64,000 bases of DNA from the NCBI RefSeq assembly GCF_018613855.1, contig NZ_JAGGPK010000020.1, positions 62,001 to 126,000 on the forward strand, in the 5' to 3' direction. The notes under the pieces were generated by a model. That model was not told the DNA's origin, ran no database searches, and was given only the letters and a program-made list of their open reading frames with translations. The stretch is from Arthrobacter sp. ISL-30 (GTDB lineage Bacteria; Actinomycetota; Actinomycetes; Actinomycetales; Micrococcaceae). How positions within the stretch are numbered: the stretch's first letter is position 1; every line of letters starts with the position of its first letter. A program made the position numbers and the translations under genes. Below, piece by piece: positions 1-64,000 of this stretch.

Positions 1-1
1 G

Positions 2-157
2 TTTGAGAATGTCACACTCAAGCCCCACGTCACTGTTGCGGATCCGGCACAGCTGGAAAAGCTGCCCGAGCTGCACCATGAGGCCAACAAGGTCTGTTTC
101 ATTGCCCGCAGTGTGAACTTCCCGGTCCGGCATGAAGCCACCGCGTCATCCGGCTAG
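2..157 (+). CDS. OsmC/Ohr family protein, C-terminal fragment
   Basis: Only the last 51 codons are in the window, ending at TAG 155-157. The tail reads like OsmC-type hydroperoxide-detoxifying proteins: a TVADPAQLEKLPELHHEA stretch followed by the resolving-cysteine motif NKVCFIARSV. In this family a conserved Cys near the C-terminus works with an N-terminal Cys to reduce organic peroxides. The N-terminal half is outside the window, so the first Cys and the subfamily (OsmC, Ohr or YhfA-like) cannot be checked. The next gene is convergent 33 bp away. Confidence 0.65.
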   Translation, partial: FENVTLKPHVTVADPAQLEKLPELHHEANKVCFIARSVNFPVRHEATASSG

Positions 158-190
158 ACGCCTGCGCCTGGTCTAATCCCCTGCGGGGGT

Positions 191-1189
191 CTAATCCCCT
201 GCCGGCGCGGATGCCAGCAGTTCCCCGACCAGCCGGGCCTCTGTCAGCGGGCTCAGCCCTGCTTTCCGCTCCCTGTCCAGGCCGCGCTGCCGTTCATCAG
301 CCAGCGTGTCGCGGAGCGTTTCCTGCCAGGGGCGCAGGGTAAGGCCCGCATCCAGGGCGGCCGTATTGGCGCGGGCACAAAAGCCGTCGTGATTGGGCGG
401 CAGCCAGAGAGGCAGGGAGTCAGGCCCCGACCAGTACTCCACGCCATGGCTCTGCAACCAATCCTCTCCGGCAACGACGACGTCCCCCGGCGGGCCTGCC
501 TGGATCCTCGCCTCATCGATATATTCCCCAAAGGGCACCACTTCGCCGACGGCGTTGAAGGTGCCCACGATTCCTTGCTCCGCCGCCTTCAGGATCCAGG
601 CGGCGAGGTCCCGAACGTCGATGACCTGTGTCGGGAAATCCGGGATGTCGGGAAGCAGGACGGTGTCCTCATTGCGGGCAAAACGCGCGGGCCAATATCC
701 GTAGCGATCGCTGGCGTCCCCCTGCCCGGCGATCAGCCCGGCCCGGCAGATGTGCGCCTTCGCGCCGACGAGCTCGCGGCTGGCAAGTTCTATGGCCACT
801 TTTGCTTCCCCATAACGCTCCGGGGTAAACGGAACAGTTGCCGGAAGCGGCTCAAGGAGAGCTGTGTCTTCGTCGGAGCCGACGATTGAATGGTCCGCAT
901 ACACGGAGCAGCTGGAGACGAACGTCCAGTGCCTTGTGCGGTCTGCCAATGCCCGGAGCGCGCCGCGCGCCTGGGAAGGGTCACGCGCGATCTCGACGAC
1001 GGCGTCCCACTCGCCATCGGGATAGGCATCGTCTCCGACGGTGCGGTCCCGGCGCAGCCACTGCACCCCGGGCGGCGGGGAAGCCACGGATCCACGTGCA
1101 AGGCAGGTGACATTGTGTCCAGCCAGGACTGCCTGGCGTGCGACTTCAGCGGAGAGGAAGGCGGTGCCGCCCAGGATCAGGATGCGCAT
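191..1189 (-). CDS. NAD-dependent epimerase/dehydratase (extended SDR family)
   Basis: A 332-residue protein starting MRILILGGTAFLS. The N-terminus carries the Rossmann glycine motif of extended short-chain dehydrogenases (LGGTAFLSAEVARQA, residues 5-19). It lacks the usual YxxxK in its clearest form; RYGEAKVAIE near residue 125 (Y and K separated by three residues) is the likely catalytic pair. This group includes sugar-nucleotide epimerases and isoflavone-reductase-like proteins; the substrate cannot be told. It is monocistronic, convergent with the OsmC gene and divergent from mscS. Confidence 0.8.
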   Translation of the reverse strand: MRILILGGTAFLSAEVARQAVLAGHNVTCLARGSVASPPPGVQWLRRDRTVGDDAYPDGEWDAVVEIARDPSQARGALRALADRTRHWTFVSSCSVYADHSIVGSDEDTALLEPLPATVPFTPERYGEAKVAIELASRELVGAKAHICRAGLIAGQGDASDRYGYWPARFARNEDTVLLPDIPDFPTQVIDVRDLAAWILKAAEQGIVGTFNAVGEVVPFGEYIDEARIQAGPPGDVVVAGEDWLQSHGVEYWSGPDSLPLWLPPNHDGFCARANTAALDAGLTLRPWQETLRDTLADERQRGLDRERKAGLSPLTEARLVGELLASAPAGD

Positions 1190-1314
1190 GCCGCCACCCT
1201 ACGGCGATAGGGTTGGAGAGAGACAGAGCTTTCCGCGCAGGGCGAATATGACAAGTGCGAACAGGACAAGCCGGAACAAGTCGCACGAGTAAAGCAACAG
1301 GAGTACTTCCGTCT

Positions 1315-2067
1315 ATGGACACCAATGTTTCTCCCCTACCCGAAGTAGCGGCGGATGTAGCGAGAATTGATGTCGCGGGCATCCTGATTACCATCGGCGT
1401 CGGCGTGGCCGTGTGGCTCATCGCCAGCTTCATCATCGTCAGGATCACCAGGCGCGTGGCCAGTGGGAGCACGCTCTTCAAGAAGCCGCATTTCCGCTGG
1501 GTGGCTCCTGCCCTGAGGGCCCTGGACCATGAGCGGCGGGCCCAGCGTGCCGAGACCATTGGATCCCTGCTCAACAGTGTGGTTGGCGTCGTCATCGTAA
1601 CCATCGTGATCATCTATGTGCTCAAGTACTTGAATGTGGACATCACGCCGCTCCTGACGAGCGTTGGAATCCTTGGTGTCGCGATTGGCTTCGGCGCCCA
1701 GCAGTTGATCCGCGACTTCCTCGCCGGAATCTTTATCACCATCGAGGACCAATACGGGATCGGCGACGTCATCGAAACCAGCGAGGTAGTGGGTACCGTG
1801 GAATCCGTCGGGCTGAGGATCACCAGGGTCCGAGCCAACGACGGCGCCATCTGGTACCTTCGCAATGGCGAAATCCTGCGCGTGGGCAACCGGTCCCAAG
1901 GCGACTACGTTCCCCCTTCGGATGCTGAGTCGCAGGATGAATCGCAGGACGAAGACGAACCAAAGGTCGCGCCGCCCCTGAAAGCAGCTTCGCAGCCGGC
2001 AGAAGCCGCAGCGCCGGCATCCCAGAATCCAGTAGCAAAGCATCCGGACCAGAAAGCCAGTGAGTAG
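1315..2067 (+). CDS. Small-conductance mechanosensitive ion channel, MscS family
   Basis: A 250-residue membrane protein. I chose ATG 1315 over an in-frame ATG at 1255 because AGGAG lies just upstream and family homology begins there. Two hydrophobic segments (about residues 20-45 and 85-110) precede the MscS pore region: LLTSVGILGVAIGFGAQQ followed by the beta domain (EDQYGIGDVI, GTVESVGLRITRVR). The last 60 residues are acidic, then Ala/Pro-rich, a low-complexity tail common in Micrococcales homologues. Role: release of solutes under hypo-osmotic shock. It overlaps the globin gene by 8 bases, suggesting co-transcription. Confidence 0.9.
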   Translation: MDTNVSPLPEVAADVARIDVAGILITIGVGVAVWLIASFIIVRITRRVASGSTLFKKPHFRWVAPALRALDHERRAQRAETIGSLLNSVVGVVIVTIVIIYVLKYLNVDITPLLTSVGILGVAIGFGAQQLIRDFLAGIFITIEDQYGIGDVIETSEVVGTVESVGLRITRVRANDGAIWYLRNGEILRVGNRSQGDYVPPSDAESQDESQDEDEPKVAPPLKAASQPAEAAAPASQNPVAKHPDQKASE

Positions 2068-2614
2068 CATGAGCAGTCAGTCAGCGCCCCATCCGCCGCA
2101 AGACCAGAACCAGGCTGTCCAGGGTGAACGTCAGGGAGCCCCGGCGGCGACACAACCGCCGTCGAGCCTTCCCCTGCACGGTCGTCAGCTTATGCAGAAC
2201 GATCCATTCAGCCAGCCGGGTTACACGGACAGCTTCTACGATGCGATCGGCGGGCACGATACGTTCGTGAAGCTTATCGACGTGTTTTATGACGGTGTTG
2301 CCAAGGATCCACTGCTCCGGCCGATGTACCCCGAAGAGGACCTGGGCCCGGCCAAGAGCCGATTCCTGATGTTCCTTGAGCAGTACTGGGGCGGCCCGAC
2401 CACTTATAGCGAAGAGCGCGGCCATCCAAGGCTGCGGATGCGTCACATGCCGTTCCGCGTGACTCCGGAGGCGAAAGACCGGTGGCTGTTCCACATGCGT
2501 GCAGCGGTTGATTCCCTGGGATTGTCTCCACTGCACGAGGGCACCCTGTGGGACTACATGGAGCGCGCCGCGATGACAATGATCAACAGTCCCTCCGCCT
2601 CAGAGGGGAACTAG
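2060..2614 (+). CDS. glbO: Group II truncated haemoglobin (GlbO-like)
   Basis: A 184-residue protein; GTG 2060 or ATG 2069 are both possible starts. The first 55 residues are a Gln/Pro-rich extension, then the 2-on-2 globin domain begins at SFYDAIGGHDTFVKLIDVFY. The family core is clear: LLRPMYPEEDLGPAK, FLEQYWGGPTTYSEERGHP, the haem-ligating RMRHMPF, and WLFHM. Group II truncated globins bind O2/NO and are linked to redox or NO metabolism. The start overlaps the mscS stop. Confidence 0.9.
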   Translation: MSSMSSQSAPHPPQDQNQAVQGERQGAPAATQPPSSLPLHGRQLMQNDPFSQPGYTDSFYDAIGGHDTFVKLIDVFYDGVAKDPLLRPMYPEEDLGPAKSRFLMFLEQYWGGPTTYSEERGHPRLRMRHMPFRVTPEAKDRWLFHMRAAVDSLGLSPLHEGTLWDYMERAAMTMINSPSASEGN

Positions 2615-2623
2615 CCGTGGAAA

Positions 2624-3328
2624 TTAGTGCTTCCTGTTAGTGCTTCGGCTGGAGGCGCCGGCGCCGAAGTCGAGGCCGGCCCCTGTACGCACCAGCACAT
2701 GGCCACGCTGGCTGCTGATCCTGAACCAGCGCCCATTACGGTAGAGCTGCTGTTCGCCGTCGGCCAGGAACCCCAAGGCCAGCGCGGCAAACGCTGCACC
2801 GGCAGGCACGCCCCAGGCCTGCTCCAAGCCGCGACCCCACACCGCCGCGCGGGCGTTGTTCACGATCAGGGCACCGGGGTTCTCAGGAACAATTCCGGCC
2901 ACCTCGGCAACTCCCGCCTCAGCCGAAGACTTCAGCTCTGCGTCCGCGATACTGCCCAGCAGCTCCCAGCCGGAACGCGGCGCCCCGACGCCGGCCCATG
3001 ACTCGGACACTGTGGTAGGCGGAACCGGCAGCTCGACATCGTCGTCGGAGGATCGGGCAAGACGGTCCAGTACGGACGCCAGCGAGACGGTGGAATCCAA
3101 CTCGGCAGGCTCCGCGAGGGCCATGGTCCGAAGGCCGAGAATTGTGGGAGTAGCCTCCCCCAGCAGCCGTGGCCGGAGCACGCAGACATACGCCGCCAGG
3201 ACGGAACCTGCTGCCTGGAGCCTAATTGCCCCGTCATCGATCCTTTTGGCTCGGGTGACGAAGGTGCGCAGATCGGCCAGATCGCGGGAGTCGGCGAAGC
3301 GGACGGATTGGGTCAAGACATCGGACAC
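2624..3328 (-). CDS. Conserved hypothetical protein, actinobacterial
   Basis: A 234-residue protein that I do not assign to a named family. The frame is open far upstream because it runs antisense across tesB; I place the start at GTG 3328 (VSDVLTQSVRF), where sensible sequence begins. The N-terminal 60 residues contain DLADLRTFVTRAKRIDDGAIRLQA, and the C-terminal half is Ala/Gly-rich ending in LGFLADGEQQLYRNGRWFRISSQRGHVLVR, which looks like a folded acidic/basic mixed domain. No membrane segment or signal peptide is visible. It is convergent with the globin gene and divergent from tesB. Confidence 0.6.
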   Translation of the reverse strand: MSDVLTQSVRFADSRDLADLRTFVTRAKRIDDGAIRLQAAGSVLAAYVCVLRPRLLGEATPTILGLRTMALAEPAELDSTVSLASVLDRLARSSDDDVELPVPPTTVSESWAGVGAPRSGWELLGSIADAELKSSAEAGVAEVAGIVPENPGALIVNNARAAVWGRGLEQAWGVPAGAAFAALALGFLADGEQQLYRNGRWFRISSQRGHVLVRTGAGLDFGAGASSRSTNRKH

Positions 3329-3351
3329 GTTAACGACTCTACCGGCATAGC

Positions 3352-3405
3352 GCTTGTTGAGCAGTGTCCGCTTGTTGAGCAGTACGTGCTTGTTGAGCAC
3401 TGTCA
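3352..3405. repeat. Three tandem 18-bp repeats upstream of tesB
   Basis: Three contiguous units, each starting GCTTGTTGAGCA: 3352-3369, 3370-3387 and 3388-3405. The first 12 bases are identical in all three; the last six vary. They occupy most of the space between the divergent hypothetical gene and tesB. Confidence 0.9.
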
Positions 3406-3427
3406 GGGCGCCGTCTAGAGTCGAACC

Positions 3428-4408
3428 ATGACTGACGCGCACACCGGCCTGCAGAACCAGGTCTTCCAGGATCCGACTTCCACTTTGATTGAGCTGCTGG
3501 ACCTGGGTCAGCTTGAAGGGGCGCGTACCGACGAAGACATCTTCCTGGGTCCGTCGCAGAAGCAGCCGAGGCAGCGGGTGTTCGGTGGCCAGGTCCTGGC
3601 ACAGGCCTTGATGGCCGGGATGCGGACGGTCGAGCCGGACCGCGTCGTCCATTCGATGCACGGATATTTCCTTCGTCCAGGCGACGCCAACAAGCCCATC
3701 ACCTTCGGGGTTCAACGGCTCAGGGACGGCCGGTCCTTCTCGGCACGCCGGGTACATGCTTACCAGGAGGGCGTGCCCATCCTGTCCATGATTGCTTCGT
3801 TCCAGCTGACCGACGACGGCGTCGATCACCAGTCCGGGATGCCCGCGGGCGTCCCAGATCCAGAATCGCTGCCGAGTACGGCGGACCTGCTCAGCAAATA
3901 CGATCACCCCATCGCCCGGCATCTTGCCTTCGAACGGCCCTTCGACGTTCGCCATGTGGACCCCGCCTTGTACGTATCCGCCAGCGGAGAAAGGACGGCC
4001 ACGAATGCTGTCTGGATGAAGACGTTTGGTCCGCTGCCCGACGACGAATTCCTTCATCGCGCCGCCCTTGCCTTCGCCAGCGACTACACCATCCTGGAAC
4101 CTGTGTTGCGCCGACACGGCCTGAGCTGGATGACTCCCGGAATGAGCGTAGCGAGCCTGGATCACGCAATGTGGTGGCATCGTCCGGCCCGAGTGGACGA
4201 ATGGCTCCTGTACGTCCAGGAATCCCCCAGCGCCCAGGGCGCCCGAGGGCTTTCGACCGGCAAAATCTTCAATCGACAGGGCCTGCATGTGGCATCAGTG
4301 GCCCAGGAAGGCATGGTCCGGGTTCCGACGGACCTGAAGAGCAAGGTTGTCGGCGCCATCCAGTCGCGCGTCCTGGAGCACCAGGTGCGGAAGGCCGAGC
4401 GGGACTAG
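3428..4408 (+). CDS. tesB: Acyl-CoA thioesterase II (TesB family)
   Basis: A 326-residue double hot-dog thioesterase that hydrolyses medium and long acyl-CoA esters. Family landmarks: VFGGQVLAQAL near residue 52, VHSMHGYFLRPGD near 80, GRSFSARRVHA near 102, then the second hot-dog domain ending SLDHAMWWHRP and DEWLLYVQESPSAQGARG. It is about 30-40 residues longer than E. coli TesB, mostly at the C-terminus and in the loop between domains. The short upstream gap holds three tandem repeats that could be regulatory. It is convergent with ettA across a strong hairpin. Confidence 0.92.
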   Translation: MTDAHTGLQNQVFQDPTSTLIELLDLGQLEGARTDEDIFLGPSQKQPRQRVFGGQVLAQALMAGMRTVEPDRVVHSMHGYFLRPGDANKPITFGVQRLRDGRSFSARRVHAYQEGVPILSMIASFQLTDDGVDHQSGMPAGVPDPESLPSTADLLSKYDHPIARHLAFERPFDVRHVDPALYVSASGERTATNAVWMKTFGPLPDDEFLHRAALAFASDYTILEPVLRRHGLSWMTPGMSVASLDHAMWWHRPARVDEWLLYVQESPSAQGARGLSTGKIFNRQGLHVASVAQEGMVRVPTDLKSKVVGAIQSRVLEHQVRKAERD

Positions 4409-4433
4409 TTTCCCGAAGCAGCAATTACGGCAA

Positions 4434-4460
4434 AGGCCGGCTCCCTGGGGGAGCCGGCCT
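4434..4460. terminator. Bidirectional terminator between tesB and ettA
   Basis: Perfect 12-bp stem AGGCCGGCTCCC (4434-4445) / GGGAGCCGGCCT (4449-4460) with a 3-nt loop, between two convergent genes. No strong U-tract on either side. Confidence 0.8.
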
Positions 4461-4479
4461 CTGTGCTGTAGAACGAAAC

Positions 4480-6162
4480 TTAGTCGCGGGTGAGGCGGCG
4501 GTGAGTGACGCGATGCGGCTTTGCGGCATCGGGGCCGAGGCGCTCCACCTTGTTCTCCTCGTAGGACTCGAAGTTGCCCTCGAACCAGTACCACTTGGAC
4601 GGGTTCTCGTCGTCGCCTTCGTAGGCAAGGATGTGCGTTGCCACGCGGTCAAGGAACCAGCGGTCGTGCGAAACCACCACGGCGCAGCCGGGGAATTCGA
4701 GCAGTGCGTTTTCAAGGCTGCTCAGTGTTTCGACGTCGAGGTCGTTGGTGGGCTCGTCGAGGAGCAGCAGGTTTCCTCCCTGCTTGAGCGTGAGCGCAAG
4801 ATTCAGGCGGTTACGCTCACCACCGGAGAGCACCCCGGCCTTCTTCTGCTGGTCCGGACCTTTGAAACCAAAGGCAGACACGTAGGCACGCGAAGGCATT
4901 TCCACCTGGCCGACCTGGATGTGGTCCAGCCCGTCGGAAACAACCTCCCACAGTGTCTTGTTGGGGTCGATGCCCCCACGGGACTGGTCCACGTAGGAAA
5001 TCTTGACCGATTCGCCGATCTTGAGTTCGCCGTCGTCAAGGGGCTCAAGTCCCACGATGGTCTTGAAGAGGGTCGACTTGCCGACGCCGTTCGGGCCGAT
5101 GACGCCCACGATGCCGTTTCTCGGGAGGGAGAAGGAGAGGTCCTCGATCAGGACACGGTCATCAAAGCCCTTCTTGAGGTCCTTGGCTTCAATAACCATG
5201 TTGCCCAGGCGGGGTCCCGGCGGGATCTGGATCTCTTCGAAGTCGAGCTTGCGAGTGCGCTCGGCCTCGGCTGCCATTTCCTCGTAGCGTGCCAGACGAG
5301 CCTTGGATTTGGTCTGGCGGCCCTTGGCGTTGGAACGGACCCAGTCGAGTTCCTCGGAGAGGCGCTTGGCAAGCTTGGCATCCTTCTTGCCCTGCACCTC
5401 AAGGCGTGCCCGCTTCTTCTCAAGGTAGGTGGAGTAGTTGCCCTCGTAGGGGTAGAGGTGACCGCGGTCAACCTCGGCGATCCACTCAGCGACGTGGTCC
5501 AGGAAGTAGCGGTCGTGAGTGACGGCAAGGACGGCACCAGGGTACTTGGAGAGGTGCTGCTCAAGCCACAGGACACTCTCGGCGTCCAGGTGGTTGGTGG
5601 GCTCGTCAAGAAGCAGGAGGTCCGGCTTCTGGAGCAGGAGCTTGCAGAGGGCTACACGACGACGCTCACCACCGGACAGGACCGTGACGTCCGAATCCGC
5701 CGGCGGGCAGCGGAGGGCGTCCATGGCCTGTTCCAGCTGCGAGTCGATGTCCCACGCGTCGGCGGCATCGATGGCTTCCTGCAGCTTGCCCATTTCCTCG
5801 AGGAGGGTGTCGTAATCCGCGTCCGGATTGGCCATTTCCTCGGAGATCTCGTTGAAGCGCTTGATCTTTCCGTAGATTTCACCGACGCCTTCCTGCACGT
5901 TGCCCAGGACGGTCTTTTCCTCGTTCAGCGGCGGCTCCTGGAGCAGAATGCCTACGCTGTAGCCGGGGCTAAGGCGTGCCTCGCCGTTGGACGGCGTGTC
6001 CAGGCCCGCCATGATCTTAAGGATGGTGGATTTACCCGCACCGTTCGGGCCCACGACGCCGATCTTGGCGCCGGGGTAAAAGGACATGGTTACGTCGTCC
6101 AGAATAAGTTTGTCGCCAACGGCCTTGCGGGCCTTGGTCATTGTGTAGATGAATTCCGCCAT
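4480..6162 (-). CDS. ettA: Energy-dependent translational throttle protein EttA (ABC-F)
   Basis: A 560-residue soluble ABC-F protein with two ATPase domains and no membrane part. Domain 1 has Walker A GPNGAGKST near residue 39, signature LSGGERRRVALCK and Walker B LLLLDEPTNHLD. The linker/arm region (LEKKRARLEVQGKKDAK onward) follows. Domain 2 has GPNGVGKST, LSGGERNRLNLALTL and LLLLDEPTNDLD. The length and N-terminus (MAEFIYTMTKARKAVGD) match EttA closely. EttA binds the ribosomal E site and gates entry into elongation according to the ATP/ADP ratio. Single gene, bounded by the hairpin at 4434-4460. Confidence 0.95.
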   Translation of the reverse strand: MAEFIYTMTKARKAVGDKLILDDVTMSFYPGAKIGVVGPNGAGKSTILKIMAGLDTPSNGEARLSPGYSVGILLQEPPLNEEKTVLGNVQEGVGEIYGKIKRFNEISEEMANPDADYDTLLEEMGKLQEAIDAADAWDIDSQLEQAMDALRCPPADSDVTVLSGGERRRVALCKLLLQKPDLLLLDEPTNHLDAESVLWLEQHLSKYPGAVLAVTHDRYFLDHVAEWIAEVDRGHLYPYEGNYSTYLEKKRARLEVQGKKDAKLAKRLSEELDWVRSNAKGRQTKSKARLARYEEMAAEAERTRKLDFEEIQIPPGPRLGNMVIEAKDLKKGFDDRVLIEDLSFSLPRNGIVGVIGPNGVGKSTLFKTIVGLEPLDDGELKIGESVKISYVDQSRGGIDPNKTLWEVVSDGLDHIQVGQVEMPSRAYVSAFGFKGPDQQKKAGVLSGGERNRLNLALTLKQGGNLLLLDEPTNDLDVETLSSLENALLEFPGCAVVVSHDRWFLDRVATHILAYEGDDENPSKWYWFEGNFESYEENKVERLGPDAAKPHRVTHRRLTRD

Positions 6163-6265
6163 GCGTACAAATCTAGTGGGTTGAACTGGATATCACACAT
6201 TCCCGGAGACCGTTCTGAAGACCGACGCGATAGACGGACAGGTCCGGCAGGCCCTTCGGCGACGA

Positions 6266-6796
6266 CTAGCTCGAATCGCCCACGAAACACTTGCCGCTGG
6301 CAAGGACAGGCAATACGCCAACCGTGACAGCGCCTCCACGGATCTGTCCGATCACGCAATCGCCCCCGGACTTTGCCGCCGCTTCTATGGCATCCACATC
6401 AAGTCCAGTCGGTGTCTTGCTAGTGGATATTTCTAGGGTGTCCGCGGGAATTCCGGCGGCGACAAGAGCGGACTTGAGCTCTTCCCGATCCGGTATTGCC
6501 TTGCCTTGGGCGGCAGCCGCGGTAAGCACGTTCCTCAGGGTTCCTGAAAGGAGTTCGGTTGCTGTCGCCACAGTGGACTGTGGTGTGGGTGGGGAAGAAA
6601 GTGATGGTGAGGCTGTTGCCAGGGAACCGGTGGTGGCCAGGGCAGTGCTCGATTCCCCTGCAGGAGTTCCCACGGTGGGAGGAACACTTCCGGAACAAGC
6701 GGCGGCGGAAAGTGTGACAAGCCCTGCAACCGCCCCCAGTATCGCGCCACGTGCGGGGTTTTTGATGAGAACGTGAGACCTTCCGCTGCTTTTCAC
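6266..6796 (-). CDS. Putative lipoprotein, DUF6993-like
   Basis: A 176-residue exported protein. A positively charged N-terminus and hydrophobic stretch lead into the lipobox LSAAAC near residue 34, followed by a Ser/Thr/Pro-rich linker. The C-terminal half (LRNVLTAAAAQGKAIPDREEL to the end) resembles the small secreted domain common in Micrococcales, and contains a Cys pair (GGDCVIGQI, GKCFVGDSS). Function unknown. It is separate from ettA by about 100 bp and in the same orientation. Confidence 0.75.
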   Translation of the reverse strand: MKSSGRSHVLIKNPARGAILGAVAGLVTLSAAACSGSVPPTVGTPAGESSTALATTGSLATASPSLSSPPTPQSTVATATELLSGTLRNVLTAAAAQGKAIPDREELKSALVAAGIPADTLEISTSKTPTGLDVDAIEAAAKSGGDCVIGQIRGGAVTVGVLPVLASGKCFVGDSS

Positions 6797-6920
6797 CCTG
6801 CAATTCTGCCACGCGGCACTGCGGCGCGAGGATAAGGCGCGAGCATAAGCAATCCGGGGTGGTGTCCGAACGATTCAACCGCGCCGCAGTGCGACCCTCT
6901 TGGATTGCGGGAATCGGCAG

Positions 6921-7475
6921 TCAAGCGACTGCCGAAACCAGCTCACCCGTTTCAGTGTCCACCAAGAGCGCCTCTCCATCACCTTCCTCCGGCAGCACCT
7001 CAATGGTTGCCGGGGGCTCCCCCGCTTCGTCCTCGGGTGGCGCCTCGGACCCTTCGGGAGAAGTCCACGGGTTGCTCAGGGCTGCATCGCCGGGCTGATT
7101 GGCCTGAGGCGCCGAAGTGCCGCTCATCCGGGTGAAGTTGGCGGTCCCCCACATGAGATCATGCCCAATGGACTCTGCGTCGATCTCCGCCACGTGGTAG
7201 ATCTTGCCTTCGTGTTCCCACTGACGCAGTTTCAGCTTGCCTACAACGATGACGCGCTGGCCCTTCTTGAGGCTGCACGCGACATGGCCGGCCAGATGCC
7301 TAAACGACTGGATTGTGAACCAGTTGGTGTTGCCATCCACCCATGTACTCGTGTTGCGGTCAAAACGGCGTTCCGTGGATCCCAACCTGAATGAAGCTGT
7401 CGAGGTGCCGCCCGGCGTCGTCGAACTCCTGATTTCCGAGGCGACGAAGCCCCGAACTGTAATAATGTCGCTCAC
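6921..7475 (-). CDS. ssb: Single-stranded DNA-binding protein (SSB-like)
   Basis: A 184-residue protein with a GTG start and an N-terminal OB fold (about residues 1-105): ITVRGFVASEIRSSTT, STERRFDR, WFTIQSFRHLAGHVA, KKGQRVIVVGKLKLRQWE. The C-terminus is long, acidic and Pro-rich but ends GELVSAVA, without the DDDIPF-type tip by which the main SSB recruits partner proteins. This is therefore probably an accessory SSB paralogue and not the replicative copy. Confidence 0.88.
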   Translation of the reverse strand: MSDIITVRGFVASEIRSSTTPGGTSTASFRLGSTERRFDRNTSTWVDGNTNWFTIQSFRHLAGHVACSLKKGQRVIVVGKLKLRQWEHEGKIYHVAEIDAESIGHDLMWGTANFTRMSGTSAPQANQPGDAALSNPWTSPEGSEAPPEDEAGEPPATIEVLPEEGDGEALLVDTETGELVSAVA

Positions 7476-7691
7476 CGTAGTGTCCTAACGTGAGATGAAG
7501 TGCCATATCCGGCCCTTCCAGCTTCGCTCCCAGGGAAACGGCGACCCAGTCCAGAATCGCGGTATGTGCATATCTCCAGCGGATGGACGCCTGTGGAGGA
7601 TGAGTGCGACAGGGCGCCCTCCTGACGCCGAACGGCGCAAAGTGGCTGTAAACTTTCAGGGGCACCATAGACAACGGTTGTTGGTGTACAT

Positions 7692-7764
7692 GCCCCAGTA
7701 GCTCAGGGGATAGAGCAGCGGCCTTCTAATCCGCCGGTCGGGGGTTCGATTCCCTCCTGGGGCG
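7692..7764 (+). tRNA. tRNA-Arg (anticodon TCT)
   Basis: A full cloverleaf can be folded: acceptor stem GCCCCAG/CTGGGGC, D arm GCTC...GAGC, anticodon loop CTTCTAA giving TCT, and T arm GGGGGTTCGATTCCC. The closing pair of the anticodon stem next to the loop is a C/T mismatch. CCA is not encoded. A hairpin terminator follows at 7792. Confidence 0.95.
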
Positions 7765-7791
7765 CAGTTGTGGTGAGGCGATACATCGGCG

Positions 7792-7824
7792 ACTCCCCGG
7801 TCTTCCGACCGGGGAGTTTCTCTT
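7792..7824 (+). terminator. Rho-independent terminator after tRNA-Arg
   Basis: Perfect 11-bp stem ACTCCCCGGTC (7792-7802) / GACCGGGGAGT (7807-7817), TTCC loop, followed by TTCTCTT. Confidence 0.85.
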
Positions 7825-7833
7825 GCCCACTCC

Positions 7834-8919
7834 CTATTTGAGTGCGGACACGACGATGCGCGTTAGTTCGTGAATGACTTGGGTGCGGGCCGGAAGACCA
7901 TTCGCGTAGTTGCCAAGGGTGTAAATCACGAAAACAAAGCTCCTGTCCCCCTGCACCAGGATGCTGGCGTCATGAAGGTTTCCATTAAGCCAGCCGTACT
8001 TATGGAAGACGCTGATGTCCGGCGGTACCGCAGCCGGAATCAGCGATTCGTAGTTGGTGTGCTGCATGAAGGAAAGCAGCTCTGCCGTGTGCTGTTTATT
8101 GATGAGCTGGCCCGCATACAACAAATTCAGCAAACCGGCCATCTCGGCCGGACTGAGCAAATTCACCGCAGGATCATAATTGATGCCGATCGATGCCGCA
8201 TACTCACGAAGCCTCTGATAACCGATGGCATCCCGCAACAGGGCCCACGATTCGTTGTTGCTGTACTGGACCATTTGCCGGATTTGAAACGAGGCCACAT
8301 AACCGCCTAAAGGGGCTGTCAAGGATGCGCTCCCGCTTTCCACTAGGTGGTAGTAAGCAGCCGCCACCAGGATTTTCGCAGTGCTGGCAGCAACAAACTT
8401 GGTCCGTGCTCCATATTCGTAAGTGTGGCCGTCGGCCATATCGATCAAAGCCACACCCACCTGATGATCCCCATAGGCATTGATGACTCCATTGATCTGT
8501 TCGTGGAGTATTACGCCAACAGGGGCTGCCGGAGGCGGCGGTTCGACGGCGACGGCAGGGGTGCCCGGCGCGGCAGTGTCCGGGTTTGGGGACGCAGGAG
8601 ACGTGGGCACGGTCTCCGACGGGCTGGCTGGCTCCGACGGGCCCGCTGTCGCCACCGGAACCTGCCCAGCTGGCGCCTCAGCCGCGGACGTCGCTGGAAG
8701 CGTGGGCAGGGACGGCGGAACAGACGCCGATGACGTCGGCGCCGCGGGCGCCATCGGTGGCACACCGGGCAAGGTCGCCTGCACCGTGCAGGAGGTTATA
8801 GCGAAGATCAGACCGACTGCGGCAGCCGTCGATCCGGACATCAGGGAAAATCGGGGCCGTTTGCGGTGGGTGGTTTTGCGGTGGGTGGTTTTGCGGCACG
8901 GCGCTGAGGGATCAGTCAT
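7834..8919 (-). CDS. Serine hydrolase lipoprotein, class A beta-lactamase fold
   Basis: I take ATG 8919 as start (MTDPSAPC), giving 361 residues; the frame stays open to 9180 but without a signal-like start. A cationic N-terminus and hydrophobic core end in the lipobox AITSC, so the mature protein is probably membrane-anchored. A long Ala/Pro/Ser linker follows. The catalytic domain has S179-T-A-K (SxxK motif), YSNNESW (SxN-like) and HKYGWLNG in the place of the KTG triad. Such proteins are distant from true beta-lactamases, and a cell-wall or peptide substrate is as likely as a drug. A 15-bp tandem repeat near the N-terminus encodes KTTHR twice. Confidence 0.82.
   Translation of the reverse strand: MTDPSAPCRKTTHRKTTHRKRPRFSLMSGSTAAAVGLIFAITSCTVQATLPGVPPMAPAAPTSSASVPPSLPTLPATSAAEAPAGQVPVATAGPSEPASPSETVPTSPASPNPDTAAPGTPAVAVEPPPPAAPVGVILHEQINGVINAYGDHQVGVALIDMADGHTYEYGARTKFVAASTAKILVAAAYYHLVESGSASLTAPLGGYVASFQIRQMVQYSNNESWALLRDAIGYQRLREYAASIGINYDPAVNLLSPAEMAGLLNLLYAGQLINKQHTAELLSFMQHTNYESLIPAAVPPDISVFHKYGWLNGNLHDASILVQGDRSFVFVIYTLGNYANGLPARTQVIHELTRIVVSALK
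8866..8895. repeat. 15-bp tandem duplication inside the serine hydrolase gene
   Basis: Unit GTGGGTGGTTTTGCG occurs at 8866-8880 and again at 8881-8895. In the gene (minus strand) it adds a second KTTHR to the cytoplasmic N-terminus, ahead of the signal sequence. Confidence 0.9.
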
Positions 8920-9278
8920 CCTGACATGGCTCTCTCGAAGAAACTCAATGGTGCGCACGTAATCTTGCACCGAGGTAATTAGGGAGGATGTCCCGTATTC
9001 AGCACAAAGAACGGGACTTAAAGCGCGCCTTTGGATACCCCGTTTGTTCCGCCACCAGCTTCGGCCAGGAATCTGAAAAAGCAATCGTCCAATGGGTTTT
9101 TGTCTGATTGAATCCCAATGGCCCCGATTCCGGCTCTCGCCATGCCTCATAGCTAAACCACGATGGCTAAACCACGCCAATAAGAGTTACAAAATAATGC
9201 ACCCGCTGACGCGGGGAAGCAAGCCTCTACACGACAAACAAATGAGAAACAGGCACTTCTCCGATGCCACACAAAAAA

Positions 9279-9312
9279 CGGCCCGGCGCCGGATGGTTCC
9301 GGTGCCGGGCCG
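9279..9312 (-). terminator. Terminator of the 9.4-12.6 kb sugar operon
   Basis: 15-bp stem CGGCCCGGCGCCGGA (9279-9293) / TCCGGTGCCGGGCCG (9298-9312) with one mismatch and a TGGT loop. On the minus strand it is followed directly by a run of six T, just downstream of the isomerase stop. Confidence 0.88.
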
Positions 9313-9373
9313 CCAGGTGGAGAGCGGGTCCATGCCGTGACGAAACAGGGACCCGCAGCCTTGGCCGGGAGGA

Positions 9374-10213
9374 TCAGGCGAACGGGAGGACAAGCTCCGC
9401 GTACCGCTCCTTCATGGTCTCCAGGACAGCATTGCCGTCCGCGTCCCAGATCTCCTGGTTGAAGATTTCAACTTCGATGTCGCCTGTGTACCCGGCATCG
9501 CGCACCCACGTGCCGATGGTGGCGAAGTCAATCACGCCGTCGCCCATCATTCCCCGCGACAACAGCGCATCCGCCGCAATCGGCAGGTTGAAGTCGCACA
9601 CTTGGTACGAGGCAATCCGGTTCTCCCGGCCCGCACGTTCGATCTGTGCCTTCAGCTCCGGGTCCCACCACACATGGAACGTGTCGACGGCGACGCCGAC
9701 GGCGCTTGCGTCGTACGGAGCCGCCAGGTCGAGCGCCTGCCCAAGGGTCGAGATGAGGGCGCGGTCCGCGGCATACATGGGGTGCAGCGGTTCCAGGACC
9801 AGGCGAACGCCATGTTCGAAGGCAAAAGGAACCAGATCCTCCAGTCGGTCCGCCGCCCGCTGGCGGGCAGCCACGATGTCCTTCTCCCCCGGAGCCAGGC
9901 CGCCGACGACGAGGAACAGTTCCCGAGTGTCGAGGGCCACCGCTTCCAGGATCGCCGCACGGTTATCCGCCAATGCGGCGGCCTGGCCTTCGGCGTCGGC
10001 TGCGGTGAGGAAACCGCCGCGGCAGAGGGAGGAAACCCGCAGGCCCGCGTCCTTGATCAGCCTGGCAGCCTTGTCCAGCCCGGCTTCGGCAACCCGGTCC
10101 CGCCACGGTCCGATGGCTGGAATGCCGGCACAAACGCAGCCGTCAACGGCTTCGGCAAGGGTCCACTTCTTGGTAGTGGCGCTGTTCAGGGACAGCCGTG
10201 AGAAGTCGCTCAT
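9374..10213 (-). CDS. TIM-barrel sugar phosphate isomerase/epimerase family protein
   Basis: A 279-residue AP endonuclease 2-type TIM barrel (xylose-isomerase-like superfamily). Putative metal ligands appear in order: LVLEPLHPMY (Glu), VAVDTFHVWWDP (Asp/His), YQVCDF (Asp) and IEVEIFNQ (Glu). Members act on keto/aldo sugars, inososes or hydroxypyruvate. It is the last gene of a three-gene operon; its ATG overlaps the stop of the DUF993 gene by 4 bases. The substrate is inferred to be the oxidised product of the upstream dehydrogenase. Confidence 0.85.
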   Translation of the reverse strand: MSDFSRLSLNSATTKKWTLAEAVDGCVCAGIPAIGPWRDRVAEAGLDKAARLIKDAGLRVSSLCRGGFLTAADAEGQAAALADNRAAILEAVALDTRELFLVVGGLAPGEKDIVAARQRAADRLEDLVPFAFEHGVRLVLEPLHPMYAADRALISTLGQALDLAAPYDASAVGVAVDTFHVWWDPELKAQIERAGRENRIASYQVCDFNLPIAADALLSRGMMGDGVIDFATIGTWVRDAGYTGDIEVEIFNQEIWDADGNAVLETMKERYAELVLPFA

Positions 10214-11424
10214 ACGCCTACTCCATTGATCCGCAGGTAGTCGGACATCCGGAACGCGGCCAGGGCGGGATCGCGCAGGAGCCCGGCCTGGTCGGCCAGC
10301 TCAAAGGTCCGCGCCAGGTGAACTACGGAGCGGCCTGAGTGCAGTCCGCCGACCATCTGGAAGCCGGCCTGCTTGCCGTTGAGCCAGGACATGAACGCGA
10401 TGCCCGTCTTGTAGTAGAACGTCGGCGCACTGAAGATATGCTTGCCTAGCTCACGCGTGGAGTCCAGGATGGCGCGCGCCTTGACGGCGTCTCCGGCGTC
10501 GTAGCTTTGCAGGGCGGCCGAGGCCGCTGGGTAGATAGCAGCGAAAATACCCAGGAGGGCATCGGAATAGTGGCTGCCGTCGCCGTCGATCAGTTCGGGG
10601 TAGTTGAAGTCATCGCCCGTGTAGAGGCGCACTCCCTGAGGCAGCGCCGCCCGGAGAGCGACCTCGTGTGCGGCGTCCAGCAGTGAGACCTTGACGCCAT
10701 CAACCTTGTCCGCATGCTCGCGGATAAGGCCCAGGAAGGTCTCGGTAGCCACTGCCACGTCGTCCGAACCCCAGTATTCGGCCAGGGCGGGATCGAACAT
10801 GGTGCCGAGCCAGTGAAGGATAACCGGCTGGTCCACTTCCTGCAGGAGGGTGGAATAGACGTGCAGGTAGTCGTCCGGGCTGGTGGCGACTTTGGCCAGC
10901 GCGCGGGAGGCCATGAGGATGACCTTGGGCCCTGCTTCGCTGACGACGGCGATCTGCTCACGGTAGGCATCGAGCACTGCCTGGATTCCTGCGGGTCCCG
11001 CAGCCACAGCGGACAAGTCCAGCTGGTCCGTTCCCGCTCCGCAGGATACGAGGTCGCGGACGGACTTGCCGGCGGTTGCGACGTTTCCGGCCGCTACAAC
11101 GGTTGCGGCTTCCGCGCCAGTGCGCTTGATGAGCTGCTGCGTGGCTGCCCAGTCAAGGCCCATTCCGCGCTGGGCGGTGTCCATGGCGTCTGCCACGCCG
11201 AGGCCGTAGGACCACAGCTCGTGTCGGTAGGCCAGGGTGGCGTCCCAGTCGAGCTGGGCCGGGGCGCCCGGCGTGTTGTCCGCGCAGGCTTCGGGAATGA
11301 CGTGCGCCGCGGCATAGGCGTGGCGCGAGGTGATTGGCGCGGACGGCTTGGCCCACGTGGTGCCCGGCCGGAGCTTATAGAGCCGGGTGCTGCCATCTTC
11401 GTCGGGAAGAAGTAGGGAAGTCAT
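10210..11424 (-). CDS. DUF993 family protein (DapA/aldolase-like)
   Basis: A 404-residue protein. The start at ATG 11424 shares one base with the TAA of the upstream gene; the open frame upstream of it is antisense noise. The sequence MTSLLLPDEDGSTRLYKL and blocks such as DWDATLAYRHELWSYGLGVADAMDTAQRG and VILHWLGTMFDP are typical of DUF993 proteins, which are related to dihydrodipicolinate-synthase/aldolase TIM barrels. The biochemical activity of the family is not established to my knowledge. Its fixed position between a Gfo/Idh/MocA dehydrogenase and an isomerase suggests a lyase or hydrolase step on a keto sugar. Confidence 0.85.
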   Translation of the reverse strand: MTSLLLPDEDGSTRLYKLRPGTTWAKPSAPITSRHAYAAAHVIPEACADNTPGAPAQLDWDATLAYRHELWSYGLGVADAMDTAQRGMGLDWAATQQLIKRTGAEAATVVAAGNVATAGKSVRDLVSCGAGTDQLDLSAVAAGPAGIQAVLDAYREQIAVVSEAGPKVILMASRALAKVATSPDDYLHVYSTLLQEVDQPVILHWLGTMFDPALAEYWGSDDVAVATETFLGLIREHADKVDGVKVSLLDAAHEVALRAALPQGVRLYTGDDFNYPELIDGDGSHYSDALLGIFAAIYPAASAALQSYDAGDAVKARAILDSTRELGKHIFSAPTFYYKTGIAFMSWLNGKQAGFQMVGGLHSGRSVVHLARTFELADQAGLLRDPALAAFRMSDYLRINGVGV

Positions 11425-12593
11425 TAGAGGGTGATCTCCGGGATGTCGATGGTGCGGCGCTCTGCTGAAGACTGCAGGCCCAGCTCGGCGAGCTGCACGC
11501 CCCGGGCGGCGGACAGGAGGCCGAAGCGGTGTTCGCGGCCGGCAACGACGTCGCGGAGGAATTCTTCCCACTGGAGCTTGAAGCCGTTGTCGAGCTCGGC
11601 GTTGGCCGGAACTTCCTGCCACTGGCTCCGGAAGGATTCGGTCACGGGCAGGTCGGGGTTCCAGACCGGCTTGGGGGTGTGCGCCCGCTGCTGCGCAACG
11701 CACTTGTTCAAGCCGGCGACGGCGGAGCCATGGGTGCCATCGACCTGAAACTCGACGAGTTCATCGCGGTAGACGCGGACGGCCCACGAGGAGTTGATCT
11801 GGCCGACCACTTCGTCGCCGCCCGGAGTTTCGAGTTCGAAGATGCCGTAGGACGCGTCGTCGGCCGTGGCCTTGTACTCCTTGCCCTGCTCGTCCCAGCG
11901 GGCAGGGATGTGGGTTGCAGTCTTTGCGTTGACGCTCTTGACCTTGCCGATGATTCCTTCAAGGACGTAGTTCCAGTGGCAGAACATGTCGGTGGTCATG
12001 CCGCCGCCGTCTTCCTTGCGGTAGTTCCAGGACGGACGCTGGGCGGCCTGGACGTCGCCTTCGAAGACCCAGTAGCCGAATTCGCCGCGAATGGACAGGA
12101 TACGGCCGAAGAAGCCTTCATCCACCAGCCGGCGCAGCTTGACCAAGCCGGGCAGGTACAGCTTGTCGTGGACGACGCCTGCGGTGACGCCGGCTTCCTT
12201 GCCGATGCGGGCCAGCTCGATGGCTTCCTCGAGGGTTTCCGCCGTGGGCTTCTCAGTGAAGATGTGCTTGCCGGCGGCCATGGCCTTCTTCAGGGTGGCG
12301 GCGCGCAGGCTGGTCATGGAGGCGTCAAAAACGACGTCGACGGTGGGGTCGTTGATGACGGCATCGAGATCGGTGGACCATTCAGCGACCTTGTGCTTTT
12401 CAGCGAGTTCACGAATCTTCGCTTCGTTGCGGCCAACCAGGATCGGCTCCACCTGAACCTTGGTTCCGTCCTCGAGGGTGAATCCCCCGGCGTCGCGAAT
12501 GGGGAGGATGGAACGCAGCAGGTGCTGACGGTAGCCCATGCGACCGGTGATGCCATTCATGGCGATGCGGATTGTCTTCGTCTCGAAGCCCAT
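11424..12593 (-). CDS. Gfo/Idh/MocA family oxidoreductase
   Basis: A 389-residue NAD(P)-dependent sugar or cyclitol dehydrogenase. The Rossmann part starts at IRIAMNGITGRMGYRQH (GxxGxxG variant). The family signature FTEKPTAET, with the catalytic Lys, lies near residue 117, and HDKLYLPGLVKLRRLVDEGFFGRI contains the substrate-domain start. First gene of the operon with the DUF993 protein and the isomerase. The 271-bp gap to the divergent lacI holds three LacI-type operator candidates. Confidence 0.9.
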   Translation of the reverse strand: MGFETKTIRIAMNGITGRMGYRQHLLRSILPIRDAGGFTLEDGTKVQVEPILVGRNEAKIRELAEKHKVAEWSTDLDAVINDPTVDVVFDASMTSLRAATLKKAMAAGKHIFTEKPTAETLEEAIELARIGKEAGVTAGVVHDKLYLPGLVKLRRLVDEGFFGRILSIRGEFGYWVFEGDVQAAQRPSWNYRKEDGGGMTTDMFCHWNYVLEGIIGKVKSVNAKTATHIPARWDEQGKEYKATADDASYGIFELETPGGDEVVGQINSSWAVRVYRDELVEFQVDGTHGSAVAGLNKCVAQQRAHTPKPVWNPDLPVTESFRSQWQEVPANAELDNGFKLQWEEFLRDVVAGREHRFGLLSAARGVQLAELGLQSSAERRTIDIPEITL

Positions 12594-12635
12594 AGTTACT
12601 CCAGGTTGTTCGGTTGTCTGCCTGTCGGCCTATTC

Positions 12636-12799
12636 TGGAAAGCGCGTTCCCACTCGTTCTAGTTTGCATGCTGGAAAGGTTGCTGGCAAGCGCATTCCCT
12701 AAATATTTGAGTTTTTCTTCCTGTGCAGTTTCACCGCCTGCCCTTGGCCTCTACACCACCGGCCTACTTGGGATAGACCCAAAGGCAAACGCTTTCCCA
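12636..12799. promoter_or_regulatory. Three LacI-type operator candidates between divergent genes
   Basis: Three similar 17-bp sites: TGGAAAGCGCGTTCCCA (12636-12652), TGGCAAGCGCATTCCCT (12684-12700) and AGGCAAACGCTTTCCCA (12783-12799). The shared pattern is nGGnAAnCGCnTTCCC with the CG-centred partial symmetry typical of LacI-family sites. The first two are exactly 48 bp apart. Confidence 0.7.
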
Positions 12800-12864
12800 T
12801 TCAGTGGATAGAACTGCCATAATGTCCACAAGCACATGGAAACCACTTCCGGACAGGAGTTCAC

Positions 12865-13923
12865 GTGGCTGCAAGCACACTGGCAGAGGTGGCGAAGCTC
12901 GCCGGGGTGTCCCCTGCCACGGCGTCGAGAGTGCTCAACGGGTCAGCCCGCAAGCCCGGTGAGGACATCGCCGAACGTGTCCGCAACGCTGCCGTGAGCC
13001 TGGGCTATATTCCCAACGCACAGGCACAGGCCCTCGCGCGGTCCAGCAGCGGCCTGATTGGACTTGTGGTCCATGACATCGCAGACCCCTACTTTTCCGC
13101 TATTGCCAGGGGCGTTCAGGAAGTCGCCCGGGAGCAGCGCCGCATGGTTCTTCTTGCCTCGACGGGTGGAACCCCCGAGGAGGAACGCGAGGCTGTGGCT
13201 GCTTTTGCCGCGCGGCGCGCCGATTCAATCGTGATCGCCGGAACACGTTCCACCCAGGCGGGCCATGCCTCAGCCAATAAGGAACTTGCAGCGGAACTGG
13301 ACCGCTACTGCCGCAACGGCGGTCATGTAGCCGTTGTAGGTCAGGGCGTTGTCGGCGCAAAGGAAACTGAGGGCTACCATGTGGTGGCCGTGCCGAACGA
13401 AGAACTCTCGCGCCGCCTGGCTCTCGATCTTGCCGCGATTCATATCGGGCAGTTTTGGATCATTGCCGGCCCCGAAGGACTCGCAACGTCGGATGAGCGG
13501 ACCAAAGGGTTCCAGAGAGGACTTGAGGCAGCCGGGCGCCCCGCGGCTGAAGTCCTGAGGACCTCCTTCAACCGGGAGGGCGGCTATAAGGCCGGAGGTA
13601 AGCTTGCCTCTCGTATCCAGGCGCTCTACAAGGCGGACCCGAATGCCGCCAAGCCGTGCATTTTTGCGGTAAACGACGTCATGGCGATCGGTGCTGCGGC
13701 TGCGCTGCGTGAAAAGGGAATCCGCATCCCCAACGGCGCTGCCATCGCCGGTTTTGACGACATCGAAACCCTGCGCGATTTCCGTCCCGCCCTCTCCACT
13801 GTCAGGCTCCCCCTCGAGGAAATCGGACGCCTGGCTACGCGAAGCACTGCGGGAGAGGACGTCGGCCGGACTTTGGAAGTCACTGGAGAAGTAGCGCTGC
13901 GTCGCAGCACTGAAAAGGGCTGA
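12865..13923 (+). CDS. LacI family transcriptional regulator
   Basis: A 352-residue repressor with GTG start and a good GGACAGGAG ribosome site. The HTH (LAEVAKLAGVSPATASRVLNG) occupies residues 5-25, followed by a hinge-like region and a periplasmic-binding-protein effector domain: LIGLVVHDIADPYFSAIARG, DSIVIAGTR, IAGFDDIETL. It is divergent from the dehydrogenase/DUF993/isomerase operon, which it probably controls through the three sites between them. Its stop shares one base with the ATG of the hydrolase gene. Confidence 0.92.
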   Translation: MAASTLAEVAKLAGVSPATASRVLNGSARKPGEDIAERVRNAAVSLGYIPNAQAQALARSSSGLIGLVVHDIADPYFSAIARGVQEVAREQRRMVLLASTGGTPEEEREAVAAFAARRADSIVIAGTRSTQAGHASANKELAAELDRYCRNGGHVAVVGQGVVGAKETEGYHVVAVPNEELSRRLALDLAAIHIGQFWIIAGPEGLATSDERTKGFQRGLEAAGRPAAEVLRTSFNREGGYKAGGKLASRIQALYKADPNAAKPCIFAVNDVMAIGAAAALREKGIRIPNGAAIAGFDDIETLRDFRPALSTVRLPLEEIGRLATRSTAGEDVGRTLEVTGEVALRRSTEKG

Positions 13924-14753
13924 TGCCCATGGCTTCGCAATCCGCGCAGGAAGAGACCGTTCTGGAAGAGAATCTGCCCGGGCAGCCGGCTGGCCTTACT
14001 TTTCATCCAGCCACCGCCAGCGGCACAGCGCCCGCCAGTGGCACAGTTCCCGCTTTCCTCGTGCTTCCCGGCGGCGGATATGGGCGGCAGGCGCCGCATG
14101 AAGCCGAGCCGGTAGCAGAGTGGTTGTCATCGCTTGGACTTCACGCTTTCGTCCTGCGCTACAGCGTGGCGCCCAATCGCCATCCCGCTCCGCTTAGCGA
14201 TGCCCAGGCTGCGATGGCATGGATCAGGTCCGGGAGGCATGGGCTGCAGGTGGATGCCTCGCGGGTGGGGGTGCTGGGCTTCTCGGCCGGTGGCCACCTT
14301 GCCGCAAGCCTGGGCACGACGGACTCGCCCCTGACGGCTCCGGATCTTTCGGTGCTGTGCTACCCGGTGATTTCCTTTACCGACCATGCACATCAAGGGT
14401 GCGTCGATAACCTTCTGGGCCCTTCACCGTCGGATGATGACCTTAGGTCAGTGTCGGTCGAGCAGCACGTCACAGCTCAGACACCGCCGGCATTCCTTTG
14501 GCACACTTTTGACGACCAGGCCGTCAGCGTCGAGCACAGCATCCGCTTCGCCGCCTCCCTGCGTTCAGCAGGCGTCCCCGTCGAACTGCATATCTTCCCG
14601 CATGGGCGCCATGGCCTTGGACTGGCAAGTGGCGTGCCAGGCGCCTCTGCCTGGCCCCGCTTGTGCGAGTCCTGGCTTGAGCAGCGAGGATGGATCCACC
14701 CCATGGCCGCACCCACGGCTTCCAGCCGTTTTGGCGGCAATCTGAAGGGTTGA
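13923..14753 (+). CDS. Alpha/beta hydrolase, BD-FAE/acetyl-xylan-esterase-like
   Basis: A 276-residue intracellular esterase-type protein whose ATG shares one base with the lacI stop. It has the oxyanion motif LPGGGYGRQAPHE near residue 47, the nucleophile elbow GFSAGGHLAASLG near 119, the acid region TFDDQAVSVEHS and the catalytic His in HIFPHGRHGLGLA. This group removes acyl groups from sugars or xylo-oligosaccharides. Its place between a sugar LacI regulator and the xylose genes supports such a role. Confidence 0.86.
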   Translation: MPMASQSAQEETVLEENLPGQPAGLTFHPATASGTAPASGTVPAFLVLPGGGYGRQAPHEAEPVAEWLSSLGLHAFVLRYSVAPNRHPAPLSDAQAAMAWIRSGRHGLQVDASRVGVLGFSAGGHLAASLGTTDSPLTAPDLSVLCYPVISFTDHAHQGCVDNLLGPSPSDDDLRSVSVEQHVTAQTPPAFLWHTFDDQAVSVEHSIRFAASLRSAGVPVELHIFPHGRHGLGLASGVPGASAWPRLCESWLEQRGWIHPMAAPTASSRFGGNLKG

Positions 14754-14757
14754 CGGT

Positions 14758-15390
14758 GTGATGGAAAGCGACGCTAAAGGGTTTGAGACCAGTACGGGCA
14801 GTGGATCCGGCCTGACTACCTCACCTGCCTCCTGGCCCGACGTCGAGTCCCTCTTCGGCGCTCGCGGTGAACCTGCCCGCTGCTGGTGCCGCTGGTTCAT
14901 CCTGACCGGCCCACAATGGCGCGAGTCCTGGCCCGAGGAGCGCAAGGCCCTGTTGAAGACCCGTTTTGAGCAGGATGCACCGGAACCTGGCGTCCTCGCG
15001 TATCGAGACGGGAAACCGGTCGGCTGGTGCGCCGTTGAACCCCGGTCCTGCTATCCGCGGGTCCTCAATTCCCGCCTCTTGCGGCATTCGGCCGACTCAA
15101 AGGAGGACGAGGACATTTGGGCAGTGACCTGCTTCGTCGTGGCTCCGAATCAGCGTCGCACGGGAGTCGCTTCCGCTTTGCTGGCAGCCGCCGTCGAACA
15201 TGCCTTCAACCACGGTGCGACGATCGTGGAAGGCTACCCGGTGGATCCGGAAGTGCGACCGAAGGCCGGTCCGTCGGACCTCTACCATGGGACGGTGAAC
15301 CTCTTCACGGCCGCCGGCTTCACCGTTATCGACACGCCGATTCAAGGGCGCGCGGTAGTGCGGCTGGAGCAAGCAACAGGGCTCCCGTAG
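14758..15390 (+). CDS. GNAT family N-acetyltransferase
   Basis: A 210-residue protein; GTG 14758 fits the AAGGG ribosome site better than the adjacent ATG at 14761. The acetyl-CoA-binding loop is VVAPNQRRTGVASALLAAAVEH, preceded by a CWAVTCFVV-like strand. An N-terminal CRWFILTGPQWRESW segment resembles the group of GNATs fused to a short Trp-rich cap. Substrate unknown. The 3' end overlaps the convergent ROK gene by 49 bases. Confidence 0.82.
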   Translation: MMESDAKGFETSTGSGSGLTTSPASWPDVESLFGARGEPARCWCRWFILTGPQWRESWPEERKALLKTRFEQDAPEPGVLAYRDGKPVGWCAVEPRSCYPRVLNSRLLRHSADSKEDEDIWAVTCFVVAPNQRRTGVASALLAAAVEHAFNHGATIVEGYPVDPEVRPKAGPSDLYHGTVNLFTAAGFTVIDTPIQGRAVVRLEQATGLP

Positions 15391-16616
15391 CCTCGGGCCG
15401 CGGCCGGAATCAACACGTGTGGGGATTCCAGGATGGACTGTATGGCGCCGCCGGCGGCCCCCAGGAGCGCCGCTGATTGATCAAGGGTGGAAAGCATCAC
15501 CGATTCGGACTCCAGCAGCCCAGGGGCGTGGATTTCCAAGCTGCGTTGCAGTGCGGGCCGGATCCAGTCGCCCAGCAGGGCGAAATGTCCCCCGAGGACC
15601 ACGGCTGGCAGGTCCATGATTCTGGCAGCCGAGACCAGGGCGAGCCCGAGGTAACGCCCGGCATTTTCGACCGCAGTAACGGCGTGCCCCTCGCCGTTCC
15701 GCAGCGCATCAAGGAGCCCAGTCAGGCGTACTGATACAGGGGACGCCGCAATTCCGGCCGCAGAAAGGATGGCCTCGAGCCCGGCGAAGGTTTCCAGGCA
15801 GCCTCGTCCGCCGCAGGAGCAGTCCGGACCATCGGGATGGACCACCACGTGGCCCAACTCCCCGGCGTACCCTTGGGGCCCGACGAAGAGCTCGGAGGCT
15901 ACGACCAGGCCGGCGCCGACGCCGACCTCCCCGGAGACGAAGACAAAGTCATGGAGCTCCCGTCCCCGCCCGTACCAAAGCTCTGCGAGCGCAGCACTGT
16001 TGGCCTCGTTGGAGAGCAGTACGTCGAAGGCTGCCGCCGGGAGAAGATCCCTCACTTCAAGTGTCACTGAGGACCAGTGCAGGTTTGGTGCGGAGACTAT
16101 CGTCCTGCCAGCCGAATCAACGAGGCCTGGCACCGCCAGGCCTCCGCCAAGGATCTGCGTGCCCGTGTCCCCGGCGGCCTTGAGCACAGGCTCAAGCAGC
16201 CGCGAGATCTGCTTAATGACGCTGCGCGGATCCGCGCCACTGTTTTGTGCCTCTTCGGAGGTGTGGAAGCGCAGTGCTCCATTCAAGTCAACCAGTCCCG
16301 CAGCAAGATAATCCACGTTGATCTCCAGCCCGATGACAGCGCGCTGCGGATTCAGCTGGAGCCCCACCCCGGGCCGTCCGCGTTCGCCGTCGCGATTCAG
16401 GCCGAGTTCACGGATGAGGCCTGATTCGATGAGGTCAGCTACAAGGCTGGAGACGGAAGCCTTGGTCAGGCCGTTCGCCGCTGCAAGCTGCGCCCGCGTG
16501 GGAGCGAGCCCCGGCCCCGCGGCTGCAATCCCTTTGAGCACCAGCGCCAGGTTGCCGCGGCGCACATCGCCAACTCGGCCTGGAAGCGCAACCCCGCGCC
16601 TTGCCGCCGTCTCCAT
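15342..16616 (-). CDS. xylR: ROK family transcriptional regulator, probable xylose repressor
   Basis: I use ATG 16616 (METAARRGVALPGR) because a GAAAGAAGG ribosome site precedes it; upstream ATGs at 16646, 16679 and 16703 lack one. That gives 424 residues. The winged HTH (LAAANGLTKASVSSLVADL) comes first, then the ROK kinase-like domain with VIGLEINVDYLAAGLVDL, the sugar/ATP motifs and the zinc-binding CSCGGRGCLET. It is divergent from xylA, the standard arrangement for actinobacterial XylR, which is released by xylose. The last codons extend into the 3' end of the GNAT gene. Confidence 0.88.
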   Translation of the reverse strand: METAARRGVALPGRVGDVRRGNLALVLKGIAAAGPGLAPTRAQLAAANGLTKASVSSLVADLIESGLIRELGLNRDGERGRPGVGLQLNPQRAVIGLEINVDYLAAGLVDLNGALRFHTSEEAQNSGADPRSVIKQISRLLEPVLKAAGDTGTQILGGGLAVPGLVDSAGRTIVSAPNLHWSSVTLEVRDLLPAAAFDVLLSNEANSAALAELWYGRGRELHDFVFVSGEVGVGAGLVVASELFVGPQGYAGELGHVVVHPDGPDCSCGGRGCLETFAGLEAILSAAGIAASPVSVRLTGLLDALRNGEGHAVTAVENAGRYLGLALVSAARIMDLPAVVLGGHFALLGDWIRPALQRSLEIHAPGLLESESVMLSTLDQSAALLGAAGGAIQSILESPHVLIPAAARGYGSPVACSSRTTARP

Positions 16617-16704
16617 TGCGCCTTCTTTCGTCACCACTGCCTCCATAGCCGGCAAAGGGAAGATCTTCCCCTCATCCATTGACCTTAGTCCACCACAGAC
16701 CATA

Positions 16705-16723
16705 TAGTTCAGAACGAAAACTA
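16705..16723. promoter_or_regulatory. Candidate XylR operator
   Basis: Inverted repeat TAGTT-N9-AACTA (16705-16709 and 16719-16723) between the divergent regulator and xylA. The TTAGTN/AACTAA character resembles known ROK-type xylose operators; a further TTAGT lies at 16685. Confidence 0.55.
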
Positions 16724-16771
16724 ATGCGGAATGTCAGCCGCCCCACCATACTCAACTGCAAGGAAGCAATC

Positions 16772-17959
16772 ATGAGCTTGAAGCCCAGCCCCCAAGACCG
16801 TTTCACCTTCGGCCTTTGGACCATCGGATGGACGGGTGCCGACCCCTTTGGCCAGGCAACGCGAACGGCCCTGGACCCCATTGAAGCCGTTCACAAGCTC
16901 AGTGAAATCGGCGCCTACGGCATGACCTTCCACGACAACGACCTCATCCCCTTCGATGCCTCGTCGTCCGAGCGCGAACTGATCCTGAAGAACTTCAAAG
17001 CGGCGCTCGCCGAAACAGGCCTCAAGGTTCCGATGGTCACCACGAACCTCTTCAGCCATCCGGTCTTCAAGGACGGCGGCTTCACCTCCAACGACCGCTC
17101 CATCCGGCGATTTGCCTTGGCCAAGGTGCTGCGGAACATCGACCTCGCGGCGGAACTTGGCGCGGAGACGTTCGTGATGTGGGGCGGGCGCGAAGGCAGC
17201 GAGTACGACGGCTCGAAGGACCTCTCCGCCGCCCTTGACCGGATGCGGGAAGGCGTGGACACGGCCGCCGGCTACATCAAGGAGAAGGGCTACGGACTCC
17301 GGATCGCCCTTGAACCGAAGCCCAACGAGCCCCGCGGCGACATCTTCCTGCCGACGGTCGGTCACGGGCTCGCCTTCATCGCGCAGCTTGAGCATGGGGA
17401 CATCGTGGGCCTCAACCCCGAAACAGGCCACGAGCAGATGGCCGGCCTGAACTTCACGCATGGCATTGCCCAGGCTCTCTGGGCAGGAAAGCTCTTCCAC
17501 ATCGACCTCAATGGCCAGCGCGGCATCAAGTACGACCAGGACCTCGTGTTCGGCCATGGCGATCTCACCAGCGCCTTCTTCACAGTGGATCTTCTCGAGA
17601 ACGGCTTCCCCAACGGCGGCCCGAAGTACGACGGCCCTCGACACTTTGACTACAAGCCATCCCGCACGGATGGCTATGACGGGGTCTGGGAATCGGCCAA
17701 GGCAAACATGTCCATGTACCTGCTGCTGAAGGAACGGGCCCTCGCCTTCCGGGCAGACCCGGAAGTCCAGGAAGCCCTCACGGCTTCCGGAGTGTTCGAA
17801 CTCGGCGAACCAACTCTTGCTGCTGGTGAGACGGCGTCCGCGCTGCTGGCCGACGCGTCTGCCTTCGCGGAGTTCGACGCAAACGGCGCCGCGGAACGCT
17901 CCTTCGCGTTCATTCGGCTCAACCAGCTGGCTATCGAGCACCTGCTCGGCGCCCGCTAG
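16772..17959 (+). CDS. xylA: Xylose isomerase
   Basis: A 395-residue group I (actinobacterial) xylose isomerase that interconverts D-xylose and D-xylulose with two divalent metals. ATG 16772 is supported by AAGGAAG and by the family N-terminus [20 protein letters not shown]. Catalytic and metal-site motifs: [10 protein letters not shown] (His), [24 protein letters not shown] (Glu/Lys), [15 protein letters not shown] (His), [16 protein letters not shown] (Asp) and FDYKP (Asp). Full length for the group. The following xylB is cut off, so xylulose produced here needs another kinase. Confidence 0.97.
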
Positions 17960-18049
17960 GCCTTTCCAGACAACTACACCTCAACCGCCGCCGTCGGGTC
18001 CTCCACGCAAGTGCAGGATGCGACGGCGGCCCTGCAGAAAGTTCCAGTC

Positions 18050-18481
18050 ATGCCATTGGTCGCGGGAATCGACAGCTCCACCCAGTCCTGCAAGGTGGTG
18101 ATCCGGGATGCCGATACAGGCGAACTGATCCGCGAGGGGCGGGCGTCGCACCCGGCAGGCACCGAAGTGCACCCTGAGCATTGGTGGTCCGCCCTTCAGG
18201 AGGCCCTCGCCAGCGCCGGCGGGCTGGACGACGTCGTGGCGGTCACCGTCGCAGGCCAGCAGCACGGCATGGTCTGCCTCGACGAAACCGGCGACGTCGT
18301 CCGCCCGGCCCTGCTCTGGAACGACACGCGCTCGGCCAAGGATGCCGAAGAGCTGATCCTGGAAGCCGGAAACGGCGACTCCGCGAGCGGCGCGGAACAC
18401 TGGGCAAAGTTGCCATGGGCCGCATCCCGACCTCGGTGGCCGTCGTTACCGGGCATGGTCCCGAAGGCCCGGTCGGGATGA
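18050..18481 (+). pseudogene. xylB: Xylulokinase, N-terminal fragment (xylB')
   Basis: The typical XylB start [18 protein letters not shown] is at ATG 18050 and good homology runs to about codon 120 ([39 protein letters not shown]). At about 18410 the match stops abruptly and the same DNA, in another frame, becomes a flavin reductase. The residual frame reads nonsense to a TGA at 18481. About three quarters of the kinase, including the catalytic Asp and ATP-binding lobe, are missing. I find no C-terminal xylB piece elsewhere in the window. Confidence 0.88.
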
Positions 18482-18903
18482 CCGTCGGCTCACTGGCAAC
18501 GGTTTCGCTCGATCCGCCCCTGGTGACCTTTTTCGCCATGAAGGAATCCCGGTCCTTCGCCGCCCTGCGCAGCCTGGACCGCATCTGCATCAACGTCCTG
18601 GACGAGGATCACGCCGACGTGTGTTTTGCCTTCGCCTCCTCATCCGGGCCGAAGTTCGCCGTCGGCGACTGGGACATGGACCGCGGGGACGCACCTGTTC
18701 TCCGGACAGCTGCAGTAGCCATGCATTGCGGGATTGGCCCTGTGTATGAAGCCGGCGATCACTACGGCCTGATGGCACGACTGACGGACCTGCGCACAAC
18801 GGACACCCGCCCCATGGTTTTCTACCGGGGCCTGATCTCACGGCTGCACCCGACCACCGGGCGTCACGCAAAGACGAACCGCCTCGACTGGTGGGCGCAC
18901 TGA
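18415..18903 (+). CDS. Flavin reductase domain protein, N-terminally truncated
   Basis: A 162-residue frame from ATG 18415. It begins in the middle of the usual family start, where homologues have about 10-15 residues before [13 protein letters not shown]. The FMN-binding part is present: [39 protein letters not shown], and the closing FYRGLISRL. These enzymes supply FADH2/FMNH2 to two-component monooxygenases. No monooxygenase partner is visible here, and no clear ribosome site precedes the ATG, so expression may depend on the xyl promoter upstream. It may be a pseudogene. Confidence 0.7.
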
Positions 18904-19304
18904 TGTCCCACTCTCCGGCGGAGGTACGGCACGCGGTGGAGAATCTTCTGGGCCGGTACGCCGAGTACGCCGAGTACGCCGATGAACGCGACGCGGCCGG
19001 CGTGGCCGAACTGTTCAGTGACGCCGTTGTCAGCTTTGCCGGGACAACGCTGGGCACGGCGGACGAAATCTCCGGGCATTACGGGCGCATCTTCGCAGCG
19101 GCCCCGCCCAGCCGGCACGTGCTGACCAACATCATTGTCGATCGCGCAGGTTCCACGGCCACCGCCCGGTGCCGTTACAGCCGCTGGGCCATCGAACCGG
19201 ACGCGAAGCTGCTTGCACTGGGCGATTACCGCGCCACTTTCGCCGGCGCCGAGGGCGCCTGGAAGTTCATCTCGTTCGAGGTATCCCGCGCCTGGCAGGC
19301 CTAA
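18903..19304 (+). CDS. SnoaL-like / NTF2-fold protein
   Basis: A 133-residue alpha+beta cone protein starting at ATG 18903, whose A is the last base of the preceding TGA. The family pattern is clear: VENLLGRYAEYAEYADERD, VAELFSDAVV, ISGHYGRIF, SRHVLTNIIVD, WKFISFEVSRAWQA. Members include small dehydratases, isomerases and aromatic-dioxygenase beta subunits. The EYA unit is doubled by a 9-bp in-frame repeat (GAGTACGCC) compared with the usual YAEYADERD. Probably a small accessory enzyme of the aromatic pathway that follows. Confidence 0.8.
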   Translation: MSHSPAEVRHAVENLLGRYAEYAEYADERDAAGVAELFSDAVVSFAGTTLGTADEISGHYGRIFAAAPPSRHVLTNIIVDRAGSTATARCRYSRWAIEPDAKLLALGDYRATFAGAEGAWKFISFEVSRAWQA

Positions 19305-19361
19305 CACCCCGTTGCACCGTCAGAACCTACCCCCCAAGCTGTTTTTCAACGAAGGAACCAC

Positions 19362-20576
19362 ATGTCATTCCCCCTGGCCCAGCAACCGGAGACAACACCC
19401 CGGGCGCGGCCGCTCGACGGCGTCGTCATCGCCGACTTCTCCAGGGTCCTGGCAGGCCCCTACGCCACGATGCTCCTCGCGGACATGGGCGCTGAAGTCA
19501 TCAAGGTCGAAAGCCCGGCCGGCGACGATACCCGTTCCTGGATCCCCCCGGTCCGCCCTGACGGCGTTTCGACCTACTACGCCGCGATCAACCGCAACAA
19601 AAAATCCGTGGTGCTGGATTTCAAGGACCCTGACGGTCTTGCCGCGGCGCAGGCACTGGCCGCCCGCGCGGAAGTCGTCATCGAAAACTTCAAGCCCGGC
19701 GGCCTGAAGCGGTTCGGACTCGACTACAAGTCGGTAAAAGAGCGCAACGAGTCCGTCATCTACTGCTCCATCAGCGGCTTCGGCACCGCGGAGGGCTCCT
19801 CGCTGCCGGGCTATGACCTGATCGTGCAGGCGATGTCCGGGCTGATGAGCCTCACCGGCGGACCCGAAGGCTCCCCGTACCGGGCCGGGATCAGCGTCTT
19901 TGACGTCATGGCCGGCCTCCACTCCACCATCGGCATCCTCGCCGCTCTGCGCCACCGCGACCAGACCGGGCAGGGCCAAAGCATTGAGACCTCGCTGATG
20001 GCATCAGCCATGAGCGGGCTGGTCAACCAGACCTCGGCGTATGTCGCCGGCGGCGTCACCCCGCACCGGATGGGCAACGCCCATCCCAGCCTCTTCCCCT
20101 ACGAACCGCTTCCCACGGCCGACGATGAACTGATCGTCGCAGCCGGCAACAACGGCCAGTTCCGCAAACTGTGCGCCGTGCTCGGGGTGCCTGAACTCGC
20201 CGATGACCCCCGCTTCGCTGAGAACAAGGACCGCACCGAACGCCGCGAAGAACTCCGTCCCCTGCTCGTGGACCGGCTCCGGACCCAATCCGCCGGGTAC
20301 TGGTTCGACAAGCTCAACGCAGCAGGGGTCCCCAACGGGCCGATCAACAGCATCAAACAGGGCGTGGAATACGCACAGAAACTCGGCCTGGAACCCGTCG
20401 TGCAGGTCGGTACTGCCGGGAACCTGGTCCCCGGGGTGCGGAACCCGATCACCTTCTCCGCGACCCCGCCACGGTACGACCTGGCACCGCCGAAACTGGG
20501 CGAGCACACCGAAGAAATCCTCGCCTGGCTCGCTGCTCCCGCCGCCGCCCGCCCCTCGACGAAAGAACAAGCATGA
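19362..20576 (+). CDS. CaiB/BaiF family CoA-transferase (class III)
   Basis: A 404-residue formyl-CoA-transferase-type enzyme with a GAAGGA ribosome site. N-terminal motif GVVIADFSRVLAGPYATMLL (residues 20-39), LGAEVIKVE-like segment, NRNKKSVVLD, and the catalytic Asp in ISVFDVMAGLH (D181). The C-terminal lobe has WFDKLNAAGVPNGPINS. Class III enzymes move CoA between carboxylic acids through aspartyl anhydride and thioester intermediates. The stop overlaps the start of the citryl-CoA-lyase-like gene by 4 bases, which suggests that the two act in sequence: activation, then C-C cleavage. Confidence 0.9.
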   Translation: MSFPLAQQPETTPRARPLDGVVIADFSRVLAGPYATMLLADMGAEVIKVESPAGDDTRSWIPPVRPDGVSTYYAAINRNKKSVVLDFKDPDGLAAAQALAARAEVVIENFKPGGLKRFGLDYKSVKERNESVIYCSISGFGTAEGSSLPGYDLIVQAMSGLMSLTGGPEGSPYRAGISVFDVMAGLHSTIGILAALRHRDQTGQGQSIETSLMASAMSGLVNQTSAYVAGGVTPHRMGNAHPSLFPYEPLPTADDELIVAAGNNGQFRKLCAVLGVPELADDPRFAENKDRTERREELRPLLVDRLRTQSAGYWFDKLNAAGVPNGPINSIKQGVEYAQKLGLEPVVQVGTAGNLVPGVRNPITFSATPPRYDLAPPKLGEHTEEILAWLAAPAAARPSTKEQA

Positions 20577-21385
20577 CCATCACCGCAGAAACCCAGAAAC
20601 TGAACTTCCCCACCTCCCTGGGCACCTCCACCGCCACGGAAATCCGCCTGCTCGGACAGGACCTCCCCGGCGATCTGATGGGAAAAGTCGGCTTCGGTGA
20701 ACTCGCCTTCTGGCTCGTCGCGATGCGCCGTCCCACCCTTGGCGAGGTACGGGTCTTCGAATCCGTCCTCGTCGCCCTCGCAGACCACGGCTTCACCCCC
20801 ACCGCGATTGCCGCCCGCCTGACCTATCTCAGCGCGCCGGACTCGATCCAGGGCGCCATGGCCGCCGGACTCCTTGGCGGCGGCTCCCGCTTCCTCGGCG
20901 TCACCGAGGACTGCGGTAAATTCCTGGCCACCGTCCTGGCCGCTCACGAGGGTGCGCTGCCGGACACCGACGAGGAATGGGACGAACTCGCGCTGCACGC
21001 CATCAAGGCCCAGCGCGCCGAGGGCAAGTTCGTTCCGGGCCTGGGGCACCCCAACCACAAGGACGGGGACCCCCGCACACCCGTGCTCATCGGCATCGCC
21101 GACGAGGAAGGGCTGCGCGGACCCCACCTACGGCTCTTCGAAGCCATCGGCAGGATGAGCGAGCAGGCACTGGGCCGGAAACTGCCGCTGAACGGCGCCG
21201 GCGTCTGCGGAGCGGCGCTGGCCGACCTGGGACTGCCCACCGATCTGCTGCGCGGTTTCGCGCTTCTGGCCCGAGCGGCAGGCCTGCTCGGACAGATCGC
21301 CGAAGAACGCCGCAACCCGATCGCGAACGACATCTACATGACCGTGGACCGCAACGCGGCCTACGTCACCCCCGAGAACGACTAG
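20573..21385 (+). CDS. Citryl-CoA lyase-like protein (citrate synthase superfamily, short)
   Basis: A 270-residue protein, far shorter than citrate synthase (about 370-430) and close in size to stand-alone citryl-CoA lyases. It keeps the second catalytic His/Asp region VPGLGHPNHKDGDPRTP (compare GFGHRVYKxxDPR) and a C-terminal helix with NGAGVCGAALADLGLP. The early SIQGAMAAGLLGGGSRFLG matches the citrate-synthase first His region with substitution. Citryl-CoA lyases cleave a 3-hydroxy-3-carboxy acyl-CoA into an acyl-CoA and an oxoacid. It sits directly after the CoA-transferase and before the ring-cleavage dioxygenase. Confidence 0.8.
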   Translation: MTITAETQKLNFPTSLGTSTATEIRLLGQDLPGDLMGKVGFGELAFWLVAMRRPTLGEVRVFESVLVALADHGFTPTAIAARLTYLSAPDSIQGAMAAGLLGGGSRFLGVTEDCGKFLATVLAAHEGALPDTDEEWDELALHAIKAQRAEGKFVPGLGHPNHKDGDPRTPVLIGIADEEGLRGPHLRLFEAIGRMSEQALGRKLPLNGAGVCGAALADLGLPTDLLRGFALLARAAGLLGQIAEERRNPIANDIYMTVDRNAAYVTPEND

Positions 21386-21437
21386 CCACACAACCAGCGC
21401 TGCCAACGACGGCAGCGAAGAGCACAGGGAGAGAACC

Positions 21438-22382
21438 ATGGCAGAACTGACCGCCGTTTTGGCCAGTACACACCACCCCTTCTACCTCAAGGCGACCACC
21501 GCGCCGCCCGAGGAACGCATGCCCCAGGCAGACGAATGGAAGCGGAAAGTCGAGGCATACCGCGAAACCCTCACCGCCGCTGAGCCCGACATCCTGGTCA
21601 TGGTCGGCGCCGACCATTTCCACCAGTTCTTCCTGGACAACTACCCGACATTCATGATCGGTAAGCAGGAAAAGTACGACGCGACGTTCTACAACGAGGA
21701 ACGCGAATTCGGCATCCCGAAGTACGTCCTCGACGGTGACCTGGTGCTCTCGAACTTCATGCACCAGGGCCTGCTGGATGAAGGGTTCGACTTTTCCTTC
21801 AGCCACGAACTGAAGATCGACCACTCCATCATCTGCCCGATCATCACCGTGCGCCCTGACGCCGACCTGCCCGTGGTGCCGATCTACACGAACATCTTCG
21901 CCCCGCCGTTGCCCTCGCCCAAGAGGTTTTGGGATCTGGGCCGGATAATCCGCAAAATCATTGACGCCTACCCCTCGGATAAGAAGATCGCCGCCATCGG
22001 CACCGGCCACCTGTCCCTGGAACTGGGCGGGCCCCGGATGTTCGGCGAACACGGACCGGACCCGGAATTCGACGCCCAGGCCATCGAATGGCTCTCCACC
22101 GGCAACATCGAAGCCATCCTGGAGAACGTCACCCATGAATCCATGGCCAGTTCCGGCAACGCCACGCACGGCTTCATGGACCTGATCCTTATGATGGGCA
22201 TCGCCGGCCCCGAGAACGCCGACTACGTTGACCAGCTGGACCTCTACCACACCCGTGAAATGTTCATGACCTGGTACCCGAACAAGAACGACAAGATGGC
22301 CGAAGCGGCAGCCCGTTCGGCCGCCGAGGCAGGCGGTGTCACCGGACCGGTGTACGCGGCAAAGGCAGGAGCGACGGCATGA
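21438..22382 (+). CDS. Class III extradiol ring-cleavage dioxygenase, catalytic subunit (LigB-like)
   Basis: A 314-residue non-haem Fe(II) enzyme. Metal and active-site motifs: STHHPFYLK (H12/H13), the GADHFHQFFLDNYPTFMIG block (D59, H60, H62) typical of protocatechuate 4,5- and gallate dioxygenases, ELKIDHSIICPI and IGTGHLSLEL (general-acid His region). It opens catecholic rings next to, not between, the hydroxyls. The partner LigA-like subunit follows with a 4-base overlap; this B-A order is the reverse of ligAB in sphingomonads. The exact ring substrate (protocatechuate, gallate, methylgallate or other) is not decided by the sequence. Confidence 0.9.
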   Translation: MAELTAVLASTHHPFYLKATTAPPEERMPQADEWKRKVEAYRETLTAAEPDILVMVGADHFHQFFLDNYPTFMIGKQEKYDATFYNEEREFGIPKYVLDGDLVLSNFMHQGLLDEGFDFSFSHELKIDHSIICPIITVRPDADLPVVPIYTNIFAPPLPSPKRFWDLGRIIRKIIDAYPSDKKIAAIGTGHLSLELGGPRMFGEHGPDPEFDAQAIEWLSTGNIEAILENVTHESMASSGNATHGFMDLILMMGIAGPENADYVDQLDLYHTREMFMTWYPNKNDKMAEAAARSAAEAGGVTGPVYAAKAGATA

Positions 22383-22744
22383 GCAAGTACTACGTGAACA
22401 AGTTCCTCTACAGCATCGACCGTGACCCGGAATGGGTCGCCCGCTACAAAGAGGACCCGGCAGCTACGATCGACCGCTGGGAGAAGGAAGTCGGCATCTG
22501 GCTGAACAGCGCAGAAAAGACCTCCTGGCTGTCCTTCACCGAAGACGAACGCCGCGCGCTGATCAACTCTGACTACGAATGGCTCTTCGCCTACGGCGCC
22601 CACTTCTTCCTCTACCTCACCCTGTTCATCGGCGTGTTCTCCGACGACTGGACCGAAGAAAAGGGACCGCTGTCCTACCAGCTGGAATGGGCACGGCGTT
22701 TGGCGCCGTGGATCGGTAAACCCTACCCGTCCGTGGCACTGTAG
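22379..22744 (+). CDS. Extradiol dioxygenase small subunit (LigA-like)
   Basis: A 121-residue protein overlapping the ligB-like gene by ATGA. LigA-domain features: VNKFLYSIDRDPEWVARYKEDP near the N-terminus and LSFTEDERRALINSDYEWL followed by AYGAHFFLYLT. In LigAB the small subunit forms a lid over the active site. The protein is almost all helical with no catalytic metal ligands of its own, consistent with a structural subunit. Confidence 0.85.
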   Translation: MSKYYVNKFLYSIDRDPEWVARYKEDPAATIDRWEKEVGIWLNSAEKTSWLSFTEDERRALINSDYEWLFAYGAHFFLYLTLFIGVFSDDWTEEKGPLSYQLEWARRLAPWIGKPYPSVAL

Positions 22745-22793
22745 CCGTCGCGCCCCTAAACCGGCACCGGGGCCGGAGAAGGGAGTTGGAACC

Positions 22794-23084
22794 ATGATTC
22801 TTGAACACGCAAGATTCACTATCCATCCTGGCCAGGAGCAGGCCTTCGAAGACGCCTACCAGCGTCTTCGCGGCACCCTTCTCCAGGCCCCGGGCTGCCG
22901 CTCGGCCCAGTTGCACCGCAGCGCCGAACACGAGGGGGTTTACCTCCTCTGGGTCGGATGGGACACCGTCGCCCACCACACCGATCATTTCCCGGAAACG
23001 GACCAGGGCAAGGAAGTCATTGCCACCTTCGCTCCCTTTCTGGCCGGTGCCGACGTGAACCACTTCGACGCCGAACCCCTCTGA
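22794..23084 (+). CDS. Antibiotic biosynthesis monooxygenase (ABM) domain protein
   Basis: A 96-residue dimeric alpha+beta barrel protein of the ABM superfamily, with AGAAGGGAG upstream. Typical pattern: ILEHARFTIHPGQEQAFEDAY, LQAPGCRSAQLHRSAE, YLLWVGWDTVAHHTDHF. Members are cofactor-free quinol monooxygenases or small regulators of aromatic breakdown. In this cluster it may handle a quinol or protect against autoxidised catechols. Confidence 0.82.
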   Translation: MILEHARFTIHPGQEQAFEDAYQRLRGTLLQAPGCRSAQLHRSAEHEGVYLLWVGWDTVAHHTDHFPETDQGKEVIATFAPFLAGADVNHFDAEPL

Positions 23085-23131
23085 CCGTTCCACCCGTTCG
23101 CCAGCGAACCATCACGAGAGAAAGAAAAGCC

Positions 23132-24777
23132 ATGACCCAGCAAGCGGTTAACAATGATGTTGCCTTCCTTCCCGGGAACCCGCCCGAAAACGCCGGGTGG
23201 CCAGGAGGTGAGTACTCCCAGACCGTTGCAGATGGAATGCAGATCGACTACAACGTCCGGGTGCCCATGCGGGACGGCAAGAACCTCCTCGTGGACCTCT
23301 ACCGGCCCGCCGAAACGACGACAGACCTGCCTGTAATCGTGGCCTGGGCGCCTTACGGCAAGCACGGCGCCCTCAGCTTCGCGGGCTGGCCCGGACACGA
23401 CGTGGGCCTGGACCAGCTCTCCAAGTACGCAGCCTTCGAAACCCCGGACCCCCTCTTCTGGACCCGCAACGGCTACGCCGTCATCATGGCCGACGCCCGC
23501 GGCGCCTGGGGATCCGAGGGCGACGTGACCATGTGCGGGCCCGAAGAAGCCGATGCCTGCTGTGACCTGATCGAATGGGCCGGCGAACAGGACTGGAGCA
23601 ACGGCAAGGTCGGCATGGCCGGCGTCTCCTGGTACGCGGTCATCCAGTGGGCCGTCGCGGCCCGCCGCCCTGCACATTTGGCAGCCATCAACCCTTGGGA
23701 AGGCTGGACGGACCTTTACAAGGAAGTCCTGACCCACGGCGGAATCCCGGAAACTCAGTTCGGTGCAGCGCTCGGCCCGCTGATCGCCAACACCCATGGA
23801 CGAGTCGAGGACATCCCGACCAACAGTATGAACCACCCGTTCTACGACGAGTACTGGCAGTCCAAGGCCCCTGACCTGTCCGCCATTGAATTGCCCACCT
23901 ACGTTGTGGCCAGCTGGTCTGACCACGGCCTGCACACCAGGGGAACCCTTGAAGGCTTCCGCCGCATCGCCTCCAAGCAGAGTGGCTGGAAGTGCACGGC
24001 CGCAAGAAGTGGCAGAACTTCTACGACCAGGACAGCCTGGCCCGCCAAAGGGAATTCTTTGACCACTTCCTCAAGGGTGAAGAGAATACCGTGACGTCCT
24101 GGCCCAAGGTCAGGATCGAAGTCCGCGACCGCGCCTACGTTGGCGAAAACCGGGCCGAAAACGAATGGCCCCTGGCCCGCACTGAATACACGCCCCTCTA
24201 CCTTGACGGCGGCCGCGAGGCCATGAGCAAGGACCCCGCCCCGAATCCGGAAACGATCTCCTACGATGCCGCGACCGGCAAGGTAGTTTTTGAGCACACC
24301 TTCGCTGAGGACACCGAAATCACCGGCTACACGAAACTCCGGCTATGGGTCGAAGCCCAAGGGTCCAATGACATGGACCTCTTCGTAGCCCTGCAGAAAC
24401 TGGACGCTGACGGCAACGAAGTGAACTACCCGTTCTTCTCCACCTTCGACGACGGGAACATCGCCCTTGGCTGGCTCAGGGTCAGCCGCCGGCAGCTCGC
24501 GGAGGATTCACGCCCGGAACAACCGCGCTACACGCACCAAACGGAAGAGCTGCTCAGCGAGGGTGACATCGTGCCGGTAGACATCGAAATCTGGCCCTCC
24601 AGCACCCTGTTCCACTCCGGGGAAACACTCCGGCTCGTCATCCAAGGCCACGACGTGAACAGCTACGCACACGGCCTTTTCGCGCAAGGCCACACCTACA
24701 CCCGCAACAGTGGGCAACACATCATCCACACCGGGGACGGACACGACTCACACCTGCTCCTGCCCATCATCCCCTAA
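23132..24777 (+). pseudogene. CocE/NonD family hydrolase, disrupted by one frameshift
   Basis: The first frame (from ATG 23132) gives an X-Pro dipeptidyl-peptidase/CocE hydrolase domain: VPMRDGKNLLVDLYRP, VIVAWAPYGKHG, ADARGAWGSEG, nucleophile region GMAGVSWYAVIQW. It goes out of frame at about 23981. The second frame carries the rest without loss: EVHGRKKWQNFYDQDSLARQ, then the beta-sandwich C-terminal domain (TEYTPLYLDGG to HLLLPIIP). Adding one A after AAGCAG restores a single 548-residue protein. Such enzymes hydrolyse esters or acylated substrates. The sequence is otherwise well preserved, so either the mutation is recent or this is a base-calling error. Confidence 0.85.
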
Positions 24778-24781
24778 CCCA

Positions 24782-24819
24782 GTGGGGTTGCTGCGAACTG
24801 ACGAAAGCAGCAACCCCAC
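24782..24819 (+). terminator. Hairpin terminator after the CocE/NonD gene
   Basis: Perfect 13-bp stem GTGGGGTTGCTGC (24782-24794) / GCAGCAACCCCAC (24807-24819) with a 12-nt loop. No U-tract follows. Confidence 0.65.
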
Positions 24820-24849
24820 CCACCCACAGCACCGCCCAAGAGAGACACC

Positions 24850-25167
24850 ATGACCAGCATCACTGCCGGGGTAGCAGAAACCGCCGATGAGCCCGCCCCG
24901 CACACTGCCACGAGTGTCCCGACCATCGGCGATACAGCCCCTACCCGCTAGGGCTACCGCCGCTCAGTTGTCACCAACTGGCTCGAACTACTCCCCGGCG
25001 ACACCGTGGTCCTCATCGCAGCCAATAAAGACCGCATCGAAGGAACGATCGACGTCGTCACCAAGGACGGCTCGTACCTCTGGCTACGCCAAGGCCATGG
25101 TCAGGGCAGGCAACTCTTCTACCACTGCGACGGATACCAAATCCTCGTCGACCCAAGAGCGGAATAA
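24850..25167 (+). pseudogene. Small beta-barrel-like protein interrupted by an in-frame TAG
   Basis: From ATG 24850 (after GAGACACC) one frame runs to TAA 25165-25167 and would encode about 105 residues, but codon 34 (24949-24951) is TAG. The part after the stop, NWLELLPGDTVVLIAANKDRI and YLWLRQGHGQGRQLFYH, looks like a small SH3-like or cold-shock-sized beta barrel. The region resembles the intact 85-residue protein at 55796 (ELSPGTQIEAWHHGRLIHHG). The N-terminal 33 codons are low-complexity and may not be needed; a shorter gene starting after the TAG would need a GTG within LPGDTVV. Function unknown. Confidence 0.5.
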
Positions 25168-25206
25168 CCCACCCGGACTCACCCGGCGCAAAAGAGAGAA
25201 GAATGC

Positions 25207-25806
25207 GTGGCCTTCCAACCCGTGACCACCGTAGACGGCAAAGCCGTTCCACTCAGACGCAACAACGTCGACACAGACCAGATCATCCCCGCCGTCTACA
25301 TGAAGCGCATCACCCGCACAGGATTCGAGGACGGCCTCTTCGCCAACTGGCGCCGCGACCCGGATTTCGTACTCAACCGCCCCGAGCGCTCAGAAGCAAA
25401 CATCCTGATCGCCGGCCCCGACTTCGGAACAGGGTCCTCACGGGAACACGCAGTCTGGGCGCTCATGGATTATGGCTTCCGAGTGGTCATCTCACCACGT
25501 TTCGCCGACATCTTCCGAGGCAACGCAGCAAAGTCCGGTCTTCTGGCGATCCAGCTAAACGGGCAACAGGTCGACCAACTGTGGCAAATAGTGGAATCCC
25601 AGCCCGAGCTTTCTCTCCGCGTCGACCTAGACGCTCAGAGAATAACCGCAGGTGACCTGGCTATGGGATTCACTGTTGATGCGGACACAAGGTGGAGACT
25701 GCTCAACGGCCTGGACGACATTGATTCGACCCTGCAAGACCAGGAATTGATCTCCGCCTTTGAGACCACCAGGCCGGCCTGGCTTCCAACGACTACGTTG
25801 ACATAG
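25207..25806 (+). CDS. leuD: 3-isopropylmalate dehydratase small subunit (orphan LeuD)
   Basis: A 199-residue swivel-domain subunit of the aconitase superfamily, GTG start with GAGAGAAGA upstream. All LeuD landmarks are present: [55 protein letters not shown]. In leucine synthesis LeuD pairs with LeuC, which carries the Fe-S cluster. No leuC is in the window, and the gene follows an aromatic-degradation cluster. It could be a leftover or a partner for a LeuC encoded elsewhere, or serve a hydratase in this pathway. Confidence 0.9.
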
Positions 25807-26790
25807 CCACGACAGCGAACGGGCACATGTCAGATACAGATCATGCGGCCCATGGCCCCACATTCTTGGGACGGGAGGCCGGCACTCGGTCACACCACGA
25901 AACCGAAAGTCAGGCGCCGCCTCCTGCCCCCAATCAAGCATGCGTCTCATAGAAAAACCACCGAGACTGTACATGATCAATCAGTGGTCCGACGGGCACA
26001 CGTTTACGTCAATTGCTTCTTTGCCAGCCAAAACTCCCGAAACTGTGTTGGCCAAACGCACGGGTCGTATCGACCCACGTGCTAGCCCACGACTGGAACC
26101 TTATCCGCGCGGACAGGCAAGGTTAGGGCATCCGCCGGGTCTGGCGCCGAGGTTCGGGCGCGGACTCGCGTGGCCGAATCGCGAGTTTTGTTAGAGTCAG
26201 CCCCTCACCAGCCTGCGGCAAGACGAATTTCTGTTCAGGGAAAGTCAGACCTACCACCCCTGGGGCCCATCACGTCAAGTTTGTACACACCTACCCTTCT
26301 AAGGGCCTCTGACTGCGGAAACACTGTGCCCGACTTGGGACGCGATCGGACTCCAACCCTGCAAACACTGGGAACTCCAGAAAAAACACGCAATCCGGCC
26401 GATTCCGGCCGGAGTACGATCCAGTCAGAAGCCGAAGGTGTGGACAGTCCACACCTCCTGCTTTCCAGTTTGCTGCACCATTCGTACGACTGCCGCGCCG
26501 CCCATGCGGGAGTGCGCCAGCCTTGTCTTGTGCGCGGTGTGGATCCGACCGCTCCTACCACACTCCAGGTCCTGACACGGGAGTCGCCGATGACAGCCAC
26601 GCCCGGGGACCGGTATATGGGGCACGACACAGGCTCCAGGTCGATGAGCGACATTGACGGTCATTCCCCCTTTCCGAACTTCTCATTGTGCTGTAAGGGA
26701 AGAAACTTGCATGACTAAACGCCAACGAGCCCGACGCCCTACACGATATTGCCCTTGCAGGCGTAGTCGCATCGGAACCGCCTGCGGCTG
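25807..26790. other. Non-coding stretch between leuD and the FGE gene
   Basis: No convincing gene. The longest open frames lack ribosome sites and familiar sequence. It holds one near-perfect palindrome (26436-26456). This may be a junction between two separately acquired clusters. Confidence 0.5.
26436..26456. repeat. 9-bp inverted repeat, related to one at 44086
   Basis: Perfect arms AGGTGTGGA (26436-26444) and TCCACACCT (26448-26456) with spacer CAG. A related repeat, AGGTGTG-N9-CACACCT, lies at 44086-44108, so the two flank the sulfatase locus. Confidence 0.75.
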
Positions 26791-27777
26791 TCAGCGGTCG
26801 CTGGCGGCGACAGTGCGGAAGCCGCAGTTGCCGCTGGAGGATTCTGGCGTGTTGGCTGTCCGGGCGGCAACCCGGTAGCGGTTGCAGTAGGAGTCGTGGC
26901 AGAGGTAAGAACCGCCGCGCATGACCCTCCCGGCGCCGATGGTGGGTCCTTGCGGATTATCCACCGGCGAGTTGCGGTAGTACTTGGGCAGGAACCAGTC
27001 GGCGCACCATTCCCAAACGTTGCCCGCAACTTCGTAGAGACCGTAGCCATTGGGAGGGAAGGTCTTGACTGGTGCGGTGCCAAGGTAACCGTCGTCGGTG
27101 GTATTCACTGCTGGGAAGGTGCCCTGCCAGATATTGCAATGGTGCTCCCCGCGGGGAGCGAGCTCATTCCCCCACGCGTAGCGCTTTCCTTCGAGGCCGC
27201 CGCGGGCGGCGTATTCCCATTCCGCTTCACTTGGCAGACGCCGGCCGGTCCAGGCGCAATATGCCAGCGCGTCGGAGTGGGAGATATGTACCACCGGATG
27301 ATCAGGACTATCGCTCCAGTGCGACGCCGGTCCGGCCGGATGAGCCCAGTCGGCGCCCCGAACATTCAGCCACCAGGGCGCGCCGGACGCAGCCCCCAGC
27401 ACCTCGCTCGTCGGGGCCTGCACTAGCAGATGAAACACCGCGGACGTGCCGTACAGCTCGGCCTCAGTTCGGTAACCGGTCGCGTCGGTAAACGCGGCGA
27501 ACATACGGTTCGTGACCGCCGTAGTGTCCATCAGGAACGCATTGAGACGCACCTCGTGCACCGGGCCTTCCCCGTCCGAGGGATACCCCTCGCCGAAGGC
27601 GTCGCCCATAGCGAACACGCCCCCGGGAATTATCACATCATCGTGCAGGCCGCTGGCAGTTGGGTTCTGGAGGATGATGGGTCGGGAGTCCGACGTCGGG
27701 CCCGCAACACCGGAAGGCCGTGCTGCCGAACAGCAGTTTCCGGCCGTCTGGCCGTCGGTACCCCTGCGAATATTCAC
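26791..27777 (-). CDS. Formylglycine-generating enzyme (sulfatase-activating, SUMF1/FGE family)
   Basis: A 328-residue protein starting at GTG 27777 behind GGGAG; the GTGA overlaps the stop of the sulfatase gene. FGE converts the Cys of CxPxR sulfatases to formylglycine using O2 and copper. The family core starts at VIIPGGVFAMGD and includes VHEVRLNAFLMDTTAVTNRMF, RLPSEAEWEYAARGG, NVWEWCADWF and the decisive active-site pair SYLCHDSYCNRYR (C293, C298), which distinguishes true FGEs from other SUMF1-fold proteins. No signal peptide, so it should act on nascent sulfatases in the cytoplasm. The first 45 residues are poorly conserved. Confidence 0.94.
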   Translation of the reverse strand: MNIRRGTDGQTAGNCCSAARPSGVAGPTSDSRPIILQNPTASGLHDDVIIPGGVFAMGDAFGEGYPSDGEGPVHEVRLNAFLMDTTAVTNRMFAAFTDATGYRTEAELYGTSAVFHLLVQAPTSEVLGAASGAPWWLNVRGADWAHPAGPASHWSDSPDHPVVHISHSDALAYCAWTGRRLPSEAEWEYAARGGLEGKRYAWGNELAPRGEHHCNIWQGTFPAVNTTDDGYLGTAPVKTFPPNGYGLYEVAGNVWEWCADWFLPKYYRNSPVDNPQGPTIGAGRVMRGGSYLCHDSYCNRYRVAARTANTPESSSGNCGFRTVAASDR

Positions 27778-29612
27778 AGTTTTCTCCCGAGGGCTGCGTT
27801 GTGAGAGTGCCGGTCCTCGGCTTGCCTCACGGAGCTGCTCTGGAACCCGACCTGAATGAGGTCCTCGTGAAGGCTCCTGAGATCGGTGTTGGTGATGCTG
27901 GGAAGCATCACGGCAAGCTGCCACGGTGACATACTTCCGTTCCGCTTGACGAAGACGGGCGTCGCGACGAACGGGAAACGTTTGAGGAGAACGGACCGGG
28001 TTGCATCGTTGCTGAGAAGCTCACGGACTGGGGTGAGGACGCCTGCTGAGGCCGAGGCGAAAGTCCCAGGGTCGTCCGGAAATCGGGGGGGTTCCGCTAC
28101 CCTTGGCCAAGCCTCTCGGATTTGAAGATGCGTCTCATCAACCGGAGCATCAAAGGGAAGCCCCAGCCGCTCGAACTGTGAGGCCGGTGCCTCGTTGAGC
28201 CGCATCTGGACCACGAGCAGATTGATCATACGCAACTCAATTTCATCATCGATCATTGGGTGAAGCTGCTCGGGGTCGGCCTGGACGTCGAAGAGAAGGC
28301 AGCCGTAAGAGTATGGACTGCCCACGGCCTGGCCAGGAAGTTCCAGGACGGGAGTGCCCTTAGTGAAGCTGAATGGCGGCGCCAGCCGGGCGGTTCGAAG
28401 CTCCTCAGGTGCGAAGCGGGCGTTCATGTGCGTAGGCATCAAGGTGAATTCAAGGAGGGGCCGATTGTCCGGTTCGGCACAGGTGCGCATGTAGACGAAA
28501 CGGCCGTCGGTTACATTGACGTGGCCGCCATAGCTGCCGAACAAGCCTGCTTCCCGGACGCTGACATCAGCTTTGATGGTATCCGCCAGATCATGCCCCT
28601 GCATGTCCACTGGAGCGCGTGCGTCAAAGAACCCAAGCAAGGTGGGTGCGATATCGATCGTCTGCACCAGCGTTGCCCGTCGTTCATCTCTGACCCGGCT
28701 GCGGGGATCCCAGATGAAGAGCGGCGTGTGGATATTCTCCTCATACCAGGGTTGAATGTTCTTTCCCCACCAGCCATGCTCACCGAGAAGGAGCCCGTGG
28801 TCGGTCATGACGATGAGCATTGTGTCATCCCACAAGCCGTGCTGGTCCATCGAGTCAAGGATCCTGCCTAGCGATGCATCACACATCGTCATTAGGGCCG
28901 CGTATTCACGTCGCGCGTGATGAATCGCGGAATCGTTTTCGGTCACGCGACGGTAATCCGGCCAATCAAAATGGGGGCCTTCGTAGTCATGGAGGTAGTG
29001 CTGTTTGTGTTCGGAATAACTGAGGAACGGTTCGTGCGGGTCGAAACACTCGATCTGCAACATCCAGTTGTCAGCCGAGCTGTTCGTCTGGATGAACTCC
29101 AGCCCGGCATTGACTGTCAGGGTCTGGGGATGATCCTCGACTTGTGTCAGGTACTGCCGGTTGACCCAGTCATGTCGCCAGGCATCGTTGTCGCGCCAAC
29201 TAACCGATTCCGGAATTTGTGGGTCTGCCACCACTCCCTTCCAACGATCCCCTTCCTGCCCTCGGAAGAACTCGAACGACCTGAACCGGTTGTGGTAAGT
29301 GGCACCGCCGTCTTCCCAATAGTGTTGGTGGTCTGTGACCAAATGCGTGTATACGCCGTGGTCACGAAGGATCTCCGGGGTTGAGTCGTCGAAGGGCTCT
29401 AATGGACCCCAGGAGCGATGGAGGAAGTTGTACCTGCCGGTGTGGAGTTCACGGCGTGCAGGCATGCACGGCATGCTCCCCCCATAGCAGTTGTCGAATG
29501 TGGCAGTCTCACGTGCAAGCCGCTCGAAATTGGGCAGGTGAGTCCAATCGCATCCATAATTTGGCAGGTATTTCCGGTTGAGTGTGTCGAAAAGGACGAC
29601 AATGACCTTCAT
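27774..29612 (-). CDS. Cys-type sulfatase 1
   Basis: A 612-residue arylsulfatase-superfamily enzyme with no signal peptide (MKVIVVLFDTLNRKYLPNYG). The metal-binding Asp is D9, and the fGly site is C49-M-P-A-R53 in CMPARRELHTGR. Further motifs: VTDHQHYWEDGG, LQIECFDPHEPFLSY, MLIVMTDHGLLLGEHGWWGKN (metal Asp/His). It hydrolyses a sulfate ester. The extra length lies in the C-terminal half. The gene overlaps its own FGE downstream and lies 10 bp after the PadR gene. Substrate unknown. Confidence 0.93.
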   Translation of the reverse strand: MKVIVVLFDTLNRKYLPNYGCDWTHLPNFERLARETATFDNCYGGSMPCMPARRELHTGRYNFLHRSWGPLEPFDDSTPEILRDHGVYTHLVTDHQHYWEDGGATYHNRFRSFEFFRGQEGDRWKGVVADPQIPESVSWRDNDAWRHDWVNRQYLTQVEDHPQTLTVNAGLEFIQTNSSADNWMLQIECFDPHEPFLSYSEHKQHYLHDYEGPHFDWPDYRRVTENDSAIHHARREYAALMTMCDASLGRILDSMDQHGLWDDTMLIVMTDHGLLLGEHGWWGKNIQPWYEENIHTPLFIWDPRSRVRDERRATLVQTIDIAPTLLGFFDARAPVDMQGHDLADTIKADVSVREAGLFGSYGGHVNVTDGRFVYMRTCAEPDNRPLLEFTLMPTHMNARFAPEELRTARLAPPFSFTKGTPVLELPGQAVGSPYSYGCLLFDVQADPEQLHPMIDDEIELRMINLLVVQMRLNEAPASQFERLGLPFDAPVDETHLQIREAWPRVAEPPRFPDDPGTFASASAGVLTPVRELLSNDATRSVLLKRFPFVATPVFVKRNGSMSPWQLAVMLPSITNTDLRSLHEDLIQVGFQSSSVRQAEDRHSHNAALGRKL

Positions 29613-29622
29613 TTCAGGATCC

Positions 29623-30213
29623 TCATTTTCCCGTGGTCTTCTTCTCGATTGTCATTTGGAGTCGCCGCTCCGTTGATTCGAGCCAGGCGATGAGGTTGGA
29701 CACCATGTAGTGGCCGCGTTCATTCTGCATGAGGAACCACTCAAGATGCCACTGCCGTTCTTCGGGGCTGGCGTCTGCCCTGACCAGGACCTCGTCGAAG
29801 GTCCGATCAATGTTCGCTTCGCGTTCTTTTCGATAGGCGAGCTCGATCCGGACAAGTTCGAGGGCCTTCTCCGGTCCTCCACTTCCGGCGAAGCGAAGTC
29901 GTACCTGGAAGTCCGGGTCCAGCGGACGTGGCGAGGGAACGTAGGGGGACTCTACCCATTCCTGGAGTGCCGCCAGCCCGTCAGCGGTGATTTTGTATAG
30001 CTTCGCATCCGGCCCTGAACTGCGGGGGTCCGGGAAGGGCGTGGCCCATCCCCATTCCACGAGCTTGCCGAGCTGTCGGTAGATCTGGGAGGTTTTGGCT
30101 GTGTACCCGACGAAGGGGCCATGTTCCTCGAGCCATTTCCACACGTCATAGCCCGTGCGGTCACCTGTGGACAGCAGCCCCAGCAGGATGATTTCCAGCC
30201 GACCCAGTGACAC
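29623..30213 (-). CDS. PadR family transcriptional regulator
   Basis: A 196-residue regulator. GTG 30213 is preceded by AAGGAGGGAAAA, a near-ideal ribosome site, and begins exactly at the family N-terminus VSLGRLEIILLGLLSTGDRTGYD. The winged HTH (SQIYRQLGKLVEWGW, DAKLYKITADGLAAL) is followed by a helical C-terminal dimerisation domain of the Vir_act_alpha type. PadR proteins typically repress neighbouring genes and respond to small aromatic or other ligands. It lies inside the sulfatase operon and is the best candidate for its sensor. Confidence 0.9.
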   Translation of the reverse strand: MSLGRLEIILLGLLSTGDRTGYDVWKWLEEHGPFVGYTAKTSQIYRQLGKLVEWGWATPFPDPRSSGPDAKLYKITADGLAALQEWVESPYVPSPRPLDPDFQVRLRFAGSGGPEKALELVRIELAYRKEREANIDRTFDEVLVRADASPEERQWHLEWFLMQNERGHYMVSNLIAWLESTERRLQMTIEKKTTGK

Positions 30214-30262
30214 TTTTCCCTCCTTGAGGCGCGGTGTAGGAGCGCCTCTGAGGAGGATATCG

Positions 30263-31834
30263 CTAGCTCGGGTCACTTGTGCTCATCAACTTCTCGTATC
30301 GCTTGCGCATGGCGGCCCGGTCGTTATCCGACACCGGCACCTGTGCATGCCAGGAGGTGTGGGTTGCGCCGTTATTCGGGTTCAGTCTCGCCTGGAGGTC
30401 CTCCGCAAGATGGGCCCGGCCAGTATTCCGCAGGTGCTCCATGTACTCATCAGGCTGGTTGTACAGCGTCGGGCCCGCCTGGAGGGCACCCTGCATCGGG
30501 TCCGGGAGGGCGCCGGGAGTCCCCGCATAGAAGCTCAGCCATTCGAAGAGGTTGGAGCGCATTTGTGTTGCCAGGTCCGGCTCGATGTCGATGAGGTTAT
30601 GTGTCAGGTACGGATCCTCAGTGACATTGAAAAGAGACTCCAGTTCAGCACGGAAGCAGCCGGGGTGGTAAGTACGGATGTAGAGGTGGTCCCGTGTCCG
30701 GACCGCCCGCTGGTAGGTGTGGGCTCCGTGGCCCCAGACCAGATACGGCCGGGACTTAATGTCTCCGCCGCGGACGGCCGCCGCGTAGGACTGGCCCTGC
30801 CACTTTTCGGGCTGCTCTACACCAAGCAAGTCAAGGATGGTCGATGCGTAGTCGATGTTGTACAGCAGCGCGTCGTTGTGCGTAGCGGCGACTCCTGGCT
30901 GATCGGTAAGTCCCGGCCAGTGAACGATCATCGGGAGGCGATGCACCGGTTCAGAGGCCAGTCCGTGTTCTGCATACAGGCCGAGTTCGCCAAAGGACTC
31001 ACCATGGTCTGAGGAGACCACAATGGCCACTTCGTCCGACAGGCCCATCTCCTCTATCGACCGGCGAAGCCTGCCGAACTCCGAATCCCAGAAGTGGATG
31101 GCGCCGTCGTAGCCGTTGATCAGATGCTCGAAATCTGCGCGAGTGCGAATTTCGTCGGGCATGTTATGCGGAACCCGAGACTTACGTGGGCCTCCGGAGT
31201 AATGCAGGTCCAAGGCGCTGCGGGCGCCGTAGACCTCGGCATGGGCGTCAATCGCCTCCTGATCGGGCCAGGCTGGTGCCGGTCCGGAGGCCGCTGCCTT
31301 CGCAGTCCAGGATTCATCCTGCAGGTAATCCGTGTGGGGATCCCAGTAGGTCACGTGCAGGTACCAGTTCTCCACATCGCGGTGACGCTGGATCCAGTCG
31401 ACGGCGGCATCGGTGATCATATCCGCGGGCTCATCCCCCATGTCAGGAGTGACTTGGACGTTTTCCCGGAAGTTTCCCATGAAGTAGTAGGCCCTGTGCC
31501 GTTCGGCGAAGGACGAAACCGCGGCGCACGAATAGCCGGCCGCGTTGAGCGCCTGGCCCAGTAGGGGGCGCCCCGGATGGGGAGCATGGCCGGCGTCGAG
31601 ACGGAACCGGGCGTCATCGCCAAAGTGGCCAATGACGCCGTTGGAGATGCCATGTTGCCCGCTGGTGAGTGCGGTGCGGGATGGCAGGCACGGCGAATCC
31701 GAGCAGTAGTACCGGTCGAACATGACGCTCTTCTGAGCCATCTCGTCCAGATTGGGCGTGATCTTCCGGTCGTATCCGTACGGTCCGGTGTGGTCGGGGC
31801 GAAGGGAATCAACATCCACATAGATGATCTTCAT
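30263..31834 (-). CDS. Cys-type sulfatase 2
   Basis: A 523-residue sulfatase without a signal peptide. Metal Asp residues lie in MKIIYVDVDSLRPDHTGPYG; the fGly site is C49-L-P-S-R53 (SPCLPSRTALTSGQ). NWYLHVTYWDPHTDYL and EVAIVVSSDHGESFGELGLY carry further metal-site residues. It is the first gene of the minus-strand operon (sulfatase 2, PadR, sulfatase 1, FGE) and is divergent from the ABC importer. Its architecture differs from sulfatase 1 in length and C-terminus, so the two probably remove different sulfate groups. Confidence 0.93.
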   Translation of the reverse strand: MKIIYVDVDSLRPDHTGPYGYDRKITPNLDEMAQKSVMFDRYYCSDSPCLPSRTALTSGQHGISNGVIGHFGDDARFRLDAGHAPHPGRPLLGQALNAAGYSCAAVSSFAERHRAYYFMGNFRENVQVTPDMGDEPADMITDAAVDWIQRHRDVENWYLHVTYWDPHTDYLQDESWTAKAAASGPAPAWPDQEAIDAHAEVYGARSALDLHYSGGPRKSRVPHNMPDEIRTRADFEHLINGYDGAIHFWDSEFGRLRRSIEEMGLSDEVAIVVSSDHGESFGELGLYAEHGLASEPVHRLPMIVHWPGLTDQPGVAATHNDALLYNIDYASTILDLLGVEQPEKWQGQSYAAAVRGGDIKSRPYLVWGHGAHTYQRAVRTRDHLYIRTYHPGCFRAELESLFNVTEDPYLTHNLIDIEPDLATQMRSNLFEWLSFYAGTPGALPDPMQGALQAGPTLYNQPDEYMEHLRNTGRAHLAEDLQARLNPNNGATHTSWHAQVPVSDNDRAAMRKRYEKLMSTSDPS

Positions 31835-32103
31835 CGATCTTTTATCCTGTCCTGTTTCTAGGCGGTGCCAGCGAGTCCAACATCCTGCGGGCTCCGCGTT
31901 GTGGCATGTAACAGTTATAGCACTAGTGGAACAGCGTTTGACAGAGTTTATAAAGACCTTTCAGCCCACGACTATGTATCTAGTTTTATAGAAGGGTCTT
32001 GTGCTTCACATCACAACGTGCCATTCTCTAGGTAACTGTTCGTCGTGGAGCAGCAGGCAGCGTGCATCGAAGCATCGCATGCCTCCACAGCTGAAAGGAC
32101 GTA
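31835..32103. promoter_or_regulatory. Divergent promoter region of the sulfatase locus
   Basis: 269 bp between the two sulfatase operons, noticeably AT-rich against its surroundings. It contains an imperfect inverted repeat (AAAGACCTT at 31952-31960, AAGGGTCTT at 31992-32000) and two similar AT-rich boxes (GTTTATAAAG near 31946, GTTTTATAGA near 31983). A TATAAC-like -10 for the minus-strand operon is plausible near 31912-31918. These are candidate PadR sites; none matches a fixed consensus. Confidence 0.35.
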
Positions 32104-33633
32104 ATGATGCGTTTCACCAAAGCAGGCCTGGCAGCGGCCCTCGCCGCCGGCCTCGCGCTGACCGGCTGCGCCAGCGCCGGATCCGACACCCAAGGCCAGA
32201 CGTCGAAGAGCCTCACCCTTGGCAACGTTCTGGCTCCCGCCACCTTCGAGGCCCGGAACCTGAACTGGGGAAACCAGTCCATCTACTTCCAGGCGGTATA
32301 CGACAGCCTGCTCAAGCCCTCCCCCAATGGAAAAGACGTTGAACCTCATCTGGCTACCAAGTGGGACTACAACGCGGACAAGACCGTGCTGACGGTGAAG
32401 CTGCGTGACGATGTCACCTTCACCGACGGAACACCCTTCACCGCCGAGGTGGCAGCGCAGAACCTCCTTCGCTTCCGTGACGGTACCTCTCCACAGCGGA
32501 GTAAGATTCTGGACCTGGCGGACGCGACGGCCAAAGATAAGACGACTCTGGAGATCAAGCTCAAGCAGGCAAACCCTGCCTTCCTTATCTACCTCGCTCA
32601 GGCGGCAGGCATGCAGGAAAGTCCGGCGGCCTTTGACAAGCCGGACGTCAAAACTAATCCCGTGGGCTCCGGACCCTACGTGCTGAAGACCAGCGACACC
32701 GTCGTCGGCACGTCCTATAAGTTCGAAAAGAATCCGAAGTACTGGGATGCCGGCTCAGTCAAGTACGACCGACTGACGATCAACGTCTACAACGACGCAA
32801 CCTCCCTACTGAACGCACTTAGAGGCAAACAGCTCGACGCTGCCGCTGTGGGCGACAACAGCATCCTCCCCCAGGTTGAGGGTGCCGGCTTCAAGTTGAA
32901 CGGGCAGAATCTTAACTTCGCCGGCCTCCTCCTGTTTGACCGCGCAGGGAAGACCAACCCGGCCCTGGGCAATATCAAGGTGCGCCAGGCGATCAACTAT
33001 GCGGTCGACACAGACGCCATGATGAAGGTTGTCGCCTTGGGCCGCGCCGAATCGACCCGGCAAGTATTCCGCGAGGAATCGCATGCCTATGACGAGAAAC
33101 TCAATGATAGGTACAACTACGACCCCGCGAAGGCCCGCGAGCTCGTGAAAGAGGCGGGCTACCCGAACGGCGTGGAACTGACGGTCCCGACAAGCTCAGC
33201 GTTTCCCAAGCAGCTGTGGCCCCTACTGCAGCAGCAACTCGGAGACGTGGGGATCAAGGTCAACTTGGTAGACGTCGGCCAGAACCTGATCGCTGACCTG
33301 CAGGGCCAGAAATTCGGTCTCTCCTACTTCACTCTGCAGCGCGACGCCAACGAATGGCAGCTAATCAGCAACATGCTCTCCCCCACGGCGACATGGAACA
33401 CCTTCAAATATCAGGATCCGAAAGTCGACGAGCTCATCGAAACGATCCGCACCGCTGAAGGCGATGCGAGGGACAAGGCACTAAAGGAACTTAACACCTA
33501 CATCGTTGATCAGGCTTGGTTTGCACCTTGGTACTCACAGACTCTGTACTTCGTAACCAACGCCGGCACCAACGTCGAACTCAACGCAGGCAACGCCTGG
33601 CCGAACCTCTGGAACATCACCCCCAAGGCCTAG
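32104..33633 (+). CDS. ABC transporter substrate-binding lipoprotein, family 5 (oligopeptide/nickel type)
   Basis: A 509-residue exported solute receptor. Signal and lipobox LALTGC (Cys about residue 22) are followed by SKSLTLGNVLAPATFEARNLNWGN and the family 5 pattern YDSLLKPSPNGKDVEPHLATKW, LRDDVTFTDGTPFTA, VRQAINYAVDTDAMMK. Family 5 proteins capture peptides, nickel chelates, oligosaccharides or opines. Here the neighbouring sulfatases and GH3 suggest a small sulfated glycoside or oligosaccharide. It is the first gene of the plus-strand operon, with GAAAGGACGTA upstream; a stable hairpin separates it from the permeases. Confidence 0.92.
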   Translation: MMRFTKAGLAAALAAGLALTGCASAGSDTQGQTSKSLTLGNVLAPATFEARNLNWGNQSIYFQAVYDSLLKPSPNGKDVEPHLATKWDYNADKTVLTVKLRDDVTFTDGTPFTAEVAAQNLLRFRDGTSPQRSKILDLADATAKDKTTLEIKLKQANPAFLIYLAQAAGMQESPAAFDKPDVKTNPVGSGPYVLKTSDTVVGTSYKFEKNPKYWDAGSVKYDRLTINVYNDATSLLNALRGKQLDAAAVGDNSILPQVEGAGFKLNGQNLNFAGLLLFDRAGKTNPALGNIKVRQAINYAVDTDAMMKVVALGRAESTRQVFREESHAYDEKLNDRYNYDPAKARELVKEAGYPNGVELTVPTSSAFPKQLWPLLQQQLGDVGIKVNLVDVGQNLIADLQGQKFGLSYFTLQRDANEWQLISNMLSPTATWNTFKYQDPKVDELIETIRTAEGDARDKALKELNTYIVDQAWFAPWYSQTLYFVTNAGTNVELNAGNAWPNLWNITPKA

Positions 33634-33640
33634 GCCACGG

Positions 33641-33673
33641 CTTCGGAGGGGACCCATTGGATCCCCTCCGAAG
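33641..33673 (+). terminator. Intercistronic hairpin after the binding protein gene
   Basis: Perfect 12-bp stem CTTCGGAGGGGA (33641-33652) / TCCCCTCCGAAG (33662-33673), 9-nt loop, no U-tract. Probably a partial terminator or mRNA stabiliser that keeps the binding protein in excess over the permeases. Confidence 0.7.
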
Positions 33674-33697
33674 AATCCAACTATTTGAGAGATCATC

Positions 33698-34639
33698 ATG
33701 ATTACGTTCATCGTGAGAAGGTTGCTGACAGGCCTAGTGTTGCTGGCGGCCATCACCACCCTCGGGTTCACCCTCCTCTATCTAGGCGGCGGCGATATCG
33801 CCCGGAAGATCCTCGGCGAGAACGCCGACGAACAGACCGTCGCTCTAAAAGCACAGGAACTGGGACTGGACCGCCCTGTTTTCGCACAGTACGGCGACTG
33901 GGTGGTCAACGCCCTCGGCGGAGACCTCGGAGCCTCGTGGTTCAGTGGGCAGCCCGTTGCCGCTGCAATCCTGTCCCGCCTCGCCGTCACCTTGTCGCTG
34001 GTCACCGGCGCCGTGGTGCTCATCGCCATCATCTCCGTGACGCTGGGCGTCCTGGCCGCCACCAAACGCGAGTGGATAGACCGCGTGGCCCAAGTCATCG
34101 CACTGCTTGGATTCGCAATCCCGAACTTCCTGTTTGCCGTTGCCCTCGTCCTACTGTTTGCACTGACACTGGGCTGGTTCGATCCGACAGGTTACGTCCA
34201 GTTCACGACCTCCCCCTCGGGCTGGGCCAAGACAGTTACCCTGCCCGTCGTCGCGCTGGCCCTTGGTGGCATCGCGGCGATAACCCAACAGGTCCGCGGC
34301 TCAGTAATTGATGCCCTCCGCAATGACTACGTCCGCACATTGCGCAGCCGAGGAATCCCCGCCCGCCGGGTCATCCTCAAGCACGTGCTCCGCAACGCCG
34401 CGGGACCCGCCCTGGCAGTCCTGGCCGTCTACTTCGTCGGCCTCATGGGCGGCGCCGTGATCGTGGAGCAGGTCTTCGCGATCCCGGGCCTCGGCCAGGT
34501 AGCGGTCCAGGCCACCACCCAGGGCGACATCCCGCTGGTCATGGGCCTGCTGGTAGCGACCGGCATCATCGTCATCGTCTTCAACCTCCTGGTCGACCTC
34601 GCCCAAGGCTGGCTCAACCCGAAAGTGCGTCTCTCATGA
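33698..34639 (+). CDS. ABC transporter permease, DppB/OppB type
   Basis: A 313-residue membrane protein with about six hydrophobic segments. The family N-terminus MITFIVRRLLTGLVLLAAITTLGF and the substrate-gating GGDIARKIL segment are clear. The EAA loop is in LRNDYVRTLRSRGIPARRVILKHVLRNA, where it contacts the ATPases. The stop overlaps the next gene by 4 bases (ATGA). Confidence 0.92.
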   Translation: MITFIVRRLLTGLVLLAAITTLGFTLLYLGGGDIARKILGENADEQTVALKAQELGLDRPVFAQYGDWVVNALGGDLGASWFSGQPVAAAILSRLAVTLSLVTGAVVLIAIISVTLGVLAATKREWIDRVAQVIALLGFAIPNFLFAVALVLLFALTLGWFDPTGYVQFTTSPSGWAKTVTLPVVALALGGIAAITQQVRGSVIDALRNDYVRTLRSRGIPARRVILKHVLRNAAGPALAVLAVYFVGLMGGAVIVEQVFAIPGLGQVAVQATTQGDIPLVMGLLVATGIIVIVFNLLVDLAQGWLNPKVRLS

Positions 34640-36482
34640 CCAACCTCGCACACTCCACCGACCCCCAGATCGTCACCGCCCCCCAGGAAACGGCCAAGGT
34701 ATCGCTATTCCGCAGGATCCTGCGCAACCCCATGGCACTCGGTTCACTGACTTTCCTGGCCGTCGCTGTATTCTGCGCCGCCTTCGCGCAGTTCCTCGCC
34801 CCGCACGATCCGAACACCTCCGTGATCTCCAACGTTCTTTCCCCCGCCGGTGGAGAGAACCCCTTGGGCACCGACGGTGCCGGCCGTGACGTGCTCTCCC
34901 GGCTCCTCTACGGCGCCCAGTTCAGCCTCGCCGGCGCACTTGTGGCCTTGGCGACGGCACTAGTGATCGGCGTGACAGGCGGACTGCTGGCCGGCTACTT
35001 CGGCAAGTGGATCGACACAGGCTGGACCTGGGTCATTTCCCTGCTGATGGCCCTGCCGAACATCATCGTCCTGCTCGCCGCGCGCGCCGTCGTCGGCCCT
35101 TCCCTGTGGGCCGCGATGCTGATCTTCGGCATCATGCTCTCCCCCGCGTTCTTCCGACTCGTGTACGCCTCCGTCAGCGCAGTGCGGAACGAACTCTACG
35201 TGGACGCCGCACGCGTGTCCGGTCTCAGCGACTCGCGCATCATCGCCCGGCACGTCCTCACCGTCGTCCGTGCACCGATCGTGATCCAGTCAGCCATCGT
35301 CGGCGGCATAGCCCTGGCGGTCCAGTCCGGACTGGAGTTCCTGGGCCTGGGCGACATCAAGGTCCCCACCTGGGGCGCGATGCTCAGCGACGGGTTCACG
35401 AACCTCTACACGGCCCCAACCCTTATCCTCTGGCCCGCCCTGGCCATCGGCCTGACCCTCATCGCGCTGACCCTGCTCGCCAACAGCCTCCGCGATGAGC
35501 TCGAACGCTCCACGGGCCCACGCAAGCAGAACCGCCGCAAGCCCACCAAACCCCAACCCGAGGCTGCCGCGGAGGACATCGTCCGCCACGACGAGCGCGA
35601 ACCTGAAGGCGAGATCGTCCTGGACGTCTCCCACCTTTCGGTCGGCTACCCCACACCCGACGGCGGTATCAAACGCGTCGTCAACGACGTCTCCCTCACT
35701 GTCCGCCGCGGCGAAGTCCATGGACTGGTCGGCGAATCGGGCTCAGGCAAAACGCAGACTGCCTGGTCAATACTGCGGCTCCTGCCCGAAGGCGGAAAAA
35801 TCGTCGGCGGCTCCATCCATTTTCAAGGCAAGGACCTCGCTACCTTGTCCGAACAGGAAATGGAAAAGCTCCGCGGACGCAAAATCGCCTACATCCCGCA
35901 GGAACCGATGTCCAACCTGGACCCCGCCTTCACCATCGGCAGCCAACTGGTCGAGCCCATGCGCATCTGCCTGAAAATCTCCGCCAGGGAAGCCAGGGAA
36001 CGCGCCCTCGCCCTGCTCGCCAGGGTCGGCATCCCCAACCCCGAGCGCACGTTCGCCGCCTACCCGCACGAAGTCTCCGGCGGCATGGCCCAGCGTGTGC
36101 TGATCGCCGGGGCGATCTCCTGCAACCCCGACCTGCTTATCGCCGACGAACCTACCACCGCCCTGGATGTCACCGTGCAGGCCGAAGTCCTGGACTTGCT
36201 GCGCGATCTTCAGTCCGAGTTCCAGATGGCCGTCATCCTGGTCACGCACAACTTCGGCGTGGTCGCTGACCTCTGCGACCGCGTCTCAGTCATGCGTCTG
36301 GGCAGGATCGTGGAAACCGGGCCCACCCGCTCGATCTTCGCCGACCCCCGCCACCCGTACACTCAAGAACTGCTTGGCGCGATCCTCAGCGAGGCCGAAC
36401 CCCGCGGCCCACTGGTAACGGCTGGCGCCCCCGGCCAACCCGTCTCCACCCGGTCCGCCTCCAACCAGAAGGGAGCAGTCCA

Positions 36483-36486
<4 letters not shown>
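34636..36486 (+). CDS. ABC transporter permease (DppC type) fused to ATPase (DppD type)
   Basis: One 616-residue chain with two transporter parts. Residues 1-300 are a DppC-like permease ([26 protein letters not shown] loop [21 protein letters not shown], about five or six membrane segments). A charged linker (residues 300-325) leads to an ATPase: Walker A GESGSGKT near 365, [10 protein letters not shown], signature VSGGMAQRV, Walker [13 protein letters not shown]. Such fusions occur in actinobacterial peptide-type importers. It overlaps both neighbours by 4 bases, so stoichiometry is fixed by translation coupling. Confidence 0.93.
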
Positions 36487-37319
<833 letters not shown>

Positions 37320-37326
37320 GGAAGGC

Positions 37327-38697
37327 ATGACGAATATTTTGCTGATCACCGCTGACGACATGGACGGGAACACCCCCGGCTCGTTCGGCGGCCCCGGTGA
37401 CGCAACGCCCAACCTTGACCGGCTTGCAGCGGAGGGCATGGTCTTCCGCCGCGGCCATGTTCCGGCGGCTGTTTGCCAACCCAGCAGGTCGTCGCTGATG
37501 ACCGGCCTATGGCCGCATCGCAATGGCGCCGAGGGCTTCGAACCCATCAAGGACGGCATTGGAGTCATCAACGACCTCCTGAAAGACACAGGCTACGTCA
37601 CTGGGATCTTGGGCAAGGTTGAGCACCTCCAGCCCCTTCAGCGCTTCGGCTGGGACACAGCCGTGAATATGCGGCGACTCGGACTGGGCCGCAACCCGGC
37701 AGCCTACGGGAGCCGCGCCGAAGAGTTCATCAAGGCCGCGGGAAGACAGGGACGCCCCTGGTTCCTCATGGCCAACGCGCACGACCCCCACCGCCCATTC
37801 CACGGCAGCGAGAACGAACGGCAAACGTGGACCGAGGAAGAACGCGCGCGTTACCCCGAGCCGTCCAGGATCTTCGAGCCGGACGAGGTCACAGTCCCGG
37901 ACTTCCTCCCCGATCTGCCCGGGGTCAGGGAGGAGTACGCCCAGTACCTGAGCTCCTCGCGTCGGTGTGACGATGTCGTCGGAGAGGTCCTTGCAGCCCT
38001 GGAACGCAGCGGCACCGCAGAGGAAACCCTGGTCCTCTTCCTTTCCGATAACGGCATGGCCTTCCCCTTCGCAAAGGCGAACTGCTACCTGCGCAGTACC
38101 CTGACCCCGCTCATCGTTCGCTGGCCAGGAGTAACCACCCCAGGCAGCAGCGACGAAGGCTCCTTCGTCAACATCCTCGACCTCTTTCCCACATTCTGCG
38201 ACGCTGCCGGCGTTACGGCACCTGAAGGGCTGGACGGCCGCAGCCTCATGCCCCTGCTTCGCGGAAACAGGGAGGACGGCCGGGAACGGGTCTTCACCGT
38301 GTTCCACGAAACCTCCGCGAAGCAACGGTTCGAGATGCGCTGCGTCCAGGATGGACAGCACGGCTACATCTGGAACGCATGGGCGGACGGCGGAACCCCT
38401 TACCGCGCGGAAAACATGTGGGGACTGACGTGGCCCGCGATGCTGGCAGCGGCCGAAGAAAACCCGCAGATACGGGACCGTGTGGACTTCTACCTGCACC
38501 GCAGCCGGGAGGAACTTTACGACCTCAAGGCGGACCCCGCCTGCCTTAACAACCTGTCCGGAAATCCCGGCCTTGCCCCGGTCCTGGCTGCCGCAAGAAC
38601 CAGCATGGCGGACTGGATGGCAAGCACCGGGGACCCCCTCCACGGACTCTTCCAGGATCAAGTGGACGCGGCGGATTCCCTGATCGCCTTCGATTAA
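37327..38697 (+). CDS. Cys-type sulfatase 3, heparan-N-sulfatase-like
   Basis: A 456-residue sulfatase with no signal peptide; AAGGAAGGC precedes the ATG. Metal Asp pair in LLITADDMDGN (D10, D11), fGly site C50-Q-P-S-R54 (AVCQPSRSSLMTG). The start NILLITADDMDG and the compact length resemble the N-sulfoglucosamine sulfohydrolase group. FLMANAHDPHRPFHG and LVLFLSDNGMAFPFAKANCY add metal-site and substrate-site residues. Translationally close to the importer ATPase. Substrate class is inference only. Confidence 0.93.
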   Translation: MTNILLITADDMDGNTPGSFGGPGDATPNLDRLAAEGMVFRRGHVPAAVCQPSRSSLMTGLWPHRNGAEGFEPIKDGIGVINDLLKDTGYVTGILGKVEHLQPLQRFGWDTAVNMRRLGLGRNPAAYGSRAEEFIKAAGRQGRPWFLMANAHDPHRPFHGSENERQTWTEEERARYPEPSRIFEPDEVTVPDFLPDLPGVREEYAQYLSSSRRCDDVVGEVLAALERSGTAEETLVLFLSDNGMAFPFAKANCYLRSTLTPLIVRWPGVTTPGSSDEGSFVNILDLFPTFCDAAGVTAPEGLDGRSLMPLLRGNREDGRERVFTVFHETSAKQRFEMRCVQDGQHGYIWNAWADGGTPYRAENMWGLTWPAMLAAAEENPQIRDRVDFYLHRSREELYDLKADPACLNNLSGNPGLAPVLAAARTSMADWMASTGDPLHGLFQDQVDAADSLIAFD

Positions 38698-38761
38698 CCC
38701 GAAATGTGAAGCAGCGCCATGACCACGTGCAGTCGAACCATCCGAGCGACCCAAGGAAAAG

Positions 38762-40408
38762 ATGAAGCAGCCGAACGTCCTGTGGATTTCCACCCATGAC
38801 ATCAATCCGGATCTGGGATGCTATTCCGGGGTGTGGCCGGGGGCTGAGTACGCGGTGACTCCCAACCTGGACCGGTTGGCACAGGAGGGGGCCCGATTTG
38901 ATCTGGCCTTCGCATCAGCCCCTGTCTGCGCTCCCGCCCGGTCTGCAATCTATACGGGCTGTTTTCCAACGGCGATCGGCACCATGCACATGCGCACGAA
39001 GGCGGTGCCACCTCCGGAGGTGCACCTGCTGCCTGAGTACTTCCGGCAGCAGGGGTACTACTGCACCAACAATGTCTTCACCGATTTCCAGGTGGACGTT
39101 CCGTCCGTGGTGTTCGACGAGCTAAGCCCCACGGCTCACTGGCGAAAGAGGCCGGACCCAAGTACCCCGTTCTTTGCCGCGTTCCACGGCATGACTACGC
39201 ATGAATCACGGATCTACCTGGACGATGACGCTTTCGCGCGGGAAACGGAGCACGTTGCCGACACCGATCGGCATTACCTGGCAGCGGCTCCGCTGCCCCC
39301 GTACTACCCCGACACACCCGTTTTTCGACGGTCCTGGGCGAGGTACGCAGACCTGATCACCGAGATGGACCACTGGGTCGGCACCATCCTGGACCAGCTG
39401 GAGGAAGACGGGCTGGCCGAAAATACCATCGTCGTCTTTTGGAGCGACCACGGACGCGGCATGCCGCGGGCAAAGCGGTGGGCCACCGAGGCCGGGTTAC
39501 GCGAACCTCTGCTGATCCGCTGGCCAGGGATGATCGAGCCGGGTACAGTCCGCACGGACCTCGTGCACACCATGGACCTCGCGCCAACCATGCTCCAAGC
39601 ATGTGGCCTGCCTGTCCCGCCCCACATGCACGGCACACCCCTCCTCACCAGCGACGGCAGCTTCATCGACAACCCCAACAAATATGTTTACGGCGGCCGG
39701 GACCGGATGGATGAAGCAGAGGACACAACAAGGACCGTTCGGGACAAGAGGTTCCGTTACACACGCCATTACCACCCGGACCGCTCCCCCATGCAGCACA
39801 CTGACTACCCCGACAACCTGGCAACCTGGGCCGAATTCCGGCGCCTTGCCTCAGAAGAAGCCAGGCAGCTGGCTTGCGGAGAGAAGCGCAGCCAGTTCAC
39901 GAAACTGCAGCGAACGCTCGTCGCGGCATTCAAGGCGGAAGAGGAACTGTATGACCTCACCGCAGATCCCCACGAAACGCGCAACCTCGCCAAGGATCCG
40001 GGCCATGCCCCCGTGATCGTCCGGATGCGCGAGGTACTGGGCCAGTGGCAGGAGCGCTACGGGGACCTGGGGCTGCTGGCAGAAGACGAGCTCATCGAAG
40101 GCTGGCGTCCCGCGGGGAAGGTTCCATCCACGGCTGCCCCCCAAGTTGTCCCGACGCCAAAGGGCCTGGTGGCGTGCTGCCTAACCCCCGGATCCTCCAT
40201 CGGCTGGACCACAGACGCTCCCGGTCCGGTTCGCGAATCCGGCCTTATGGACAGAGCCATCGGCGTTCCGGCAGACGACGGCCGTAGCTGGCATCTGTAC
40301 ACCGCACCGGTTACCGTCACCGCCTCCGAGACCGTGTGGTTCAAGGCATGGCGGCTTGGCTACAGGCCCAGTGCCGATGTCGCCGTATCTGTACCCGTAC
40401 ATGCCTGA
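38762..40408 (+). CDS. Cys-type sulfatase 4, heparan-N-sulfatase-like
   Basis: A 548-residue sulfatase, again with no signal peptide (MKQPNVLWISTHDINPDLGC). fGly site C56-A-P-A-R60 (APVCAPARSAIYTG); further motifs MHMRTKAVPPPEVHLLPEYF and IVVFWSDHGRGMPRAKRW. A region of about 100 residues at the C-terminus (from about 445) looks like an added beta-sandwich domain (SETVWFKAWRLGYRPSADVAV), not seen in sulfatase 3. AAGGAAAAG ribosome site; 64 bp after sulfatase 3. Confidence 0.92.
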   Translation: MKQPNVLWISTHDINPDLGCYSGVWPGAEYAVTPNLDRLAQEGARFDLAFASAPVCAPARSAIYTGCFPTAIGTMHMRTKAVPPPEVHLLPEYFRQQGYYCTNNVFTDFQVDVPSVVFDELSPTAHWRKRPDPSTPFFAAFHGMTTHESRIYLDDDAFARETEHVADTDRHYLAAAPLPPYYPDTPVFRRSWARYADLITEMDHWVGTILDQLEEDGLAENTIVVFWSDHGRGMPRAKRWATEAGLREPLLIRWPGMIEPGTVRTDLVHTMDLAPTMLQACGLPVPPHMHGTPLLTSDGSFIDNPNKYVYGGRDRMDEAEDTTRTVRDKRFRYTRHYHPDRSPMQHTDYPDNLATWAEFRRLASEEARQLACGEKRSQFTKLQRTLVAAFKAEEELYDLTADPHETRNLAKDPGHAPVIVRMREVLGQWQERYGDLGLLAEDELIEGWRPAGKVPSTAAPQVVPTPKGLVACCLTPGSSIGWTTDAPGPVRESGLMDRAIGVPADDGRSWHLYTAPVTVTASETVWFKAWRLGYRPSADVAVSVPVHA

Positions 40409-40490
40409 ACCGGAGGCGCCGGCCCCCTCCGCTAAACCAGACAACCCACAAGCCAGTATTTTTTGAACCCCTAAACATAAGGAATTTCCG

Positions 40491-43061
40491 ATGAGCCAAA
40501 TGCCCGCACCCAACACGCGCCAGCCCATTTCGCTAGGCGCCGAGTCCTCTTCCCTCAAGGCCTCCTCTACGGGTCCCATCGGCATCATTACGATGCAATC
40601 TCCCGACAATCTCGATGAGAGCCGCCTCCGTGAACTGGCGGAGAGTCTTAGCCTCCAGCAGCAGGTCCGACTGCTTACCGGCGCGGATGTCTGGTCCACC
40701 CACGCCATCCCGGAGATCGGGCTGAAGCGCGTCGTACTGTCGGACGGTCCCTCCGGAGTGCGGGGTGAGGACTTCGACGAGCGCCACGACTCCATCTCTC
40801 TGCCGTCCTCGTCCGCGCTCTCTGCATCCTGGAGCGTGGAACTGGCCCATCGGTACGGTCAGGTGCTGGGCCAGGAAGCGCGACGCAAGAACGTCAACGT
40901 CGTCCTCGGCCCTACTATCAACCTGCACCGCTCACCACTGGGGGGACGCCACTTCGAATGCATGAGCGAAGATCCGCGGCTGACAGCCACCCTGGCCGCC
41001 GGTTACGTTTCGGGCGTGCAGTCCATGGGCGTCGGCGCCACACCAAAGCACTACGTGGCCAATGACTCCGAAACCGACCGCTTCACCGCAGACTCCGTAG
41101 TGGACGAGCGAGCCCTGCGCGAGCTGTACCTTGCCGCCTTCGAAGACGCCATTACCGAAGCCCGGGCCTGGCTGGTCATGAGCTCCTACAACTCGATCAA
41201 TGGCACCACCGCCAGCGAGAACAAGCTCCTGGAAAACCCCTTGTCCACCGAATGGGGCTTCGACGGTGTCGTGGTTTCCGACTGGACCGGCGTGCGTTCG
41301 ATAGAGGCCGCCAACGCGCACCAGGACCTGGAGATGCCGGGACCCGTGGGCCATTGGGGCGACAATCTGCTGGCCGCCGTCCAGGACGGACGGGTCAGCC
41401 GCGGCAAGATCCTTGAAAAAGTCATCCGCATCCTGCGCCTCGCCGCCCGCGTCGGGTCCCTCCGAGGCTTCGAGCCAGCCGTCACCCAACTGCCGGCACG
41501 GCTCGACGGCGGCGCCGTCGCCCGGGAGGTAGCAGTAAGAGGCGCCGTGCTGCTCCGCAACGAGGGCGGCCTCCTCCCCTTGGATGCCAAGGCCCTCAAG
41601 AGCGTGGCCGTGATCGGGCACAACGCCGATGAGGCCCGGATCCAAGGCGGCGGCAGCGCCACAGTCATGCCCAGATACACAGTCTCGCCGCTGGAAGGGC
41701 TCCGGAAAGCATTGCCAGCGGACGTCGCGGTCAGCTACGCGCGCGGCGCCAAGGTGGCCGAAGGTATCCAGCCCTTCCGTCGCGGAGAGATGACGAATCC
41801 CGTCAGCGGCGGGGACGGTGTCCTCCTCACTTTCTTCGACAAGGACGGCACCGAGATCTCCTCCGAGGACCGCTTCGCCTCCCAGCTGATCTGGTTCGGC
41901 ATCGGCATCCCTGACGGTGCCGCCAGTGTCCGGACGCTCACCGACTGGAGCGCACCCACAACAGGCACCCACCATCTGGGCGTCGCGACCGTCGGGCGCA
42001 TCTCCCTCGCTATCGACGGGGATGTGCGCTTCGACGACGAACTGGTCGACGAGACCGAAGTGCTCGGCGCCGCTCTCTTCTTCCCGCCGTCGTTCAGCAC
42101 ACCCGTGCAGGCCACGGCCGGGCAGAAGATCCGCGTGGAGGTCAACTACCAGCTTGAGGGCGACGGCCCCATTCCGTTCAGCGTGTTCACCTTCGGCGTC
42201 GAAGCCGTGGTGGAGGACCCGCAGGCGGAAATAGCCGAAGCCGTCGAAGCTGCGCGCACCGCCGACGTCGCTGTGGTGGTGGTCGGCACCAACTCCGCGA
42301 TCGAATCCGAGGGCTTTGATCGCAAGGACCTGGACCTTCCCGGTTACCAGAACAAGCTGGTGGAGGCCGTGGCCGCAGTCAACCCCCGCACCGTGGTCGT
42401 GGTCAATTCCGGCGCGCCCGTCCTCATGCCCTGGCTCGACAACGTCGGTGCCGTCCTGCTCGGCTGGTTCGGCGGACAAGAATTCGGCACCGCCATCGCA
42501 GACATCCTGCTCGGCAAGGAGGAACCCGGCGGACGTCTGCCCACCACGTGGCCAGCCACCCTGGAGGACGTCCCGGTGCTCAGCACGACGCCCGTGGACG
42601 GCAAAGTGGTCTACTCGGAGGGAATTCATGTGGGCTACCGGGCCTGGCTCAAGCAGCAGGACGAAGGCGGCGCCACCCCCGCTTTCCCGTTCGGCTTCGG
42701 ACTCGGCTACACCACCTTCGATCTAGGCCGGCCGCACGCTCCCGCGTCAGTTCCCGCCGGACAGGACGTCCTGGTGCACGTCCCCGTGAAGAACACCGGG
42801 TCCCGCACCGGCCGCGAAACCGTGCAGGTCTATCTGGCCCGCAGGGAGTCCGACGTCGAACGCCCGGTGCGCTGGCTGGCAGGCTTTGCGGGAACACACC
42901 TCGCCCCCGGCGGTACTGACAGCGTGGAAGTGCGCATCCCCGCGCGGGCATTCGGCCACTACGACGGCGGCTGGAAGTTCGAACCCGGCGCTTTCCAACT
43001 CCTCATTGGCCGGAACGCCGACGACGACACCTTCCAGGCCTTGGAGATCCAAGTTCGATAG
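40491..43061 (+). CDS. Glycoside hydrolase family 3 beta-glycosidase with PA14-like insert
   Basis: An 856-residue enzyme without signal peptide. The GH3 N-terminal barrel has LSDGPSGVRGEDF, LGPTINLHRSPLGGRHFECMSEDP, TPKHYVANDSE, and the nucleophile in VVVSDWTGVRS (D264). The C-terminal alpha/beta domain contains a PA14-like lectin insert (about residues 440-575, LTDWSAPTTGTHHLGVATVG). A fibronectin-like end domain finishes the protein (VHVPVKNTGSRTGRETVQVYL). This architecture is common in beta-glucosidases and beta-xylosidases. As last gene of the plus-strand operon it probably cleaves the imported glycoside after or before desulfation. AAGGA lies upstream of ATG 40491. Confidence 0.92.
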   Translation: MSQMPAPNTRQPISLGAESSSLKASSTGPIGIITMQSPDNLDESRLRELAESLSLQQQVRLLTGADVWSTHAIPEIGLKRVVLSDGPSGVRGEDFDERHDSISLPSSSALSASWSVELAHRYGQVLGQEARRKNVNVVLGPTINLHRSPLGGRHFECMSEDPRLTATLAAGYVSGVQSMGVGATPKHYVANDSETDRFTADSVVDERALRELYLAAFEDAITEARAWLVMSSYNSINGTTASENKLLENPLSTEWGFDGVVVSDWTGVRSIEAANAHQDLEMPGPVGHWGDNLLAAVQDGRVSRGKILEKVIRILRLAARVGSLRGFEPAVTQLPARLDGGAVAREVAVRGAVLLRNEGGLLPLDAKALKSVAVIGHNADEARIQGGGSATVMPRYTVSPLEGLRKALPADVAVSYARGAKVAEGIQPFRRGEMTNPVSGGDGVLLTFFDKDGTEISSEDRFASQLIWFGIGIPDGAASVRTLTDWSAPTTGTHHLGVATVGRISLAIDGDVRFDDELVDETEVLGAALFFPPSFSTPVQATAGQKIRVEVNYQLEGDGPIPFSVFTFGVEAVVEDPQAEIAEAVEAARTADVAVVVVGTNSAIESEGFDRKDLDLPGYQNKLVEAVAAVNPRTVVVVNSGAPVLMPWLDNVGAVLLGWFGGQEFGTAIADILLGKEEPGGRLPTTWPATLEDVPVLSTTPVDGKVVYSEGIHVGYRAWLKQQDEGGATPAFPFGFGLGYTTFDLGRPHAPASVPAGQDVLVHVPVKNTGSRTGRETVQVYLARRESDVERPVRWLAGFAGTHLAPGGTDSVEVRIPARAFGHYDGGWKFEPGAFQLLIGRNADDDTFQALEIQVR

Positions 43062-43073
43062 CCGGCCGTGCGT

Positions 43074-43106
43074 CCCCGTTACCTTTTCCCGGCGGGTCTA
43101 ACGGGG
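43074..43106 (+). terminator. Weak hairpin after the GH3 gene
   Basis: 8-bp stem CCCCGTTA (43074-43081) / TAACGGGG (43099-43106), 17-nt loop, just past the GH3 stop. No U-tract. Confidence 0.45.
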
Positions 43107-43299
43107 AGAGTTGAGACCCAGCGCAGGCTCTCAAGCAGGACATCCGTGTGCGTCATAGTCGCCTCCGCCATCGATCGGGGGCGACCATGTCCCGGCCTGC
43201 CGAGATGCGAAGGTAGCGCCAGCCGGAAATTGAGGGGCACGGGGTTCAACAGCACTCACGGGGCGCACGCAGTTCCGCCGACCCTCGTCCGGTATTCCC

Positions 43300-43590
43300 T
43301 GGTATCCTCCGATCGTTATCCCGATCGAGATCATCTCCACCTTCGTGGTCCGACCCGTCACGCACAGCCTCCCGTCTGTTCGCAACCATACTCGCCGGAC
43401 ACCTCATCGTAATGATCGCCGGCTCCGGCATCGAGTTCCTCATTACGTAGGAGATCCTGTTCAAGGGAACCTCTGTCTTGGTCCTCGCTGCCCGGAGCAT
43501 CGCCATGTACTTGCTTGACGCCCTGCTCATGGTCCTACAGGCCTACGTCTTTACGCTGCTGACAGCGATCTAGATCGAAGGCGCACTTCA
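43300..43590 (+). pseudogene. atpB: Decayed atpB fragment (F0 ATP synthase subunit a, C-terminal part)
   Basis: Reading across frames gives recognisable subunit a: PIEIISTFVVRPVTHSL (from about 43318), a one-base slip near 43371, RLFA-T then ILAGHLIVMIAG, a TAG at 43448-43450, EILFKG, then VLQAYVFTLLTA and a TAG at 43571 in place of the usual Tyr of AVYI. These are the two most conserved helices of AtpB, including the region with the essential Arg. A real atpB would sit in the atp operon; none of its neighbours is here. The copy has at least one frameshift and two stops, so it cannot be functional. Confidence 0.82.
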
Positions 43591-44085
43591 CCCCGGGCCC
43601 AACTCGCGCGCCGCCGCGTGCCCCCAGACACCGACCGTAATGCGATGGGCTGGGCGCACAAGCCGCTCCCCCACCACTGCGCGCTCCAGCATCTCGAATG
43701 ATCCTGTGTTCCCATGCGCTCAAATTGCCCACAAGCAGCGCCAGTCATGTAGCTCCCACCGGGCCACAGCATGAAGGTATGACCGAGGAATCAGGAATCC
43801 CGGCTAGGGAACAGGCCTAAACTTCAAAAAACTTTGTCCCGGTCATGCAGTAGCCCATGAAAGCGACCATGAACATGCATAAGTACAAGAACTCACAACG
43901 AGCAGCGTATGGCACCGGTCCTCCTCGCCGAACCTGGTCATGTCGCCCCGGCCGCCCAGAACCATGAACCAGTGAGAAGCGAAACCATCGCCCAACCCAA
44001 GAGTAAGGAAGCACCGGCCACAGAAACGGTCAGCCACAACTGAACACGGGCACGGCGCACACGCCGTAAAACGACACCACGGACA
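43591..44085. other. No gene seen
   Basis: About 500 bp of degenerate sequence between the atpB fragment and the IS256-derived element. Short frames on both strands have no familiar sequence or ribosome sites. Confidence 0.5.
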
Positions 44086-44108
44086 AGGTGTGTACAGCGT
44101 CCACACCT
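44086..44108. repeat. 7-bp inverted repeat, related to one at 26436
   Basis: Arms AGGTGTG (44086-44092) and CACACCT (44102-44108) around a 9-nt spacer containing ACAG. The arms are identical to those at 26436-26456. Confidence 0.7.
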
Positions 44109-44145
44109 ATCCGCGAAACCCCGACGACGTAGGCCGGGAAAATGC

Positions 44146-44384
44146 GGGACTGTGGAAATAAAGGTGTATCTGGATCGACACGCCGGGCGGTGAGCCTGGC
44201 GGGGAGCTAAAGTGCCTGTATCTGGTCACCCGATCCCTCGATCCGACCGGTGCCGGCAGGACCCGATGGACAATGCGCTGGAAGCCCGCTTTGAACGCCT
44301 TCGCCATCACTTTCAGCGACCGATTCCCGGCAACTGAAAACTTCTAAAACAAACCGCCGGATACACCGTTAAAGAGATAGTCCC
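44146..44384 (+). mobile_element. 239-bp IS256-family deletion derivative (MITE-like)
   Basis: Left end GGGACTGTGG...GGTGTATC (44146-44170) and right end GATACACCGTT...AGTCCC (44360-44384) are 25-bp inverted repeats of IS256 type. An identical 8-bp GAAAATGC lies directly outside each end (44138-44145 and 44385-44392), a target-site duplication of the size this family makes. Inside are only scraps of the transposase: TRRAV near 44178, then after a deletion LKCLYLVTRSLDPTG and RWTMRWKPALNAFAITF with stop TAA 44345-44347. It cannot move by itself but could be mobilised by a full IS256 relative. Confidence 0.9.
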
Positions 44385-44392
44385 GAAAATGC

Positions 44393-44813
44393 CGGAATCA
44401 CCCTTAAAAAAGGGGATGCCCGCCATCGCCGGTCCGATGGTGGCGGTGTCTGCTTCGGGTCATCCGCGAACACACGCCACAAGAGTCCGGTGCCGTGCCG
44501 ATAACCAGATTTCATAACAGCGAGATCTTTCTGATATTTCGTGGTTGGGTCGGGGCAGGCGATTGGCTATTGCTGCGCGGGCGCTGCGTTTCTTCCGCTG
44601 TCAGTTGACGCCAAGCTTTCTTGGAAGGCACTGATGAACTCGCCTCTAGGTTTGGAGGTTACGCTGCCCTGCCTCCGTGGTTCTGAAGGCAGGGCGATGG
44701 TCGGGCTTTGTGGGAGCAGCAGGATGGGAAGCCTTTCCTGCTGCTCATGAGTTGATGCGTGGTCAAACGGGTACCCCCCAGCGGGGCCGACCGGCGGCGA
44801 CTGCTCTTGCCGG
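44393..44813. other. No gene seen; one strong hairpin
   Basis: Non-coding sequence between the IS256-derived element and the sugar ABC operon. A perfect 11-bp hairpin lies at 44714-44746. Confidence 0.5.
44714..44746 (-). terminator. Possible terminator of the sugar ABC operon
   Basis: Perfect 11-bp stem GAGCAGCAGGA (44714-44724) / TCCTGCTGCTC (44736-44746), 11-nt loop, about 70 bp past the stop of the ATPase gene. No U-tract on either strand. Confidence 0.5.
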
Positions 44814-45728
44814 TCAGCCGGCTCTGCCGCCAGCCGGAGCGACGTCGGCCATCTCGCCGTGGACTTCCTTGACGATGTCGCCGTGCCCGCCGAGCTGTTC
44901 GAGTTCGTGGGCGAGTTCTGCGAGTTCTGCACCGCCGGCCATCTGGGCGGTCAGCTCGTCGAGGGTGATGTCCTTCTTGTCGTAGTAGCCGATGGAGCGG
45001 CCGCGCTTGAGCAGCAGGAACCGGTCTCCCACGGGGAAGGCGTGGTGGGGGTTGTGGGTGATGAAGATGACGCCCAGTCCCCGATCGCGCGCCTGCAGGA
45101 TGTAGCGCAACACCACCCCGGACTGCTTGACGCCCAGGGCAGCGGTGGGTTCGTCCAGGATCAGGACCTTGGCGCCGAAGTACACGGCGCGGGCGATCGC
45201 GACACACTGGCGCTCACCGCCGGAGAGCTGGCCGATGGGCTGCTCGACATCGCGCAGGTCGATGCCCATGTCAGCGAGCTCTTTCTTCGTGATGTCCTTC
45301 ATCTTCTGCACGTCCAGCTTCTTGAACGGGCCGACGCCGGTGGTCAGCTCGGAGCCGAGGAAGAAGTTGCGCCAGATGGGCATCAGCGGCACCACGGCAA
45401 GGTCCTGGTAGACGGTGGCGATGCCGGCGTCCAGGGCTTCGCGGGGGCTGGAGAGCTTCCGCTCCTCCCCCATGATTTTCAGTGTGCCCTCGTCGTGCTG
45501 GTGGAGTCCGGCGATGATCTTGATTAGTGTGGACTTTCCGGCGCCGTTGTCACCGAGCACGCAGGTGACGCGGCCGTTGTCCACGGCCATCGTGACGTCA
45601 GTGAGGGCGACGATGTTGCCGTAGTGCTTGCCCACGCTCTCCAGGGAGAGCAGGTGCACGGGGGTGTGGGTCAGCGGGTCCTTTTCATCCTTGAGCAGCT
45701 GCTGCTGGTCGATCTGCTTGGCGTTCAT
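44814..45728 (-). CDS. Sugar ABC transporter ATP-binding protein (single domain, FrcA type)
   Basis: A 304-residue ATPase with one nucleotide-binding domain, unlike RbsA/XylG which have two. Walker [15 protein letters not shown], signature [14 protein letters not shown], Walker [14 protein letters not shown]-loop [11 protein letters not shown]. FrcA-type single-domain ATPases serve fructose/ribose/mannose-like importers. The C-terminal 30 residues are rich in Glu and Gly. It is the distal transporter gene of a minus-strand operon, 15 bp after the permease. Confidence 0.92.
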
Positions 45729-45743
45729 GATTTTGTTGCCCCT

Positions 45744-46793
45744 TTACTTGAGCTCTGCGCGGCGTTTGACGATCAGGTTCACGATGGTGGCCAGGAGCAG
45801 CATCAGGCCAAGGAAGAACTTGAACCAGTCCGGGTTCCACTGGGCGTACACGATGCCCTTGTTGGCCATGCCAAAGATGAAGGCCCCGATGGCCCCGCCC
45901 ACGGCGGAGCCGTAGCCGCCGGTGAGGAGGCAGCCACCGATGACCGCTGCGATGATGTAGAGGAATTCGTTGCCCACGCCTTCGCCTGACTGCACGGCGT
46001 CGAAGGCGAACAGGTTGTGCATGCCCAGGATCCAGCCGCAGAAACCGACGGCCATGAACAGGCCGATCTTGGTGGCTTTGACGGGAACACCCACTGCGCG
46101 GGCGGCGTTCGCGTCGCCGCCGACGGCGAAGATCCAGTTGCCCACCTTGGTGCGCAGCAGCACCCAGGACGCCACGGCAACCAGTGCGATCCAGATGAAG
46201 ACGGTGTTGTTGACATCCACACCGGCGATGTTGACTGAGGAGGCGAAGATAGCGCGGGCCGCCTGATAGCCGTCCATGCTGGAAATCGACGGGGACGACA
46301 CGCCGCCGCCGATCAGCCGGGTCAGGCCCAGGTTCAGGCCGGTCAGCATCAGGAACGTTGCGAGGGTGACGATGAAGCTTGGCAGCTTGGTCTTCATCAG
46401 GATCCAGCCGTTGATGAAGCCGATGCCTAGGGACACCACGAGCGCCAGGACCACGCCGACCCACACGTTCATGCTGAAGTACCAGCTGAACATGGACGCG
46501 GTCAGGGCCGAACTGATCACGGCAACACCGGTGGAAAGGTCGAACTCCCCGCCGATCATCAGCAGCGACACTCCCACCGCCATGATGCCGATGGTGGAAC
46601 TGCCGTAAAGAACGGTGGCGAAGGCGTTCGGCTGGATGAACGTCTGGGAGACAGAGGCGAAGAAGACGAAAAGGACGATCGCGCCCACGAGGGCGCCGAC
46701 TTCCGGCCGGCCGAGTAGCTTCTGCAGAGGGTTGCGTTTTGCAACGCGCTCATCTGCCACAGCTGGTTTTGTCAGTGTTGAGGTCATGGTCAT
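45744..46793 (-). CDS. Sugar ABC transporter permease (RbsC/FrcC family)
   Basis: A 349-residue membrane protein with about nine or ten hydrophobic segments. ATG 46793 has AAGGAG 7 bases upstream; an in-frame ATG at 46823 does not. Family motifs: VSLLMIGGEFDLSTGVAV near residue 80, GFINGWILMKTKLPSFIVTLATFL, AVGGDANAARAVGVPV (cytoplasmic coupling loop) and VIGGCLLTGGYGSAVGGAIGAF. Works with the binding protein upstream and the ATPase downstream. Confidence 0.93.
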   Translation of the reverse strand: MTMTSTLTKPAVADERVAKRNPLQKLLGRPEVGALVGAIVLFVFFASVSQTFIQPNAFATVLYGSSTIGIMAVGVSLLMIGGEFDLSTGVAVISSALTASMFSWYFSMNVWVGVVLALVVSLGIGFINGWILMKTKLPSFIVTLATFLMLTGLNLGLTRLIGGGVSSPSISSMDGYQAARAIFASSVNIAGVDVNNTVFIWIALVAVASWVLLRTKVGNWIFAVGGDANAARAVGVPVKATKIGLFMAVGFCGWILGMHNLFAFDAVQSGEGVGNEFLYIIAAVIGGCLLTGGYGSAVGGAIGAFIFGMANKGIVYAQWNPDWFKFFLGLMLLLATIVNLIVKRRAELK

Positions 46794-46846
46794 GATGATT
46801 CTCCTTGCTTCCGGGCCCGACATTGGCGGGCCCGGCTAGCGGGCTG

Positions 46847-47842
46847 TTAGCGGATGCCGTCCTTGGCGAACTTGAGGACGTCGGTGGCTGCAGCCTTGTC
46901 TACGACGGACGGACCGGTCAGCACAGGCTGCCCGCCGCCGATCTTGAAGCCGCCGCGCTTGGCCTGCCACAGAGAATCAATTGCGCCATAGCCCTGCAGC
47001 CACGGCTGCTGGTCAACTGTAAAAATCACATCCCCGTCAGCAATCTTCTGGGCAAGCTCCGGGTTCATGTCGAAGGAGGCCACCTTGGCCTCGCTGCCGG
47101 CGCCGGTCACGGCCTTCAAGATGGTCAATGTGTAGGGCGCACCCAAGCCAACGATTGCATCGGCATCAGCAGTAGCCTGCAGTTTGGCGGTAACCGTAGA
47201 GGAAACCTGGGCCATGTCGGTACCGGGAACGTACAGGATCTCCGTTCCGGCCACCTTTTCCTTGACCCCTGCGCAGCGGGCTTCCAGACCCACGTGCCCC
47301 TGCTCTTGGATAACACAGATGGGGTGTTTGAGGCCCAGTTCGCTGAGCTTCGTTCCGACGGCCGCGCCAGCGAGCTTTTCGTTGGATCCGAAGTGAGTGA
47401 AAGCGCCCAACTGCGCAGAGATCGATTCGCCGGCATTGAGGCTAACCACAGGAATCCCGGCGTCAGTAGCCTTCTTGAGGGAGTCCTTCAACGCATCCGG
47501 CTTGGCAAGGGTCACGGCAATGCCATCGACCTTTTGGTCAATCGCCTGCTGGATAAGCTGTGCCTGGCGTCCGCCTTCGGAGTCGGAAGTGTAGAGCAGT
47601 TCGACATTATCCTTCGCGGCGGCCTCCTCGGCCCCCTTGCGGACGATGTCCCAGAACGTGTCACCTGGAGCAGCGTGAGTGATAAGCGCAACCTTCATGC
47701 GGGGAGTCGAGGCGACCTGGCCGCCTGCCCCGCCAGCTCCGGCTTCGGCCGGTCTTCCTCCTTGGCTTGAGCATGCGCTCAGCGCGATCAGCGGGATGAC
47801 GGCGGCCGCCACTGCCATTTTTCGTATGGTCGATGTCTTCAC
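46847..47842 (-). CDS. Sugar ABC transporter substrate-binding lipoprotein (family 2, periplasmic-binding type)
   Basis: A 331-residue exported receptor, GTG start behind AAAGGAG. Signal peptide with lipobox IALSAC, then a Gly/Ala linker and two Rossmann-like lobes (MKVALITHAAPGDTFWDIVRKGAEEA, VDGIAVTLAKPDALK, GIPVVSLNAGES, VASFDMNPELAQKI). This group binds ribose, xylose, inositol and related monosaccharides. Upstream genes encode a TIM-barrel isomerase and a dehydrogenase, suggesting a cyclitol or unusual sugar. Confidence 0.93.
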   Translation of the reverse strand: MKTSTIRKMAVAAAVIPLIALSACSSQGGRPAEAGAGGAGGQVASTPRMKVALITHAAPGDTFWDIVRKGAEEAAAKDNVELLYTSDSEGGRQAQLIQQAIDQKVDGIAVTLAKPDALKDSLKKATDAGIPVVSLNAGESISAQLGAFTHFGSNEKLAGAAVGTKLSELGLKHPICVIQEQGHVGLEARCAGVKEKVAGTEILYVPGTDMAQVSSTVTAKLQATADADAIVGLGAPYTLTILKAVTGAGSEAKVASFDMNPELAQKIADGDVIFTVDQQPWLQGYGAIDSLWQAKRGGFKIGGGQPVLTGPSVVDKAAATDVLKFAKDGIR

Positions 47843-47929
47843 GGGTGGATCTCCTTTGATTCCAGTGGTGCGGGTTTCCTCTGCACCCGAGGGGCCCGGC
47901 AGGGTGGGATGAAACTGGCTGGTGTGTGA

Positions 47930-48721
47930 TCAGCTGTTAAAGGCTGCACGGAATGCGGTCAGGGCAGCATCCCCGGCTTCCACGGTGTCACCGCGGGAAG
48001 CTCCCGCCTCCAGGCCGATGACGCCGGTGTAGGCGGCTTCCTTCAAGGCTGTGGCGACCGCGCTGTAGTTGATTTCCCCTGTGCCTGGCTCGAACCGTCC
48101 CGGGACGTCGGCGACCTGGATCTCCCCGATCCATGGCCGGGCGGTTCTGACGAGTTCGATCAGGTTCCCTTCTCCGATCTGGGCGTGGTAAAGATCAAGC
48201 ATCATCCTGACGTTGGGGTGGTCAACCGCGGCGACGAGTGCCAGGGTGTCTTTGGCCCTGGCCAGTGGGATTCCCGGATGGTCAAGGATGGTGTTCAGGT
48301 TCTCAAGGGCGAAAGTCACCCCGTGTTTCTCCCCCAGAAGGGCGAGGCGTTCGAGGGTGCGTAGCCCGGTCAGCCACATCTGGCCGCTGGACCGGTGGAC
48401 GGGCCGGACAGCGCGTCCGCCCTCGCCAAGCTCAGCAGGGTGGACGACCATCCGCTCGACGCCGAGTTCGAGTGCCACAGGGATCAGCTTCTCCGCGGAG
48501 GACAGGACCTCGTCGGCGTTGTCGGAATCGATCAGGCTGCCGCCGAAGTATCCGCTCATCGAGGAGAACCGCGCCCCGGTTGCGGCCAAGGCGGCGATGT
48601 CCCGTCCGCGGGTGTCCCACAGCTCGATCTCGAAGCCCTGCTGGTGAATCCTGTTCACCCGTTCGATCAAGGGAAGATCGCCGTAAACCATTTCGGCGCA
48701 GACGGCCAGGCGGAAGCTCAT
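47930..48721 (-). CDS. TIM-barrel isomerase (hydroxypyruvate isomerase / IolI-like)
   Basis: A 263-residue TIM-barrel protein of the xylose-isomerase-like superfamily, with an ATGA overlap to the dehydrogenase gene. It starts RLAVCAEMVYGDLPLIERV as in the Hyi group. Likely metal ligands: FALENLNTILDHPG (Glu), RMMLDLYHAQIGEGN (Asp/His), GEIQVADVPGRFEPGTGEINY and GVIGLEAGA (Glu). Hydroxypyruvate isomerase and 2-keto-myo-inositol isomerase share this fold. The pairing with a Gfo/Idh/MocA dehydrogenase points to a cyclitol or keto-acid sugar route. Confidence 0.87.
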   Translation of the reverse strand: MSFRLAVCAEMVYGDLPLIERVNRIHQQGFEIELWDTRGRDIAALAATGARFSSMSGYFGGSLIDSDNADEVLSSAEKLIPVALELGVERMVVHPAELGEGGRAVRPVHRSSGQMWLTGLRTLERLALLGEKHGVTFALENLNTILDHPGIPLARAKDTLALVAAVDHPNVRMMLDLYHAQIGEGNLIELVRTARPWIGEIQVADVPGRFEPGTGEINYSAVATALKEAAYTGVIGLEAGASRGDTVEAGDAALTAFRAAFNS

Positions 48722-49839
48722 GCCTTCCCGCCTGCCAGGTGAAACTCAGGCTCTGCCGCGCGCAGCTCGGCGATCGATGCGATCTCGACTGACATGCCGG
48801 ATTCCGCCGAGCGCACGGCCGCCAGGGCCACCGCGAGGGCGTTGCGGGCATCGGTTCCCCCGGGGCCGCGGGAGCCTGGAGCCTGCAGGCCGTCACGGCC
48901 CGCTTTAATGGTGTCGACGAAGTGCGCGACTTCGGCTGTGTAAGCGGCGTGGAAGAGATCGACGTTCAGCCGGACGGTGGCTGAACGGATGCCCGCGGCG
49001 GTGTAGCTTGTGGCGCTGGACGCCTGAGGGCCTCCCGCGGCAACCATGCCCGCGGAACCGAACACCTCACCGCGAACGTCGTAGCCATACAGGGCATTGA
49101 AGTTCGCCTCGGCGACCGCAATGGCCCCGTTGCTGTAGGTGACGGTTACAACGGCTGTATCAAGGAGCCCGCCCGGCTTAGCTTCCGGGGCGACCAGCGC
49201 GTCCGCTACTGCATGAACACGTACGGGAACAGCACCCGGGTTCAGCCAATTCAAAGTGTCGAAATCATGAATGAGGGTCTCGAGGAAGATCGTGCCCGGT
49301 GGAATCCGCTCAGGATTCGCGATGCCGGCATCGCTGCCTGGGTCCCGGGTGAGCGACCGCAGCAGTTGCGGGGTTCCTACCACGCCTTCGTCGATGAGCC
49401 TGCGTGCGGCAGCGAAATCAGGCGCGTAACGCCGATTAAAGCCGAACTGGACCAACACCCCTGCAGCATCGGCTGCGTTGAGTGCTTCATCAAGCTCCTC
49501 CACGGTGCGGCCACCGGGCTTCTCACAGAAGACGTGCTTCCCTGCGCGCGCCGCGGCAGCGATCAAGCCGGAATGGAACCGTACCGGCGCCGCGATCAGC
49601 ACGGCATCGACGTCCGGGTCAGCAAGCACATCTGCCGGATCAGTGCTGATCTTGGCAACGCTCAGACGCTCAGCCAGGGACTCCACCGCAGGAAGCGCTG
49701 GATCAGCGATTGCTTCAAGCCGGGCGTTCGGGATCCGCAGCGCGACGGACTCGGCGTGGAATTTTCCTATCCAGCCCGCTCCGATCAGGCCAATACGGAC
49801 CGGCCGGGCTTCAGCGACCTGATGCTGAAAGTAACTCAT
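48718..49839 (-). CDS. Gfo/Idh/MocA family dehydrogenase (inositol 2-dehydrogenase-like)
   Basis: A 373-residue enzyme with AGGAGGTCTT directly before the ATG. NAD motif RIGLIGAGWIGKFHAESVA near residue 15, catalytic-Lys signature HVFCEKPGGRTVEELD near 110, and substrate-domain segment LVQFGFNRRYAPDFAAARRLIDEG. ETLIHDFDTLNWLNPG holds the catalytic Asp/His pair. Closest in pattern to IolG/scyllo-inositol dehydrogenases. First gene of the operon (dehydrogenase, isomerase, binding protein, permease, ATPase). Confidence 0.9.
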   Translation of the reverse strand: MSYFQHQVAEARPVRIGLIGAGWIGKFHAESVALRIPNARLEAIADPALPAVESLAERLSVAKISTDPADVLADPDVDAVLIAAPVRFHSGLIAAAARAGKHVFCEKPGGRTVEELDEALNAADAAGVLVQFGFNRRYAPDFAAARRLIDEGVVGTPQLLRSLTRDPGSDAGIANPERIPPGTIFLETLIHDFDTLNWLNPGAVPVRVHAVADALVAPEAKPGGLLDTAVVTVTYSNGAIAVAEANFNALYGYDVRGEVFGSAGMVAAGGPQASSATSYTAAGIRSATVRLNVDLFHAAYTAEVAHFVDTIKAGRDGLQAPGSRGPGGTDARNALAVALAAVRSAESGMSVEIASIAELRAAEPEFHLAGGKA

Positions 49840-49861
49840 AAGACCTCCTGAGGAAGTGGTT

Positions 49862-49921
49862 TAGATCGTTCTAGTGAGAAATATGATTGCATGTGACTGT
49901 CATCACGTCTAGATCGTTCTA
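49862..49921. promoter_or_regulatory. Twin 12-bp operator candidates between the dehydrogenase and lacI genes
   Basis: TAGATCGTTCTA occurs at 49862-49873 and again at 49910-49921 in direct orientation, exactly 48 bp apart. Each is an imperfect palindrome. This spacing suggests cooperative or looped binding by the LacI protein at 49948. Confidence 0.75.
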
Positions 49922-49947
49922 TAAACTAGCGGCAGCTAGGAGGAGAT

Positions 49948-50985
49948 ATGACGGAACAACAACGTCGCCCCACCCTGATTGACGTGGCCAAAGCGGCCGG
50001 AGTCTCGCGCGCCCTTGTTTCCATCGTGATGCGCGACGCGCCGGGCGCTTCCGAAGCCACCAGGGACAAGGTACTGGAGGCGGCCCGGGAGCTTGGCTAT
50101 CGGCCCGACACGCGCGCAAGGTTGCTCCGCAGCAGCCGCACCAAACTCCTTGGCCTCAGCTTTTCCAGCTCCCAACCCTTTCACGCGGAAATAGTCGATG
50201 CAGCCTACGCCGAGGCCGCCGCCAAGGGGTACGAAGTCGCCCTCAGCGCCGTGGCGAACGGCCGACCCGAGACGCGTGCCATCGAGGCGTTGCTCGATTT
50301 CGGCTCCGAAGCACTCATCCTGATCTCCCCCACCCTCAGCAACCAAAGCCTGACACGTTACGCCAGTCACGTTCCCGTGGTAAGTCTCCTGCGCGAAAAC
50401 GTTGGAGACCTCGTCGACTCGGTAAGCAGCGACGACAACGCAGGAATCCGAATGGCTGTGGGGTACCTCGCTGCGCTGGGCCATCGCCAGATCGTCCACG
50501 TGGACGGCGGAACAGCCATATCAGCGGCGCAGCGCCGGGCCGCATTCCATACTGAAATGCTCCGCCACGGCCTGAAACCCGTAACGGTTCCCGGGGGGCC
50601 AAGTGAAGAAGACGGCCTCAGGGCAGGCCAACTCCTCCAACTCGACATGCCATCCGCTGCCATCGCTTTCAACGACAGATGTGCCCTCGGCCTCATGGAA
50701 AGCCTTCGCGCCAATGGGCTTCATGTGCCCAACGACGTGTCCGTCCTCGGATACGACGACAGCCAGTTCGCCCGGCTCAGCTACGTGCAGCTATCGTCCA
50801 TCAGCCAAGACGCGCCACTCCTCGCCGCTGCTGCTGTTGACCGCGCAGTGGACCGGATCGAGGGCAACCAACCACCAGCCCACGTCATCAGAACACCGCA
50901 CCTGGTTAAGCGCAAAACAACCGCTCGCCCCCGACAGAGCAGCCTCCCAGGGGACCAAAGCCGTCATCAGCCAAGTGAGGGATAG
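49948..50985 (+). CDS. LacI family transcriptional regulator
   Basis: A 345-residue repressor with AGGAGGAGAT before its ATG. HTH VAKAAGVSRALVSIVMRD at residues 15-32, then the effector domain (KLLGLSFSSSQPFHAEIVDAAY, EALILISPTL, GYLAALGHRQIVHVDGG, SVLGYDDSQFARLSY). It is divergent from the dehydrogenase/isomerase/ABC operon and probably controls both directions through the twin sites in between. Confidence 0.92.
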   Translation: MTEQQRRPTLIDVAKAAGVSRALVSIVMRDAPGASEATRDKVLEAARELGYRPDTRARLLRSSRTKLLGLSFSSSQPFHAEIVDAAYAEAAAKGYEVALSAVANGRPETRAIEALLDFGSEALILISPTLSNQSLTRYASHVPVVSLLRENVGDLVDSVSSDDNAGIRMAVGYLAALGHRQIVHVDGGTAISAAQRRAAFHTEMLRHGLKPVTVPGGPSEEDGLRAGQLLQLDMPSAAIAFNDRCALGLMESLRANGLHVPNDVSVLGYDDSQFARLSYVQLSSISQDAPLLAAAAVDRAVDRIEGNQPPAHVIRTPHLVKRKTTARPRQSSLPGDQSRHQPSEG

Positions 50986-51661
50986 CTTGCGCCGGATGAT
51001 CGAAAGGCTGCAGCGGGAAATTCCGCTGAGGCTAACGCAGTGACTGCTTCCTGAAGTCGAATCTATGCCAACCCCGATCACTAACGAGTGTGGAGAACTG
51101 GTGCTCATATCCGCAATCAATACACACTGTAAGCGGGTTTACGTGACGTGCTAAAACGTCGCGTATGACGGTCCCCCAACCCGACGCCTATGGACCAGCC
51201 TCTTGCCGGAAGCATTCGGCGTGAACACTCCCTGTGACTGTCGTTAGGAATGGCGGTTAAATGGCACCTCGAAATGGCCGTTCTGAGGTCCCGTTCGAGG
51301 AACCGCCGGGGTGACCGGTGACCTGCGCTGCCGTACAGGTCGGGCGCCTTCTAATCCCTGCCGCCGCGTCCCGGTAGCGGGCTTGGTCAGGACGTGGCAC
51401 GGGTCCGTCCGTCAATTGTCTCCTTGGGCCTCCACCGGGCCGGAACTCGCCGGTTTCCCCTTTCCACCTCTGCTGGCTCCACAGTGGTCTTCCCGTACCT
51501 GGCGCAGATCAGCGGCGATCGGGGCGAACTGGGGGGCCGTGCAGTTGTTTGTCGACGTGGTCCTGAGTGGTGGGTAATGGCTTGAACGGCGAAGTACTGT
51601 CACCGGAGCAGCTTACGCAGGCGAGGCCGGCATTCAACCGGCCGCTGACGCTTGCCGGGGT
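50986..51661. other. Non-coding stretch with the left transposon end
   Basis: No gene. It has a 10-bp inverted repeat with one mismatch (TACGTGACGT 51140-51149 / ACGTCGCGTA 51156-51165) and, from 51233, the left end described for the TniAB element. Confidence 0.5.
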
Positions 51662-52315
51662 TCAAATCTTCTGCAGCTCCGGGGCTGCGAGGGCCGAGAC
51701 GAGCATGGATCCGGCGGCGGTGACGGCGTCAATGACGGGGACCCTGAGTCTGCGGCGGAGAACCTCGGCCATGCCGATGCTGCTCAGCCCGGTACTCGCC
51801 TGAACGATGACATCAGCCCCGGCATCGACGAGCATCTGGGCTGCGGCGAGGGCGTCGAAGATGCCCGTGGGCATCAGAAACGCGTCAGGCGTCTCGACAC
51901 TTTCGGGACCGTCAATGAGGACCATCCGTTCGCCCAGGTATTCAGAAACCGGTCCCGGCACCCGGTGCCTGAGCCCCAGCACGCCGACCCTGCCGCCGAA
52001 GGTCAGGGCGGCGGCCGCAGCCGCGGACCCTGCACCAATTACGGGGACGCCCACCAGGGCACGGGTTTCCGCCAGGCCGGGCTCCGAGGCGCAGCTGATG
52101 ATCAGCGCATCGGCCTCTTCGGCCATTTCCCGTGCCAGCTCGACGACCTTCGGTGCGGCGGCCATGAGTGACGCTTCGTCGTACACCCCGGAAGGCTGGC
52201 CCGGAATGCAGCGGGAGGTGACAGTGAAACCGAACGTCTCCTGCAGCAGCTTCCCATGGGCATGGAGCAGACGCCGGTCCGACGTCGTCAACACCCGAAT
52301 AAGTCCTACACGCAT
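51662..52315 (-). CDS. Asp/Glu/hydantoin racemase superfamily protein with one catalytic Cys
   Basis: A 217-residue protein from ATG 52315, which has GGGGGAGGGAA upstream. The superfamily is clear: MRVGLIRVLTTSDRRLL, LIISCASEPGLAE (first catalytic position, C75), VGVPVIGAGSAA, VGVLGLRHRVP, ADVIVQASTGLSSIGM. At the second catalytic position, where racemases have a Cys (GCTG or GCAG), this protein has A173-S174. Single-Cys members are not two-base racemases; arylmalonate decarboxylase is a known example but keeps the other Cys. The substrate is unknown. It appears intact in a region where its neighbours are decaying. Confidence 0.82.
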   Translation of the reverse strand: MRVGLIRVLTTSDRRLLHAHGKLLQETFGFTVTSRCIPGQPSGVYDEASLMAAAPKVVELAREMAEEADALIISCASEPGLAETRALVGVPVIGAGSAAAAAALTFGGRVGVLGLRHRVPGPVSEYLGERMVLIDGPESVETPDAFLMPTGIFDALAAAQMLVDAGADVIVQASTGLSSIGMAEVLRRRLRVPVIDAVTAAGSMLVSALAAPELQKI

Positions 52316-52543
52316 CAGCAGTTCCCTCCCCCGCACGGATTCATCAATTCCAACGCTAACCGGACGATATTTCCCCACTTTTACAGGGAGGTCACCACCA
52401 GTGGCCATACCGGCTCCGATTACATGAAACTTCGCCTTGAACCGCCTGACCACGCGGTTGGACGCTCCCCGTCGCAACTATCTGGCTGCCGTTCAGCTCG
52501 CTGCATCGCTCGTCTGGCTAAAGGCCTGCTTTAGCGACACTCC

Positions 52544-55184
52544 TTAGTGCTTTCGGGTTTCCAGGCCGTCCTGGTGGGCGGCAAGCAGCCGGCGGCAACG
52601 GATGCAACCGAGGTGTGAGTAGGCCTGCGGATGGTTCCCCAGGTGGGTTTCGGTGCCCGGATCGTACTCTTCGGGCAAAAGTCCGGTTGGTCCAAAGAGG
52701 TTCACCAACTGGTCGAAAAGGTCCCAGGCCTCCTCGATCCTGCCGACCGCGACGTACGCCTCGATCAGCCAGGTGGTGCAGATGTGGAAGCCGCCCTCCA
52801 GGCCGGCAGGCCGTCGTCGTACTTGTACCGGAAAACGGTGGGCCCCACCCGAAGTTCCCGCTCCACCGCCCGCACGGTATCCAGGAAGCGCTGGTCCGTG
52901 ACGTCCAATAGGCCGGACAGCCCGATGTGCAGCACCGCGGCGTCCAGGTCCGGGCTGTCGTAGGCCACGGTGTACGAGGAGGCCGAGTCATCCCAGCCTT
53001 CCCGCAGCACTTCGTCCCGGATGGCGGTGGCCGTGGGTTCCCAGGTGGGTCCAGGGGCGCGTCCGTGGCCGGGCAGCAGCCCGCAGCGCCCGGTCAAGGG
53101 TCACCCAGCACATCACCTTGGTGTAGACATGGTGACGGGGTGCACGCCGGGCCTCCCAGATGCCGTGTCCGGTTCCTGCCAGCGGGCCAGCACCGCCGAG
53201 GCCATCTGGACCAGCTCCCAATGGTCGTCGTCGAGCGCTTCTTCCCTGGCGCTGAGGGCGTGGATGAGTTCCGCGATGGGACCGGAGACGTCCAGCTGGA
53301 CCTGGTGGTCCGCCGCGTTTCCGATCCGGACGGGCCGGGAGCCGGCGTAGCCGGGGAGGCAGTCGATCACGGACTCCGTGGAGAGCGGCGCCCCCGTGAC
53401 GGAGTAGAGCGGATGCAGCCACTCCGGGCCCGGGGCGTGCTCGAGGATCCGTCCCAGCCAGCCCAGGAATCCCGCCGCTTCCTGCGTGGAGCCCAGGTCC
53501 ACCAGGGCATTGACGGTCATGGAGCCGTCACGCAGCCAGCAGTAGCGGTAGTCCCAGTTGCGGGTGCCGCCGATGCCTTCGGGCAACGAGGTGGTGGGGG
53601 CGGCCAGCACTGCGCGGGTGGGTTCGTGGACCAGGGCGCGGAGCACGAGTGCGGACCGGCGGACAAGGGAGGGTTTGACGGTGGGCAGTTCCAGGGTCTG
53701 AACCCAGTTGCGTGAGGAGAGTGCGACGCCGGCCCGCCGCTCCGTTTCGCCGCCGGGGTCCGCTGGTTGCGGCCCAGTGTCGCCGCAGCGGAGGTTGAGC
53801 ACCACCGGACCGTCCTGCAGGTTGACTGCGGCCGTGGCGCTGGCATGCCGGCCATCCGAGGCGACGGCAAAGCGCACGCCCGGCGCGAAAAGGGTGATGG
53901 GATCGGACGTTCCTACCACATGCAGCTCGTCGCCTCGGACCTCCATGCTGAATGGCGCGTTGGCATAGTCCGGGCGGGGCGCGAACACGATCCTCGCCGC
54001 GCCGCTTCCGGACAGCACCCGGACAAGGCTCGTGATCCCATCCGGAGCTGGTTCAAGGTAATCCGTGACAGTGACGTCCGTCCATCGCGTCTCTACGATC
54101 ATCGTACTGTCCACGTAGCGCTGGCCGAGCACCTGGGAGGCCTTGACGGGCCCCACCGAAAAGTGGCCCGCCGCCTCGCCGCCCAGAATGTGGGCAAACA
54201 GGGAGCCGGAGTCCGGCAGGGGTTGGCTCATCCAGCAGATCCTGGCGTCCGGCGTAACCAGGGCCGTTGAGGAGCCGTTGCCGATCATCGAGTGCCGCTC
54301 CAGCCCTACGGCGTCCTTGCCGAAGAGCCATGCCCGCCGCAGTTCAAACAGGATGGCAAGGATCCTGGCGAAGGATTCCGGATCGCGCAGCCGGTGGGCC
54401 TGCACGTGTCTCCCCGGGGCCGACGTGCAGGCCCATGTCCGGGCCCCGCAAGGTGGCGATCGCGAGTTCGTCGCTGTACGCGTCGCCGGCATACATGGCG
54501 GCGCTGGCGCCTAGCCTGGACCGGAGGTTTTCCAGGGCGTCAGCTTTGCACGGTTCCACTACGGACAGGTCCAGGACAGACCCGTCCACGATGAAGAACA
54601 GCCCGTGGTGACGTGCGATGTCCGGGCGGTGGCGGTTACTGCCGCCACCACGTCTGCCGTCGCGGGCCGGGTGTGGATGGACACGGCTACGGGTTTCCGC
54701 TCGATCCAGATGCCCTTCTGAAACCCCACCGCTTCGTTGAGCGCTGCGCTGACCTTCTGCAGGACAGTTTCCGTGGCCAGTGGCTGTACGTGTGCGAACC
54801 CCATGTCCGACTCGGCACCGTGCGAGCCAATCAGGTGCACTTCCGCCGGCAGGCGGGACACGGCGGCGAGGTCACGGAGGGAGCGCCCGGATATGACGGC
54901 GGCGTGGGTGTTGGGCAGCGCGGCCGGGGCGCGCAGGGCAATCGCCGCGCTGCCCAGCGGCAGGGTCTCGGTGGAGATGCCCTCCGCGTCGCACAGCGTT
55001 CCGCCGTAATTGCAGGCCACCAGCAGCCCCGGAACCCTTGCGAGGACTTTGAGTTCGGCCAGCAGGGAGGGCGTCAGCGGTCGCCGGCCGCCTCCGACTG
55101 GACGAAGGAGCGGAGCAGCCCCAGTGGAAGGGACCGGGTGAGCAGCGTGGAATCCGCCACGCTTTGGTTCAACGGCGTTGGCAT
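52544..55184 (-). pseudogene. otsB: Trehalose-6-phosphate phosphatase / GH15 fusion, multiply frameshifted
   Basis: From ATG 55184 (MPTPLNQSVADST) to TAA 52544-52546 a fusion of about 870 residues can be pieced together from several frames. First comes an OtsB HAD domain (TPSLLAELKVLARVPGLLVA, GSHGAESDMGF, MYAGDAYSDELAIATL), then a GH15 domain (RHSMIGNGSSTALVTPDARICW, GGTRNWDYRYCWLRDG, TETHLGNHPQAYSHLGC). At least six one-base slips occur near 55080, 54600, 54415, 53150, 53070 and 52800. The HAD nucleophile motif DYDGT has become NYGGT, so both catalytic Asp are lost. OtsB-GH15 fusions are known in actinobacteria; this copy is dead. Confidence 0.88.
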
Positions 55185-55795
55185 TCGTGCACCCCTTAAG
55201 GCAGGAAAGGCAGCCGCAGGATTGCCGGCGACGACCGGGCGATGCCCCTCACCGATATTCCGGCATGAGGACTCCGGAGGGGCACTCCTCATGGTCCGCC
55301 CGGGCAGTTTCCCCTGAATGTCCCGATGATTGCCGCGGTGTTAAGTCCGCGGCGCGAAAACGACGACGGCGGCCCGCAACCGTCGTCGTCCTTTCGATGC
55401 CTCGGGCTAAGCGCGTGGAGTACTTTCATCCTCGTTCTTGGCGCTGAGAGGTTTTGTTACAACGCGCAAAGTCTCTTTGATGCTTCGTCTGCCGTGCATC
55501 GCTTGGTTGATGAGCGGATATCGGCTCTGCCTGGGCTTTCTTTTGTCTTCTCATACCTGGTAACAGAGAGGTGACTGTGCCCCGCTATCACGGCCGACTT
55601 GCCAACCTGGCCCCAGGTAACGACCACACTCAACCTGCAGCATCACTAAGCGCACCCTGGGAGAATGATGACCCGTAATTCCCAGCATCAATGCTAAAAC
55701 ACCGGCATTAAACCGAAGCATCACTGCACCGAAACGCCACCGCAACCTCTCGCGCCTAGGCTCGAAGCGGGGAACGAGAGCAGGAGGACCTGATC
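55185..55795. other. No gene seen
   Basis: About 600 bp upstream of the dead trehalose-phosphatase gene and of the small gene at 55796. No frame has familiar sequence. Confidence 0.5.
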
Positions 55796-56053
55796 ATGAC
55801 GGCAGACAGGGACCGGATCATCCGGTCATGCGCGGAACTTTCACCAGGTACCCAGATTGAAGCTTGGCACCATGGACGGCTCATACACCACGGATGGGTC
55901 AGCGCAACCATTCCATCCATGGGCATGTTCTGGATCATCGACGCAAGAAACGGGACACGCAAACTCCTAGACGTCGAAGCATTGGAAGTCATCCCACTCC
56001 CCGGCCCACCCCTTGCAGCAGAGCAACCGCCAAGTGCCACGCCCGCGGCCTGA
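55796..56053 (+). CDS. Small hypothetical protein, SH3-like barrel
   Basis: An 85-residue protein; GGAGGACC lies 9 bases before the ATG. The middle (ELSPGTQIEAWHHGRLIHHG, MFWIIDARNGTRKLL) alternates hydrophobic and polar residues like a small beta barrel, with a Pro/Ala tail. It resembles the C-terminal part of the amber-interrupted gene at 24850 (ELLPGDTVVLIAANKDRIEG). I do not know the family. No membrane segment. Confidence 0.6.
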   Translation: MTADRDRIIRSCAELSPGTQIEAWHHGRLIHHGWVSATIPSMGMFWIIDARNGTRKLLDVEALEVIPLPGPPLAAEQPPSATPAA

Positions 56054-56198
56054 TTCACACGACCGGGCCCACCCTGCCAAGGAGAGAACGTTGGACGCGC
56101 GGGGATTAAACGGAATGAGCTTTTTGCTCAAGCCCACGCACAGATTCGCCCCACACTTCGGGTAGGGTTTCGTTTCAATATCGGGCGGAAGTCAGGTC

Positions 56199-56708
56199 AT
56201 GGTCTCTCTAATCGCACTGGCAGCGCTTCTTGAACCGCAGGATCTCAAACCTGCAGCCCGTTCTCCCCAGAGCATTAAGGCCACGGACCTCCCGAAACTT
56301 GCAGCTCTTTATTCGCAGGCCTACGCCGACGGAACGAGCCATACGAACACAGAGAAGGCAGCCGACAGGATCAGCGCCGTCTTCGAAGGTACCCACGGAG
56401 CCCCCATTCCCCAAGCTTCCCTATTAACCGCTGACGCAGACGGGCGCATTATCGCCGCCATCATCACCACGGACCGAGCACTCGGAGACCGCGGATCCAG
56501 AACCGCTTTCATAGCAGAACTTTTTACCCATCCCGATCACCGCCGGCAGGGCCTCGCCGAAGAACTCCTCAAGCACGCCATGCAGGCCCTGCACGACGCG
56601 GGACACAGAACCCTGGCCGTGACCGTAAACATCGATAACGCCGCCGCCATCGCCTTCTACTTATCCCGAGACTTCCGGCGCCTCACTCAACCTGCGGAGA
56701 ACGACTAA
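56199..56708 (+). CDS. GNAT family N-acetyltransferase
   Basis: A 169-residue protein. The acetyl-CoA-binding motif is FIAELFTHPDHRRQGLAEELLKHAM near residue 107, preceded by GRIIAAIITTDRAL and followed by LAVTVNIDNAAAIAFYLSRDF, the usual last strand. The N-terminus (AALLEPQDLKPAARSPQSIKA) could be shorter than annotated. A cargo gene of the candidate transposon; substrate unknown. Confidence 0.8.
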   Translation: MVSLIALAALLEPQDLKPAARSPQSIKATDLPKLAALYSQAYADGTSHTNTEKAADRISAVFEGTHGAPIPQASLLTADADGRIIAAIITTDRALGDRGSRTAFIAELFTHPDHRRQGLAEELLKHAMQALHDAGHRTLAVTVNIDNAAAIAFYLSRDFRRLTQPAEND

Positions 56709-56889
56709 ACCAATCTCGAGGAGAATGGGTGGACTGGGGCCGATTCAAGCAGCCCTGCAACCATTCAGAATTGACCGTTTACCGGGCCCTCCGGCGGGAG
56801 CCGTCACCTGCCGCGGTGCGGCGCCGCTCCGGACAGAAGACGATCCGGTGACTGGCGGAGGCAGCACCCTGAACGGGGAGGCTGCCTCC

Positions 56890-58313
56890 ATGCTTGAACA
56901 CACGGCGTTCTTGCGCTGGCAGATTTTGCGCCGGCGTGTCGAAGACGGAGTGCCACTGACGACACTGGCCGCGCAGCAAGGCATAGGACTTCGAACGCTT
57001 CAGCGCTGGCATGCGGCCCATAAACGTCACGGCATCTCCGGGTTAGCGACAGCAAAGCGCCGGACCGCTCAGCGCAAGACCAACCCCGAATTGGTTGCCC
57101 TGATGAGGGGCTAGCCCTGGTGAAACCAGCCCTGCCGGTGGCCCTTATCGCCCGCATGGCCAACCGGGTCGCTGCCGGCCACGGCTGGCCGCCGCTCTCC
57201 TACAGCACAGTCCGGTCCATCACTGCCGGCCTTGACGCCGGCATGAGAACGCTCGCCCAGCGGGGAACGGCTGCATACCGGGACAACTATGAACTTGCAT
57301 GGCGACACCGCGCCGAGCGGCCGAACGCGATATGGCAGGCAGACCACACCGAACTGGACATCCTCGTGCTCGACGCCAACCTGAAACCGGCACGGCCTTG
57401 GCTCACCACGATGCTGGACGACTACTCCCGCGCGATCTGCGGCTACACAGTCTTCCTTGGGGCACCGTCGGCCACGAACACAGCCCTGGCACTTCGGCAG
57501 GTCATCTGGCCCAAAGCCGGGACTGGCTGGCCGATGTGCGGTATCCCGGACGTCCTCTACGTTGACCACGGATCGGACTTCACGAGCAACCACCTGACCC
57601 AGACCGCGAAAGACCTTCACTTCGAAATCACCTACTCCACGGTCGCCCGGCCGCAAGGACGGGGCAAGATCGAACGGTTTTTCGGCACCGTTAATACGGT
57701 GCTGCTGGCCGAACTTCCCAGTCACCTGAGCCGCGGCACCCCGCCGGCCCCGGGAATAACCCTCAAGGAACTCGACGAGACCATTGGCCGCTTCATCATG
57801 GCGGATTACCACCAGCGCGAGCACCCGGAAATCAAGGCGACCCCGCACAATGCCTGGACTGGCGACGGATGGCTGCCCAGGCTGCCGGCATCGATGGACG
57901 AACTCAACCTGTTGTTGCTGACGGTGGCCAAACCCCGGATCGTCCACCGTGACGGCGTGCACTTCCAAGGCCTCCGATACGTCTCACCCTTGCTGGCCGC
58001 CTACGTCCGCGAACCCGTCACCGTGCGCTACGACCCGCGGGACATCACCGAAATCCGGGTCTTCCACAAGAACCAGTTCATCTGCCGGGCCGTGAACCCT
58101 GACCACGAAACCTCAACCATCACCCTCAAGGACATCCAAGCCGCACGGTCGGCCCGCCGCCGCGAACTTCACGGACAAATCAACCAGCGGATCGCCGTCG
58201 TAGCCAAGCACCTGCCTGACCTGGCACCAGCCAAACAGGCTCCGGCCCCCGAGCCGACGGACCAGCCAAAGAAGCGTCCAAAGCTCCGCACCTATCTGGA
58301 GGACGACCGATGA
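56890..58313 (+). pseudogene. tniA: TniA-type DDE transposase (Mu C-terminal family), one frameshift
   Basis: N-terminal HTH part from ATG 56890 (MLEHTAFLRWQILRRRVEDG, LAAQQGIGLRTLQRW), ending out of frame at TAG 57112. The second frame picks up exactly where homologues continue (EGLALVKPALPVALIARMANR) and carries the rest. One missing base near 57104 explains the slip. Catalytic core: WQADHTELDILV (Asp), VDHGSDFTSN (Asp), RGKIERFFGTVN (Glu), then the Mu transposase C-terminal domain (LRYVSPLLAAYVREPV). The catalytic residues are intact; the break separates the DNA-binding part from the core. Confidence 0.85.
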
Positions 58314-59121
58314 CAGGGCAAGGCTTCATTGCCACCAAAGAACACCGCAGATTCGTCGAGTTCGCTGACGCAGTGCGCCGCCAGCACACCATCGGCATCT
58401 GCTACGGCCAAGCCGGCATAGGAAAGACCCTCTCCGCCAGACGCTAGGCCAACTGGCACAAGGCGCAGAAGCTCCTGGAGGAGTGGGGACCCCGGGAAGA
58501 ATCCGACCATCAGGTCTATGCCGCACTCTCCCGCTCCCGCACCGTCTTCTACACCCCCGCAGTGCTCACCACCCCCAAACAGATCCACGGCGACATCGAG
58601 CACACCAGCTCACGCGTATCGATCTGCGTGGACCAACACCTGTCCGACATGGGCAAGGGAACGGGACCCCACACCCGCGTCAACAAATACGTCGAACTGC
58701 TCATCATCGACGAATCAGAACGTCTCAGCGCCACAGCCCTGGAACTATTGCGCGACCGCTACGACCGCGACAACGTAGCCCTGATCCTCATCGGCATGCC
58801 CGGCATCGAAAAATGGTTCAGCCGCTACCCCCAGCTCTACAGCAGGGTCGGATTCGCCCACGAATACCGTCCCCTCGAACAAGAAGAACTGCATTTCGTC
58901 CTGCGCGCCGCTGGCATAAACTAGGACAAGCCCTGGACCCCGAAGACTTCACCGACGCCCAGGCCATTGCCGCCGTCGCCCGCATAACCAGGGGAAACTT
59001 CCGCCTCATCGACCGGCTCTTCACCCAGGTCGAACGCGTCATGAAAATCAACGAACTCAACACCATCACCGACGACGTCATCGAAGCAGCACGCTCAACA
59101 CTCGTCATCGGCATCAGCTAA
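58310..59121 (+). pseudogene. tniB: TniB-type ATPase, amber and frameshift mutations
   Basis: Starts at ATG 58310, overlapping the tniA stop. The AAA+ domain has Walker [16 protein letters not shown] followed immediately by TAG (58445-58447) where homologues have a Tyr, then [22 protein letters not shown] (Walker B) and [27 protein letters not shown]. Near 58918 one base is missing; the tail continues in another frame ([34 protein letters not shown]) to TAA at 59119. TniB supplies target selection to TniA. Non-functional as read. Confidence 0.85.
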
Positions 59122-59231
59122 CCGCCAAACCGCACCGGCACGCGCAACGCCGGCGCCCGGTCCACCTCGACGACGGAGACGAAATCCAGAAACATCAGAC
59201 ACCAATGGTGGATGAGACAAAGGGAGGCGAA

Positions 59232-59834
59232 GTGGTAACTATCGGATATGCCAGGATCAGCACTGCAGAGCAGTCTGCAGAGCTTCAAACGGCTACACTG
59301 CGGGAAGCCGGCTGTGACTGGATTTTCACAGATCATGGCGTGAACGGCACACGGGCCGGCCGACCCGAGCTGGACAAGATCTTTGACCACCTTCGCCCCG
59401 GGGACGAGCTGGTGATCTGCAAGCTGGACCGGTTGGGTCGCTCCACGAAAAAGCTGCTCCAGTTCATCGAACTGCTGAACGCGAAAGGCGCGACACTCAG
59501 GTCCGTGACCGAGGGCATTACCACCACCGGCCCAAACGGCAAGGCGATGCTGACGATCCTGACCGCTCTCGCCCGGCTCGAACGTGACACGGCAACCGAG
59601 CGAACACAGGCAGGCATGGCCTTCGCGGCAGCCCACGGACGCAAAGGCGGACGACCTTCCATCACAGCGGAAAGCGCGGCCGTGAAACGCGCCCACGAAC
59701 TCAAAGCAGCAGGTATCAAACCCGCCGACATCGGCAAGATAGTCGGGCTCAGCCGGGCGACAATATACCGCTACCTGAACATCGGAAGCGATGAACAGGG
59801 CCAGGCCGGCGGCGAATGCGCCACCAAAACCTGA
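59232..59834 (+). CDS. Serine recombinase, TnpR/resolvase family
   Basis: A 200-residue resolvase. GTG 59232 has AGGGAGG four bases upstream, while ATG 59205 has no ribosome site. Catalytic Ser in IGYARISTAEQS; further motifs IFTDHGVNGTRAGRPELDKIF, LVICKLDRLGRSTKKLLQFI and ARLERDTATERTQAGMAFA; C-terminal HTH KPADIGKIVGLSRATIYRYL. It would resolve co-integrates formed by TniAB transposition. It is the only intact member of the transposition module. Confidence 0.9.
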   Translation: MVTIGYARISTAEQSAELQTATLREAGCDWIFTDHGVNGTRAGRPELDKIFDHLRPGDELVICKLDRLGRSTKKLLQFIELLNAKGATLRSVTEGITTTGPNGKAMLTILTALARLERDTATERTQAGMAFAAAHGRKGGRPSITAESAAVKRAHELKAAGIKPADIGKIVGLSRATIYRYLNIGSDEQGQAGGECATKT

Positions 59835-59970
59835 TGTCGACACCAAGCAACGATTTCATTGACCGGCCACGCCGACGACTGGAACTTCGACCGTCCGTAG
59901 GACGCCAACGGAACCAAGAAACCGCCGTCCTCAACTGCGATTTAACCGCCATTCTCCGCTAACAGTCACA

Positions 59971-60322
59971 TACTGAAGGGCCGTGCGTGCCCCGTCCGGC
60001 GTCTCGCAAAACCGTTGATTTACGAGACCTGATATGTGGGATAGGGGCTGTCCCAGCTACTCGCAAGGTGGGGGAACTAACGTTCGCGATAGTGACGTGA
60101 ACGTCCCTTATTTCGGGCATGGCGCCGGTAGCGGATGCTCGCTGATGTTGTCCGATACCCTGGCCGACCATTACACCTGGCGATTCAGGAGGCGGTTCGA
60201 TCCTGGATCGAAACCATGCCAGGTCCACCTGCCGGCTGGAAGTGTCATTAGCATACCGTCGGGGACGCGCAGCCATCGGCCGTAAATGCGCGGCCACCGA
60301 AGCCTTTCCTGAGTCATGCGAG
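59971..60322. other. No gene seen
   Basis: Intergenic DNA between the right transposon end and the DauR-type regulator. Short frames only, with no recognisable sequence. Confidence 0.5.
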
Positions 60323-61039
60323 TCACGCGCTGTCGGCGCGCGCCTCATCGAGGTAGGAATACGCCGTTACCCGCGAGATGCCCAGTCGCGACGCGATGTG
60401 CTCCATTCCCTTGCGCATTTGGAGTGCTCCTTGCTGGTCTAGCTTCCTGACCACTGCGACGCGGTCGTCCCTCGTCATCTGCGCGACGGGCTTTCCGATG
60501 GCGCGGATCGCGTCGGTGACCATCGCGTCCATGACGGCCACCAGATCCTGTCCGAAGAACTCGTTCGGCTCATCGGGCGACTCGGGGGCGGCTTGCGGAA
60601 TCAGTCCGTCGAGGAGCGCCCGGGCCTGTTGCAGCGCGCTGACGTCGACGTTAACGCACAGCGCAGCGATGATCTTGCCCTCCGTGTTGCGGAAGTAGAC
60701 CGACGAACAGCGCAGTTGCCGGCCATCGCTTGTGAAGCCGCGGTACCCGAAGGCGTTGTGGTCGGCATCCTGATTGTGGATTACCCCGGCACCGAGGCTG
60801 CTCGAGGGGCCGCCGACCTTACGCCCGGTCACATGCCCGTTTTCGATGGCGATGATCGTGTGCTCGAGATCGGGGGAATCTGCAGACAGATCGTGAAGCA
60901 CGACTTCGCAGCCAGGACCGGCAGCTGCGGCCATCGCGCGCATCGCCGGTCGGTACACCGCGCACACCTCATCGATCGACTCGTAGGTTCTCGGCTGTAC
61001 TGGCATGTTCTTCGGCGAGACGGCCGTGTCGGTCTGCAT
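60323..61039 (-). CDS. PAS-domain transcriptional regulator, YheO/DauR family
   Basis: A 238-residue regulator with AGGGAGGGAAACAG before ATG. The YheO-like PAS domain (residues 25-135: VCAVYRPAMRAMAAAAGPGCEVVLHDLS, GRKVGGPSSSLGAGVIHNQD, IIAALCVNVDVS) is followed by the DauR HTH (MRKGMEHIASRLGISRVTAYSYLDEAR). DauR represses D-arginine use in Pseudomonas; family members commonly regulate amino-acid or RidA-linked genes. It is divergent from an MFS transporter and ridA, with a perfect palindrome in between. Confidence 0.9.
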   Translation of the reverse strand: MQTDTAVSPKNMPVQPRTYESIDEVCAVYRPAMRAMAAAAGPGCEVVLHDLSADSPDLEHTIIAIENGHVTGRKVGGPSSSLGAGVIHNQDADHNAFGYRGFTSDGRQLRCSSVYFRNTEGKIIAALCVNVDVSALQQARALLDGLIPQAAPESPDEPNEFFGQDLVAVMDAMVTDAIRAIGKPVAQMTRDDRVAVVRKLDQQGALQMRKGMEHIASRLGISRVTAYSYLDEARADSA

Positions 61040-61077
61040 TCTGTTTCCCTCCCTGCCCTAACAGATTGTTAAACCTG

Positions 61078-61092
61078 TAGACATAATGTCTA
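61078..61092. promoter_or_regulatory. Perfect palindrome, candidate operator of the DauR-type regulator
   Basis: TAGACAT-A-ATGTCTA, 7-bp arms, at 61078-61092, about 40 bp from the regulator start and 140 bp from the MFS start. A partial copy, TTGTCTAGG, lies near 61114. Confidence 0.65.
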
Positions 61093-61231
61093 GACTGGTG
61101 CTAACTTAACGTTTTGTCTAGGCACCTACTTTACGCGAACGGCGGCGAAAATGCCCAGATCTCAGGGACGAGGACTGGCTCTCCGGTTACGCCACCGCGT
61201 TAAATCTTATACAAAGAGTAAGGAGGCCCTT

Positions 61232-62569
61232 ATGGCCAACTCAACGATGCAGCCCACAATCGGGCTACGCGCGATTCCCCGAAAGGACCGCCGGACGATC
61301 GCCGGCGCTGCCATCGGCACCATGATGGAGTACTACGACTACTACCTCTACGGTCTTGCCTCGGCTGTGGTATTCCCTGCGGTGTTCTTCCCCGGGGAGG
61401 AGCCGATCATCGGCATGCTCGCATCGTTCGCCAGCTTCGCGGTCGGCTTCTTGCTGCGCCCCGTCGGCGGCATCCTGTTCGGTTACGTCGGCGACAGGTT
61501 CGGACGCAAGATGTCGCTCATGATCACCGTTGTCGGCATGGGAATCTGCACTGCAGCCATGGGACTCATCCCGTCGGCCGCCACGATCGGGATAGCGGCG
61601 CCGATCCTGCTGGTGTTTTTCAGGATGTTGCAGGGCCTCTTCGTCGGCGGCGAGATGGGACCCGCGGCCACACTCGTCGTCGAGTACGCACCGCCGGGCC
61701 GCCGTGGCCTCTTCGGTGCACTGCTCATCACCGGCGCCGGCGTCGCGAACATGGTCTCCGCTGGCCTGATGGGGGTGCTGGGATCCGGGTCTGATTCGTT
61801 CTTCATGACATGGGGTTGGCGTATCCCGTTCTTGTTCGCCGGGGTTCTCGCGGTCGTCGCGGTCGTGCTCCGAAGCAAGCTCGAGGAGTCGGACGAGTTC
61901 AAGACGTACAAAGAGACGATTGAGCTGGGGACAGTCAAGCGCAAGAACCCCCTCAAGGAGGCTTTGCGTCACCCCAAGAACACGATTCTCGGCCTCTTCA
62001 TTGGTCTGCCGCAGAGCATCGCCGGTTACGTCGTGCTGACTTTCGGACTGGGCTACATGGTGAGCCAGGGGACGAAAGCCGAGGTCGGTTTCTTCGGCAC
62101 GATGATCGTCGGCATCCTGCAGATCTTCATGGCGCCGCTCTGGGGCCACCTCTCTGACAAGGTCGGCCGTCGCCGGTTCTACATCATCGCCTGCATCATT
62201 TTCGTGCTGCTGCTGTACCCGGCGTTCGCCCTCTTCAGTACGGAGATGGCGGTCATGATCTGGCTCGGGATGATCGTCGGGTTCGTCATCCCCGGTGTCG
62301 CCATGCAGGCGACATTGCACACGATGCTGACCGAGATGTTCGACGTCGAGTCGCGCACCACAGGCGTGAACATCGGCTACCAGTTCTCGAACACACTCGG
62401 CGGCGGCTTCGCCCCGCTGATCTGCACCGCGCTGTTCGCAGCGTTCGGCAACATCTGGCCGGTCATCATCTATGCGGCCGTGATCGCGATCGCCGGTATC
62501 ATCGCGACGGCCTACGCGTCGATCAGGCCCGACACTAAGAACGCCGGACGGCTGCGGGAGCTGGACTGA
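61232..62569 (+). CDS. MFS transporter, metabolite:H+ symporter (MHS) family
   Basis: A 445-residue transporter with about 12 membrane segments. ATG 61232 is chosen for its AAGGAGG site; an upstream in-frame ATG at 61151 has none. The MHS start RKDRRTIAGAAIGTMMEYYDYYLYG and the loop FGYVGDRFGRKMSLMIT (family motif between TM2 and TM3) are clear. A second RSKLEESDEFK loop sits mid-protein. MHS members carry organic acids, betaines, shikimate or amino acids. Together with ridA and the DauR-type regulator it suggests uptake of an amino acid or related nitrogen compound. Confidence 0.92.
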   Translation: MANSTMQPTIGLRAIPRKDRRTIAGAAIGTMMEYYDYYLYGLASAVVFPAVFFPGEEPIIGMLASFASFAVGFLLRPVGGILFGYVGDRFGRKMSLMITVVGMGICTAAMGLIPSAATIGIAAPILLVFFRMLQGLFVGGEMGPAATLVVEYAPPGRRGLFGALLITGAGVANMVSAGLMGVLGSGSDSFFMTWGWRIPFLFAGVLAVVAVVLRSKLEESDEFKTYKETIELGTVKRKNPLKEALRHPKNTILGLFIGLPQSIAGYVVLTFGLGYMVSQGTKAEVGFFGTMIVGILQIFMAPLWGHLSDKVGRRRFYIIACIIFVLLLYPAFALFSTEMAVMIWLGMIVGFVIPGVAMQATLHTMLTEMFDVESRTTGVNIGYQFSNTLGGGFAPLICTALFAAFGNIWPVIIYAAVIAIAGIIATAYASIRPDTKNAGRLRELD

Positions 62570-62627
62570 GCGCGAGCGGCATCCGTCGACCACCACTGAC
62601 CAACTACAAGAGAAAGAGGAGAAATCT

Positions 62628-63014
62628 ATGACGAAGAAGGCATTTCACACCACGAATGCGCCGCAGCCCGCAGGACCCTACAGCCAGGCAGTCGAGGCGA
62701 ACGGGTTCGTCTACACCGCCGGCTTCGGTCCCCAGGATGCCGCGAACGACAACGCCGTGGCAGACAGCGTCGGGGAGCAGACGCGTCAGGTGCTTCGCAA
62801 CGTGCGGGCCGCGCTGACGGAGTGCGGCCTCACCCTCGACGACTGCGTGAAGACGACGGTGCACCTCGCCGATCTTGCGGACTTCGCCGAGTTCAACGAA
62901 GCCTACAAAGAGTTCTTCACCGAGCCCTATCCGGTGCGGACGACGGTCGGCTCGCAACTCGCCAACATCCTCGTCGAGATCGACGCCGTCGCGGCGATCC
63001 CCGGGGGCAAGTAA
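62628..63014 (+). CDS. ridA: RidA family enamine/imine deaminase
   Basis: A 128-residue member of the RidA (YjgF/YER057c/UK114) family, with AGAGGAG upstream. PQPAGPYSQAVEANGFVYTAG holds the N-terminal pattern; TRQVLRNVRAALTECGLTLDD and PYPVRTTVGSQLANILVEIDAVAA the core. The catalytic Arg is in VRTTV. RidA hydrolyses reactive enamines from PLP-dependent enzymes and flavin amine oxidases. It follows the MFS gene by about 58 bp and is ended by two tandem hairpins. Confidence 0.93.
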   Translation: MTKKAFHTTNAPQPAGPYSQAVEANGFVYTAGFGPQDAANDNAVADSVGEQTRQVLRNVRAALTECGLTLDDCVKTTVHLADLADFAEFNEAYKEFFTEPYPVRTTVGSQLANILVEIDAVAAIPGGK

Positions 63015-63024
63015 CTCACACACT

Positions 63025-63097
63025 GTTCGGGCCGTCGTGCATAGCGAACGGCGGCCCGAACGTGTCGACGGCGGATGCTGCGTGCAGCAGCATCCGC
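63025..63097 (+). terminator. Two tandem hairpins after ridA
   Basis: First: GTTCGGGCCG (63025-63034) / CGGCCCGAAC (63052-63061). Second: perfect 11-bp GCGGATGCTGC (63071-63081) / GCAGCATCCGC (63087-63097), 5-nt loop, followed by TCCTTTAG. Confidence 0.8.
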
Positions 63098-63849
63098 TCC
63101 TTTAGTCGATCGAAGAAAGTTGCGTCTGCCGACCTGGCGAATGGAGCCTCAGACGTCGTTTTGGTCGTTCTCGCCCCCCAGACCCGGAGGAGCATGACAC
63201 GTTCCGAGGGTATCCGGGCGAAACCGACGCAGACCCAACTGCTCAGACGGTGGATTCTCATCAAGCAATCGCTCGACAACGGAAGCCATGTCGCCTTGGC
63301 TGATATGGAGTATCCGAACGAGTAGATCCTGCCTGCTTCGCCGGCTCACAGAAGAAGGGATGATCGGACGACTTGAGGCATTCGGTGCGTGGAACACCGC
63401 GGAAACACCATCGGCAACACGTTAGCGCTCTCGGTGGCCGCTGTCACCGGGCCCAGGCGGGAACATTCGACGTCGAGTCGGCCCAGCGCGCTCTGCTCAT
63501 CCGCCTGCTCGACGACTATCGTTATCAGGCGGAGATCCGCAACGCGATCGGGCCGCCTCAGCTATTTCCTGACCGTTTCCCGATCGCCGACAATGTTCGT
63601 GTCGAGGACAATGTTCGTGTCGAGTATGCCGAGTCGAGAATTCGCGACGAGCCGATCAAGCTCCTGAACGGACCGCTACCCGGAGATGGCTGGTCTGTGA
63701 TGTCGCTCCGGTTCCCTGGCGACGCCGGTTTCGAAGTCGAAAAGGGGTTGAGCAAGGAGCAAGCGGTGCAGGTGCCTCGTCCTGTTGAATGTCGAATGAA
63801 TCGAGGCTGTGTGCGAGAAGCAACACATGTGAGTCGGCGATGAGGGGCG
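63098..63849. other. Low-content region, probably degenerate coding sequence
   Basis: No gene I can name. A 43-codon frame at 63194-63325 (MTRSEGIRAKPTQTQLLRRW) has GGAGGAGC before it. A plus-strand frame of about 156 codons (63373-63843) contains patches that look coding (SAQRALLIRLLDDYRYQAEI, GDGWSVMSLRFPGDAGFEV) but has no clear start. It may be the remains of a gene. Confidence 0.35.
63589..63624. repeat. 18-bp tandem duplication
   Basis: GACAATGTTCGTGTCGAG occurs at 63589-63606 and again at 63607-63624, exactly. In the plus-strand frame it doubles the peptide DNVRVE. Confidence 0.9.
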
Positions 63850-64000
63850 TCAGAAGTCGGCCGTAACGAGCGGATCGGAGGGCCGGGTCGCGTCACCGTT
63901 CGCATCTTCGATGGGGAACCCGTTTCGGGTCCAGTACTCGAATCCGCCGATCATCTCGCGGACGTCGAATCCGCGTTCAAGCAGCACTCGTGCCGCGTGC
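63850..64000 (-). CDS. Rhodanese-like domain protein, C-terminal fragment
   Basis: The last 49 codons on the minus strand, running off the window; stop TGA at 63850-63852. HAARVLLERGFDVREMIGG and FEYWTRNGFPIED match the last helix and strand of rhodanese (sulfurtransferase) domains. The active-site Cys loop would be upstream, outside the window. Confidence 0.78.
   Translation of the reverse strand, partial: HAARVLLERGFDVREMIGGFEYWTRNGFPIEDANGDATRPSDPLVTADF

Follow-up and report, generated by a model that had tools for sequence, protein, structure and literature searches.

A variant LigBA gene pair accompanied by a CaiB-type CoA-transferase and a citryl-CoA-lyase-like protein, a candidate CoA-dependent end of ring cleavage

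Our analyses demonstrate that a variant LigBA pair, found in a 64,000-nucleotide stretch of the genome of the soil bacterium Arthrobacter sp. ISL-30 (the window), is associated beyond chance with a CaiB/BaiF-type CoA-transferase (CaiB) and a citryl-CoA-lyase-like protein (CCL), and that this CaiB–CCL pair is kept while a non-homologous intradiol dioxygenase replaces LigBA. The gene set is widely shared but uncharacterised, and two of its enzymes appear, from their alignments, to lack catalytic residues that their known relatives possess. Gene content, conservation, the exchange of the ring-opening gene and the residue losses are direct observations. We give close to an even chance to the explanation that a trihydroxybenzene-type ring is opened, the product activated with CoA and then split to central metabolites; if true, trihydroxybenzenes would reach central metabolism by a new route, which would also offer a natural test of what decides between intradiol and extradiol cleavage. 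In the open-access literature (most subscription journals were outside our reach), we found no description of the gene combination, no joint mention of hydroxyquinol and citryl-CoA, and no paper bringing together any three of intradiol, CaiB, isopropylmalate dehydratase, citryl-CoA lyase and hydroxyquinol.

The cluster in the window

The cluster lies on the forward strand, behind a 5′ fragment of the xylulokinase gene xylB (18011..18410; matching only positions 2-121 of the 481 of TIGR01312). It comprises an HsaB-like flavin reductase lacking its first ~19 residues (18415..18903; PF01613), a SnoaL/NTF2-like protein (18891..19304; PF13577), the type III CoA-transferase CaiB (19362..20576; PF02515, 395.7 bits), the citrate-synthase-fold protein CCL (20573..21385; NF004868, 280.7 bits against a cut-off of 193), a ring-cleavage subunit of LigB fold whose active-site residues are displaced (21438..22382; PF02900, 92.8 bits against 26.3), a LigA-like small subunit (22379..22744; a partial match to PF07746, 26.3 bits against 25.3), a small ABM-domain protein (22794..23084; PF03992) and a CocE/NonD hydrolase with a frameshift at ~23980 (23132..24777; TIGR00976 in two frames). 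These are followed, on the same strand, by what is left of a small gene, interrupted by an in-frame stop (24850..25167) and recognised by three-frame comparison with a same-genus relative (L161), and by a LeuD-family hydratase small subunit with no LeuC alongside (25207..25806; TIGR00171, 189.8 bits against 116.25). Profile searches and reading frames bear out the gene identities and coordinates that a sequence-only reading had given for 18415-24777, although it overlooked the ABM-domain gene. The 4-base overlap that it reported between CaiB and CCL is exact (ATGA), and the LigB and LigA genes also share 4 bases. Its remark that no aldolase or hydratase is present holds in half: none of the genome's three RraA/LigK-family genes (PF03737) is in the window, but LeuD lies just beyond the span it considered. 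Nor do LigC, LigI or LigJ figure among the window genes identified.

Three neighbouring genes of this copy, the flavin reductase, CocE and the small gene at 24850..25167, are damaged. The flavin reductase is truncated where it meets xylB (~18410), while contig C20 carries the remainder of xylB (profile positions 121-441) with the N-terminus of the reductase fused to it; the junction is either a rearrangement or an assembly junction. The reductase is longer in Arthrobacter MYb213 (L050), CocE is a single open frame both there (541 aa) and in L161 (548 aa), and L161 has an open counterpart of the remnant. LeuD shares 57% identity with its housekeeping counterpart on contig C5, and the one LeuC above cut-off sits elsewhere in the genome beside its own LeuD. 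Across distinct loci with LigBA or a gene of the hydroxyquinol-dioxygenase family (HQDO), LeuD is present in 9 of 110.

Association with LigBA and exchange of the ring-opening gene

One genome collection, scanned by pattern (E <= 1e-3), gave 494 stretches encoding some LigB relative, membership of this family not being implied for all. CaiB and CCL are both found at 75 of the best 80 relative loci, and the module-bearing loci among these best 80 of 494 span two phyla; neither gene was found at any of 20 control loci with other LigB, and we reject a chance neighbourhood on this comparison. When other genomes were searched for this pair beside ligBA, as the sequence-only reading had proposed, the outcome was positive. 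One type A locus is labelled Cyanobacteriota. Both genes are also present in all 14 clade-2 actinomycete loci read over wide stretches, of 18 found; three of the remaining four, seen in short stretches, have both and L006 has CaiB only. Two lineages of CCL/CaiB, 36% and 32% alike, each accompany LigB proteins 76-94% identical to that of the window, which implies, together with a quick tree search of weak backbone, that the pairing arose more than once.

The association has its exceptions. LigBA stands without CaiB/CCL at five of the 80 loci and at the plasmid loci L038 and L048, which were excluded from the 80 and from the 115 loci described below. Two of the five (L075 and L123) are near contig ends, and for L080 and L123 a strong CCL match lies elsewhere in the genome. 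CCL is found without CaiB at a further 14 loci; an AMP-CoA ligase is near in six of these, and several stop at a contig end. A sister LigB clade (L143-L148; 33-38% identical), kept out of the pooled counts, has CaiB but no CCL; CaiB and LigB are separated by a PF04909 protein in L143.

CCL and CaiB occur together at 115 loci (113 distinct, as the stretches L052/L164 and L084/L250 were counted twice), of which 104 (102 distinct) have LigBA only, eight an HQDO gene only, none both and three neither. The best solved relatives of the gene taking the slot are PnpC (E 1.6e-74) and hydroxyquinol 1,2-dioxygenase (E 1.6e-70). The window slot, occupied by LigBA, contains no hydroxyquinol 1,2-dioxygenase, and the best match in the genome, at 31%, is on another contig. 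In quick tree searches with weak backbones, the CCL tree requires at least six switches between LigBA and the intradiol gene, five of them forced by well-supported branches; the CaiB tree has five, three of them forced, and the AmH7 tree two, both forced. Gene order recurs as well, with intradiol dioxygenase-CCL-monooxygenase-CaiB-LeuC-LeuD in Burkholderia glumae and CCL-CaiB-LeuC-LeuD in Cupriavidus N-1. CCL does appear in loci without an annotated ring-cleavage gene, for example on Sulfitobacter and Roseomonas plasmids, as would be expected if CaiB and CCL were chance neighbours acting on an unrelated acid; given the contrast of 75 of 80 with 0 of 20, the independent re-pairing, the recurrent order and the retention of the pair when the ring opener is exchanged, we regard that as barely credible.

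The classical partner of hydroxyquinol cleavage is scarce around the module. No maleylacetate-reductase-like gene adjoins it in any of the 115 loci, and such a match falls anywhere within the examined stretch in only six, the window not among them; five of the six are Nesterenkonia, with the match ~6-9 kb from LigB. Nine plasmid dioxygenase loci were chosen from 766 matching records, and three of the nine were the source of the reductase queries. At seven, a reductase-like match, full or partial, is present without CCL, and the single CCL-bearing locus has no such match.

Active-site residues of LigB and CCL

The LigB model is nearest to DesB and LigAB (Foldseek E 2e-19; Z 30.9 to DesB), and the closest solved relatives are gallate and protocatechuate dioxygenases. 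In the alignment, the metal-site residues His12 and His60 are kept. The metal Glu column, however, is Gly in all 95 core and clade-2 LigB proteins and Glu in all 20 controls, and the catalytic His column (His195 of LigB) is Leu in the same 95 against His in all 20 controls and both references; we reject a canonical LigB on these losses. The family has instead two new invariant residues, His191 and Glu195, the latter a candidate replacement for the acidic metal ligand; residues 195-205 of the model have pLDDT below 50. The structure-model alignments comprised 52 rows for LigB (A2) and 43 for CCL (A3).

Losses of this kind might mean that LigB has ceased to be an oxygenase and acts as a hydrolase or isomerase on the retained fold, as MEMO1 has the LigB fold with other metal ligands. 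Against this, LigB is swapped with a true dioxygenase family, the two being together in 0 of 115 loci, and all 80 related loci retain LigA. The ring would then also need another opener, and the amidohydrolase found at many loci (below) is improbable in that hidden role because HQDO loci keep it too. We consider a non-oxygenase LigB quite improbable.

The CCL model (pLDDT 92.3) has its best PDB match in 6hxp (TM 0.81/0.85). The pocket His (GxGH) and Arg (DPR) are kept in 89 of 89 sequences, and His162 is invariant in the 43-row alignment. In known lyases, a catalytic Asp protonates the acetyl-CoA enolate. The column of this Asp (NVDG) holds Ala209 in the window CCL, Ala in 40 of the 41 type A proteins (Thr in L042), Ser in 43 of 43 of type B and Thr, Ala or Ile in five others, so that in an alignment of these three groups, with clade-2 CCLs left out, Asp is missing from 84 of 84 type A and B proteins and from all five others; we reject a canonical citryl-CoA lyase on this ground. 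In CaiB, the Asp of VFDVMAG aligns with an Asp of 4ed9, presumably the residue carrying the acyl group in type III CoA-transferases. On plasmids, genes of the module are annotated as "extradiol ring-cleavage dioxygenase" or "hypothetical" and as "citryl-CoA lyase"; given the residue losses, neither enzyme name is trustworthy.

These results bear on the substrate. The sequence-only reading had placed the cluster at a CoA-dependent end of a ring-cleavage pathway, and that much stands, CaiB–CCL being nearly obligate beside LigBA and kept with the intradiol gene. Its choice of protocatechuate or gallate as substrate and of 4-carboxy-4-hydroxy-2-oxoadipate (CHA) as the acid is left unsupported because the canonical LigB residues are gone, the slot is shared with an HQDO gene and CCL is without its Asp. 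In that scheme, LigBA would convert gallate to 4-oxalomesaconate or protocatechuate to the semialdehyde, hydration would give CHA, and CaiB and CCL would activate and cleave it like citrate. The nearest solved relatives of LigB fit it, as do the conserved His and Arg of the oxoacid pocket of CCL, and LeuD could serve as hydratase; gallate cleavage, moreover, likewise splits the bond joining two hydroxyl-bearing carbons. Yet besides the missing LigB residues and the hydroxyquinol type of the replacement dioxygenase, cleavage of the CoA ester would be expected to yield 2,4-dioxoglutarate, an odd product, and the RraA/LigK-family proteins are encoded in three places elsewhere in the genome. On balance, the CHA route seems to us decidedly unlikely.

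A possible pathway and its relation to known systems

We infer the substrate, the position of ring opening and every catalytic step of the following scheme. An HsaA-like monooxygenase, encoded on contig C20, would with the flavin reductase make a trihydroxybenzene-type compound, for which a family name suggests hydroxyquinol. The LigBA variant would open the ring between two hydroxyl-bearing carbons, giving a maleylacetate-type β-keto diacid as hydroxyquinol 1,2-dioxygenase does; CaiB would convert this to a CoA thioester and the CCL-like enzyme split it into acetyl-CoA and a maleate-type acid, which LeuD, with a LeuC, may hydrate to a malate. Several observations count against the scheme: the CCL without Asp, the sparse LeuD, the five core and two plasmid LigBA loci without CaiB/CCL, the damaged window copy, the usually extradiol cuts of LigB relatives and the reductase-like matches in 6 of 115 loci. 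The amidohydrolase, too, has no place among the proposed steps and is missing from the window.

The amidohydrolase is present in 63 of 80 core loci and in all eight HQDO loci, and it could indicate that the pathway centres on a nitrogen heterocycle or aminophenol, which the Amidohydro_1 protein would deaminate or open, leaving LigBA and CaiB–CCL to finish the skeleton. A precedent is KpiC, a PF01979 protein of Arthrobacter IN13 described in PMC7356986 as opening 3,4-dihydroxypyridine. However, no amidohydrolase was found in the searched stretches of the window cluster, L050 and B. glumae, and the ISL-30 genome has no PRK08204 member above cut-off. Similar amidohydrolases occur in two ordinary clusters of dioxygenase and maleylacetate reductase (L264 and L265), compatible with a role upstream in supplying a carbocyclic ring. 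A KpiC-like ring opener was rejected, HQDO loci retaining the amidohydrolase beside the intradiol gene; a nitrogen-containing central compound we regard as unlikely.

A bolder form of the trihydroxybenzene scheme is that LigB is a natural intradiol-type ring cleaver on an extradiol fold, with the catalytic His lost and the acidic ligand moved to Glu195, making the same cut as the unrelated hydroxyquinol dioxygenase it replaces. It would feed an undescribed, reductase-free ending in which CoA transfer is followed by cleavage to acetyl-CoA and a maleate, the cleaving enzyme having a citrate-synthase fold but not the classical Asp. We offer this tentatively, as a possibility that would more probably fail than hold. 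A review (PMC6308299) recounts calculations on homoprotocatechuate 2,3-dioxygenase in which the second-shell residues His200, His248 and Tyr257 favour the extradiol cut; the conversion of this enzyme to an intradiol one is reported in the title of a 2003 JACS article that PMC13383722 cites.

Compared with LigAB and DesB, class III extradiol enzymes (PF02900), the window LigBA is alike in fold, LigA partner and His12/His60 but differs in the Glu-to-Gly and His-to-Leu changes and the new invariant pair. CCL likewise shares the fold (6hxp), the GxGH His and the DPR Arg of the Hydrogenobacter citryl-CoA lyase and the ACLY lyase module, and differs by Ala, Ser, Thr or Ile at the Asp column. With the hydroxyquinol pathway, the module has in common a dioxygenase family that holds the same slot in eight loci, its place being taken by LigBA in 102 distinct ones; that pathway has maleylacetate reductase, whereas the module has CaiB and CCL and no directly adjacent reductase. 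A Sinorhizobium B11 cluster includes a PcaR/PcaU-like IclR regulator (244.7 bits, below the cut-off of 284.75). The β-ketoadipate pathway, finally, ends with the transferase PcaIJ and the thiolase PcaF, and the logic would be the same, CoA transfer to a keto-diacid and then release of acetyl-CoA, but there it is carried out by a type I transferase and a thiolase, and in the module by a type III transferase and a citrate-synthase fold.

Conservation of the gene pair and state of the window copy

In the window, a flavin reductase, a SnoaL protein, a CaiB/BaiF CoA-transferase, a citrate-synthase-fold protein resembling citryl-CoA lyases (CCL), LigB and LigA lie in that order on the forward strand, followed on the same strand, 3' of LigA, by a small ABM-domain protein, a frameshift-split CocE/NonD hydrolase and LeuD; four-base overlaps join CaiB to CCL and also LigB to LigA. 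No NCBIfam LigB or CaiB model scored over its cut-off for the window proteins, so both are used as family names only. The nearest named relatives of the window LigB belong to Arthrobacter, and its LeuD, which shares 57% identity with the housekeeping LeuD, is an additional small subunit.

A LigB-alignment scan of one genome collection found 494 stretches encoding a relative, and the best 80 were kept with flanks of up to 10 kb per side. The sequence-only reading had suggested looking for the same CaiB–CCL pair beside ligBA in other genomes, and the pair is indeed present in 75 of these best 80 loci, against 0/20 for CCL and 0/20 for CaiB in control loci with other LigB proteins of the same class (25–35% identical). 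LigA accompanies LigB in all of the best 80, an IclR regulator in 74 and an Amidohydro_1 protein in 63. In a second actinomycete clade, whose LigB is 61–65% identical, all 14 loci fetched, of 18 found, have the pair. Within the genus the cluster is patchy (5/150 genomes, ISL-30 included), and CaiB and CCL occur in all four other genomes bearing it. The full pair is missing from five of the 80 (L075, L080, L096, L101 and L123), and plasmid loci L038 and L048 are further exceptions; the association with LigBA is real. A sister LigB clade (L143–L148, 33–38% identical) has CaiB without CCL and Gln in the metal Glu column; both L143 and L144 additionally encode an OsmC protein plus a zinc dehydrogenase, and L143 a PF04909 amidohydrolase. 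Separately, a MetE-like protein (methionine synthase type) recurs near the module (L037, L103, L104, L107, L114, L126 and L130), possibly reflecting a demethylation step.

The window copy itself is disturbed. xylB is broken at ~18410 and split over two of the genome's 68 contigs; on the other, C20, its remainder is joined to the N-terminal 19 residues of the flavin reductase. Beside this joint lie two genes that precede the cluster in Arthrobacter sp. MYb213, one for an HsaA-like oxygenase and one for a regulator. The swap between xylB and the flavin reductase is reciprocal (window 18011–18481 versus C20 10533–11830), with no shared word longer than eight bases between the stretches compared at the two joints; it reflects either a rearrangement or a misassembly. 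In a same-genus relative (genome G342, locus L161) CocE is uninterrupted, and so is, after CocE, a small gene that has an in-frame stop in the window (24850–25167). The window reading frames of CaiB, CCL, LigB, LigA and LeuD are open.

Two candidate ring openers in one slot

In Rhodococcus opacus G13, a single hydroxyquinol 1,2-dioxygenase-family gene takes the place of LigBA among the same neighbours: monooxygenase, hydrolase, amidohydrolase, CaiB, CCL, LeuD, regulator, HsaA-like oxygenase, flavin reductase and SnoaL. A CCL search of 394 genomes of the class gave 44 with a match, and inspection of 27 stretches, each surrounding a match that lacked a known LigB, added seven more intradiol-gene loci and five further LigBA loci. 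Among the combined 115 loci with CCL and CaiB (113 distinct), 104 have LigBA only (102 distinct), eight an intradiol gene only and none both; three have neither (L039, with a VOC protein, L042, and L249, cut by a contig end). The label switches at least six times on the CCL tree (five forced by well-supported branches), at least five on the CaiB tree (three forced) and at least twice on the amidohydrolase tree (both forced). LigBA and the intradiol dioxygenase trade places, with a protein of extradiol fold filling in for an intradiol enzyme. In L235, L236, L237, L239, L243 and L259, CaiB, LigB and the hydroxyquinol dioxygenase were not found in the fetched stretches, and an AMP-dependent CoA ligase lies near CCL (one of the six checked), again a CoA-activating enzyme; L235 and L239 additionally encode a VOC protein.

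Altered active sites and repeated recruitment

Across 95 aligned LigB sequences of the best 80 and the second clade, the canonical catalytic His is always Leu and the metal Glu always Gly, versus His and Glu in 20/20 controls; His12 and His60 are retained, and two new residues, His191 and Glu195, do not vary. The predicted structure is still LigB-fold. In CCL, the Asp of the NVDG motif is found in none of 84 aligned sequences, being Ala in 40/41 of one lineage, type A (Thr in L042), and Ser in 43/43 of the other, type B, yet 89/89 retain the pocket His and Arg. On these residues, neither LigB nor CCL qualifies for the family it is named after. The predicted CCL structure matches 6hxp, and its PDB matches include, by entry title, ATP citrate lyase Asp-to-Ala mutants with substrates or citryl-CoA, which presumably hit the same Asp; LigB and CCL may each work like their named family nonetheless.

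The window LigB is 76–84% identical to alphaproteobacterial LigB, above the 61–65% of the second actinomycete clade. Alphaproteobacterial CCL and CaiB belong to another type, sharing just 36% and 32% identity with the window type, versus ~60–77% for the second clade. Two changes of CCL type are required on the LigB tree, whose backbone support is weak; the exchange itself can be read from the identities, and the pair was recruited more than once. Burkholderia glumae is a third lineage holding the whole set: on a plasmid, genes for an intradiol dioxygenase, CCL, an FAD monooxygenase, CaiB, LeuC and LeuD follow one another. This CCL is 58% identical to the alphaproteobacterial type, and a CocE hydrolase encoded ~8 kb away is 49% identical to that of MYb213.

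A candidate route through a maleylacetate-type acid

LeuC and LeuD also accompany CCL and CaiB in Cupriavidus N-1, and CCL in L247. Nine plasmid loci with hydroxyquinol-type dioxygenases were chosen from 766 records: a maleylacetate-reductase-like match, full or partial, occurs without CCL in seven, B. glumae has CCL without the reductase and L266 has neither. In L264 and L265, ordinary hydroxyquinol dioxygenase and maleylacetate reductase clusters, an amidohydrolase is 31–36% identical to that of the LigBA clusters. Five Nesterenkonia loci (L071, L076, L081, L089 and L090) carry a maleylacetate-reductase-like gene ~6–9 kb from LigB, in L071 followed by a glyoxalase-fold protein and upstream of the LigBA module; this fits a maleylacetate link but might also be a separate route.

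If LigBA and the hydroxyquinol-type enzyme feed into one shared set of downstream genes, a maleylacetate-like dicarboxylic acid would be the expected product. We infer all catalytic steps: LigBA would yield such an acid, CaiB would form its CoA thioester, CCL could split this into acetyl-CoA and a maleate-type acid, and a LeuCD-type hydratase could convert the latter to malate. The proposal is weakest at the missing Asp of CCL, the amidohydrolase, to which it gives no role, and LeuD, present in just 9 of the 110 distinct loci with LigBA or the hydroxyquinol dioxygenase. The sequence-only reading had proposed a CoA-dependent end of a protocatechuate or gallate meta pathway; comparative evidence supports the CoA-dependent end but does not support that substrate. 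The finding also goes further than that reading, to a pathway that is widespread and unnamed and has two enzymes with altered residues. The proposed CaiB and CCL steps would mirror, with other enzymes, the ending of the beta-ketoadipate pathway.
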